From: a virus
Reading direction: 5' to 3' (one strand)
DNA length: 37,486 bases
IMG/VR virus record: IMGVR_UViG_3300046010_005519
Span: 1-37,486 of that record
The translations under genes were made by a program, and so were the position numbers. This document shows, in pieces, positions 1-37,486 of this stretch (positions within the stretch are counted from its first letter, which is position 1; each line of letters starts with the position of its first letter). The notes below the pieces were generated by a model, which had not been told where the DNA came from, searched no databases, and saw only the letters and a list, made by a program, of their open reading frames with translations.

Positions 1-388
1 GTTTGTATATGTCGTACGAACCAGGATGTTCTGTATAGAATTCAGTAGTTTCATTTTTAGCATTAGATACTAGGGGTGCTATTCTATTTAATCGTATTTT
101 TATATCCTCGAATGCGGCTATTCTTTCCTGCTGGAAATCATTGTATTCGTTAAGTTGTTCAGTTTCGAATAATTCTTTTACCTCCAATCCAGAACCAGGT
201 ATTTTGTTTGGTACGGGTTTATATCCTACTTTGTAGTATTCGTTAGGTTGTTTAGGTTTTTTGGATTTACCAAAAGCACGTGGTGTTGCATACTGCTCAC
301 CTCCACCGGCAGAAAACGATGCTCCACCACCAGATGTAGCGGATATTTCTTTTATTTTAGCTCGAATTATTTCGCGTATCTTATCCAT
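1..388 (-). CDS. Truncated conserved phage protein with N-terminal IREII-type peptide
   Basis: The frame opens at an ATG at 386-388 and stays open to the window edge, so about 129 N-terminal residues are visible and the C-terminus is missing. It starts MDKIREIIRAKIKEISA, one of the recurrent amphipathic N-terminal peptides of this window. A Gly/Ser-rich linker follows (SGGGASFSAGGGEQ), then a charged region containing LFETEQLNEYNDFQQERI. It overlaps the end of the upstream 285-aa gene by 8 bases, which suggests translational coupling. It lies downstream of the terminase and portal, where T4-like phages keep prohead core and protease genes, so a head-morphogenesis role is plausible. I do not recognise the family. 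Confidence 0.75.
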   Translation of the reverse strand, partial: MDKIREIIRAKIKEISATSGGGASFSAGGGEQYATPRAFGKSKKPKQPNEYYKVGYKPVPNKIPGSGLEVKELFETEQLNEYNDFQQERIAAFEDIKIRLNRIAPLVSNAKNETTEFYTEHPGSYDIYK

Positions 389-1238
389 TAACTAGTTGTA
401 GTTCGTTTATCAATTCGTAATATTGAAGTAAGTCAACTAAATTGTTGTCATTTATTTTAACGTTTTTACTAGGTATATTAATTATGGATAGTATTTCGTT
501 AATTTTAATTTTCAATATATCATCTTTTGTTGATTTATTCAGTGTATATAGTGTTGATTTAATTTCTTCAATTTTATCTATATAAAATTCTTTTAATCTA
601 GGTAAATTGTCTACTGAATTGATGTATTCTTTAAGTACAACTTTTTGTTGGTTATTTAAATCGTTGTATTTAACATTGAATTTATCCATTGATATCTTAT
701 ATGTTAACAAACGGATATCTTGGTCTGAATTTTGGAATTCTTCCATCAGTTTATCTCTAACAATGGTATTTTTAATAGGTGCGGCAGTCAGATGTTCTAA
801 AATAGTGATTTTATTATTAATTAACTGCTCTGGATGTAATATATTAGTGTTATATGCTTCCATTAATGTATAGAATGCAGCATATACTTTATACGTGGAT
901 AATTTATGGTTAAAGAATTTTTCAATGTCGTAGTATTCTTTAATTTCTTTTATTAAATTATATTTTTGTCGCTTGATAACTCCACGGTTAAGATTTCTAG
1001 ATGATTCAATTAATGTGTTGATGATTATATCAGCTTTAGATTCAGATGTGGATGTTTTCTTTAATAGGGTTTCGTATAATTTATATTCCCTACCCAATTC
1101 GGTTTTCACAAAATATTTCTTTAATAAATCCTTAACGTGGGAATCTTTCCCATCTAATGTATCGGATGTTATTTGTCTCACAAGCAATTCAAATAATATG
1201 CCTGCATTTTTATATTTTGAATGAGATATTTTAATCAT
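381..1238 (-). CDS. Conserved 285-aa protein next to portal, possible prohead assembly protein
   Basis: The protein begins MIKISHSKYKNAGILFELLVRQ. The KNxGxLFELLVRQ element is one I associate with a conserved uncharacterised protein lying near the portal gene in aquatic T4-like phages. The rest is predominantly helical, rich in Lys, Ile, Asn and Leu, and has no cysteine cluster, signal peptide or membrane segment. The ATG at 1236-1238 follows a 48-base gap after the portal stop, and that gap carries a TATTTATA box at 1267-1274. Position between portal and an IREII-peptide gene suggests head assembly, but no catalytic motif is visible and the role is inferred from synteny only. Confidence 0.8.
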   Translation of the reverse strand: MIKISHSKYKNAGILFELLVRQITSDTLDGKDSHVKDLLKKYFVKTELGREYKLYETLLKKTSTSESKADIIINTLIESSRNLNRGVIKRQKYNLIKEIKEYYDIEKFFNHKLSTYKVYAAFYTLMEAYNTNILHPEQLINNKITILEHLTAAPIKNTIVRDKLMEEFQNSDQDIRLLTYKISMDKFNVKYNDLNNQQKVVLKEYINSVDNLPRLKEFYIDKIEEIKSTLYTLNKSTKDDILKIKINEILSIINIPSKNVKINDNNLVDLLQYYELINELQLVNG

Positions 1239-1266
1239 TTTTAATAGTGTAAACCAGTATTTTTGT

Positions 1267-1274
1267 TATAAATA
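1267..1274 (-). promoter_or_regulatory. TATTTATA box upstream of the 285-aa gene
   Basis: The coding strand reads TATTTATA 28 bases before the ATG at 1238, in the gap after the portal gene. It is one of seven such boxes close to gene starts in this window. It may be a late-promoter element, but the role is unproven. Confidence 0.3.
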
Positions 1275-1286
1275 TATAGAGGGGTG

Positions 1287-3176
1287 TTATTCTCGTATTT
1301 GTGATTCATCTAGTAATGAATTTGCCTTAATATCATTTTCAAATATTAATCGCTTTTTATTATTTACTATCTCATCGTACAATTGTTTATTGCGTCTATT
1401 TACATTTTTACTCTCAAGTGCTAGTGGTGAACCTCCTTTAAATGATGGTTTAGTAGAAGTAGATTCGTCATCTTTCTTCATACCAGCAGCACCTAATCGA
1501 TCTTTACCTAAAGCATTATCTTGTGTGTTAATGTTAGATACTTTTTCTTCTGGTCGACCTAATTCTTCTTTTTCGTCATATCCATGAGGTACAGACGCAT
1601 TTGCGTATCTTTCTCTACCATATAATGATGCTAAATCGTGTGGTGTACCATATGATTTACCTGTTTCTAATGGATCGTTTCCTTCTGCTTCAATTTGCGT
1701 TAATCTAAATTTACGCCTAGCATCTTGCATAATCAAGTCTCTGTACTCATCGTATTGATCTTCACTCAAGTGGAATATATTTTCGTATATCCAATCTGAA
1801 GGTAATAGGTTATTTTCCTTCATATTGTTTGCTAATTCAACTTTTTCTTTCAGTAATGCAATTTTTTCTTGCTCGTATATGATTGAAGGTGTAGTAAGTG
1901 ATAGATCGAAATTGGTTAAATTTTCGTCTGTATACCCCTGGGAATATAGATGTACGAGTGCTACTTTATTTAATTCAGATAATATTATACGTTGGATACG
2001 TTCAATGGTTCTAGCAAATCTAATATCTTCAGCAGCTAATGTAGCTTTACCAGACAAATCTTTCTCGTATCCCATGAATGCTTTAGGTACCTTAAGTGCC
2101 GCAAATAATTTGTCTCTTAAATACTCAACGTCTTTAATTCCATCATATTGTAGACCACCTAAATTGTCTATCTTAGTTGCTTGATCATTACCTCGCACTG
2201 GTACGTAGTAATCTTCAAGTAGATTCTGCATGTTATATTTTAAATTGTAATCTCCAGTTTGTTGATCAATGTATGGAGTACGTTTCATTTTAGATATAGT
2301 TTTCTGCATGAAATTTTCTATTTCATTAGGAGCAATATTACCTACATTAATATAGAATATACGTTTTTCTGGTGCTCTAACGATTCTATGAATCAACATA
2401 GCATCTTCCATCATTGTATATTGCTTGAATAGCTTACGTCCTGGTTCTAGATACGATCTACCATATGGTAAAAAGTTAGTATCAGTTAATAAACGGAAAT
2501 GTGCTGTTTCGTAGTTGTCGAAGAATATTTCTTTCTCGTGGTTTTTGTTTAACGAATGGTAGCTGTAATCTTTTGATGTAAGTACACCATTTTCGTGAAA
2601 TTTGAATCTAGTTGAGGATGGATTTTCTATATCGTATCCATCTTGTCTTTCGATATGGAATGCGTTAAATGGTATTACGTTATATACTCCGTATTTTTCA
2701 GATATTTCTAATTTTAGGAAAAAATCACCATACTTGCACATACTTCTAATCCATGTCCATAGGTTAAATTCAACGTTCATTACATCGTAAAATAGATTGT
2801 ATAGTATTTTCTGGATGTCTTCATCTGAACTTCTAATTTGTAGCATCTCACCCATGTCATTTTTCAATGTACATTCATCAGCTATGATATCTAATGCGGA
2901 GGCAATGATTGCGTCGTTATCCATTGAATCATATTCTGAATATAATTGGGGGCGTATGATTTGGTAGTTGGTACTACTTTGGTAACCATATATAGAGGTA
3001 GTTGATGTACCATATATACCACTAAATCTGTTTATAATACTATTAGTGTCGTATTTACCCGATTGTTGTATTTTATTAATATCTACAACTCTTAGTTGAG
3101 TGCCACCTTCATTACGAATAACTACGTCTGTTGAAAATAACCGTTTTAACCTTGGAAACAATGAAGTATTTGCCAT
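1287..3176 (-). CDS. Portal protein (T4 gp20-like)
   Basis: This 629-aa protein fits the T4 gp20 family, which forms the dodecameric portal vertex where DNA enters and leaves the head and where the tail docks. Diagnostic stretches are YDSMDNDAIIASALDIIADE near residues 80-100, WTWIRSMCKYGDFFLKLEI near 140-160, and the central RSYLEPGRKLFKQYTMMEDAMLIHRI followed by APEKRIFYINVGN, the conserved portal core. The C-terminal 100 residues are charged and low in complexity (GRPEEK, KKDDESTSTK), as is common for portals. It follows the terminase by 34 bases, unlike T4 where tail sheath and tube genes lie between. The length is slightly above the usual 520-560 residues because of that tail. Confidence 0.93.
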   Translation of the reverse strand: MANTSLFPRLKRLFSTDVVIRNEGGTQLRVVDINKIQQSGKYDTNSIINRFSGIYGTSTTSIYGYQSSTNYQIIRPQLYSEYDSMDNDAIIASALDIIADECTLKNDMGEMLQIRSSDEDIQKILYNLFYDVMNVEFNLWTWIRSMCKYGDFFLKLEISEKYGVYNVIPFNAFHIERQDGYDIENPSSTRFKFHENGVLTSKDYSYHSLNKNHEKEIFFDNYETAHFRLLTDTNFLPYGRSYLEPGRKLFKQYTMMEDAMLIHRIVRAPEKRIFYINVGNIAPNEIENFMQKTISKMKRTPYIDQQTGDYNLKYNMQNLLEDYYVPVRGNDQATKIDNLGGLQYDGIKDVEYLRDKLFAALKVPKAFMGYEKDLSGKATLAAEDIRFARTIERIQRIILSELNKVALVHLYSQGYTDENLTNFDLSLTTPSIIYEQEKIALLKEKVELANNMKENNLLPSDWIYENIFHLSEDQYDEYRDLIMQDARRKFRLTQIEAEGNDPLETGKSYGTPHDLASLYGRERYANASVPHGYDEKEELGRPEEKVSNINTQDNALGKDRLGAAGMKKDDESTSTKPSFKGGSPLALESKNVNRRNKQLYDEIVNNKKRLIFENDIKANSLLDESQIRE

Positions 3177-3210
3177 TTGTTTTTTATTTGTTTTATTTAT
3201 TTATTTTATA

Positions 3211-5934
3211 TTAAAGTAACCACGATATATCTTCTGAACCGCCAGTATATGGGTTTTCTATTTTATATGGATTTACTATACCAGATGCATTATATGCACT
3301 ATCATAGTGTGATTTGTTTGTTGCTATATTATTCAACATATTGCGGGACATGTCCATACCATGTTGTCTCAATTTAAATGATGTTTCGCGCAAATAGCAG
3401 CCGATACTACAAGCCATAACTAAATCATCGTTGTATCCATTTTGCGCTTCAGCTCGGCCATTCTTCCACAAGAACACCTTCATTTCTTCCATCAACCTAT
3501 GTGAGCGTATTACTATACCTCTGTCACCAATTGCTTCTTGAAATTTACCTATTGCTATAGGACGTGTATTTGAAGACATTGTAAAGCCAGGTACCATTTG
3601 TTTGGTATCTAAATATGGGTCAAAATACGAATTGGAGTTCAGGTTTCCACTCTTAGGTGAATAGTATAGGTTAGTATATCCTCTCTCCAATATTGTTTGT
3701 ATTGTAGACCATCCAATATTTGAATTTTCAGGTGCTAGTAATGCATTGTTATATTCAGTAGCTATACCTACTAGTAAATGGCCGAATTCTTTTGTATTTA
3801 ATTGCCCTCTATATTCCGCAACTTGTGTAAAATTCTCTGAATCAAATACATGGAATGTAGAGTAATCTTTACCATCACCTCTAGACACATCAGCTACCAC
3901 CATATAGTCTCTAGAATAGTCAACTGGTTCCCATACCCATAGATTTTGGTCCAATCCACGTTTCTCTAATGGGTCTGTAATATATGTTTGTTCATAGAAT
4001 GATATATCTTCAGGTACAAATACTGTATCACCTGAGGTACTGAAGTCGCAATCACAATTATGTACCACACCATATTCCGTTACATACGTATGGGTATTTT
4101 CTACTTCAAAATTATATACGGTGGTTGGTTTGTCTATCTTATTAAGTATAAGTTTAATTTTAGGTATACCATCAATATATGAAAATCTATTTTTATCGTG
4201 TGATATATTGATCTGATGTTCTTGGATTCGTTCTGAATATGTCTTATTGTTTGAGTCGTGTTTACTTTTTAGTAAATTCAATACATATTTAACTCCATGT
4301 TCTCCGGAAGGGAATGTTGAGACACCTTTATTTAGTGATATGTTATGGGTTCCTAGTACATTATTTATATATAACATATCATATATTAACCTTTCGGATG
4401 TTAAGTTAAGTGATATATTGTATTCTTTTTTTAACATCCCATCACCCAACATCATTCCATCCAATATACCTCGCAAACATTCTGTTGATGCATTTTGATA
4501 TACTAAATCACTAATGTATTTAGTTTGGCAATATTTTTCTCCATTAAAACATATGTCTATAAATTGCCCAAATAAATTAGATTTAATATACATATTTCCA
4601 CTTCCAGCCCATGTTTTAGATACATAATGGGCAAATATATCTATACCTAGTATATTTGTTAATTTTTTCTCTAAATCAGCAACCCACGCATTCCGTTCAG
4701 TTAAAGCATTATATGAGTAACACACCACATTTTTCCATTTAGAACCTTCTGCGTAGTATAAACCTAATATATATCCCAAGTCATAGTCAAATTTGATGAA
4801 TCTAGGACATTTATGTTTTTTAGTTATCCATATATGAGTATCGTTATGTTTAACAAAATGTCTAGGTGAGGTTGATGTAATGAAATCTTTAAGATCTATA
4901 GTGTTGGAGGTTGTTACATGTTCAACTTTAGGGAAAAGATTTACCCAACTATCTTTAACATTTTTAACTTCTACCCATTCATCATCTACTAAAAATGGAT
5001 GATTACCAGTAACATATTTAATCCTTCCATTTAATGTAGATGAAATTTCATATATGTCAGTAGATTCATGTGAAAATGTTTTAACTACTTTATTGTATGT
5101 ACCATCATGAGATAATACAATATCTCCAACATTAATATCTGCTATAAATTTTGGTCCAGTTTTAGTATATACTACTACATCCTTACTAAAACATTCCTGT
5201 GCGGCCATTCGAATACCTAAATCTTGGTCCTGTCTATCTCTCCACGATTGATCTCGTTCAGGATGTACACCCCAAGGTAATTTAATTGGTAGAAATGAAT
5301 TTTCTCCCATTTCAGCTCCTACCCATGTTTTATGGAACCAGTTACCAGTACCGTAAGGTGTAGATAATGCAATACAACCCCCACCGGTAGCTAAGGTTTG
5401 TTGAGCTGAAGCCCATATCTCACCTATGTTGTTGATGAATGCTGCCTCATCTATTAGTAGCAATGAAACGGCTTCAGATCGCCCAGCATCACTTGAAGCA
5501 GATGTTGCTTTGATTTGAGATCCGTTGTTTAAGCGGAGTGTAAGTTTATTGAATTCTTGAGGTTTGTCTTTTTCTTTTAACCAAGTTGGTAAATTGTCGT
5601 ACATGAATTTTACCTTGGTTACCATATTTTTAGCTGTATCTTGCTTGGTAGCGATACATAATATATTTTTGTCTTGGTGGAATAACATTAACCATATTGA
5701 ATAACCAGCAGCTAGGGTAGATATACCTAACTGTCTAGATTTGAGTATCATTGTATATGGGTTCTCCTGAAATAACGTTAGTACCTTCTCCTGGAATGGG
5801 TATAGGTTAAATTGTATACGTCCTCGTTTTGGGTGTTGGATGTAGCAATACTTCTTCATAAAGTATGCTGGTGAAGATGCACATCGGATGTATTCTTCTT
5901 TAATTATTTGACGTATATCCTTTTGCTCTGACAT
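3211..5934 (-). CDS. Terminase large subunit (T4 gp17-like) interrupted by an intein
   Basis: This is the 907-aa precursor of the DNA-packaging motor. Without the intein (residues 248-626) the mature protein is 528 aa, a normal TerL length. The N-terminal ATPase has a deviant Walker A KSRQLGIST (65-73), Walker B LLLIDEAAF (158-166) with the DEAA catalytic pair, and the coupling motif ALSTPYGTGNWF (189-200). The C-terminal RNase-H-like nuclease has D682 in VVADVSRGDG, an acidic site near PENSN (735-739) and the pair D836-D837 in NGYNDDLVMAC. The usual P-loop lysine is replaced by Ile, as seen in some RQxGxST terminases. The N-terminus (IRQIIKEEY) also resembles the recurrent IREEI peptide. It starts 3 bases after the upstream membrane-protein gene. 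Confidence 0.95.
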   Translation of the reverse strand: MSEQKDIRQIIKEEYIRCASSPAYFMKKYCYIQHPKRGRIQFNLYPFQEKVLTLFQENPYTMILKSRQLGISTLAAGYSIWLMLFHQDKNILCIATKQDTAKNMVTKVKFMYDNLPTWLKEKDKPQEFNKLTLRLNNGSQIKATSASSDAGRSEAVSLLLIDEAAFINNIGEIWASAQQTLATGGGCIALSTPYGTGNWFHKTWVGAEMGENSFLPIKLPWGVHPERDQSWRDRQDQDLGIRMAAQECFSKDVVVYTKTGPKFIADINVGDIVLSHDGTYNKVVKTFSHESTDIYEISSTLNGRIKYVTGNHPFLVDDEWVEVKNVKDSWVNLFPKVEHVTTSNTIDLKDFITSTSPRHFVKHNDTHIWITKKHKCPRFIKFDYDLGYILGLYYAEGSKWKNVVCYSYNALTERNAWVADLEKKLTNILGIDIFAHYVSKTWAGSGNMYIKSNLFGQFIDICFNGEKYCQTKYISDLVYQNASTECLRGILDGMMLGDGMLKKEYNISLNLTSERLIYDMLYINNVLGTHNISLNKGVSTFPSGEHGVKYVLNLLKSKHDSNNKTYSERIQEHQINISHDKNRFSYIDGIPKIKLILNKIDKPTTVYNFEVENTHTYVTEYGVVHNCDCDFSTSGDTVFVPEDISFYEQTYITDPLEKRGLDQNLWVWEPVDYSRDYMVVADVSRGDGKDYSTFHVFDSENFTQVAEYRGQLNTKEFGHLLVGIATEYNNALLAPENSNIGWSTIQTILERGYTNLYYSPKSGNLNSNSYFDPYLDTKQMVPGFTMSSNTRPIAIGKFQEAIGDRGIVIRSHRLMEEMKVFLWKNGRAEAQNGYNDDLVMACSIGCYLRETSFKLRQHGMDMSRNMLNNIATNKSHYDSAYNASGIVNPYKIENPYTGGSEDISWLL
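4057..5193 (-). mobile_element. Intein with LAGLIDADG homing endonuclease in terminase
   Basis: Residues 248-626 of the terminase precursor form a 379-aa class 1 intein. The N-terminal splicing block starts with Cys248 (CFSKDVVVYTKTG). Block B is VTGNHPFLV with His312. The endonuclease has two dodecapeptides, LGYILGLYYAEG (acidic E396) and LRGILDGMMLGDG (acidic D498), so both metal-binding acids are present. Block F is VYNFEVENTHTYV. The C-terminus is GVVHN with penultimate His625 and terminal Asn626, followed by Cys627 as the +1 nucleophile. All splicing residues are intact, so splicing is expected to give AAQE-CDCDF. The insertion lies at the junction of the ATPase and nuclease domains. Confidence 0.95.
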
Positions 5935-5937
5935 ATA

Positions 5938-6366
5938 TTATTTGTATATGATTGATGTGATTAATATTGCTAGGGTACATATTAATCCTCCACCCATTAC
6001 CTTAATTAGTGAGCGCTGTTTATTTCGCTTATTTTCTAGTATCGTATTTTCTTGTTTTAAATTCGATATTAATTGCTTTTGGGTGGTATATATAGTATCT
6101 TTGTAGTTTAATTGCTCTATATAATTGATTTCTTTTCGCTTATATATTTCAATTACTGTATCTTGTTGTGTTATTTTTTGTTCTTGTTGATATACCAAAT
6201 CATTAACTAAATTTAATTCGGATGACATTGAATCACATTTGATTAAATCAATAGCTATTAATTTAGCTACACGATAAGGGAAGCATACTTTACTTGTATC
6301 TATTTGCGAAAAAACTTGACAATTGAGAAGGAGTATAAAGCTTAATATCATTGATTTTACTACCAT
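5938..6366 (-). CDS. Secreted coiled-coil protein with C-terminal membrane anchor, spanin-like
   Basis: This 142-aa protein starts with a hydrophobic signal sequence, SMILSFILLLNC, ending in QVFSQ, which looks like a Bacteroidota signal-peptidase site. A lipobox reading at LLNC is possible but poor because Asn precedes Cys. A short conserved-looking stretch follows (CFPYRVAKLIAIDLIKCDS), then a long coiled coil (roughly residues 50-112) and a C-terminal membrane helix (GGGLICTLAILITSIIY). Its first 77 bases overlap the end of the next upstream gene in another frame, as in Rz/Rz1 pairs. The likely role is outer-membrane disruption in lysis, inferred from architecture and overlap. It ends 3 bases before the terminase start. 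Confidence 0.7.
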   Translation of the reverse strand: MVVKSMILSFILLLNCQVFSQIDTSKVCFPYRVAKLIAIDLIKCDSMSSELNLVNDLVYQQEQKITQQDTVIEIYKRKEINYIEQLNYKDTIYTTQKQLISNLKQENTILENKRNKQRSLIKVMGGGLICTLAILITSIIYK

Positions 6367-6637
6367 AATATTTCTTAATATTGATTATTTGTGTTTTGGT
6401 ATTGGATATTTGATTTGATAGTGAATCTAATTTATGTTGGTGTTGGTTAATAGAGGTGGTTAGATTAACTTGATCTTTATTTAACTGTTGAATCAATACG
6501 TTAATACTATCTATCTGTTTCTCCTGTGGGTAATAATTTGGAGGAGTTGGGTTGGGTGATGTGAATATATTAAACAACAATAAGGCAATACATATTATTA
6601 TTGTTATTATATAAATATGTTTTGCCTTATTGTCCAT
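6290..6637 (-). CDS. Small membrane-anchored coiled-coil protein, inner-membrane spanin-like
   Basis: This 115-aa protein has an N-terminal membrane helix at about residues 8-26 (IYIITIIICIALLLFNIF). A Pro-rich spacer (TSPNPTPPNYYPQ) follows, then a periplasmic-type coiled coil (IDSINVLIQQLN through NTKTQIINIKKYYG). That is the layout of Rz-type inner-membrane spanins: an N-terminal anchor with helical periplasmic domain. Its 3' end overlaps the following secreted coiled-coil gene by 77 bases in a different frame. No endolysin is visible in this window, so the lysis assignment rests on topology and gene overlap. A generic structural membrane protein is the alternative. Confidence 0.7.
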   Translation of the reverse strand: MDNKAKHIYIITIIICIALLLFNIFTSPNPTPPNYYPQEKQIDSINVLIQQLNKDQVNLTTSINQHQHKLDSLSNQISNTKTQIINIKKYYGSKINDIKLYTPSQLSSFFANRYK

Positions 6638-6668
6638 AATTTAAGTATTTAATATTCGGTGAATATTA

Positions 6669-7613
6669 CTATTTAATTTTTTTTAATTTTTCAATTGCTG
6701 ATTCAATTCTAAATTTTTCAGCAGTTAATGCTTTACGTTTTTCCATATCTGATGAACCTGACATTGCTTTAAGTTCAGCTGTTTTGTCATCTAATGCTTT
6801 TTTCAATACACCATATTTGTCTTGATTAGATGTACCTTGAGGTTCAGCACCCTTTTCAGCAGCAGCTAATGCTTTTGAATCTTCGTCTTTTTCTGGTGGT
6901 GTTGGTGTTGCTTTAGGCGTTGTTGCTTTAGGTTCAGTAGCTGGTTTTTCCATTGGTTTTCTACCACGTTGTCCTGGGGTGTATTCACCTAATGCTTTAG
7001 TAACTGCTCGTTCTGTTTGAGGTCCACCTAAAGTAGCTGTATAGTTTGGATCGTCACCATATTTTTCTTCCTGTGCCAATAGTGCATCCTCTACTTCAGG
7101 TGCTAGTTCAGGGCGTTTCTTTTTACTTAATATAATTTTAGATATATCCTTTGCTGTAGCTTCAGGGAATTGATCTTTTAATTTTTCTGATGATACTTTA
7201 ATTGCATTGAATAATTCAGCACCTTTTTCTCCACCGATGAATGGCATTTCATTTAATGTTTCTTCGTCCAATTGGTCTTCCTCCAATGTAGCGCTAGCAC
7301 CTGGCTTAGTTAAATCTTGCTTGCGTTTATTTAATGCAGCCATTTTCTTATCTATTGCTACGCGTTCAGCATCCATTGCTGCTTTATCTTCAACTGGTCC
7401 TTCATTTACGTTCAATAGATTTGCTAATTCTTCTATTTCTCTAATTTGGTTATCTAGTGAATCGCGTAAGGATTTAAGTTCTTCAACTTGTTTTGCCCAG
7501 CTATTAACTTGAGATTGTTGTGCTTGAGGTGAATCGAACATTGGTTCATTGTCTTCCGCCATTCTATTAGCTAATTCTTCGCGGATCATTTCCTGTAAAA
7601 GTGATTTTTTCAT
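6669..7613 (-). CDS. Charged coiled-coil protein with IREEL peptide and AT-hook-like motif
   Basis: This 314-aa protein begins MKKSLLQEMIREELANRMAE, a clear member of the recurrent N-terminal peptide set, with a possible prohead-protease-like site MAE before Asp. Two coiled-coil segments follow (about 40-65 and 80-105), an Ala/Thr/Pro/Lys-rich middle, an RGRKP element near residue 218 that resembles an AT-hook, and a final coiled coil. There is no catalytic motif. Composition and position beside the packaging genes suit a prohead core or DNA-associated internal protein, but that is inference. The ATG follows a TATTTATA box by 19 bases and a 27-base gap. Confidence 0.75.
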   Translation of the reverse strand: MKKSLLQEMIREELANRMAEDNEPMFDSPQAQQSQVNSWAKQVEELKSLRDSLDNQIREIEELANLLNVNEGPVEDKAAMDAERVAIDKKMAALNKRKQDLTKPGASATLEEDQLDEETLNEMPFIGGEKGAELFNAIKVSSEKLKDQFPEATAKDISKIILSKKKRPELAPEVEDALLAQEEKYGDDPNYTATLGGPQTERAVTKALGEYTPGQRGRKPMEKPATEPKATTPKATPTPPEKDEDSKALAAAEKGAEPQGTSNQDKYGVLKKALDDKTAELKAMSGSSDMEKRKALTAEKFRIESAIEKLKKIK

Positions 7614-7632
7614 ATATAAATTTAAATTTAAT

Positions 7633-7640
7633 TATAAATA
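7633..7640 (-). promoter_or_regulatory. TATTTATA box upstream of the coiled-coil gene
   Basis: The coding strand reads TATTTATA 19 bases before the ATG at 7613, directly beside the stop codon of the preceding kinase. A candidate late-promoter element, unproven. Confidence 0.3.
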
Positions 7641-8171
7641 TTACAGACCCATGGCCTGTTTAATTTTATGTATTCTTTCTTCGGTAGAACCCGTTAGTTC
7701 TGCGTAGTTTTTTATTTGTCCAATATGCTTATTGCATATACTTTGTATTTCATTATCTATAGCCATTCTATATACCGGATCTATTGTTCTAACTCCATTA
7801 TCTTCAATATCAACACCTTCTGGTGATATATAAAATATATAGTCGTATTCCGAAATTAAGTTGTATGCTAGCGAGCGGAAATCTGCTTTTTGGTAAAATG
7901 GTATAGATCTAGATAATTCGGTAAATGCAATTACATCAATTATAGTTCGATCAGTAATAATGTTTGGATGTAATAATTCTTCTGCTCTATAACTTGCAAA
8001 TATTATCTGACCTAATATTGTTGATTCTGTATTTAATTTGACTCCTTTATCTCTTATTTCTTTACTTTTTTCAGTCTCAAATATATAATGTTTAAACTCT
8101 GGTAGTTTACTTAATTCTTTTACTAATGTAGATTTACCTACACTCATCGTCCCACAAAATCCTACTTTCAT
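7641..8171 (-). CDS. NadR-like / AAA_28 P-loop nucleoside kinase
   Basis: This 176-aa protein starts MKVGFCGTMSVGKSTLVKEL, with Walker A GTMSVGKS at residues 7-14. Next come ETEKSKEIRD (36-45), ILGQIIFA (52-59), then IITDRTIIDVIAFTE with an Asp-Arg pair typical of AAA_28/NadR-type kinase domains. Related phage proteins are common and probably phosphorylate a small nucleoside or ribosyl substrate; the substrate here is unknown. Its ATG overlaps the stop of the homing endonuclease in an ATGA. A fragment encoding MAKIGFTGS, resembling its own first residues, lies 0.9 kb upstream beyond the endonuclease, so the gene appears to have been interrupted at its P-loop codons and its 5' end rebuilt. Confidence 0.85.
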   Translation of the reverse strand: MKVGFCGTMSVGKSTLVKELSKLPEFKHYIFETEKSKEIRDKGVKLNTESTILGQIIFASYRAEELLHPNIITDRTIIDVIAFTELSRSIPFYQKADFRSLAYNLISEYDYIFYISPEGVDIEDNGVRTIDPVYRMAIDNEIQSICNKHIGQIKNYAELTGSTEERIHKIKQAMGL

Positions 8172-9076
8172 ATACTTTCTTTTAAAATGTTATCAATAAT
8201 TTTATAATTACTATATTTAATTCTAATTAATCTTATATTATTTTCTAAACAATAATGTGTTTTAATAGCATCATTAATGTTAATATACTTAAATCCTTCT
8301 TCACCTCCAAATAATTTTACAGGTTCATAATGTTGCTTTCCATCAAATTCTATACATACATTTAAGTGTGGGATATAGAAATCAAATGGTAATGTTCTTA
8401 CATTTTTACAATCAGGAAATCGATGTTGAAAAATATATTCTATGTTTTTTTCCTTTAAATATTTTTCTATATATTTTTCCCCCTTAGAATTTCTACATTC
8501 AGGGCATCCCTCACCCCTTAAGTGGGAGTTGGGTGATTGGGTAAATATTCCGTGATTATTACATATTATATTAAGTTTTTGATTGTATCTAGTATATAAA
8601 GTATTACTATAGTCATACAAATCTCCATGTATATATTGGGCTCTTTTAACAAATTCGTTTATATCTAATACTTTATCATTAATTGCCGATAATAATTTTT
8701 CTTTACCACATTCAGGACATCCTTGCTTTTGTTTGTAATGATGAGAATAACTTTGTTTAAATTCACCATGTTTCAAACATATTATTATGGATTTACTTGT
8801 GGATGATATGTAATTAAATTTAGAATAATCATAATCATGACCTAATGTTTTGAATAGTTCAATAACTTTTATAGTATCAAGTGTGGAATTTCTTTTAGAA
8901 CAATCAGGACAACCCACTTTTTGACGGAGATGCCCCCTAGGCCATGTTTCGAAATCACCATGAATTTTACAAGTTAATGTAACTTTATGATCCATTTTTA
9001 CGAAATTACAATTATGGTAATCGAAATTATCACCATGAATTTCTTTGGATCTTTCTATAAAATTTATTGTTTTCAT
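8168..9076 (-). CDS. Homing endonuclease, Vsr-like/EDxHD type with three zinc-finger repeats
   Basis: The 302-aa protein has three tandem repeats of about 55-70 residues (roughly 6-58, 70-122, 142-194). Each ends in HGxF...H...GCPxC and is probably a zinc-binding DNA-recognition unit. The C-terminal nuclease domain has E200 in SKGEKYIEKYL, D232 in LPFDFYIP, and IEFDGKQHY (242-250), the Vsr-like fold signature of EDxHD and related free-standing homing endonucleases. It sits between a hairpin and a P-loop kinase gene whose first codons are partly duplicated upstream, as expected for insertion at a conserved P-loop site. All acidic residues are present, so it is probably active. Confidence 0.9.
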   Translation of the reverse strand: MKTINFIERSKEIHGDNFDYHNCNFVKMDHKVTLTCKIHGDFETWPRGHLRQKVGCPDCSKRNSTLDTIKVIELFKTLGHDYDYSKFNYISSTSKSIIICLKHGEFKQSYSHHYKQKQGCPECGKEKLLSAINDKVLDINEFVKRAQYIHGDLYDYSNTLYTRYNQKLNIICNNHGIFTQSPNSHLRGEGCPECRNSKGEKYIEKYLKEKNIEYIFQHRFPDCKNVRTLPFDFYIPHLNVCIEFDGKQHYEPVKLFGGEEGFKYININDAIKTHYCLENNIRLIRIKYSNYKIIDNILKESI

Positions 9077-9080
9077 TTTC

Positions 9081-9110
9081 TATACTACCTGTAAAACCTA
9101 TTTTAGCCAT
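9081..9110 (-). pseudogene. 5' remnant of the interrupted P-loop kinase gene
   Basis: On the minus strand an ATG at 9108-9110 reads MAKIGFTGSI before running into the start of the homing endonuclease in another frame; the frame closes after about 26 codons. MAKIGFTGS resembles the kinase start MKVGFCGTMS at 8171. I read it as the original 5' end of the kinase, cut within its Walker A codons by insertion of the endonuclease gene. A chance short open frame is the alternative. Confidence 0.6.
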
Positions 9111-9138
9111 ATAATTATATTTTAATGTGAATATATGA

Positions 9139-9154
9139 AGCCCCGATTGGGGCT
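9139..9154 (-). terminator. Hairpin terminator after the FAD oxidoreductase
   Basis: A perfect 6-bp GC-rich stem (AGCCCC / GGGGCT) with a four-base loop lies 23 bases past the oxidoreductase stop codon. The following minus-strand bases are TTCATATATTC, only a weak T-tract, so termination may be partial. Confidence 0.5.
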
Positions 9155-9177
9155 CCAAGTGTTATTTAATTGTTATT

Positions 9178-10488
9178 TTACATGTTACTAACACATAATA
9201 CTCCATGGGCCGCACTCACGGCTATTCCTCTAGATGATAAACTATCACCTACAAAATGCACATTTGGATAATCTACTAGTGATAAATCGTCGTAATTTAC
9301 GAGTACCTCCTCGCTTAAGAATTTTACCTCTGGGATATAAATACCATAGTCATCTCCAAATTGGAATACTGAGTTTAAATCAGATATGAAATTAGTTATA
9401 TGTTCGAAATATCCTTCAAATGCTTCTGATACATTAATTAATTCTAACCAGCCAATTTGGGTTATGTTCATCTCATGACCTTCAGCATTGGGTGTTGGTT
9501 TACGGTAATTACCCGGTGAGTAATATAAACCATTTTGACCATCTTGACATTTACCCACTAGTTTCTTTTGAAATTCGAATGGGTTGTCAATACCCTTAAT
9601 TTCCATAATTATACCAAAATTGGTCATATTGTTAATCATATCGTCTTGCTTGAAGCTATGACCATTATATGATTTCATACCGTATGTCTCTTCCTCAGCT
9701 ACATATGCCGCATTATTATTTGAGCAAAATGTACGTAATGAAACGCGTTCGTTTGGTTTTTGATATAGTTTAAAATCATATGATATATCCACTATTGATT
9801 GCATATATTTTTGTGGTAATTCCATACGCACACCAACTTGTACTGATTTAGGTTCTTTCTTAAGGTTGTATTTGTTGATTAATTGTTGTGTTAAGTCAAT
9901 ACCAGATTTACCAGTACCATAAATTAATTTATCGTATCGGATTGATGATATTCCAGTGATACTCTGGTTATCGTCGATCCACACCTCCTGTGAATTGAAA
10001 TCAATGTCGTTTACTTTAGTTTCCCACATAAAATTTACTCCTTGTTCCACTAACCAATCGTACCATCTTTTACCCATATCATGTAGATAGTTTGTACCAA
10101 TATGGTATGTTGGAGCCATACGTAAATTGAAATATGGTTTAATGAAATCAGGTTCGTCTATTGGGTTGGAAAACATTACTTTATCTGGTTCAGGATGAAA
10201 ACGTAATATATATTGCCATGCTTCGTCGATTAATTCATCTGCTTTTTCTTCACCAGTATATTTTGCTAACTGACCCCCTATTGTATTATGTAAATAGACC
10301 CATTTTCCATCTGAAAAGAGACCCGCTCCAGCGAAACCATGCATTACTTCGCTTGGTTGGCGATTATATGGGTCTTTACCAGCGTCTATTATTGTGATAT
10401 TACTACCTAAAGTTCCATTGTCTATAAGTTTAGTTGCAGCATTTATACCTGCAACTCCTCCACCCACTATAACTATTCTTTTGTCCAT
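9178..10488 (-). CDS. FAD-dependent oxidoreductase (COG2509-like), candidate auxiliary metabolic gene
   Basis: This 436-aa protein begins RIVIVGGGVAGINAATKL, a Rossmann GxGxxG dinucleotide site at residues 4-21. Then comes HGFAGAGLFSDGKW, matching the GGAG.FSDGK element of uncharacterised FAD-utilising dehydrogenases (COG2509). A second Rossmann-associated stretch is YDKLIYGTGKSG, and the C-terminal FAD-binding segment is VHFVGDSLSSRGIAVSAAHG. The substrate is unknown. There is no signal peptide, so it should be cytoplasmic. It is flanked by hairpins at 9139-9154 and 10528-10561, which suggests a separately transcribed unit. It lacks the N-terminal peptide of its neighbours. Such a gene is unusual in a phage and may have come from a host. 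Confidence 0.85.
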   Translation of the reverse strand: MDKRIVIVGGGVAGINAATKLIDNGTLGSNITIIDAGKDPYNRQPSEVMHGFAGAGLFSDGKWVYLHNTIGGQLAKYTGEEKADELIDEAWQYILRFHPEPDKVMFSNPIDEPDFIKPYFNLRMAPTYHIGTNYLHDMGKRWYDWLVEQGVNFMWETKVNDIDFNSQEVWIDDNQSITGISSIRYDKLIYGTGKSGIDLTQQLINKYNLKKEPKSVQVGVRMELPQKYMQSIVDISYDFKLYQKPNERVSLRTFCSNNNAAYVAEEETYGMKSYNGHSFKQDDMINNMTNFGIIMEIKGIDNPFEFQKKLVGKCQDGQNGLYYSPGNYRKPTPNAEGHEMNITQIGWLELINVSEAFEGYFEHITNFISDLNSVFQFGDDYGIYIPEVKFLSEEVLVNYDDLSLVDYPNVHFVGDSLSSRGIAVSAAHGVLCVSNM

Positions 10489-10527
10489 ATTTTAAATTTA
10501 ATATAAGTAAATATACGTGAAATAAAA

Positions 10528-10561
10528 TGTGGCTCCAAACATTTACATGTAAGGAGCCACA
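10528..10561 (-). terminator. Hairpin terminator before the FAD oxidoreductase
   Basis: A perfect 9-bp stem (TGTGGCTCC / GGAGCCACA) encloses a 16-base loop that itself contains the palindrome TTACATGTAA. The minus strand continues TTTTATTT, a good T-tract. It would stop transcription arriving from the genes above 10.6 kb, or act as an attenuator for the oxidoreductase starting 40 bases further on. Confidence 0.65.
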
Positions 10562-10569
10562 GCTTCCAT
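10543..10569 (-). other. Short leader-like open frame overlapping the hairpin
   Basis: An ATG at 10567-10569 opens an 8-codon frame, MEAVAPYM, that stops inside the loop of the 10528-10561 hairpin. The placement resembles a leader peptide of an attenuator, but no regulatory run of codons is evident and chance is quite possible. Confidence 0.15.
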
Positions 10570-10612
10570 AATTTTATTGAATCGACCGGCTATGAATCTG
10601 GTCTATAAATGT

Positions 10613-11125
10613 TTAATCTAAATTACCGTCATCCGCAGGGTTTACATTTCCTGTATAATTTGGGTTCCATTTTTTAGTATTGTATTCCATATATTTACTT
10701 AAACTAGAATGTAAATCAATTAATTCATCATATGGTAATTGGTTGAGTGCTGATTTAAGTTCAGTTTCTGAGGATGTTTTTGTTTGGTTAAATAGAGATT
10801 GGAGTGCACTATCTTTGTCTTGCATTCTACTACTATTTAATTTACTAAATATACCTCTAATAAGTGAATTTTCTCCGCTACGAGATGGGTATATATCTTC
10901 ATGTATTGGGGGGTGATTCGGTAATAGTTTGATTTGATTGTGATTTAATGTTGTAAGATTACCTGTTGGTAATTTAGCTTTAACCACGAACCCATCGTCT
11001 GATACTACGATGTGTTTTGTTCCCATATACATAAATGTATCTCCGGGTGAATATTTTGGTGTGTTTTCGTTCAATATAGAGGTAATTTCCTCTTTAATTA
11101 TTCTGCGAATGTCAGATTTGTTCAT
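10613..11125 (-). CDS. Small protein with IKEEI N-terminal peptide, function unknown
   Basis: This 170-aa protein begins MNKSDIRRIIKEEITSILNE, one of the clearest copies of the recurrent N-terminal peptide, and LNE before Asn fits a prohead-protease-type site. Residues about 24-70 (YSPGDTFMYMGTKHIVVSDDGFVVKAK) look like a small beta-barrel, SH3- or KOW-like domain. The rest is helical and Ser/Asn-rich. It overlaps the preceding cupin-like gene by 14 bases and is the last gene before a strong hairpin. No catalytic motif is seen. It may be a packaged internal protein. Confidence 0.7.
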   Translation of the reverse strand: MNKSDIRRIIKEEITSILNENTPKYSPGDTFMYMGTKHIVVSDDGFVVKAKLPTGNLTTLNHNQIKLLPNHPPIHEDIYPSRSGENSLIRGIFSKLNSSRMQDKDSALQSLFNQTKTSSETELKSALNQLPYDELIDLHSSLSKYMEYNTKKWNPNYTGNVNPADDGNLD

Positions 11126-11381
11126 GTTTGTGTATTTTTAACTTTAATGTACCATCACCTTTAATTAAGCGATGATATGAATGTTTTGGTATAAATATAT
11201 GTTCTTTAAGTGAGGTAGGCAAGTTATTGTCTAATTGAATTTGCCAATTTGTATCTTCTAGTATTTCGATGGTGCGGCTTTCAGCATCCATATGCCAAAG
11301 TAGCTCGATTGGGTCTATATTTTCGCTGAATTCACGGATGATGTAGGTATCGGTTATTTCTATGTCGGTGTATGGGGTCAT
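11112..11381 (-). CDS. Small cupin-like protein of unknown function
   Basis: This 89-aa protein is beta-rich, with ELLWHMDAESRTIEILEDTNWQIQLDNNLPTSL followed by HIFIPKHSYHRLIKGDGTLKLKI. The WHxD...R pattern, the IPK..HRxIKG segment and the length are what I recall from small conserved phage and bacterial cupin-fold proteins. The histidines could bind a metal, but no function is known to me. It follows the 50-aa zinc-ribbon gene by 3 bases and overlaps the next gene by 14 bases, so it belongs to the same operon. Confidence 0.7.
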   Translation of the reverse strand: MTPYTDIEITDTYIIREFSENIDPIELLWHMDAESRTIEILEDTNWQIQLDNNLPTSLKEHIFIPKHSYHRLIKGDGTLKLKIHKHEQI

Positions 11382-11384
11382 TTT

Positions 11385-11537
11385 TTAATGTAATTCGGGT
11401 GTATTGTCGTGATTACATTTATGGCAAATGTATAAATCGTCTCCACCATCCGCAATATCCCATTTCCAACCACAATCGTCACATATTATTTGTGTAGCGG
11501 TTACCATTTCTCTTAATATGTCTATTAGTTTAATCAT
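11385..11537 (-). CDS. 50-aa zinc-ribbon microprotein
   Basis: An ATG at 11535-11537 overlaps the stop of the upstream gene as ATGA and opens a 50-codon frame ending at a TAA at 11385-11387. The protein has CDDCGWKWDIADGGDDLYICHKCNHDN in its second half: two CxxC pairs (Cys19/22 and Cys38/41) around a GGDD loop, a zinc ribbon of a kind I recall from aquatic phages. The N-terminus MIKLIDILREMVTA is a short helix like the recurrent peptide. The ATGA coupling, compact spacing and conserved motif make it a real gene despite its size. Confidence 0.8.
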   Translation of the reverse strand: MIKLIDILREMVTATQIICDDCGWKWDIADGGDDLYICHKCNHDNTPELH

Positions 11538-11971
11538 TCTCCTTTACGTTCTTGCCATTCGTAAGATATACTATCTTTTTCAATAGGACCACCTTTTGCC
11601 CATGTTCTACAAGTACGGGCTGAATGGCATTTGAAATTATGCATCCAACAATATCCTAATTTACCATCATTATCGGATAGTGGGCCAGGCATGCAATCTT
11701 CCATTCTTGGGGAGATATCAAATGCAGCACAATTACCACATAATGATTGTTTAGCGGCTTCAACTGTAGTATCCCAATGTTCTGCTAATTCGTCCCAAAA
11801 ATCTCCAGGTTCATTAACATTTAAAGGACCATATTTAATATAATCTGCTTTAATAGATGAGTCTCTATTTTTAGTGTTTAATTCTAAATCTTGAGTAGGT
11901 AAAGGGCATGCCATTAATGCTTCATATAATTTACCTTCAGCTAAATATTTTCTTAAATCAAATGTATCCAT
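11534..11971 (-). CDS. Cys-rich conserved phage protein with FDLRKYLAE N-terminus
   Basis: I place the start at the ATG at 11969-11971, one base after the previous stop; a longer reading would start at a non-ATG codon inside the neighbour. The 145-aa protein begins MDTFDLRKYLAEGKLYEA, close in style to the T4 capsid-targeting sequence, with LAE before Gly as a possible cleavage site. The body has YGPLNVNEPGDFWDELAEHW, CGNCAAFDISPRMEDC and CWMHNFKCHSARTCRTW, a set of seven cysteines and two histidines that probably binds metal. Similar proteins occur in cyanophages as hypotheticals. Its stop couples to the 50-aa zinc-ribbon gene. Confidence 0.8.
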   Translation of the reverse strand: MDTFDLRKYLAEGKLYEALMACPLPTQDLELNTKNRDSSIKADYIKYGPLNVNEPGDFWDELAEHWDTTVEAAKQSLCGNCAAFDISPRMEDCMPGPLSDNDGKLGYCWMHNFKCHSARTCRTWAKGGPIEKDSISYEWQERKGE

Positions 11972-11972
11972 A

Positions 11973-12440
11973 TTATTTTGTTTTACCCCATTTAGTACCT
12001 TTACCAGGTGTTTTACATTTTGCTGCTGTAGGACGGCATGAAGGATATTTTGAACGTTTTTCTCCTTTTTCCCTACCACAGGCTTTACATTTTGTTTTAC
12101 CATCTACTTCACGGCAAGTATTGCAATCAACCCAACCACCCTTTTTACCAGGTTCACCTTTACGTGCAAACCAATTGCGAAGAGTTTCTTTTACTTTTTC
12201 AAGGATCAATTCTTCTGTTACTTTAGAAAATCCTGACCCATAAGGGGCAGCTTTACCTGAATTTGGGTCATCTGTTTCTTTAATACCTTTCCATATATCA
12301 CCTTGACGGCATCTTTCAGCAGCTCCAGATTTGTAAGCGGAAGGTTTATCAAATTTACGATCAGCAATGCGTAAACATCTGTCTCGTTTTACTTTTTCCT
12401 CGTGTATTATTTCACGTATAAGTTGTTGTAATTTATTCAT
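11973..12440 (-). CDS. Basic Cys-rich protein with two small phage modules and IREII peptide
   Basis: The start is the ATG at 12438-12440, which shares a base with the upstream stop (TGATG). The protein begins MNKLQQLIREIIHEEKVKRD. Module one has CLRIADRKFDKPSAYKSGAAERCRQGDIWKGI, an SAYKSGA..RCR pattern. Module two has LRNWFARKGEPGKKGGWVDCNTCR and CKACGREKGEKRSKYPSCRPTAAKC, a Lys/Gly/Cys-rich element I know from aquatic phage and large-virus proteins of unknown function. It is strongly basic and probably binds zinc or nucleic acid. I do not assert a family number. Between the modules lies a helix (VTEELILEKVKETL) similar to the N-terminal peptide. Confidence 0.75.
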   Translation of the reverse strand: MNKLQQLIREIIHEEKVKRDRCLRIADRKFDKPSAYKSGAAERCRQGDIWKGIKETDDPNSGKAAPYGSGFSKVTEELILEKVKETLRNWFARKGEPGKKGGWVDCNTCREVDGKTKCKACGREKGEKRSKYPSCRPTAAKCKTPGKGTKWGKTK

Positions 12441-13798
12441 CACCAAAATCCGCTAAAATTCTTTGAACCACCTAATTGTTTCCAATAACGACCAATTCTG
12501 CACGACCAATATGATGCTTTTGTACGGTCAGTCTTCTGTGCACATTTATGCCTAGCTGCAAATGCTTTTCTTGCTTTAGGGTTATTGAACTTTGTTTTTA
12601 ACCCACCTGAATCACCAAACGATACTTTTTTAATGTTTTTAGTTTTAGGGTTACGTACGTAAACGTAGTATTTTTTACCACCTGCTCCTCCACGTTTTGG
12701 TTTTCCAATTGGTGGGTCTTTTTTCTCTTCGTTTAGGTTAGTGGGTAAAAATTTACCGTATTTCTTCATTATTTGGTTAATTTTACCTGAATCTCGGTTC
12801 ATGGATGCATCCAATATTTCGTCGTGTAGGTAACCATATAATTTCTTTAATTTTGGATTGGTTGTAATGTGGTATGAATCGGAAAGTTTATCTATAAGAT
12901 CCGCATATGGGAGTAACATTGTATCCTGTGCACTTTCTACATCTTCTTCGTTTCCAATTTCTATGTCCTCTGATATGTTGTCTATTTTAGTAACTGTAAT
13001 TGTAAGTAGATCGTCATTGTAGTCCATCTCGTATTTAGATGTATCTAATCCATTATATATCAATGCTCTAAATAAACGGTAACGAGCATCACCCAATGCT
13101 TTTAAGTTAAATGAACCGTATTTAGGTAATATTACTTTCACCAATAACATACCAAACGTGTTCATTGCTTTTTCGTCTCCATATTTGCTAGGCATTTCAT
13201 CTGTTGTCCATTCTTGAGTGGATGGGTTAAACCATAGTAATTTAATACTATTTCCAATCAATATCATTAATTTACGTTTAATACCGTGTTTGTCTGTAAA
13301 TATAAATTCACTACCCATACTATTAGATTTAATATCATCTATATCGTATGCATTGTCAATATTTACAGATTCGTATATAGCACCATATATTCTAATATCT
13401 TCCAGTATCGGTTCATATTGATTTTCATATACCATAGGCATATCCAGTGGTACTTTCTGTCCCTCAAATATACCATATTCACCTAAGTTGGTTTCGGTAA
13501 GCATTTCTTTGTCTAAATCATTTACATGGATAGCTTCGCGAACGTATAGGTAGCGAGCCTCTGCCCATAAATCGAGGAATGCTTTTGAGCCATAGCGGAA
13601 CGTGTTCTCTGTGAGTGGTAATTTATTTTCCACGTGATATCGCAGATTTTCCGTCATTGTTATTTGTGCGTTCAATGATTCATTTATTACTACACCTGGA
13701 TTGCCAACATTATCACAATCGTGACATCCGCAATTACATTTATCTTTGGTTGTAAGTTTGGTGATTATTTCCTGTATGGTTTTTCTTATGTTATTCAT
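12440..13798 (-). CDS. Structural-type protein with C-terminal ARHKC...YWSCR module
   Basis: This 452-aa protein begins MNNIRKTIQEIITKLT, then a small cysteine cluster CNCGCHDC (residues 20-27). The middle, about 40-330, is a mixed region of unknown fold with several (L/I)-x-E sequences (VINE, PLTE, MLTE). The last 90 residues form a basic module: KPKRGGAGGKKYYVYVRNP, KKVSFGD, then KAFAARHKC and ASYWSCRIGRYWKQLG. I recall this module from aquatic T4-like phages, where its function is undefined; its cysteines and histidine suggest metal binding. It overlaps the next upstream kinase by 8 bases. Confidence 0.75.
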   Translation of the reverse strand: MNNIRKTIQEIITKLTTKDKCNCGCHDCDNVGNPGVVINESLNAQITMTENLRYHVENKLPLTENTFRYGSKAFLDLWAEARYLYVREAIHVNDLDKEMLTETNLGEYGIFEGQKVPLDMPMVYENQYEPILEDIRIYGAIYESVNIDNAYDIDDIKSNSMGSEFIFTDKHGIKRKLMILIGNSIKLLWFNPSTQEWTTDEMPSKYGDEKAMNTFGMLLVKVILPKYGSFNLKALGDARYRLFRALIYNGLDTSKYEMDYNDDLLTITVTKIDNISEDIEIGNEEDVESAQDTMLLPYADLIDKLSDSYHITTNPKLKKLYGYLHDEILDASMNRDSGKINQIMKKYGKFLPTNLNEEKKDPPIGKPKRGGAGGKKYYVYVRNPKTKNIKKVSFGDSGGLKTKFNNPKARKAFAARHKCAQKTDRTKASYWSCRIGRYWKQLGGSKNFSGFW

Positions 13799-14312
13799 TA
13801 TATTTAAGTTGTGGTAATGTTGTTTCTAATTCAAGATATTGTGGGGGTTTGATGAATGGATTATCGCGTAGAAGTGAGCGATATTCGTCCCATATTTTGT
13901 CCAACCCTCTATTAAATGCTAATGCACGAACTATTTTGGATGACTCCCCGTCTTTTTCGTAGAAATGTTTAATGGTTGATTCATTGCATTTAGTTTTAAT
14001 TATTAAATCTGGATGGAATGTATTGGTTTGTATTCCTTTACGCAGTAGTCTGAAGCTAGTTATACCTTCCACTATTATGGGTGTTCTCCTATTGTAATAT
14101 GGAATTACACCGTTCATGAACATGTTAAGTGAATTCTCTCTATTTACATAGTCAATAAAATCATCGGATTTAAATAACATCATATTTAATTGAGATGCCA
14201 ATTTATTTGCTATCGTTACTTTACCTGATTTAGTATAGCCACAAATAACTATTGTGGTAAAATTCCTACAATAGTTTATTAGTGATGGTGTAACTAAATC
14301 CGCTGGGTTCAT
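13791..14312 (-). CDS. P-loop kinase of unknown substrate
   Basis: The 173-aa protein has Walker A GYTKSGKVT at residues 25-33, then FKSDDFIDYVN, where SDDF resembles the substrate-binding acidic pair of small P-loop kinases. TPIIVEGI follows as a Walker B-like strand. The overall size fits polynucleotide- or uridine-kinase-like families, but nothing fixes the substrate. A TATTTATA box ends 3 bases before the ATG. It overlaps the next gene by 8 bases. Confidence 0.75.
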   Translation of the reverse strand: MNPADLVTPSLINYCRNFTTIVICGYTKSGKVTIANKLASQLNMMLFKSDDFIDYVNRENSLNMFMNGVIPYYNRRTPIIVEGITSFRLLRKGIQTNTFHPDLIIKTKCNESTIKHFYEKDGESSKIVRALAFNRGLDKIWDEYRSLLRDNPFIKPPQYLELETTLPQLKYNE

Positions 14313-14315
14313 GAG

Positions 14316-14323
14316 TATAAATA
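14316..14323 (-). promoter_or_regulatory. TATTTATA box upstream of the P-loop kinase
   Basis: The coding strand reads TATTTATA 3 bases before the ATG at 14312. Such close spacing would give a leaderless transcript if this were a -10 element, so a translation-related role is also possible. Confidence 0.25.
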
Positions 14324-15316
14324 TTACACCATTATATTACTGTACGATAGTTCGATTTTATTACCAGTTAGTTTTCCGTCTGAATATATCTTATTTTCGG
14401 GTTGTATAGTTGCACGTAAGCCACCAGTGGAAGTTCTTGTTGAATCGTGTCGAATATTAAGTATAGGTTCTAGTAGGTGGTGAATTACATCTTCCATATT
14501 TTCTATGATTTTAGATGATTCTATATATAATGTGTTACCTTCCCTAGTAAAGTCTGATGGTGAGAATGACCTATAAACTACAACTGCTTTATCTGCACCA
14601 AATATAATTGATTCTTCATCGTTCGTTGGTAGGCCAGTAACTATTATTCCCGTTACTTTTTCACCAGTTACATTGTTGTGCATGGTATTAATTCCGATTT
14701 TCTCGTTGCCCAATTTATCGATGAATGGTTTAAATACTAGTTCAGGGGAAAAATCACCATTATTTATTTTATATACTAGCTTATTTACCACTGATTTATA
14801 TCGTGTATCTGAGCTCTCCCAGAAACCAGCATTGTCTTTCTTAATGGATATAGGGTAGTCAATTGTTGATTTGATTATTAAGTCTGCTTTCTTACCACCA
14901 GCTACATCGTATCCAGTACCTTCTACACCATTTACATTCTCGATGATATGTTGTTTGAGTGGTGAGGTAAATATGATTTTATTTACACCGTTCTGGATAT
15001 ATTGGTTAATTTCGTTCTCTAATATATCTTCATTTTCTGTACCAGCGGATGCTCTACCTTGAGCATTTGATGGTTTAAGTAGGAATAATGAATCTTTATA
15101 TTTGATACCACCGATGGATGAACCTTTAACATTTGGATCGTACTCAAATTCGTCCAACTGTTGTATACGTTTTACGTATTCATATCGTTCAGATCTGGGT
15201 ACTAGTAATTTACATCTTTTAGTGGATTGGTAAACGAAATTAGTATCGTCTAGTCCTAATATCTGTTTGAGTACACATATTGCTTCTTCGGCATGTGTTA
15301 AATTGTTTAAACCCAT
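14324..15316 (-). CDS. Putative PD-(D/E)XK nuclease-fold protein
   Basis: In this 330-aa protein the segment AGTENEDILENEINQYI (91-107) is followed by GYDVAGGKKADLIIKS (135-150, Asp145) and YPISIKKDNAGFWES (154-168, Lys159-Lys160). The order Glu ... Asp ... (S)IKK matches the core of PD-(D/E)XK nucleases. The N-terminal 90 residues include SSIGGIKYKDSLFLLKPS, which may be a regulatory strand. I recall similar proteins as conserved hypotheticals of aquatic phages. It could process DNA ends or act against host DNA. The motif spacing is persuasive but not proof. Confidence 0.6.
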   Translation of the reverse strand: MGLNNLTHAEEAICVLKQILGLDDTNFVYQSTKRCKLLVPRSERYEYVKRIQQLDEFEYDPNVKGSSIGGIKYKDSLFLLKPSNAQGRASAGTENEDILENEINQYIQNGVNKIIFTSPLKQHIIENVNGVEGTGYDVAGGKKADLIIKSTIDYPISIKKDNAGFWESSDTRYKSVVNKLVYKINNGDFSPELVFKPFIDKLGNEKIGINTMHNNVTGEKVTGIIVTGLPTNDEESIIFGADKAVVVYRSFSPSDFTREGNTLYIESSKIIENMEDVIHHLLEPILNIRHDSTRTSTGGLRATIQPENKIYSDGKLTGNKIELSYSNIMV

Positions 15317-15332
15317 ATATATTTTAAATAAC

Positions 15333-16010
15333 TTATTCTGGTGTTGTTCTATCTAGTATTCTAGGTTGGGATGTGATAGGGGATGCAATGAATTTAAGTG
15401 GGATATTTAATGATTTAATCCACGATACAGTATCGTAGTAGTCTTGCTTTATGCCATCGTAGTATTTAGTGTCCTTCCAATTTTGTTCTAGGTAATCTAG
15501 GAAATGGTCTTCGTCTATTATGGCTATTTCGTCTATGTATGGTGTTAAGTCTATTTTACCGTACTTTGAGCTAATTCTTTCTTCCGCTTCAAAGTTTGGT
15601 GTATTTTTACCATACGAAAATTCCTCTTCCCCACTAGTTACATCAACGTATGGTTCAAATTTATATTTGTTAGACATTTTGTCTCCGTTTAATTTGATTT
15701 TGATTTGATGTTTGTCGTCTCCTAGAGTGCTTATGTTCGGATCTCTAGTAAATGAGTAATATTCATTAGCCGCGTTACTGGAATATGAACTGTCTAATTC
15801 TATATGGTTAGAAGTGCGGTGCATATTTGCTAGAGTTTCTAGATCGGTGAAGTGGTATATATCTCCAATTTGTTTTGCTTCTTTTAAGTCTATACCCATT
15901 GACTTTAATTCATTCTCTAGAATTAAAATATCATTCGCATCGTTCATATCCGGGTATCCTTTAGGGAACTTGTATGATATCCTATGTAAAAATTGTGTTA
16001 CATCATCCAT
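15333..16010 (-). CDS. Conserved phage protein with possible ADP-ribosyltransferase-like fold
   Basis: The 225-aa protein contains DIYHFTDLETLANMHRTSNHIEL (50-72) and EYYSFTRDPNIS (83-94). The YHFT...L..M....I.L element followed by a (Y/I)SFTRD strand is reminiscent of the NAD-binding beginning of ADP-ribosyltransferase-fold proteins found in phages. A later stretch, IDLTPYIDEIAIIDEDHFLDYLE, would hold the acidic part. The resemblance is by eye and weak. There is no membrane segment. The gene lies one base after the preceding gene and 16 bases before the next. Confidence 0.5.
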   Translation of the reverse strand: MDDVTQFLHRISYKFPKGYPDMNDANDILILENELKSMGIDLKEAKQIGDIYHFTDLETLANMHRTSNHIELDSSYSSNAANEYYSFTRDPNISTLGDDKHQIKIKLNGDKMSNKYKFEPYVDVTSGEEEFSYGKNTPNFEAEERISSKYGKIDLTPYIDEIAIIDEDHFLDYLEQNWKDTKYYDGIKQDYYDTVSWIKSLNIPLKFIASPITSQPRILDRTTPE

Positions 16011-16011
16011 A

Positions 16012-16680
16012 TTATTTTAACTTAGAGTCTATTATATTTTTTAAAGACTCAGAGGTTGCATTACTTCTAAAAGATGGATTCATTCCATCCCATATTATAT
16101 TTAATATGTCTTTAAGTTCCAAAGGAGTATTTATTTGGGATAAAGCCGATTTCCCACTTCCTTGTAGATATTTTTTTAAAGCTATTACTTCAGTTGATGA
16201 TTGGGTGGGGGTGATTTCACTTAATACTTTATTTATTTCTTCTTTAATAATTTGTTTAAGGTGGTTTTTAGTAATTAGTTTATTTTCTCTTACCCCTGTT
16301 ATAGTTCTACCGGCATATTGGGACTTTAAAAAGTCTATTAGTTTAGAATTCATATTAAAATCTTGTTCTAATGGTTTATCATCTGGTTCACTATCAATAA
16401 TTTTAGACATGTATTGGAGAAAACTATTTTCAACAGTATCATCTATTATGGACGATACCTTGTCATCTATGTCTAATTTATCCAACCATGTATTGGTTTT
16501 TTTGATATCTGGTTTGGAAAATGCTGCTTTAACAAAATCAAATGTCGATTTGGCAGCATCGACTCCAGGGATAAAGCTAACTAGAGTTTCTAAAGCAACT
16601 TTTCCAAGTTTTTCTCCTTTTTGTTTAGTAGATATAAATTTGATTACTCGTTTTAGATCTCCATATGTATTTAATTCCAT
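16012..16680 (-). CDS. Two-part protein with an internal IIKEEI peptide
   Basis: Residues 1-130 of this 222-aa protein form a helical region (KLGKVALETLVSFIPGVDAAKSTFDFVKAAF, then LDKLDIDDKVSSIIDD and FLKSQYAGRTITGV). At about 138-155 it has KNHLKQIIKEEINKVLSE, the same peptide that is N-terminal in its neighbours, followed by a separate 65-residue domain. The peptide in the middle suggests two formerly separate proteins joined together, or a cleavage site between domains (LSE before Ile). No enzyme motif is seen. Confidence 0.65.
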   Translation of the reverse strand: MELNTYGDLKRVIKFISTKQKGEKLGKVALETLVSFIPGVDAAKSTFDFVKAAFSKPDIKKTNTWLDKLDIDDKVSSIIDDTVENSFLQYMSKIIDSEPDDKPLEQDFNMNSKLIDFLKSQYAGRTITGVRENKLITKNHLKQIIKEEINKVLSEITPTQSSTEVIALKKYLQGSGKSALSQINTPLELKDILNIIWDGMNPSFRSNATSESLKNIIDSKLK

Positions 16681-16706
16681 ATTTTATATATTCATGTTGT
16701 TAGTGT

Positions 16707-17174
16707 TTATGTTGGTGTTTCTTCGGGTGTGGTTTCAGGGGGTGTTTCAGGTGTTGTTGGAGTAGATGTTTCGAAATCTTCAAATCCATCATTTTCAGTG
16801 CTTGGTTCTTCTTTGGCTCCGTAACGCAATATCCTAGCTATAGCTTCAATAGCGTGTTGTTCTTCTGGTATATTTACTAGGTAATATTTTTTACTCTCAA
16901 CTTGAGCTATCCAACTACGTTTACCATATATAAGGTAAAATTCTTGGTTATTCTGTAAGTTAATACGGAATGTAGTAGGCATTGGTGCTACCCAATCCAA
17001 AGATGTAATGAAACTATTATATTCGGGTGATAGTAAATCTGTTAATACGCGTTTTAGTTCGGGGAATCTAACTAATTCATCATATTCAGGTGTTGCTTGT
17101 GGGGCTAATAGGGGTTTGTCTTGGTATTTTTTAATTATTACTCGGATTTTGTCCTTTAATTCATCTGCAGTCAT
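16707..17174 (-). CDS. Conserved phage protein with WVAPMPTTFRI element
   Basis: This 155-aa protein starts MTADELKDKIRVIIKKYQDK, a helix of the recurrent type. The core reads FPELKRVLTDLLSPEYNSFITSLDWVAPMPTTFRINLQNNQEFYLIYGKRSWIAQVESKKYYLVNIPE, a compact alpha/beta domain I recall in many aquatic phages without known function. The C-terminus is low-complexity Thr/Pro/Glu (about 125-155). It overlaps the next upstream gene by 4 bases (ATGA). Confidence 0.7.
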   Translation of the reverse strand: MTADELKDKIRVIIKKYQDKPLLAPQATPEYDELVRFPELKRVLTDLLSPEYNSFITSLDWVAPMPTTFRINLQNNQEFYLIYGKRSWIAQVESKKYYLVNIPEEQHAIEAIARILRYGAKEEPSTENDGFEDFETSTPTTPETPPETTPEETPT

Positions 17175-17536
17175 TTTGTACTATATTTTAGACGTTCCAT
17201 TATTCTATTAGCTATATCCCGTATTAATGGGTTTTGGTTTCGTGTTTGAATGTATGAATCGGAATTTATTTCCTCAAGGGGAGATTCAAATTCACGTTTA
17301 GCTTGTGCAATTGCTTTACCGTATGCTACTTTTTCTGCTTCGGCTCCATATCGTTTAAATAACTGATCTCTACGATCGTTTATCATTGCTTTAAATATAG
17401 ATTTAGCTTTGTTAGATACTTCGGGGGATAGACCTTCATTTAATGTATTAATATATCCCATATCTTGGTTAGTTTTAGTAAGGTTAGAAGTCCCAACGGG
17501 TTTAGATATTCCGTTGGGTTGTTCTGTATATGGCAT
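17171..17536 (-). CDS. Small helical phage protein with KRYGAEAEKVAYGKA motif
   Basis: The ATG at 17534-17536 is chosen because it follows the previous stop by one base; the longer reading begins with a TTG inside the neighbour. The 121-aa protein begins MPYTEQPNGISKPVG. It contains KSIFKAMINDRRDQLFKRYGAEAEKVAYGKAIAQAKRE, where a (K/R)YG.(D/E)AE+V.Y..A pattern appears in many phage proteins of unknown function. It is basic and helical. No catalytic residues are recognisable. Confidence 0.65.
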   Translation of the reverse strand: MPYTEQPNGISKPVGTSNLTKTNQDMGYINTLNEGLSPEVSNKAKSIFKAMINDRRDQLFKRYGAEAEKVAYGKAIAQAKREFESPLEEINSDSYIQTRNQNPLIRDIANRIMERLKYSTK

Positions 17537-17537
17537 T

Positions 17538-17762
17538 TTATTTTGTTTTATCCTCAACTAGTGAATTGCGTTTGAATTCAGAAGCTAATGTTTTTAATTC
17601 GTTAGCAGCGCTACGTGCTCTACTACGAGATACTTTAGTAGTTTTTGTGTGTTCAGTTTCTAAAGTTGCTACTGTTGCTTTCAATACTTCTAAAATTTCT
17701 GTTGTTGTTCTAGTTGCAGTAGTAGTTGTTGTTTTTGCTGGTTTTGTAAGTGTTGCGTTCAT
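17538..17762 (-). CDS. Small histone-H1-like protein
   Basis: This 74-aa basic protein is Thr/Lys-rich at the N-terminus (LTKPAKTTTTTATRTTTE). The C-terminal half reads VSRSRARSAANELKTLASEFKRNSL. This matches the pattern of Bacteroidota histone-H1-like proteins, in which a (S/T)R.RK..(Q/N)ELK.LA.EFR+.S helix ends the chain. A nucleoid- or DNA-binding role inside the head or host is plausible. Low complexity limits certainty. It ends 1 base before the next start. Confidence 0.55.
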   Translation of the reverse strand: MNATLTKPAKTTTTTATRTTTEILEVLKATVATLETEHTKTTKVSRSRARSAANELKTLASEFKRNSLVEDKTK

Positions 17763-17795
17763 AGATTTTATTTTTATATTTATTGGTTACTGAAT

Positions 17796-18782
17796 TTATT
17801 GTGCCATTGATTGGTCAATAGCAAATTTAAGTGTGTTAAGTATCTGTGTGGTAAGTTTTTCGTTACCCATTGCTTTAGCTGTATCTAAAGAGGCCATTAA
17901 GTTATTAATTAATTCTTTAGCATCACCTGTAGCGCTAGAAGCTGCTGCTGTTAATTCTGCTTCAGGTGCATCTGTTTCTGGTTCTAGTTCTAAATCGATT
18001 TCCTCGTCGTCAGCCGGCATATCTTCTGCTTTGTCTTTTTTAGCTTCGTACAATTCATCACCATGATATTTAATATAATTATATGCATCTTCAAAACGAC
18101 CATCATATACATCTTCCCAAAAATCGTGACCTTCTTTGGTTGCTTCCCAGTCTACCATATCTAATTGAAGAGATGGGAAGAATGGGTTTTTACCAGTACT
18201 ATTCCAATTAGCAAGCATTCGAGCATAAATTTCTGGGTGTGGGTCTTTATAGTCTTTAAATTTAGATAGATGTTTGGATATTTCATATATCTTGTTTTCG
18301 TCTTCTTCTTTAAGGATATGTTCAATTTTATCACGCCCTTTTTCTTCTCTACGTTTTTGAATCTCATCAGCTTTTTCCTTATTAGCTAATAGGTCTTCTA
18401 ATGATTTAAATTTTTCAGATGTATTATATTTTCCATTATTGTACGATGTTCTAGTAAGCTTACTTTTATCCCAAACCCACGTAAAATTATTTCCTCCACC
18501 TTCGTATATCTCGTCTTCGTCTCCAAAATTAATATCCATACCATCAAATGGATCCTCTTCCCCATTATTATTATATATGTCATCACCCAAATTATAATTT
18601 TCACGTCCACCTAATTCAGCCAATACCATTTCACGTATTTTAGCACGTAGGTTATTTTCTACTAGTGTAGTTTTAGTGGTTTCTGTTTTTTTATTTTCGT
18701 TTAATCTGTGGAAAACCGGGTTTAAGTTTTCGATTGCTTTACTTTCCTTAAGGAATTTTTTTAAGTCAAAATTATCGCTCAT
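17796..18782 (-). CDS. Acidic protein with two capsid-targeting-like peptides, possible prohead core
   Basis: This 328-aa protein begins MSDNFDLKKFLKESKAIENL, with LKE before Ser, and has a second helix LRAKIREMVLAELGGRE at about 44-60. The middle (100-240) contains WVWDKSKLTRT, FFPSLQLDMVDWEATKEGHDFWEDVYDGRFEDAYNYIKYHGDELY. The C-terminus is an acidic linker (ELEPETDAPEAELTAAASS) ending in a helical hairpin (DAKELINNLMASLDTAKAMG). The acidic composition and the leading peptides resemble prohead core proteins. A TATTTATA box lies 14 bases upstream of the ATG. Confidence 0.65.
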   Translation of the reverse strand: MSDNFDLKKFLKESKAIENLNPVFHRLNENKKTETTKTTLVENNLRAKIREMVLAELGGRENYNLGDDIYNNNGEEDPFDGMDINFGDEDEIYEGGGNNFTWVWDKSKLTRTSYNNGKYNTSEKFKSLEDLLANKEKADEIQKRREEKGRDKIEHILKEEDENKIYEISKHLSKFKDYKDPHPEIYARMLANWNSTGKNPFFPSLQLDMVDWEATKEGHDFWEDVYDGRFEDAYNYIKYHGDELYEAKKDKAEDMPADDEEIDLELEPETDAPEAELTAAASSATGDAKELINNLMASLDTAKAMGNEKLTTQILNTLKFAIDQSMAQ

Positions 18783-18796
18783 GTGTGTTATTTTAG

Positions 18797-18804
18797 TATA
18801 AATA
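18797..18804 (-). promoter_or_regulatory. TATTTATA box upstream of the acidic protein
   Basis: The coding strand reads TATTTATA 14 bases before the ATG at 18782, in a 30-base gap. Confidence 0.3.
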
Positions 18805-18812
18805 TTGGTATA

Positions 18813-19016
18813 TTATTGTTCTTTATATTTCGATAGGTAATCCGCGTATTCTTCCATTGCTTGAATTACGTGAGGTTGCTGTACGTTGTTTGGAGTATTG
18901 TATATTGATGGTATTTCATTTTTTAAATATTCCATAGCAGACATAGGATATGCAACACCCATTTCATTTAATTTTTGGTTGCGAATCCACGCGTGGTGGT
19001 TAAAGTTGTCTTTCAT
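18813..19016 (-). CDS. 67-aa protein with FNHHAWIRNQKL N-terminus
   Basis: This small protein begins MKDNFNHHAWIRNQKLNEMG, similar in layout to the FDLKKFLxE starts of neighbouring genes. The rest is helical (MSAMEYLKNEIPSIYN, IQAMEEYADYLSKYKEQ). It overlaps the end of the membrane-anchored gene by 4 bases (ATGA), and the TATTTATA box at 19035-19042 lies inside that gene. Function unknown; a packaged internal peptide is possible. Confidence 0.6.
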   Translation of the reverse strand: MKDNFNHHAWIRNQKLNEMGVAYPMSAMEYLKNEIPSIYNTPNNVQQPHVIQAMEEYADYLSKYKEQ

Positions 19017-19642
19017 TTTTTAATATTATTTGTGTATAAATATTCAGTAAGTAATGTTCCTATAACACCGATTTTCTGTCTAGTGTATACCCATTCTTCG
19101 TGGGTTAATTGGTGTTGTTTTTCGTTATATGCTATACCCATTACACCAATTAAATGGTTATCTAAACTATATAAACCAACCATATATAATGATTTTGTAT
19201 TTAATGGTAGGGTAATACTTTCCATACCGTATAATTCATCACCTTCTTGCACTACTGGAACGGATAGCTCTCTATCTCGGTGCATTTTATTTAATGCTTT
19301 AGGGAATAGTGAAGCGGGTATGTTCTGTAGTAGTGCTTGTAGTGAAGGGGTATTTAATGTTAATTTTTCGTAGAATACACTAAATTTCTGTATTGATTTA
19401 CCTGTTGGGTAAAAATGACCACCGTTATGGAATTGTGCTATCCATATTCTATCACATTTCAATTCATCCATCATATCCTCCAACTGTGAATCCACCATTA
19501 CGTTCATATTAATGGCTTCGGATATAGTTGTTTCTTTGGTTGATTTTGTGAATTTCGATTGAGCCCATGCTACAGCAACAGGTCCGAATACTGCTGTTAT
19601 TAGTGCTACTGAAATAGTGATGATCATTGTAGGGTTGTCCAT
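19013..19642 (-). CDS. Membrane-anchored GAF-like protein
   Basis: This 209-aa protein has an N-terminal membrane helix at residues about 5-27 (TMIITISVALITAVFGPVAVAWA). A soluble domain follows: DELKCDRIWIAQFHNGGHFYPTG, SIQKFSVFYEKLT, PVVQEGDELYGMESITLPL, and LYSLDNHLIGVMGIAYNE. The strand order and the DR..IAQFHNGG element suggest a GAF-like sensor fold. Similar membrane-tethered proteins occur in aquatic phages, and some kind of lysis timing or membrane role is conceivable. No catalytic residue is apparent. It lies 4 bases after a zinc-ribbon gene. Confidence 0.65.
   Translation of the reverse strand: MDNPTMIITISVALITAVFGPVAVAWAQSKFTKSTKETTISEAINMNVMVDSQLEDMMDELKCDRIWIAQFHNGGHFYPTGKSIQKFSVFYEKLTLNTPSLQALLQNIPASLFPKALNKMHRDRELSVPVVQEGDELYGMESITLPLNTKSLYMVGLYSLDNHLIGVMGIAYNEKQHQLTHEEWVYTRQKIGVIGTLLTEYLYTNNIKK
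19035..19042 (-). promoter_or_regulatory. TATTTATA box upstream of the 67-aa gene
   Basis: The coding strand reads TATTTATA 18 bases before the ATG at 19016, inside the last codons of the preceding gene. Confidence 0.25.
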
Positions 19643-19646
19643 AGTG

Positions 19647-20216
19647 TTATTTTTTCAAGCTTAATAAATAGTCTATACCATCTTGCATAACTTGTTGGAT
19701 TCGTTTTTTGTCTATCCCTCCAACCCACTTCTGGATGTCTCCAGCTTCGGTTATAAAACTATTGTTACTCTCAGCGAGAGCATCTTGCATGTAACTCTTG
19801 TATTCCTCTATTTGAATATCAATTTCTTTATTGTGTACTTCGTTTATATATGATTCCCAAGTACCTGCTAATTTATGTTGTGTCTCAAATGTTGTTTGGC
19901 AATCCAAACAATGACCGAATGATTTGAAGTAATATGGATCTAATTGTTTATCCATTATTTGCTTACACGATGTGCAGAATATAGGTATTGCTACTTTTTT
20001 GAATTTATCTAATTTAGTAATGTTCTCGCGTACACCGTCAACTATGGTCCATTTTTTACCGTTTTCCTCCCACACATCTCCTTCAACGTAATCGCTTGAG
20101 GATTTCATATAACCAACACCGTGAGTAACACGGTCGCCTGATTTACCTTTTACAAGGTTACGAATACGTTGTACATCTCGCTCGGTAAATTGTTTCTTTA
20201 GTACTGAATCTGACAT
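19647..20216 (-). CDS. Zinc-ribbon phage protein
   Basis: In this 189-aa protein the N-terminal part is FTERDVQRIRNLVKGKSGDRV, then EGDVWEENGKKWTIVDGVRENITKLDKFK. The zinc ribbon is IFCTSCKQIMDK ... HCLDCQTTFE (two CxxC pairs). The end is a long charged helix. This domain order is familiar from hypothetical proteins of aquatic T4-like phages. The zinc ribbon suggests nucleic-acid or protein binding. No enzyme motif is seen. It follows the HAD phosphatase gene by one base. Confidence 0.75.
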   Translation of the reverse strand: MSDSVLKKQFTERDVQRIRNLVKGKSGDRVTHGVGYMKSSSDYVEGDVWEENGKKWTIVDGVRENITKLDKFKKVAIPIFCTSCKQIMDKQLDPYYFKSFGHCLDCQTTFETQHKLAGTWESYINEVHNKEIDIQIEEYKSYMQDALAESNNSFITEAGDIQKWVGGIDKKRIQQVMQDGIDYLLSLKK

Positions 20217-20217
20217 A

Positions 20218-20751
20218 TTATATGTTGAGTGCTTTTAATTGTTGTATTGTGTCTTGAGTTGAAGTATGAAATATACCTATACCTCCGCGAGCAACCCATT
20301 CGTCTATGGTAGCAGCTCTATCGTCGATAAGTATTGCATTTTCTTGGGAAAATTCAGCTTTGCGAGCCGCTGGTGAAAAATATAATTTCTTTACAGGGCC
20401 TAGATGGGTTTCAACCCACACGGCCTTACCATATCTTGATCCTGAATTGTATGTAGGTGCAGTTAAAATATATGGTTTATATAATTTAATGTAATCCCAT
20501 AATTCCTTCCCATCTACCATCCAATCCAATCGGGACCAGTATTCTTGCTCAGTTATATTTTTAACAAGTAAACTATGGTTAAACGCTCTCCAGAATGTAG
20601 ATTTGGTCTGTACATCAGCATGTGATGTGTGTTTACCAGTTAATTTTTCGTATCCTTTATCGAAGTCAACTAAAACTCCATCAAGATCACAGTATATAGT
20701 ATATTTTGATTGTTCCACTATTTCGTTGTATAAATTTGATAAATTAATCAT
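20218..20751 (-). CDS. HAD-superfamily phosphatase / 5'-nucleotidase-like
   Basis: This 177-aa protein has motif I YCDLDGVLVDF (D22, D24), ILTAPTYNSGSRYGKAVWVE around 95-114 with motif II and III features, and motif IV ILIDDRAATIDEW (about 140-152). The pattern fits small HAD nucleotidases of the deoxyribonucleotidase or polynucleotide phosphatase type, acting in the cytoplasm. The N-terminus MINLSNLYNEIVEQSKY adds a short helix before the fold, comparable to other added N-terminal peptides here. A TATTTATA box lies 2 bases before the ATG. Confidence 0.8.
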   Translation of the reverse strand: MINLSNLYNEIVEQSKYTIYCDLDGVLVDFDKGYEKLTGKHTSHADVQTKSTFWRAFNHSLLVKNITEQEYWSRLDWMVDGKELWDYIKLYKPYILTAPTYNSGSRYGKAVWVETHLGPVKKLYFSPAARKAEFSQENAILIDDRAATIDEWVARGGIGIFHTSTQDTIQQLKALNI

Positions 20752-20753
20752 GG

Positions 20754-20761
20754 TATAAATA
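20754..20761 (-). promoter_or_regulatory. TATTTATA box upstream of the HAD gene
   Basis: The coding strand reads TATTTATA 2 bases before the ATG at 20751, in a 38-base gap. The spacing is tight for a -10 element. Confidence 0.25.
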
Positions 20762-20789
20762 TATGGGAAATATATATGGTTGGCACGTT

Positions 20790-21437
20790 TTATATAAATT
20801 TCTTTAATTGTTGCTTATTGTCTTTAATCCAATCTAACCATATACGTTTTACTATAGGCCAATCTGTTTCGGGGTTGTTGAAATTTAATATATTTTCTTG
20901 ATGCCATTCTTCCATAGCTGTTGCTAGTGGTATATTTTTAGTTTTTGCTCGTTTAATTAATCCTTTAATAAATGCCGGTATCTCTTGAGGTGAAGTGTAG
21001 TATTCAATAGTTGTTTCGTAATTTGAATATTTGACGTTCATATCTTCAAAATTCTGTTGACCTATATGTTCCAACTCGTGTGTTACTGTTTCTTTAACTT
21101 CAGCTACCATATCACTAAATGCTTGTGGGAATGTTGTAGGATTGAATTCAATAGACATATTGAATGAATTCATATCCGAATTAGCGGATATAGAATATGG
21201 TTGAGATAGATTAGATACAGGTACAAAACGTGCCACTAAATCAAATTCAGCTTCCTCTCCACCACGAGTTATGGTGTATGTTAAGTTAAGTGTTTTTTTG
21301 CGCTTAAATGCGTTGATTATTTGGCGTGAAATGTCCAGTATATATGAATCAAATGTACCCTCATTTAATTGAATAGTAGGGTTAGTAATTAATTTTATTT
21401 CTTCCCGTATTATTGATATTAATTGTTGTTTAGTCAT
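20790..21437 (-). CDS. HEXXH zinc metallopeptidase with IREEI peptide
   Basis: I chose the ATG at 21435-21437, which gives a 215-aa protein starting 10 bases after the previous stop; longer versions would run into that gene. It begins MTKQQLISIIREEIKLI and soon has QLNE before Gly (about 23-27), a prohead-protease-like site. The catalytic motif is VTHELEHIGQQ (H120, E121, H124), with E152 in SPQEIPAF as the likely third ligand. The fold resembles small phage zincins. It could cut host or virion proteins after injection, but the target is unknown. It follows another HEXXH protein. Confidence 0.8.
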   Translation of the reverse strand: MTKQQLISIIREEIKLITNPTIQLNEGTFDSYILDISRQIINAFKRKKTLNLTYTITRGGEEAEFDLVARFVPVSNLSQPYSISANSDMNSFNMSIEFNPTTFPQAFSDMVAEVKETVTHELEHIGQQNFEDMNVKYSNYETTIEYYTSPQEIPAFIKGLIKRAKTKNIPLATAMEEWHQENILNFNNPETDWPIVKRIWLDWIKDNKQQLKKFI

Positions 21438-21447
21438 ATTACTATTT

Positions 21448-22413
21448 TTACGAGTTAGGTAAAAGGGTGTTTTTAAATTGTCTAAGTAATAACCCACCCT
21501 GTTCATATGCTTCACGTTCAATTTCCTTCAAATTATCATCTTCATTTACATTAGTAGTGTTGATTTCAGGTAATCGATCCTCCATATTTTGTATATGATG
21601 AATATATTCATGACATATTGTAGCAAGAACATCACGTGGAGATCGGTTCAATGAATATACTACTATTGTGGGGTTTTGGGGTATGTAGTAACCGGTTTTA
21701 CCAAAGAAATTAGCTGCATTTGCTACATCGTTGTCAATTATTTCAACGCGAGGTAATGGTTGTACGTTCATTCCCTGTTTAATCATATATTCATTCAACG
21801 ATTGGATATAACCTAACAATAATTGACGTTGCTCCTCAACGGGACTACTTTCATTTAATGGTTGTTCAGGTGTTAATATATCTAAATATTCTTGAGTAGA
21901 TATACCTTTAGGTAAAAAATGAGATATGTCTTGATTATTATTAATTGATGCTCTTAATTCAGTTGCACTAATACCTCCCTCCAATATACCAGCATCGAAT
22001 GTTCTAGCATTCATGTATTCTGGGTCTCTACCTATTTTAACGAATCTATCCTCTTCACTTTTACCACAAGCAGCAATAAATTCCATATCTTGGTGGTTCT
22101 TAATTTCATTTAATATACCAGTTACGGGAGATGGTTTGTCGGATATTTGAATGGTTAATTTATTGTTGAATAATTTTTCGTTGTATAAATTCCATATTGC
22201 CTCACTTTGATGTGGGGTAATTCCTTCATGTATTTTTGGTGATATTAATATTACTACTTTATCTGCAACATCCATTAATTTTTTAGCTACCATAGCGTGT
22301 CCGGCATGTGGTGGTTTAAATTTACCTGGGTATATAGCCAATGTAGGTTTGTTTTGGGGGAGTATCTCCTCGTTAATGAAGGGTTGAATAATGGATTGTA
22401 CTAGTGGATTCAT
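21448..22413 (-). CDS. Nucleotidyltransferase fused to a HEXXH metallopeptidase
   Basis: This 321-aa protein begins MNPLVQSIIQPFINEEIL, with INE before Glu. Residues about 23-180 form a cytidylyltransferase-type domain: LAIYPGKFKPPHAGHAMVA with HAGH (36-39) and GGISATELR (146-154, an ISxTxxR motif), as in NMN/FMN/CTP-type nucleotidyltransferases. After a linker rich in Glu (about 183-215) comes a zincin domain with ATICHEYIHHIQN (H268, E269, H272) and an acidic helix EIEREAYEQG as possible third ligand. Both active sites look intact. The nucleotide substrate is unknown. It overlaps the kinase gene by 4 bases. Confidence 0.85.
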   Translation of the reverse strand: MNPLVQSIIQPFINEEILPQNKPTLAIYPGKFKPPHAGHAMVAKKLMDVADKVVILISPKIHEGITPHQSEAIWNLYNEKLFNNKLTIQISDKPSPVTGILNEIKNHQDMEFIAACGKSEEDRFVKIGRDPEYMNARTFDAGILEGGISATELRASINNNQDISHFLPKGISTQEYLDILTPEQPLNESSPVEEQRQLLLGYIQSLNEYMIKQGMNVQPLPRVEIIDNDVANAANFFGKTGYYIPQNPTIVVYSLNRSPRDVLATICHEYIHHIQNMEDRLPEINTTNVNEDDNLKEIEREAYEQGGLLLRQFKNTLLPNS

Positions 22414-23168
22414 ATGTTCGAGAATATATTAATTTTACTTTTAGCTGTCTGTAATGTGTCGAATGTAGGTAATGTTTTTACCATATTTTCTATGTCGTAA
22501 TTTAATTGTGCTTTATCTGCGTCCGATTTTGCTTGTTCTTCTGGTGTTTTTGGTTTACCAGTAGCTGTTGATTGTTTAATATACGAATCAGCTAGTGCGG
22601 TAGAAAACGATTTATTTGCATTGTTTGGATCGTTATTTATTAATATGAAATTATCACCAAATTCACGTGCGTATGTATCTATATTGCGATTTACATCGCG
22701 CCATGTTCTAAGTACAATTCCAGGCATTAAACTACGTTCACGTTCAGCATTACGTTGAAGTGAAGTTAATGGTGAAACATATATCATTAACATTAATGTA
22801 GTGTAGCCGAGTGATTCCAATTCCTGTTTTTTCTTGAGTATTGGATTTGATGCAGCACCGGTACCGTCAATAATTACACTTTGCCTACCCTCCAGTGTTT
22901 GTGCAAGTTTATCTTGAGTAATTTTACGTGATTGAGCTTGAATTTTAGCTGCTTGAGATAGTTGTTCGGGAGTGAAATTAGTTTGTTTAAGTCCAATCCC
23001 ACTCGCCTTCAACATTTCTTCATATGTGTCATCTGAATTGATGGTTGTGAATGATTGGGGTAGTAATTGTTTAGATAAATATGATTTACCACTACCTGCT
23101 GGGCCTGCTAGGAATATAGCTTGTGGGTTATTTTGTACTTCTCTTAATAATTGAACTAAACTAATCAT
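22410..23168 (-). CDS. Zeta-toxin-like P-loop kinase
   Basis: This 252-aa protein has Walker A AGPAGSGKSYL at residues 21-31, then TTINSDDTYEEML (substrate-binding SDD), KITQDKLAQTLEG, SVIIDGTGA (Walker B-like) and RNAERERSLMPGIVLRTW, an Arg-rich lid. The organisation matches zeta-toxin/AAA_33-type kinases that phosphorylate small sugars or nucleotides, or act on RNA ends in phages. The N-terminus MISLVQLLREVQNN resembles the recurrent helix. The C-terminus after 195 is a charged linker. It couples to the nucleotidyltransferase-peptidase gene by ATGA. Confidence 0.75.
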   Translation of the reverse strand: MISLVQLLREVQNNPQAIFLAGPAGSGKSYLSKQLLPQSFTTINSDDTYEEMLKASGIGLKQTNFTPEQLSQAAKIQAQSRKITQDKLAQTLEGRQSVIIDGTGAASNPILKKKQELESLGYTTLMLMIYVSPLTSLQRNAERERSLMPGIVLRTWRDVNRNIDTYAREFGDNFILINNDPNNANKSFSTALADSYIKQSTATGKPKTPEEQAKSDADKAQLNYDIENMVKTLPTFDTLQTAKSKINIFSNI

Positions 23169-23180
23169 GGCTATACATAT

Positions 23181-23954
23181 TTAAATTTCTCGTTTCGCTA
23201 CTGTTCTAAATTCGGAAAACGATGGTTTGTGTGTTGGGTTTTCTAAATCAAAAATAAATTTAACGTGCTGGAATATTTCTAAATTTTCCTCAATGGAGCG
23301 TTTAGATTCAACTATCTCCCAATTTTTACCGCTTAATTTATCCGGGTTGGCTTTACGTTTGGATGATTTTAACCATAGCACACCACATCTGTCTATTTTC
23401 TTTTCAAAGCATTCCATATAGCATTGTGCATATACAGCTGTTTGTAAATCATATGTTGTGTGTAAATGGTTTGATGTTTTTAAATCAAGTATCCAACGCT
23501 CACCATTTAATTCAATAACTAAATCGCAAGTACCAGCTACTTTAAGTTTATCTGAAAATAAATGTACCTCGGTCTCAATTAATGTTGGTTTATGTGTTTC
23601 CCAGAAGTCAACAAATCGAATAAACATTTGCCATACAGTTGGGTTATATAATGGTTGACCAGTGGGGGACAGGAAATTTAATTCTTCACCTTCTAAATAC
23701 TGTTCACACATTTCATGTACTTGAGTACCTTCCTCTGCGGCTTTCTTAACTATGTGGTTTGAAGCAAATCCTACTTGTTTCAGCCAGTTTTCAAAGTGCG
23801 GACCGCGAGGGTAGCATTGGAGGATAGTAGTTATTGAAGGGTAATATAATCCGTTACGTTTGTAAAAACGTTGATCAGGTAATGTGATTTGTTGCATATC
23901 CTCGGATACCTCTAAAACTCGACCGTAAGAATGTTTAAGTTGTGATTTTTTCAT
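23181..23954 (-). CDS. RecB/Cas4-like PD-(D/E)XK exonuclease
   Basis: This 257-aa protein has the complete RecB-family motif set: GTQVHEMCEQYL (H80), IETEV (about 126-130), VAGTCDLVIEL (D144), WILDLKTSN (D157, K159) and DLQTAVYAQ (Q171, Y175). Together with N-terminal YPSITTIL this resembles single-domain RecB/Cas4-like phage nucleases that process DNA ends in recombination or replication. It overlaps the primase stop as ATGA, so the two are probably made together. There is no cysteine cluster of the Cas4 type, so I favour the RecB-like reading. Confidence 0.85.
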   Translation of the reverse strand: MKKSQLKHSYGRVLEVSEDMQQITLPDQRFYKRNGLYYPSITTILQCYPRGPHFENWLKQVGFASNHIVKKAAEEGTQVHEMCEQYLEGEELNFLSPTGQPLYNPTVWQMFIRFVDFWETHKPTLIETEVHLFSDKLKVAGTCDLVIELNGERWILDLKTSNHLHTTYDLQTAVYAQCYMECFEKKIDRCGVLWLKSSKRKANPDKLSGKNWEIVESKRSIEENLEIFQHVKFIFDLENPTHKPSFSEFRTVAKREI

Positions 23955-24877
23955 ATAAAATTTAGTTTACGCTCCATTAGTTTATATTGTGTTAATGGAG
24001 TAACAGTTTGGATAAGTTTAGTAAACCCTTCAAAACCTAAAGATGATGGGTCTTTCCCATCTAGTTCAACTAGGTATACTTCTTTCCCCATATCCAATAA
24101 TTTTTCACAGAACGATATTGAACGTTGAATCGCGTCTGCATCTAAAGCTATATATATTTTATGTACTTTTGATTCTACTAATTTTTTCATTAATTCGGAT
24201 TGCATATTTTTTCCCATTAATGGTATAGCGTTGCGTTTTATTGCTAATGCATCGAATGGCCCCTCACATATGATTATGGGTAAATCCCAGTTAATAAACA
24301 TACCGAATGGAATTATATCTCTAGATATGTCTGGATTCATATATTTAATATGGTTGTATGGCTCAAGTGAGCGTGCTGTAAAATAATTTAATTTACCATC
24401 TATATCGTATGATGGTAATACTACTCTATTAGCATACGCACCTGTTTTACAATATCCTATATTATATTTTAGTATATCCTGTGAGGATATATTTCGTTGC
24501 TTTAAATATTTAAATACTTTATGAGCGTATGGATCTTTGTTATCTATGAAGGTGGTGAATTCCTTTGGTAATTCAATTGATTTGAATTGTGGGGTACCTA
24601 AATCAGCATGAAATGTTGACTTGGTTAATTTGCGTAATTCTTGGTACTTGTCTGGTGCAATTGACAGTTTTTTGAATAGAGTATGGATAAATTTACCTCT
24701 ATTTGAGCAACTCCAGCAAGCCCATTTATTTTCACCATTGGTGTTTTCGGTAAAATTGATTTCTAATTTATGGTGTTTATGGCAGAATGGACAGTTGTAG
24801 GCTACGTTACCTCTAGATGTCCGTTTGCCGGAACCCAGGATATTATTTACCAGATTTATTAATAACTCATTTACCAT
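23951..24877 (-). CDS. DNA primase (CHC2 zinc finger plus TOPRIM)
   Basis: This 308-aa protein has an N-terminal zinc finger YNCPFCHKHHKLEI ... WACWSCSNRGKFIHTL (C29, C32, C54, C57) that recognises template. The core ends in a TOPRIM domain: PIIICEGPFDALAIKR (E205) and IYIALDADAIQR (D246, D248), with the metal-binding acids conserved. No helicase domain is attached, so it is a T4 gp61-type stand-alone primase rather than a T7 gp4 fusion; size fits. It starts RNA primers for lagging-strand synthesis. Its 3' end couples to the nuclease gene. Confidence 0.92.
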   Translation of the reverse strand: MVNELLINLVNNILGSGKRTSRGNVAYNCPFCHKHHKLEINFTENTNGENKWACWSCSNRGKFIHTLFKKLSIAPDKYQELRKLTKSTFHADLGTPQFKSIELPKEFTTFIDNKDPYAHKVFKYLKQRNISSQDILKYNIGYCKTGAYANRVVLPSYDIDGKLNYFTARSLEPYNHIKYMNPDISRDIIPFGMFINWDLPIIICEGPFDALAIKRNAIPLMGKNMQSELMKKLVESKVHKIYIALDADAIQRSISFCEKLLDMGKEVYLVELDGKDPSSLGFEGFTKLIQTVTPLTQYKLMERKLNFI

Positions 24878-24904
24878 AATAGTGAATATACAATGTATAT
24901 ATTG

Positions 24905-25345
24905 CTATATCAAGTCTTTTGAGTAGAACTTGCCAAGGATGTTGGAATTTGTGAATTCATCTGATTCCAATACACCATACATAAATTGATATTTGCATTC
25001 GTAGTATGTAAGTTGTTTTTTGTTAGTTACAAAGTGGATGATTTCACGTGTGAATTCATCGTGTTGTTTGTTGCGTATTGCTTGTTTGATGAATTCCTCT
25101 GAACCGTAATATGTTTTCCAGTCAGATTCTTTAATTATCTGTTTGGTTGTTTTAGCGCGTCCCCGAGTGATGGGTTGTTCGGCTAGTTCTTTTTTACCCA
25201 ACTTTTTGTTGAGTGTATGAAATATAGATTTCTTACCCAAATATTTTTTACCGGTTGGGGTATGGGTTGTAATGTATATGAATCCAAATGTTGATTGGGG
25301 TAAATCTTCTATAGTTGATATTGGTGTTGAGTTGTATAACCACAT
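24905..25345 (-). CDS. GIY-YIG-like endonuclease
   Basis: The ATG at 25343-25345 is preferred because it lies 11 bases after the upstream stop; earlier starts fall inside the fibre gene. The 146-aa protein contains FGFIYITTHTPTGKKYLGKK (20-39), matching the GIY...YIG core as FIY...YLG. Later segments are YYGSEEFIKQA (79-89), FTREIIHF (98-105) and LTYYECKYQ (112-120, with a plausible catalytic Glu117). It has the size of short Seg-like or other phage GIY-YIG nucleases, which can be mobile or act in repair. Location between a repetitive fibre gene and the primase would suit a mobile gene. Confidence 0.7.
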   Translation of the reverse strand: MWLYNSTPISTIEDLPQSTFGFIYITTHTPTGKKYLGKKSIFHTLNKKLGKKELAEQPITRGRAKTTKQIIKESDWKTYYGSEEFIKQAIRNKQHDEFTREIIHFVTNKKQLTYYECKYQFMYGVLESDEFTNSNILGKFYSKDLI

Positions 25346-25356
25346 TTGTTTATATG

Positions 25357-28302
25357 TTAAAATAATGCATTCCAAGAGGTCCCATTATAGTAATATAATA
25401 TACTACTACCTGCTGACCCTGAAGCTATAATCATTCCCTCGGTTGGTGTAGGGGTGGTTGTTCTAGGTGTTAGTACTAGTATATCTTTTACATTTAATGA
25501 ACCGGTAATTAACGCAGAACCAGTTATATTTAAGCTACCAGTTAAACCATATGATCCAGTTAATTGTTTAGTATTAATATATAATTTTTTACCATTATTG
25601 TTACTACCACTAGCTACTAATAGATCTCCATCAGATCCAGATATGATTAATACATTATGTAATTCATCTAATTCATATCCGTTATCGATACGAACATACA
25701 TTGAACCATTATTGGTTTGGATTCGTAGAGCTTGACCTAAACGAACTGCGTGAAGTGGAGGAACTGGTTCATATCCTATAATTGAGCCCGTAGGTCCTAG
25801 GTATAAAAGTTGTCCAGCAGTGAATGTGTCTGTATTAATTCCTAGCAATTTACCTTCAGTCATTACATACCCAAATGCTTGATCCGCTATAGTTTCATTT
25901 AATATACCCAAGGTATTAGCGGATACGCTATCGGCATCATATGATGCTGTTGATATTAATGCGTTATCTCCAGTTGCGCCAGATATTCTTACGACTTTAC
26001 CTTTTGCTATAGAGGCACCAGTAACATTTTTAACATATATTAATACATCAGATGTATTTAATGATGTAGTAGCATATGATGCACTAATTGTGTTTGTTGT
26101 GTAAGATGATGTAGCTGCATATGATGCACTTGTTACATTCAATACATATGATGCACTAATTGCAATCGAAGCAGTTTCTGCATATGACGAGCTTGTTTCG
26201 TAATTGATTTCATACGATGCACTTATAGCGTAAGATGCTGTAGTAGCGTAAGATGCACTAGTTGCTATTGATGATGTTGTCGAGTACGATGAACTAACGG
26301 CAATTGATGCAGTAGCAGCATATGAAGAGCTAGTAGCAATAGATGCTGTTGATGCGTATGATGAACTTACAACATAAGATGATGTTGCAGCATATGATGA
26401 ACTTACAACATAAGATGCCGTTGCAGCATAAGATGCAGTAGTAGCAATCGATGAAGTAGTAGCATACGATGAGCTTACAACGTAAGATGATGTTGCAGCA
26501 TATGATGCACTAGTAGCAATGGACGCCGTTGCAGCATATGAAGCGCTTGTTGTGTTTAATGCGTATGAAGCACTAGTAGCAATTGATGCAGTAGCTGCAT
26601 ATGAAGCACTAGTAGATGTGGGAGCGTATGATGCACTAAGAGTACTCAATGCATATGAAGCGGTGCCTAATAAGCTACCAGTTATACCACCAGTTACATT
26701 TAAGCTACCTGTTATTGATGTAGATCCCGTTACATTTAAACTACCTGAAATTGTAGTTGGTTTATGCATTGATATACTTCCAGTAAATACTTGAAATATA
26801 GGTGCATCATTGCTGTCATTTACAAATAGAATAGATCCACTATTTGTATCTCCGTCGTATATGGTAAGTATATCTTCTACACTACCTACAACATTAAATA
26901 GAGGTGAGGATGAACCAGAACCAGATACAATTAATGAACCGGATATTAGTACGGTTTGGCGTAATGTATTAACATAAGATGCAGTTGCAGCGTGTGAAGC
27001 ACTAATTGTACTTATTGAATAAGATGATGTTAATGAGTAAGATGCACTTGTTGAATTACGTGAATAGGATGATGATAATGCGTATGAAGCACTTGTAGCG
27101 TTTAATGCATATGAAGCACTTGTTGATGTATTTGAGTAAGATGAAGTGGTAGCATAAGATGCACTAGTTGAGTTGTTTGAGTAAGATGATGTAGTAGCAT
27201 AAGATGCACTAGTTGAATTAATAGCATATGAGGCACTAGTGGCAATAGATGCAGTTTCTGCATACGAAGAACTTGTTTCGTAGTTAATTTCATATGATGC
27301 ACTTACAGCATATGATGCTGTTTCTGCATATGAAGCACTAGTTGCGTTTGTAGCGTAGGAAGCACTTGTTGAGTTAAGTGAATAGGAAGCACTAGTTGAG
27401 TTATTTGAGTAAGAGGATGTTGTTGCGTATGAAGCACTAGTAGTATTCAATGAGTATGAAGCGCTAGTTGAATTAATAGCATATGATGCTGTAGTAGCAT
27501 ATGATGCACTAGTAGTGTTTAATGAATACGAAGCACTAGTTGAATTGTTTGAATAAGATGATGTTGTAGCGTAAGAGGCACTAGTTGAATTAATAGCATA
27601 TGATGAACTAGTAGCAATTGATGCATAAGAAGCACTAAGAGCACTCAATGCATATGAAGCGGTGCCTAATAAGCTACCGGTAATACCACCCGTTACCTCT
27701 AAGCTACCTGTAATACCTACAGATCCGGTGAATTGGGCAGAACCAGTAAATGGGAATGGTGAAATATATCCCGTCAAATAAGATGCAGTTAATGCATATG
27801 AAGCACTAGTTGAATTAATAGCATAAGATGCACTAGTTGCAATAGATGCAGTTTCTGCATACGATGAACTTGTTTCGTAATTAATTTCATACGATGCGCT
27901 TACAGCGTAAGATGCTGTAGCAGCATATGATGCACTTGTTGAATTAACAGCATATGAAGCACTAGTTGAGTTACGTGAGTAAGAAGAAGTAATGGCATAT
28001 GATGCACTAGTAGAGTTTAATGCATAAGATGAACTTACAACATATGAAGCAGTAGCGGCATACGAGGCACTAACGGAGTTTGGTGAGTTTAAGGCCCAAG
28101 ATGCAGTACCATGTAGTGATCCAGTAAATCCAGATGCTGAAACTTGTCCTGTTATGTTAGTTGGTCCTACTAATGTTAATGAACCAGATAATGTTATATT
28201 ATATGCTTCTACTCCGGTGAATGCATCTATAGATTGAGTTACGTGGTGGGCTTCAACAACTTGTCCAGTTAATATATTTACGTTGCTTAATATCTTTGCC
28301 AT
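25357..28302 (-). CDS. Repeat-rich tail fibre protein (SASYA repeats)
   Basis: The 981-aa protein starts MAKILSNVNILTGQVVEAHHVTQSI. Most of residues 60-730 consists of short repeats around SASYA, TASYA and SSSYA, interrupted by TGSLNVTGGITGSL-type segments. The stretch beginning IATSASYA is reused, and three long copies of EINYETSSSYAETASI lie about 200 and 360 residues apart. The C-terminus is a distinct domain: VLIYVKNVTGASIAKGKVVRISG, then an LGILNETIADQAFGYV region, NGYELDELHNVLI, and a final PTPTEGMIIASGSAG...NGTSWNALF tip. Similar repeats occur in fibres of aquatic phages. It probably forms a long shaft, with the C-terminus as receptor-binding tip. Confidence 0.85.
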   Translation of the reverse strand: MAKILSNVNILTGQVVEAHHVTQSIDAFTGVEAYNITLSGSLTLVGPTNITGQVSASGFTGSLHGTASWALNSPNSVSASYAATASYVVSSSYALNSTSASYAITSSYSRNSTSASYAVNSTSASYAATASYAVSASYEINYETSSSYAETASIATSASYAINSTSASYALTASYLTGYISPFPFTGSAQFTGSVGITGSLEVTGGITGSLLGTASYALSALSASYASIATSSSYAINSTSASYATTSSYSNNSTSASYSLNTTSASYATTASYAINSTSASYSLNTTSASYATTSSYSNNSTSASYSLNSTSASYATNATSASYAETASYAVSASYEINYETSSSYAETASIATSASYAINSTSASYATTSSYSNNSTSASYATTSSYSNTSTSASYALNATSASYALSSSYSRNSTSASYSLTSSYSISTISASHAATASYVNTLRQTVLISGSLIVSGSGSSSPLFNVVGSVEDILTIYDGDTNSGSILFVNDSNDAPIFQVFTGSISMHKPTTISGSLNVTGSTSITGSLNVTGGITGSLLGTASYALSTLSASYAPTSTSASYAATASIATSASYALNTTSASYAATASIATSASYAATSSYVVSSSYATTSSIATTASYAATASYVVSSSYAATSSYVVSSSYASTASIATSSSYAATASIAVSSSYSTTSSIATSASYATTASYAISASYEINYETSSSYAETASIAISASYVLNVTSASYAATSSYTTNTISASYATTSLNTSDVLIYVKNVTGASIAKGKVVRISGATGDNALISTASYDADSVSANTLGILNETIADQAFGYVMTEGKLLGINTDTFTAGQLLYLGPTGSIIGYEPVPPLHAVRLGQALRIQTNNGSMYVRIDNGYELDELHNVLIISGSDGDLLVASGSNNNGKKLYINTKQLTGSYGLTGSLNITGSALITGSLNVKDILVLTPRTTTPTPTEGMIIASGSAGSSILYYYNGTSWNALF
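25980..28200 (-). repeat. Degenerate SASYA-coding repeat array in the fibre gene
   Basis: The DNA repeats in units of about 15-33 bases encoding (T/S)ASYA-type peptides. Longer copies that encode the EINYET segment begin near 26162, 27242 and 27839, and two copies encoding ITGSLLGTASYAL lie near 26660 and 27660. Synonymous differences between units show that the array is old or under protein-level selection rather than freshly duplicated. Confidence 0.8.
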
Positions 28303-28309
28303 TTTCTAT

Positions 28310-28317
28310 TATAAATA
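28310..28317 (-). promoter_or_regulatory. TATTTATA box upstream of the repeat fibre gene
   Basis: The coding strand reads TATTTATA 7 bases before the ATG at 28302, next to the stop of the preceding gene. Confidence 0.3.
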
Positions 28318-29277
28318 TTATAGGTCTAAATTAATTATTATGTTGGTATCTGTAACCGATGATAGGGGTAATGGTTGTGCTAACTTAGCTACAGCAATTA
28401 ATTCCTTACTATTATTATATAAACCAACTGTGGTTACATATGGGTTAAAATATGAACCAGTAGCAAAATTGTATAGAATACCATCATTTGAGCTACCAGA
28501 TACCAGGGTTGGGTTTTGTGAGAAGTTAAATTCGTTTTGTCGTATGTTACATTTGTATTGAGCCTCGTATACCGTAACGGTACTCTGGAATGAGCAGGTT
28601 ACATTGGTTCCTAATGTAAAATTATTTATGATTGGTGGGGGTGGTGATCCATATAAACCAAACCCATATATTAAAGACCCATAAACACCATATGGGTATA
28701 AGGATTGTGGTACTTCATATAATATTACCATACCATGTTCATATATAATATTTCCTACTAGATATGAATTGTTGTAATATAGAGCACCCTCACCATTATC
28801 TGTGATAGTGTTTGAGCCGGATTTTAAATAGAATGTATTGGGTTTAATATTTTCCCCAAATACATTTGAGGGGATGGAATATATTCCAATTTCTGCATTT
28901 GATCCCGTAGGGAAATATCTATTGGATTTTAATGTAGTTGATAAATAATTATCGTAGCTAGGAGTATATATACCTCCAGTTATAGTTCCATCAGGATTAA
29001 ATGATGCTGTTGATGCCGGGGAAACATTTGAGCTACTAATATAATTTGAGTAATATAATTCTTGTGCGGATCTATATATTAATGTTTTATCGTATGAGGT
29101 TATATCACCTGTTGGGTTTGAACCCGAGATCCACAAACTAGATGTGATGTTTTGACCAGTAAACCTATCAATGCCACCATTCAATAGTTCAGCACTCCCA
29201 TTAAATGTAAATGTTTTATTTACACTAAGTGGGGTTACTGAAGTATCGGTGGTCGTGAATGGTTTATATACGCTCAT
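28318..29277 (-). CDS. Tail-associated structural protein, paralogous C-terminus (copy 1)
   Basis: This 319-aa protein begins MSVYKPFTTTDTSVTPLSVNKTF, rich in Ser, Thr, Gly and Tyr as in phage fibres. The middle includes YKTLIYRSAQELYYSNYISSS and several SGS repeats. The last 80 residues read RQNEFNFSQNPTLVSGS ... FNPYVTTVGLYNNSKELIAVAKLAQP, a domain also found at the end of the next upstream gene. I know this closing domain from many aquatic phage structural proteins. It is expected in the tail or baseplate. It lies 12 bases after the related gene. Confidence 0.75.
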   Translation of the reverse strand: MSVYKPFTTTDTSVTPLSVNKTFTFNGSAELLNGGIDRFTGQNITSSLWISGSNPTGDITSYDKTLIYRSAQELYYSNYISSSNVSPASTASFNPDGTITGGIYTPSYDNYLSTTLKSNRYFPTGSNAEIGIYSIPSNVFGENIKPNTFYLKSGSNTITDNGEGALYYNNSYLVGNIIYEHGMVILYEVPQSLYPYGVYGSLIYGFGLYGSPPPPIINNFTLGTNVTCSFQSTVTVYEAQYKCNIRQNEFNFSQNPTLVSGSSNDGILYNFATGSYFNPYVTTVGLYNNSKELIAVAKLAQPLPLSSVTDTNIIINLDL

Positions 29278-29289
29278 TTATGGGTAAAA

Positions 29290-30303
29290 TCAAAAGTCCA
29301 ACTTTACTCGCAAAAGTAGCTCTTTGGTAAAATCTTTTATTAATGGTTTAGACATTTTAGCTACAGCTAGTAATTCATTTGAATCGTTGTACATACCTAC
29401 TGTAGTAATATATGTTTGTGGGTTGTTGATGAAGTTGTCATATATAACCTCACCTGTTGAACCAGATATGAATGATGGGTTTTCTGAGTAGTTAAATTCA
29501 TTATTTCTAGCTCTAACGAATATGTAATCCGATGATATTGTTTCCTCTGAATTTAATGTAAATGATGCACCTCCAGATATTGCTGTGAATAGTTTAAGGG
29601 GATTTTGGCTATCTACATTATATGTAAGGGTTGGGGTTAATCCAATTGACTGTTTAATTGCAGCGGGGTTAAGTAGGATTGTTCCTAAATCAGGAAATAC
29701 TAAACCATATGAACCTGATCCTGCTACGTATCCACTACCAGATAATGTTCCAGCACTACCATTAGAGCCAGATATTAATTGATATACTCTAGTTGTTCCG
29801 ATGAAATTATTTACTAAATTATCTTGTGAATCGTCTGTTAATTTAATTGTATTACCTCCACTCTTCAATGTTAAATTTAACGAACCAGGGAATAATGATT
29901 CTTTGTAGTTAGCACGTTCAACCGATATAGCCCAGAAATCCGATCCAGTTAATACGTTATTACCTTTACCAAATATAAATTTAGCATTTTCGTCTTCCAA
30001 TATTAATGATCTATATTGACCATACATTGTTTTTGTTGGAGTATTCGACGGAATAGAATTGTTATATGGTATACTTCCACTTCCTATAGCGTTTGCGTAT
30101 ACTATGTTAAATTGAATAGCAGCTGTGGGGTCATTAGATGATGTTTGATATACATCTAAATAAAATTTACTGCTATTACTTGCTACTTGTGTTGATGAAG
30201 TATGTACCGAAGTTAAAGTCGGATTATTTGTTGACCAAAGTGTACTAGTGATAGAATCACTACTTATTACGAAATCTTCAGGATCAAATCGTTTGAATGC
30301 CAT
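29290..30303 (-). CDS. Tail-associated structural protein, paralogous C-terminus (copy 2)
   Basis: This 337-aa protein begins MAFKRFDPEDFVISSDSITSTLW, typical of a phage tail or baseplate protein that binds the particle through its N-terminus. The C-terminal domain (about 255-337) is RARNNEFNYSENPSFISGS ... TYITTVGMYNDSNELLAVAKMSKP, closely similar to the next gene, while the rest differs. The pair looks like a duplication in which the N-terminal parts diverged. No enzymatic motif is seen. Confidence 0.75.
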   Translation of the reverse strand: MAFKRFDPEDFVISSDSITSTLWSTNNPTLTSVHTSSTQVASNSSKFYLDVYQTSSNDPTAAIQFNIVYANAIGSGSIPYNNSIPSNTPTKTMYGQYRSLILEDENAKFIFGKGNNVLTGSDFWAISVERANYKESLFPGSLNLTLKSGGNTIKLTDDSQDNLVNNFIGTTRVYQLISGSNGSAGTLSGSGYVAGSGSYGLVFPDLGTILLNPAAIKQSIGLTPTLTYNVDSQNPLKLFTAISGGASFTLNSEETISSDYIFVRARNNEFNYSENPSFISGSTGEVIYDNFINNPQTYITTVGMYNDSNELLAVAKMSKPLIKDFTKELLLRVKLDF

Positions 30304-30315
30304 ATTTATTATTTA

Positions 30316-30972
30316 TTATATTTTATTAATGGTTATAGGTAATGTTAATCGAGCACCACTATCTAAACCTACTACAGTTAATGTACCAGTAAGTTGTGTA
30401 TTTGAACCAAATAATGTGTTGATGGTTGTTGCTCTTAAATTAATTTGTGTACCTATGATTGTTTTAGATACATTAGTACCCAACGTTGATGTAGAAGTGT
30501 TTGCAGATATTGCTGCTTGTGAATTAATTCCTACTCCTGTATAAGTATTCATTAATCTAATATCAGATATTGTAGCTGAGTATCCACTAGTTTCGTAGGT
30601 TTGGTTGTTACCTAAGTAATTTAATGTTTGTGGGGTAATAGATAGTGATTCACCTTGTTTTAATATAACGGATGAATAACCTAAACCTAATACAGGTAAT
30701 TTAGCTGTACCTCTAGGTAAGGTAGCTAATTTGTATTTCATTATTTGAGTTTCAATAGGAAATGCCTCTAAAACCGGCATATTTTCTATAGCCTCTCCAT
30801 AGAATGAAGAACCTGATGGGTGTGTTGGGTTATACAATGTATAATCAATTTCGTCATCTGCTAGAGAGAATTGAGTGATTCTAAATGAACCATCATTTTT
30901 TGCTAGTAATTCTCTACCCTTTTTAGTTAAAATGGCATCTATTGTTAGTGAGGTTGGATTTAAATATCCCAT
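30316..30972 (-). CDS. Conserved phage structural protein with LTKKGRELLAKNDG N-terminus
   Basis: The 218-aa protein starts MGYLNPTSLTIDAILTKKGRELLAKN, then DGSFRITQFSLADDEIDYTLYN, an element that recurs in tail or baseplate proteins of aquatic phages. A central region (AFPIETQIMKYKLATLPRGT) is followed by a beta-rich C-terminus with Thr, Gly and Leu. It lies between the 1696-aa protein and the paired fibre proteins, so it is probably a virion component. A near-match (AATAAATA in place of TATAAATA on the plus strand) lies 44 bases upstream. The exact position in the particle is unknown. Confidence 0.75.
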   Translation of the reverse strand: MGYLNPTSLTIDAILTKKGRELLAKNDGSFRITQFSLADDEIDYTLYNPTHPSGSSFYGEAIENMPVLEAFPIETQIMKYKLATLPRGTAKLPVLGLGYSSVILKQGESLSITPQTLNYLGNNQTYETSGYSATISDIRLMNTYTGVGINSQAAISANTSTSTLGTNVSKTIIGTQINLRATTINTLFGSNTQLTGTLTVVGLDSGARLTLPITINKI

Positions 30973-31024
30973 ATATGATTATTTTTTATTTTAGTTGTTA
31001 ATTTATTTAATATACTAATAAATA

Positions 31025-34000
31025 TTACAGTATCAAACCATTTTTAATCAGTTCTGGTATTATGGTTTGTAAGTTTTTATTTAAATTTTCAGTTACATAT
31101 TCAGGTTTTAGTAAATATGGTGGAAGTATATTGGATTGAATAACTCCTTCAAATATAACCTGACTAGCATCCGGAACATATCTTCTTATTAAAAAATGAT
31201 TTATATCAACAGCGGGATATTGTGGGATAGGTTTATCCATTACTACTATTAAATTACTCCCCGATGTGTATGATTCTTTTACCATAAAGGTATGTGATTC
31301 TTGACCATCAAATCTAAATTCATCTCCAGGTTTAATACTCCAATCTTCAGTCACTTCAGGGAAAGACGAAGTAGGCATAGATAATTGTTTAACATTAGGT
31401 GTGTTAAATAATGATACAAGGGATGCATTTGATGTATATATTGAATCAATAGGATATGCAGGATATGATGATGATATCCAAAGTGATGTTGTTGGAACTT
31501 CACTATTTGCAATAGGTGATTGTGCAATTTCAAAATATGAAGGTGATTCAACGTATTGAAGGGTATCCGGAGTATAAACTTGAACTTCATATTCATCATT
31601 ATTTACCATATTTGTTGATAATAATGTTTGGGTAAATGAGTATGTTGGGGTATTAGGATCTGTAGTAGATTCTGGGGGGGTGGTAGCTTCTTGGGTAGGG
31701 CCTAACTGGGTACCTTGGGTTTTATTCCATATTCTGTAGTATATAGTACCATATCCTACATCATTTCCTAAACCACTAGATACTCTAAGACTAACAGTAA
31801 ATATAAGATCCACAACATCCGTTTTAATAGCAGTAATTACTTTATATGTTGAAGTTTGATCAGGAGTTACGGTTATTAAAGTATTTGTTGAAGTTGCAGT
31901 ACCTTGTCTATTAATAACACGTAAATGATTTAAAGGAACCCATGTAGATATAGTTGTAATTTCTTCATATCCATGATTTTCTCCAGTAATAGGTCCCATT
32001 CCTATTTTTGCTGTCCAATCACTAGATACTGATCCTGATGTATATGAATCATATAAACTAATTGTTGAAGCCCATGAGTTGGAAACTTCTGTATATAATT
32101 GATTATATAATATAGGTTCTAGTCTATATCCTCCTCTAACTATTTTTTTAGGTACTGTAGCTAATTGGTTTGGTTTTTGAGTATTACTAATAGATACTAA
32201 GTGGTTTGTAATAAATGTACCTTGAGTATCGTATAAAGAATTATATGATTGATTAGGTATAACTACAGTACTATTATCTCTAATTAAATACTTAACATTG
32301 GCTTGTGATGTATCCATTCTTAATGGAATAGAACTGCTAATATTATCGCAATATGCTATAGAGTTCTGTAAACTTTCCATTGATGGAGTTTTACCATAAT
32401 TTCCTACATTCACATTACTATCACTCCATACATTTAAATATTGAGATGTATTTTTTACACCCTCATACCTTGGTCTAGTGTGACGTTTCAATGAATAATT
32501 TGAGTCTTGTACGGCAGCCTTAGTTGCACTTCCAGATATAAGTAAATCTAAATTAACCGGTTCATTTAAACCAGATGAGTAATCTACATCTTGGTATTTA
32601 GTACTGGTTCTAGCATCCTCCATATTGTTGAATAGTGATTGAGAGAAATTACCACCGTAACTTATATCTCCACTACCTGATGTAAGGTTTTGAGTTGATA
32701 CTGTGATGATTGATCCACTATACTCCCCGTTATAGAATTCTGATTGGTCGTTATGTAATGTAGTAATTGATCCGGATGGGATAGTATGAGTTACATACCA
32801 ACTTTGGGATATATTTGATTCAATATTTAAACTATTAACTACACCAGCAGCTCCACCTTCAAAGTGTTCTACAGTACCACTACTATAGTCATTCCATTGT
32901 GGTTTAACGGAACCTGATAGTGTTTCGTCTATATGGAATAGTTGGGGTTGGGGAAATTTATTTCGTTCAAGTAAATGTTGTTTAATTATTACTCCCGATG
33001 CTAGATTTGTACGTGCGGGTACAAAATCCTTAATCATTTTAAATAGTGAATTGTCAAAGAATTTAATTAATCGAATAAAATCCGTTAAATTGTAATTTTT
33101 AGTGTATTTCTGGAAGTAATCGTTTCTTAATTTATCTAAATCTGGGTATGATTGGGCTGATGTGGAACGCAATTTAGGGTCACCTATATATTCACCCAGA
33201 TTTAAATATCCAATTTGGGACATTATGTCGTCGTTAATTTCGTTTTGTGGGGAGAATGAAACTTCTAATAAGTTAATACCAGGTGTGTACGTTGAATTGA
33301 TTGAATTATTTTGTGAAAGTGATCTATATTGGGACAAAACACTACCCGTTGGGAAATTGTTATTTTCAATGCGTATTTTATCCGATATAGGGTTTCTGAT
33401 ACCAGATACTGGTTGGTCATAGAAGAATTGTTCACTATTGGATTCAAATATGGGTGTATCGTCAAAATAAAAATTACTATTACTAGCAAATGAATGTGTT
33501 TGGATCCAAGATCCGGTTATTTTAGGATGAATCGATATCGAATCAATATACAAATCTCCACCTAAAGGTGCTCTAAATGCTAATTCGTTAGCGGAGGAAT
33601 TTGCTGTATTACCTTCAATAGAATATGGATTCATAGTATAATCAGTAAATACACTACTAGAAATAACTGTAGTGTAGTATCTAATTTCTTGATATGATCC
33701 GGAAAATGGGGTAAATATATTTGTGATAGATCCTACCCCATCATATACGTTAGTATCATAAACAGCAATATCGTATCCTACGGGTGAATGGAAGGAGAAA
33801 CTAACGGGAAAGTAACTAGTACTAGCATTTTTCCAGTTATATGTTGTTCCTTGGATTGAGCTTGATTCGTTAAATCCTAAAGTTGTTCCATTATTTCCAC
33901 TTTCATGTATTTTATTTTGGGCTGTTAATGTATATATATCATTGGATTTATTTACCATTACTGACCACCACTCTCCATCGTAAAATGGAAGATACACACT

Positions 34001-36115
34001 AGTGGAAACAGATGAATTGTTAGTATCTGGGTAAAATGATAATGTAGCGTATTCGTTATATGGGTCTACTATAGATCCTGAATATGAACCACTATTAAAT
34101 ATAGATCCAGTATATGTAAGTGTTAGAGCTGCTCCATCATTACCATTCGATAAATACCATAAACTTTGAGATACTGGTGTGTCTGCTGTTAATCCGTTAG
34201 TTTTAAATCGGAACATTACAGTAGATGCTTTATCGTCAATTGCGTTCCAATTCGTGTTTAAATTCCAGGATGATGAAATAAAGTTATTTTCACGTGTGTT
34301 GAACGCGTAATTAAATTCATTTTTATAGTAGTCCCAATCGTTGAATTCGGTTTTATCTTTACCACCATATTCGTTTATTCTTAATATAGTGTCCGGGATA
34401 CCATATGAAGTAATAAGTGCTCGTAACCCAGGTAAAGTACCTTTAGATTTAAGTAAATATGGTAAGTTATGATATAGTCGTTTATATAATGATTTATTAA
34501 CATCATCCATAGGGATGTTGTCATTAGATGCTGATATTAGTGTGTCAATATATTCATATCCGGAAGGAGTAGGAAGAGAACCAGTGATATTAGGAAATGG
34601 GAATGTACTACCATTAGGTGTTAATCCAAGGAATGCTGTATATAAATCCTCATTGGTAAAACTATTTTGATATATTTTAATACCAAATTCTTTTATAGCA
34701 TCAGCTACTAAATCTTTAGATATACCATTTTCTAATCTATTGTCATTATTATATTTTTGAGTTATCTCATTATGGTAAATCCATATATTATCATAATGTT
34801 GAGCAACCATATCAATGAATAATTCATAGTTTTGGTTATTAGCATCCTCACGTAAATATTCAGGTATGGATTTTAATAATTGATTGGGGTTGGTGTTGTC
34901 AAATAATGAAGCAGACAATATTAAACCACCATATGTTGGATTATATTCATTTGTACTACCATACCATTGATTTACTTCTGTACTATCAGTTTTATGTAAA
35001 ATATATGGTTTAACATTGTTAGATTTAGGCCATGCTTTGTCTGAATCTGAATAGTACATATAATAGTCCCAACCATCAAAGTTGGTGATTATTTCATTTA
35101 TTTTACCCTCAAGGTTAGATATATTATTACTTACAGCAGGGGAAGATGATGTATTACGTAATGAACTGATTGAATTTGAATATTGTTCAATAAGCTGTAT
35201 TTTATAGTAAAAATTCTCTAATCGTGTTTGTGCTGAACTAAAGTGGATAAAATTATTAAAATCAGTGTAGTCAATATTGATGTCTATTTCTTTAGATTCA
35301 AGTAGACTATTTATATTATTTAATGAACCTGTAGTAGATGTATTTAATATATCTGAGTAAGAGAGTATTTGAGATGAGTTATTTACTTGGTCTTTTAGAT
35401 TTAGATTGTAATTTGGCCCTTGTAATGGGATAGTATTGTCAAATGTAATTACTTCATCTTCAAATTCTACTCGGTATGCTGTTGGTTCTTCTATAAAATT
35501 TACTACCCAACATAATGAATTTGTATTATAAGTGTCTGGTAAAGGATCATATAATTTAATTAATATGGTTGGGTTATTCGGATCATCATTATCTAAAATT
35601 ATGTTGTTAGATATTAATAAGTTATTTTCTCCAAAATTTAAATAAAAATCAATAAAATATGAACTATTATCTCTTAAAGATATAAAAGCATTAGTTTTTT
35701 CTACAATATCTATATTAGATAATGAAGTACTATCTAATCTAATTTCAGTCCTGTCAGAAGATATTTCAGATATATATAATGGTTCTAAATTAGATCCTAT
35801 TATTTTGTTTATAAAGTTATAATATGCAACATATATTCCCGAATTAAATCCAACATTTGATATATCGTTTTGTGGATCTATATTAATTTGAGATATATTA
35901 TTTAATGGGGGCAGGCTGTTTAAAACAGTATAACTATTATATAATGGGTTACTATATTGTATTTTTTTATTTAAATCATATATATAAAATTCAATACTAC
36001 TATTTTCATTAAGGCTATTATCAATACTTATAGTAGGAATTAAATCAGTATCAGATGAATTATATAATTGAATACTAAAATTATCTGGGGATATTTGGTC
36101 TATAGTGGAAGCCAT
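31025..36115 (-). CDS. Very large baseplate / tail-fibre protein (1696 aa)
   Basis: This is the largest protein here. Residues 1-230 are Asn/Ser/Ile-rich with beta-like repeats (DQISPDNFSIQLYNSSDTDL). Around 540-590 is LYHNLPYLLKSKGTLPGLRALITSYGIPDTILRINEYGG, an element I know from large structural proteins of aquatic phages. Residues about 610-760 look like a concanavalin/LamG-type lectin domain (SSWNLNTNWNAIDDKAST, LPFYDGEWWSVMVNKS). Further on, near 1060-1140, are QPQLFHIDETLSGSVKPQWNDY and ITTLHNDQSEFYNGEYSGS. It may reach from baseplate to host surface, with the lectin-like part as a sugar-binding element. Confidence 0.8.
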   Translation of the reverse strand: MASTIDQISPDNFSIQLYNSSDTDLIPTISIDNSLNENSSIEFYIYDLNKKIQYSNPLYNSYTVLNSLPPLNNISQINIDPQNDISNVGFNSGIYVAYYNFINKIIGSNLEPLYISEISSDRTEIRLDSTSLSNIDIVEKTNAFISLRDNSSYFIDFYLNFGENNLLISNNIILDNDDPNNPTILIKLYDPLPDTYNTNSLCWVVNFIEEPTAYRVEFEDEVITFDNTIPLQGPNYNLNLKDQVNNSSQILSYSDILNTSTTGSLNNINSLLESKEIDINIDYTDFNNFIHFSSAQTRLENFYYKIQLIEQYSNSISSLRNTSSSPAVSNNISNLEGKINEIITNFDGWDYYMYYSDSDKAWPKSNNVKPYILHKTDSTEVNQWYGSTNEYNPTYGGLILSASLFDNTNPNQLLKSIPEYLREDANNQNYELFIDMVAQHYDNIWIYHNEITQKYNNDNRLENGISKDLVADAIKEFGIKIYQNSFTNEDLYTAFLGLTPNGSTFPFPNITGSLPTPSGYEYIDTLISASNDNIPMDDVNKSLYKRLYHNLPYLLKSKGTLPGLRALITSYGIPDTILRINEYGGKDKTEFNDWDYYKNEFNYAFNTRENNFISSSWNLNTNWNAIDDKASTVMFRFKTNGLTADTPVSQSLWYLSNGNDGAALTLTYTGSIFNSGSYSGSIVDPYNEYATLSFYPDTNNSSVSTSVYLPFYDGEWWSVMVNKSNDIYTLTAQNKIHESGNNGTTLGFNESSSIQGTTYNWKNASTSYFPVSFSFHSPVGYDIAVYDTNVYDGVGSITNIFTPFSGSYQEIRYYTTVISSSVFTDYTMNPYSIEGNTANSSANELAFRAPLGGDLYIDSISIHPKITGSWIQTHSFASNSNFYFDDTPIFESNSEQFFYDQPVSGIRNPISDKIRIENNNFPTGSVLSQYRSLSQNNSINSTYTPGINLLEVSFSPQNEINDDIMSQIGYLNLGEYIGDPKLRSTSAQSYPDLDKLRNDYFQKYTKNYNLTDFIRLIKFFDNSLFKMIKDFVPARTNLASGVIIKQHLLERNKFPQPQLFHIDETLSGSVKPQWNDYSSGTVEHFEGGAAGVVNSLNIESNISQSWYVTHTIPSGSITTLHNDQSEFYNGEYSGSIITVSTQNLTSGSGDISYGGNFSQSLFNNMEDARTSTKYQDVDYSSGLNEPVNLDLLISGSATKAAVQDSNYSLKRHTRPRYEGVKNTSQYLNVWSDSNVNVGNYGKTPSMESLQNSIAYCDNISSSIPLRMDTSQANVKYLIRDNSTVVIPNQSYNSLYDTQGTFITNHLVSISNTQKPNQLATVPKKIVRGGYRLEPILYNQLYTEVSNSWASTISLYDSYTSGSVSSDWTAKIGMGPITGENHGYEEITTISTWVPLNHLRVINRQGTATSTNTLITVTPDQTSTYKVITAIKTDVVDLIFTVSLRVSSGLGNDVGYGTIYYRIWNKTQGTQLGPTQEATTPPESTTDPNTPTYSFTQTLLSTNMVNNDEYEVQVYTPDTLQYVESPSYFEIAQSPIANSEVPTTSLWISSSYPAYPIDSIYTSNASLVSLFNTPNVKQLSMPTSSFPEVTEDWSIKPGDEFRFDGQESHTFMVKESYTSGSNLIVVMDKPIPQYPAVDINHFLIRRYVPDASQVIFEGVIQSNILPPYLLKPEYVTENLNKNLQTIIPELIKNGLIL

Positions 36116-36117
36116 TA

Positions 36118-36456
36118 TTAAATTTTGGTTGTAAGGTCAATATTTTTCTTTTGTTCGTCTAAAAGATCTATTCTTAATTGAGATATTTCGTTTTGAAGTG
36201 CTATTATATATTCATTATCAGCTTCAAAGTTTATATATTCACTACTTTTTTTAATTAAAAATTCATGAGAATTAATATCACCATATTGTTGGATGCTATA
36301 AAATAAGTCATTATATGAGTTAAAAAAATCAGTAATAGTTACTTGGGTATTTAATTGGTCCTGTATAGGTTTAACACCTAACTGATTAAATTTAGTATCT
36401 ATTACTTTTGTGTAATTATTTTTATTGTAATAATCTTTATTTAATGTTACTTTCAT
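36118..36456 (-). CDS. Small conserved tail-module protein
   Basis: This 112-aa protein begins MKVTLNKDYYNKNNYTKVIDTKFNQLGVKPIQDQL, then FFNSYNDLFYSIQQYGDINSHEFLIKKSSEYI, and closes with a coiled coil (NEYIIALQNEISQLRIDLLDEQ). I recall close equivalents next to large baseplate/fibre genes in aquatic phages, always uncharacterised. It sits 2 bases from both neighbours, so it is translated with them. The coiled coil suggests an oligomeric or scaffold-like role in tail assembly. Confidence 0.75.
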   Translation of the reverse strand: MKVTLNKDYYNKNNYTKVIDTKFNQLGVKPIQDQLNTQVTITDFFNSYNDLFYSIQQYGDINSHEFLIKKSSEYINFEADNEYIIALQNEISQLRIDLLDEQKKNIDLTTKI

Positions 36457-36458
36457 AT

Positions 36459-37486
36459 TTATCCGTTAATTACTTTGAAATAATAATCATTATCTAAAAC
36501 TATAGTTGAACTATCAATAGTTGTTTTAATTAATATACAATAATATCTTTCAGGCTCCAAGCCACTCATGTAAATATCAAAATAATTACCTTTAATATCT
36601 GAGCTTATTTTTGTGTATAATGGGTCAAAATCAATTATATATTCATTTGTAGATAAATCTTTTAATGCATAGTATGATGATGTAGGTAAGTAATTCAATG
36701 ATGTAAATAGTGAACTAGTTTGAAATTGTCTAGTTGGGTAGAGTGGGCTTACATTTAATCTAAATCTATTTACGCTAGAGTTATAGAATGTTTTTTTATT
36801 TTCTGTTAGGGTGGTTTTAATTATAGGATCTGTAACTATACTAGAACTAGCGGATCCAGTAAGTATGGTTGAATAATCATTCCATCTAAATTCTAAACAG
36901 GGGGGATATATAGTATTAGTATCAACACTATAAAATTTGAATGATGGTTGGGTATTAAGTGATGGATAAAATTCTATTGCATCTGGTAATTTGGTTATTA
37001 ATCCATAATTTGGAATAGAACCACTATACCATGATTTAACTATGGGGGTGACATCCATAGATATATCTTTTACAGTTCGTAAACCAAAAGATTGGGTTAC
37101 TGTTAAACTACCAGTAGAAAACCAGTTTCCCCCACCGGATGCGGAATAATATGTTGAGAATGAGCTAGTGTAATTATATCCACTTATATTTCCAGAAAAA
37201 CTCCAAGATACTGATTGGTTGGAGTCCGATGTAATCCAACTAGCTCCATCTTGTGATTGGGGTATATCGGCATATTTTCCAGTTCCATTATCCCATCTTT
37301 GGGCTATAGGATGTGTTTCTAAATATGTATCAGCATTCATTCCTTGCACGCTAGCAATGGAATTATTTAAATATACGGAATATGTGCGATTTGATATAGT
37401 ATTATTTATTATATCGTTTATTTCCGCTGTATCGAATAAAATTAAACTCCTAGCAACACCCGGTTTAGATGATGGTAGTTGGGTAT
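36459..37486 (-). CDS. Truncated DNRLRE-like structural protein (5' end outside the window)
   Basis: The frame is open through the window edge, so the true start is upstream; the GTG near 37349 is not the start. Visible residues include ARSLILFDTAEINDII and SNRTYSVYLN near the edge, then WDNGTGKYADIPQSQDGASW and TVKDISMDVTPIVKSWYSGSIPNYGLI. This combination (RSLL.FD, W..G.G, DVT..V..W..G...N.G) matches DNRLRE-like domains of phage and surface proteins. A role in adhesion or the baseplate is likely. It is the first gene in the visible tail module. Confidence 0.75.
   Translation of the reverse strand, partial: TQLPSSKPGVARSLILFDTAEINDIINNTISNRTYSVYLNNSIASVQGMNADTYLETHPIAQRWDNGTGKYADIPQSQDGASWITSDSNQSVSWSFSGNISGYNYTSSFSTYYSASGGGNWFSTGSLTVTQSFGLRTVKDISMDVTPIVKSWYSGSIPNYGLITKLPDAIEFYPSLNTQPSFKFYSVDTNTIYPPCLEFRWNDYSTILTGSASSSIVTDPIIKTTLTENKKTFYNSSVNRFRLNVSPLYPTRQFQTSSLFTSLNYLPTSSYYALKDLSTNEYIIDFDPLYTKISSDIKGNYFDIYMSGLEPERYYCILIKTTIDSSTIVLDNDYYFKVING

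Follow-up and report, generated by a model that had tools for sequence, protein, structure and literature searches.

An overlapping gene pair upstream of the terminase

The window analysed here—a 37,486-nt fragment from an IMG/VR virus record (IMGVR_UViG_3300046010_005519, positions 1–37,486)—carries on its minus strand, at 5938–6637, two overlapping genes that we refer to as P2 and P1 (Table 1). P1 is the downstream gene; it begins within the 3′ end of P2, in the +1 frame, and ends 3 nt before the start of the gene for the terminase large subunit (TerL).

Table 1 Features of the P2/P1 locus in the window
Feature	Position	Strand	Description	Basis
P2 gene	6290..6637	−	115 aa; i-spanin position	ORF, relatives' loci n=92 (aligned/listed), AF2
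P1 gene	5938..6366	−	142 aa; o-spanin position	ORF, family alignment A3, AF2
P2/P1 overlap	6290..6366	−	77 nt; two frames encode P2 C-terminal tip and P1 signal peptide	
P2 membrane helix	6563..6616	−	residues 8–25	hydrophobic segment and AF2 helix 3–26
P2 rod	6341..6529	−	helix, residues 37–99	AF2
P2 tip motif FFANRY	6296..6313	−	residues 109–114	
P1 signal peptide	6307..6366	−	residues 1–20; probable cut before Q21	[FS]SQ and Bacteroidetes Q-rule
P1 conserved helix	6232..6276	−	residues 31–45; D40 and D45 invariant (A3)	AF2
P1 rod	6013..6234	−	helix, residues 45–118	AF2
P1 C-terminal hydrophobic tail	5947..6000	−	residues 123–140	
Terminase large subunit	3211..5934	−	next gene downstream of P1; intein-like insert	phrog_2 1e-39

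AF2 modelling with the family alignments returned for P2 (pLDDT 88.8) a membrane helix (residues 3–26), a long helix (37–99) and a short one (103–114), and for P1 (pLDDT 88.7) a signal helix (2–19), a helix at 31–43 and a single helix at 45–141, which runs unbroken for about 97 residues and continues into the hydrophobic tail. Together with the ORF coordinates, the protein lengths and the 77-nt overlap in another frame, these models bear out an earlier sequence-only reading of the locus, which had described a coiled-coil protein with an N-terminal anchor overlapping one with a signal peptide, a coiled coil and a C-terminal helix.

P2 combines the N-terminal membrane helix and the (predicted) periplasmic domain of an i-spanin, here its helix and rod, and four residues of its tip (F109, F110, R113, and Y114) are invariant in 42 of 42 rows of the P2 alignment (A4). 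Three ‘Rz-like spanin’ PHROGs profiles matched 7, 3 and 2 of the 42 P2 members weakly, amid generic coiled-coil matches—a circumstance we count against a spanin reading—and none matched P1. A profile search of the PDB likewise retrieved generic coiled coils for P2 and one weak match for P1, and neither protein had a Pfam match above the cut-off.

In P1, the signal peptide ends in FSQ (86) or SSQ (2) in all 88 pairs listed (collected as described below), such that a Gln directly follows the presumed cleavage site in each. In Bacteroidetes, signal peptidase I exposes a Gln in most of its substrates, which is then cyclised (accessible text of PMC5837995), and the FSQ site suggests that P1 is probably cut by this enzyme before Q21. 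A Cys within the signal peptide is absent from 86 of the 88 pairs listed; the window's own P1 has a single one, C16 (‘LLLNC’), otherwise found only at locus L097, and both proteins keep FSQ. We thus found no conserved lipobox in P1 among the 88 pairs listed, in agreement with the initial remark that a clear lipobox is missing.

In hydrophobicity, the P1 tail ranks below the P2 helix (median −1.35 versus −4.3, on a crude home-made scale of approximate residue values, suited to ranking only), and the 12 residues preceding the tail carry a mean net charge of +3.5. By the positive-inside rule, such a charge lies on the wrong side for an inner-membrane helix whose N-terminal side is outside. Because of this wrong-sided charge and the o-spanin gene position, an outer-membrane location of the P1 tail is favoured; the analogy with u-spanins, on the other hand, would favour placing it in the inner membrane.

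The window holds further features outside the pair. Many minus-strand ORFs (6669–7613, 10613–11125, 20790–21521, 22410–23168, 3211–5934, and others) share an N-terminal motif like ‘M..L(K/R)..I(K/R)EE...L.E’, which might be a T4-like capsid-targeting or prohead-core signal. The insert of the terminase gene (3211–5934) gave a LAGLIDADG-type match (phrog_11023, E 0.075) and matches to phrog_36001; a homing-endonuclease-like gene (8168–9076; phrog_559, 1.1e-68) sits between genes that are closely adjacent in relatives; and 25357–28302 encodes a long protein of degenerate ‘SASYA’ repeats, by eye perhaps a tail fibre.

P2 and P1 relatives are found as pairs

A tblastn search of 50,697 phage records linked P1 (E 7e-5) and, weakly, P2 (E 0.3) to Flavobacterium phage immuto (four records), where gp186 (P1) and gp187 (P2) are neighbouring genes. 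Scans of viral contigs with P1 or P2 as single proteins yielded nothing beyond a 100% identical contig, and a two-row P2 alignment retrieved only that contig and immuto; larger alignments were needed. A first scan of IMG/VR, with a two-row P1 alignment, returned 205 P1 relatives, and 80 loci were retained; among 43 non-redundant ones, 42 had an overlapping P2 upstream, the exception (L032) starting at a contig edge. For the second scan we used P2 alone (pattern [EQ]LxxFF[TAS][ENK]RY) and obtained at least 336 relatives, again keeping 80 loci; among the matches listed, an overlapping P1 lay downstream in 50 of 50 non-redundant loci. Thus, the pairing of P2 with P1 is far beyond chance. Pooling the two scans without redundancy left 88 pairs (among the matches listed), to which the first contributed 42 and the second 46. 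Alignment A3 holds 42 P1 rows, as one of the 43 loci (L006), whose coordinates ran past a stop, was omitted, and A4 holds 42 P2 rows.

Each of 25 long records contained one P1 (25/25); a further weak P1 match in one of them (G020; 2.5e-4) was located at the place of P2. Scanning genome contigs with A3 gave no relative, which, resting on one short pattern, is weak evidence of absence. We also considered covariation in rod length as evidence for side-by-side packing and rejected it: the Spearman correlation of 0.52–0.69 over 82 pairs (five that lack the strict P1 motif were omitted, as was L114, which a contig end truncates) fell to 0.30–0.45 in 12 clusters (p 0.34–0.14), and the rods do not match closely in length in two distant homologous pairs (72 and 83; 89 and 86).

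These two pairs are gp291/gp292 of Sphingomonas phage PAU (hhalign 96.6 and 97.7%) and a pair in the uncultured 636-kb phage LR756504 (96.0 and 95.6%), given here in the same order as their rod lengths. In both, the frame is unchanged and SSQ or FSQ is locked to FF by the same one-base offset (see below), and neither retains RY at its place in the tip. By eye, the neighbours of the LR756504 pair are not lysis-like, which we count against a spanin reading. Since PAU-related phages infect Chryseobacterium and Tenacibaculum (accessible text of PMC10537231), the host label of PAU deserves care.

One stretch of DNA serves two reading frames

Throughout the 88 pairs listed, the overlap measures 74–140 nt and keeps a single relative frame, with the presumed o-spanin gene following the i-spanin gene in the order that embedded, overlapped or adjacent spanin genes have. 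The FF..RY tip of P2 and the [FS]SQ site of P1 are written in the same bases at constant phase, the signal site starting exactly one base after the first F codon of the tip (88/88 pairs listed). Codon usage mirrors this lock. The P1 codon before the signal site has T as its third base in 88/88, where codons for the same residues in the rest of P1 predict 48%; the first F of P2 needs this T. Similarly, the second F codon of the tip is TTC in 88/88, versus 39 of 203 P2 F codons outside the overlap; the Ser of P1 needs it. While these counts come from related, and so not independent, sequences, and the second scan selected for FF..RY, both reading frames of the overlap look selected.

Lysis genes adjoin the pair in part of the family

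In immuto, the pair closes a series of genes that runs endolysin gp191 (GH19; phrog_181, 3e-63), holin gp190 (Phage_holin_4_1, 2.2e-6), gp189, gp188, gp187 (P2) and gp186 (P1), at 46 kb and thus far from the terminase at about 119 kb. Over the family, among the matches listed, 19 of 42 first-scan loci had an endolysin within 4.5 kb upstream of the pair, 10 a holin within 2 kb and 26 TerL within 2.5 kb downstream; for the 46 second-scan loci, the corresponding numbers were 1, 0 and 41. The upstream endolysins belong to three unrelated types: GH19 (n=15), a phrog_33083-type (n=2) and Amidase_2 (n=3; of two members tested, one scored above and one below the Pfam cut-off). Four of the 88 pairs listed have both an endolysin upstream and TerL downstream, and five have neither.

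As many as 63 of the 88 pairs listed have a terminase downstream and no endolysin found upstream, which we count against a spanin reading. Some endolysins may lie off the contig, because only 21 of the terminase-context loci hold at least 3.5 kb upstream; in four longer records of second-scan loci, a GH19 gene sits about 12, 13, 30 and 51 kb from the pair. The window, like its nearest relatives, belongs to this terminase group: the terminase follows the pair, which has no lysis gene nearby, and scans of 25 window proteins against Pfam or PHROGs (for some, against one library only) revealed no recognisable endolysin. The isolated flavophages Harreka, phi14:2, phi19:1 and Nekkels_1, which have a related GH19 endolysin, showed no such pair within 3.5 kb, a further count against a spanin reading. 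For two-component spanins, a place beside holin and endolysin is customary but not obligatory. In T4-like phages, lysis genes are not clustered (PMC6139136, section 15). The proposal to look for conservation of the overlap beside a lysis gene was partly borne out: the overlap is kept (42/43 loci; 50/50 of those listed), the lysis-gene neighbourhood only in part of the family.

This split context bears on two alternatives. P1 and P2 could be virion or packaging proteins, given that TerL lies close downstream at the frequencies above (the second-scan figure being among the matches listed) and that the genes after the pair are, in most relatives, terminase and portal. A signal peptide and membrane helices speak against such a role, as does the position of the pair in immuto and others, next to endolysin and holin and far from the terminase; we regard this as the least probable reading. 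P1 and P2 might instead form an envelope complex with another task—a regulator of lysis timing (an antiholin or lysis-inhibition sensor), or a superinfection-exclusion or envelope-remodelling device expressed from a late operon. Both proteins could be held in the inner membrane, and a context divided between holin/endolysin and terminase is what any late gene may show. In relatives, however, the endolysin already has a distinct holin and another small membrane protein next to it, and no such regulator is known to be built as an overlapped pair of rods; we therefore judge this reading unlikely.

Two further gene types near the pair are recorded here. Directly upstream of the endolysin, L017 (4221–4661; also cluster members L018 and L024) encodes a signal-peptide protein that by eye resembles a small outer-membrane beta-barrel. 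Directly before P2, L020 (5050–5658) and L033 (5088–5699) have an endolysin-like gene with a ‘SAGCQV’ stretch that resembles an L,D-transpeptidase active site.

Comparison with known spanins

With overlapped two-component spanins of the lambda Rz/Rz1 kind, the pair shares an upstream type II inner-membrane protein with a periplasmic coiled coil (as predicted for P2) and an exported downstream partner that begins within the upstream 3′ end in the +1 frame, the gene order of known overlapped spanins (PMC6139136, section 8); moreover, holin and endolysin adjoin the pair in part of the family. It differs in three respects. P1 lacks the conserved lipobox of an o-spanin (86 of 88 P1 proteins, pairs listed, have no signal-peptide Cys) and carries instead a putative signal-peptidase-I site and a hydrophobic tail at its C-terminus. 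The shared stretch encodes the conserved tip of P2 and the signal peptide of P1. Finally, paired periplasmic cysteines for an intermolecular disulfide, a frequent spanin feature, are missing: 62 P1 and one P2 have a periplasmic Cys, and both partners do in 1 of 87 pairs (listed). Because lipobox and paired cysteines are absent, the pair is not a two-component spanin as presently defined.

Unimolecular spanins, such as gp11 of phage T1, resemble P1 in being exported and in having a periplasmic rod and a C-terminal membrane-like helix. P1 might thus be a u-spanin, lipidated in the window at C16 and with P2 as an accessory: u-spanins combine a lipid at the N-terminus with a membrane helix at the C-terminus, the P1 tail and the ‘LLLNC’ sequence fit this layout, and a 2025 survey states, in its accessible text, that Bacteroidetes phages use only u-spanins, with o-spanin candidates lacking a lipobox having been removed (PMC12596118). 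Yet the tail is present while the Cys needed for a lipobox is missing from 86 of 88 P1 (pairs listed), FSQ follows C16 in the window, and P1 at any rate always stands with P2, which is present wherever the contig allows. By eye, the hypothetical protein gp70 of Cellulophaga phage Nekkels (L172, 5851–6324), with a lipobox-like N-terminus and a C-terminal membrane helix, is a u-spanin. Its lack of relationship to P1 (hhalign 4.2%) is a further point against this reading, which we consider very unlikely.

A third type has been foreseen: type I proteins, whose membrane domain is C-terminal, could also serve as spanins but were not searched for (PMC6139136, section 15). P1 is a candidate of that type; the difference is that section 15 names no example and conceives such a protein as an i-spanin, whereas here a conserved family with a partner is at hand and P1 occupies the o-spanin gene position.

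We also looked for separate spanins in relatives. Translating the immuto genome (five pieces) in six frames gave seven lipobox-like ORFs, two of them annotated genes, gp030 (75 aa) and gp122 (217 aa). Both lack a C-terminal membrane helix, and the genome yielded no u-spanin. Across the 88 loci listed, the 3.5 kb around the pair contain eight lipobox-like matches. Two of these are P1 itself (window contig, L097), three are membrane helices of P2, and the remaining three include one resembling gp030; no conserved separate o-spanin is among them. Counting against a spanin reading of the pair, the unlinked 75-aa lipoprotein gp030 could serve the immuto group as its own o-spanin; a general role as a third component was rejected, with matches in just 5 of 25 records.

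Our searches of open-licence literature listed no description of the P2/P1 pair. It may have been overlooked because spanin surveys demand a lipobox and because annotated gene starts truncate the P1 signal peptide, most of which is removed in immuto gp186 (L001, 11950–12351) and PAU gp292 (L176, 4176–4634).

A lipid-free spanin equivalent as the preferred reading

We propose, with a probability of roughly 60%, that P2 and P1 are a lipid-free, overlapped two-component spanin equivalent of Bacteroidota phages with a role in disrupting the outer membrane. The computed results behind this proposal are the conservation of the pair, the frame lock, the apparent selection on both frames, the lack of a conserved lipobox and a lysis-gene neighbourhood in part of the family; since support is drawn from the architecture and this partial neighbourhood, it is a spanin-like working that it argues for. 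The initial suggestion of an unusual spanin design recalling Rz/Rz1 is strengthened by the endolysin and holin next to the immuto pair, by the three endolysin types and by the weak Rz-like matches; it finds no backing in the window itself, which has no lysis gene nearby, nor in a lipobox.

We infer the following course of export, cleavage, complex formation and function for the two proteins. They would act at the last step of lysis, when the Bacteroidota outer membrane is disrupted after holin and endolysin have acted. P2, in the i-spanin place, would be a type II inner-membrane anchor with a periplasmic rod of about 80 residues and a conserved FF tip. P1, by gene order in the o-spanin place, would be exported via Sec and cut by signal peptidase I before Q21, leaving the conserved helix at a free N-terminal end, followed by a rod of about 80 residues and the C-terminal hydrophobic tail. 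The tips of P1 and P2 may then bind each other and the rods zip towards their anchors, so that, once the peptidoglycan is gone, the membranes would be drawn together or torn. With its tail in the outer membrane, P1 could complete a two-membrane bridge; with its tail in the inner membrane, the rods would stand side by side and their tips act on the outer membrane without a lipid.

More tentatively, the pair could represent a lipid-free class of two-component spanins that is widespread among the myo-, jumbo and huge phages of Bacteroidota, with the P1 tail in the outer and P2 in the inner membrane, conserved tips that meet mid-periplasm (the two rods, each about 12 nm, together spanning about 24 nm) and SNARE-like zipping that fuses or tears the membranes. 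We see this broader version as possible, although doubtful.

Implications for lysis by Bacteroidota phages

Section 15 of PMC6139136 raises the open question of how the outer membrane is breached by phages that have no recognisable spanin, and Bacteroides and Croceibacter phages are among those listed there as spanin-less, as far as the accessible text goes. Both spanin surveys require a lipobox (PMC6139136, PMC12596118; accessible text), and P2/P1 is a conserved candidate that lacks one. With an isolated phage and its host at hand (immuto, Flavobacterium sp. LMO8), the question is directly testable. The FF tip, locked one base from the FSQ signal site, provides a sequence handle for finding more such pairs, and the overlap itself is a case in which one stretch of DNA, read in two frames, encodes the tip of a membrane protein and a putative signal-peptidase site.
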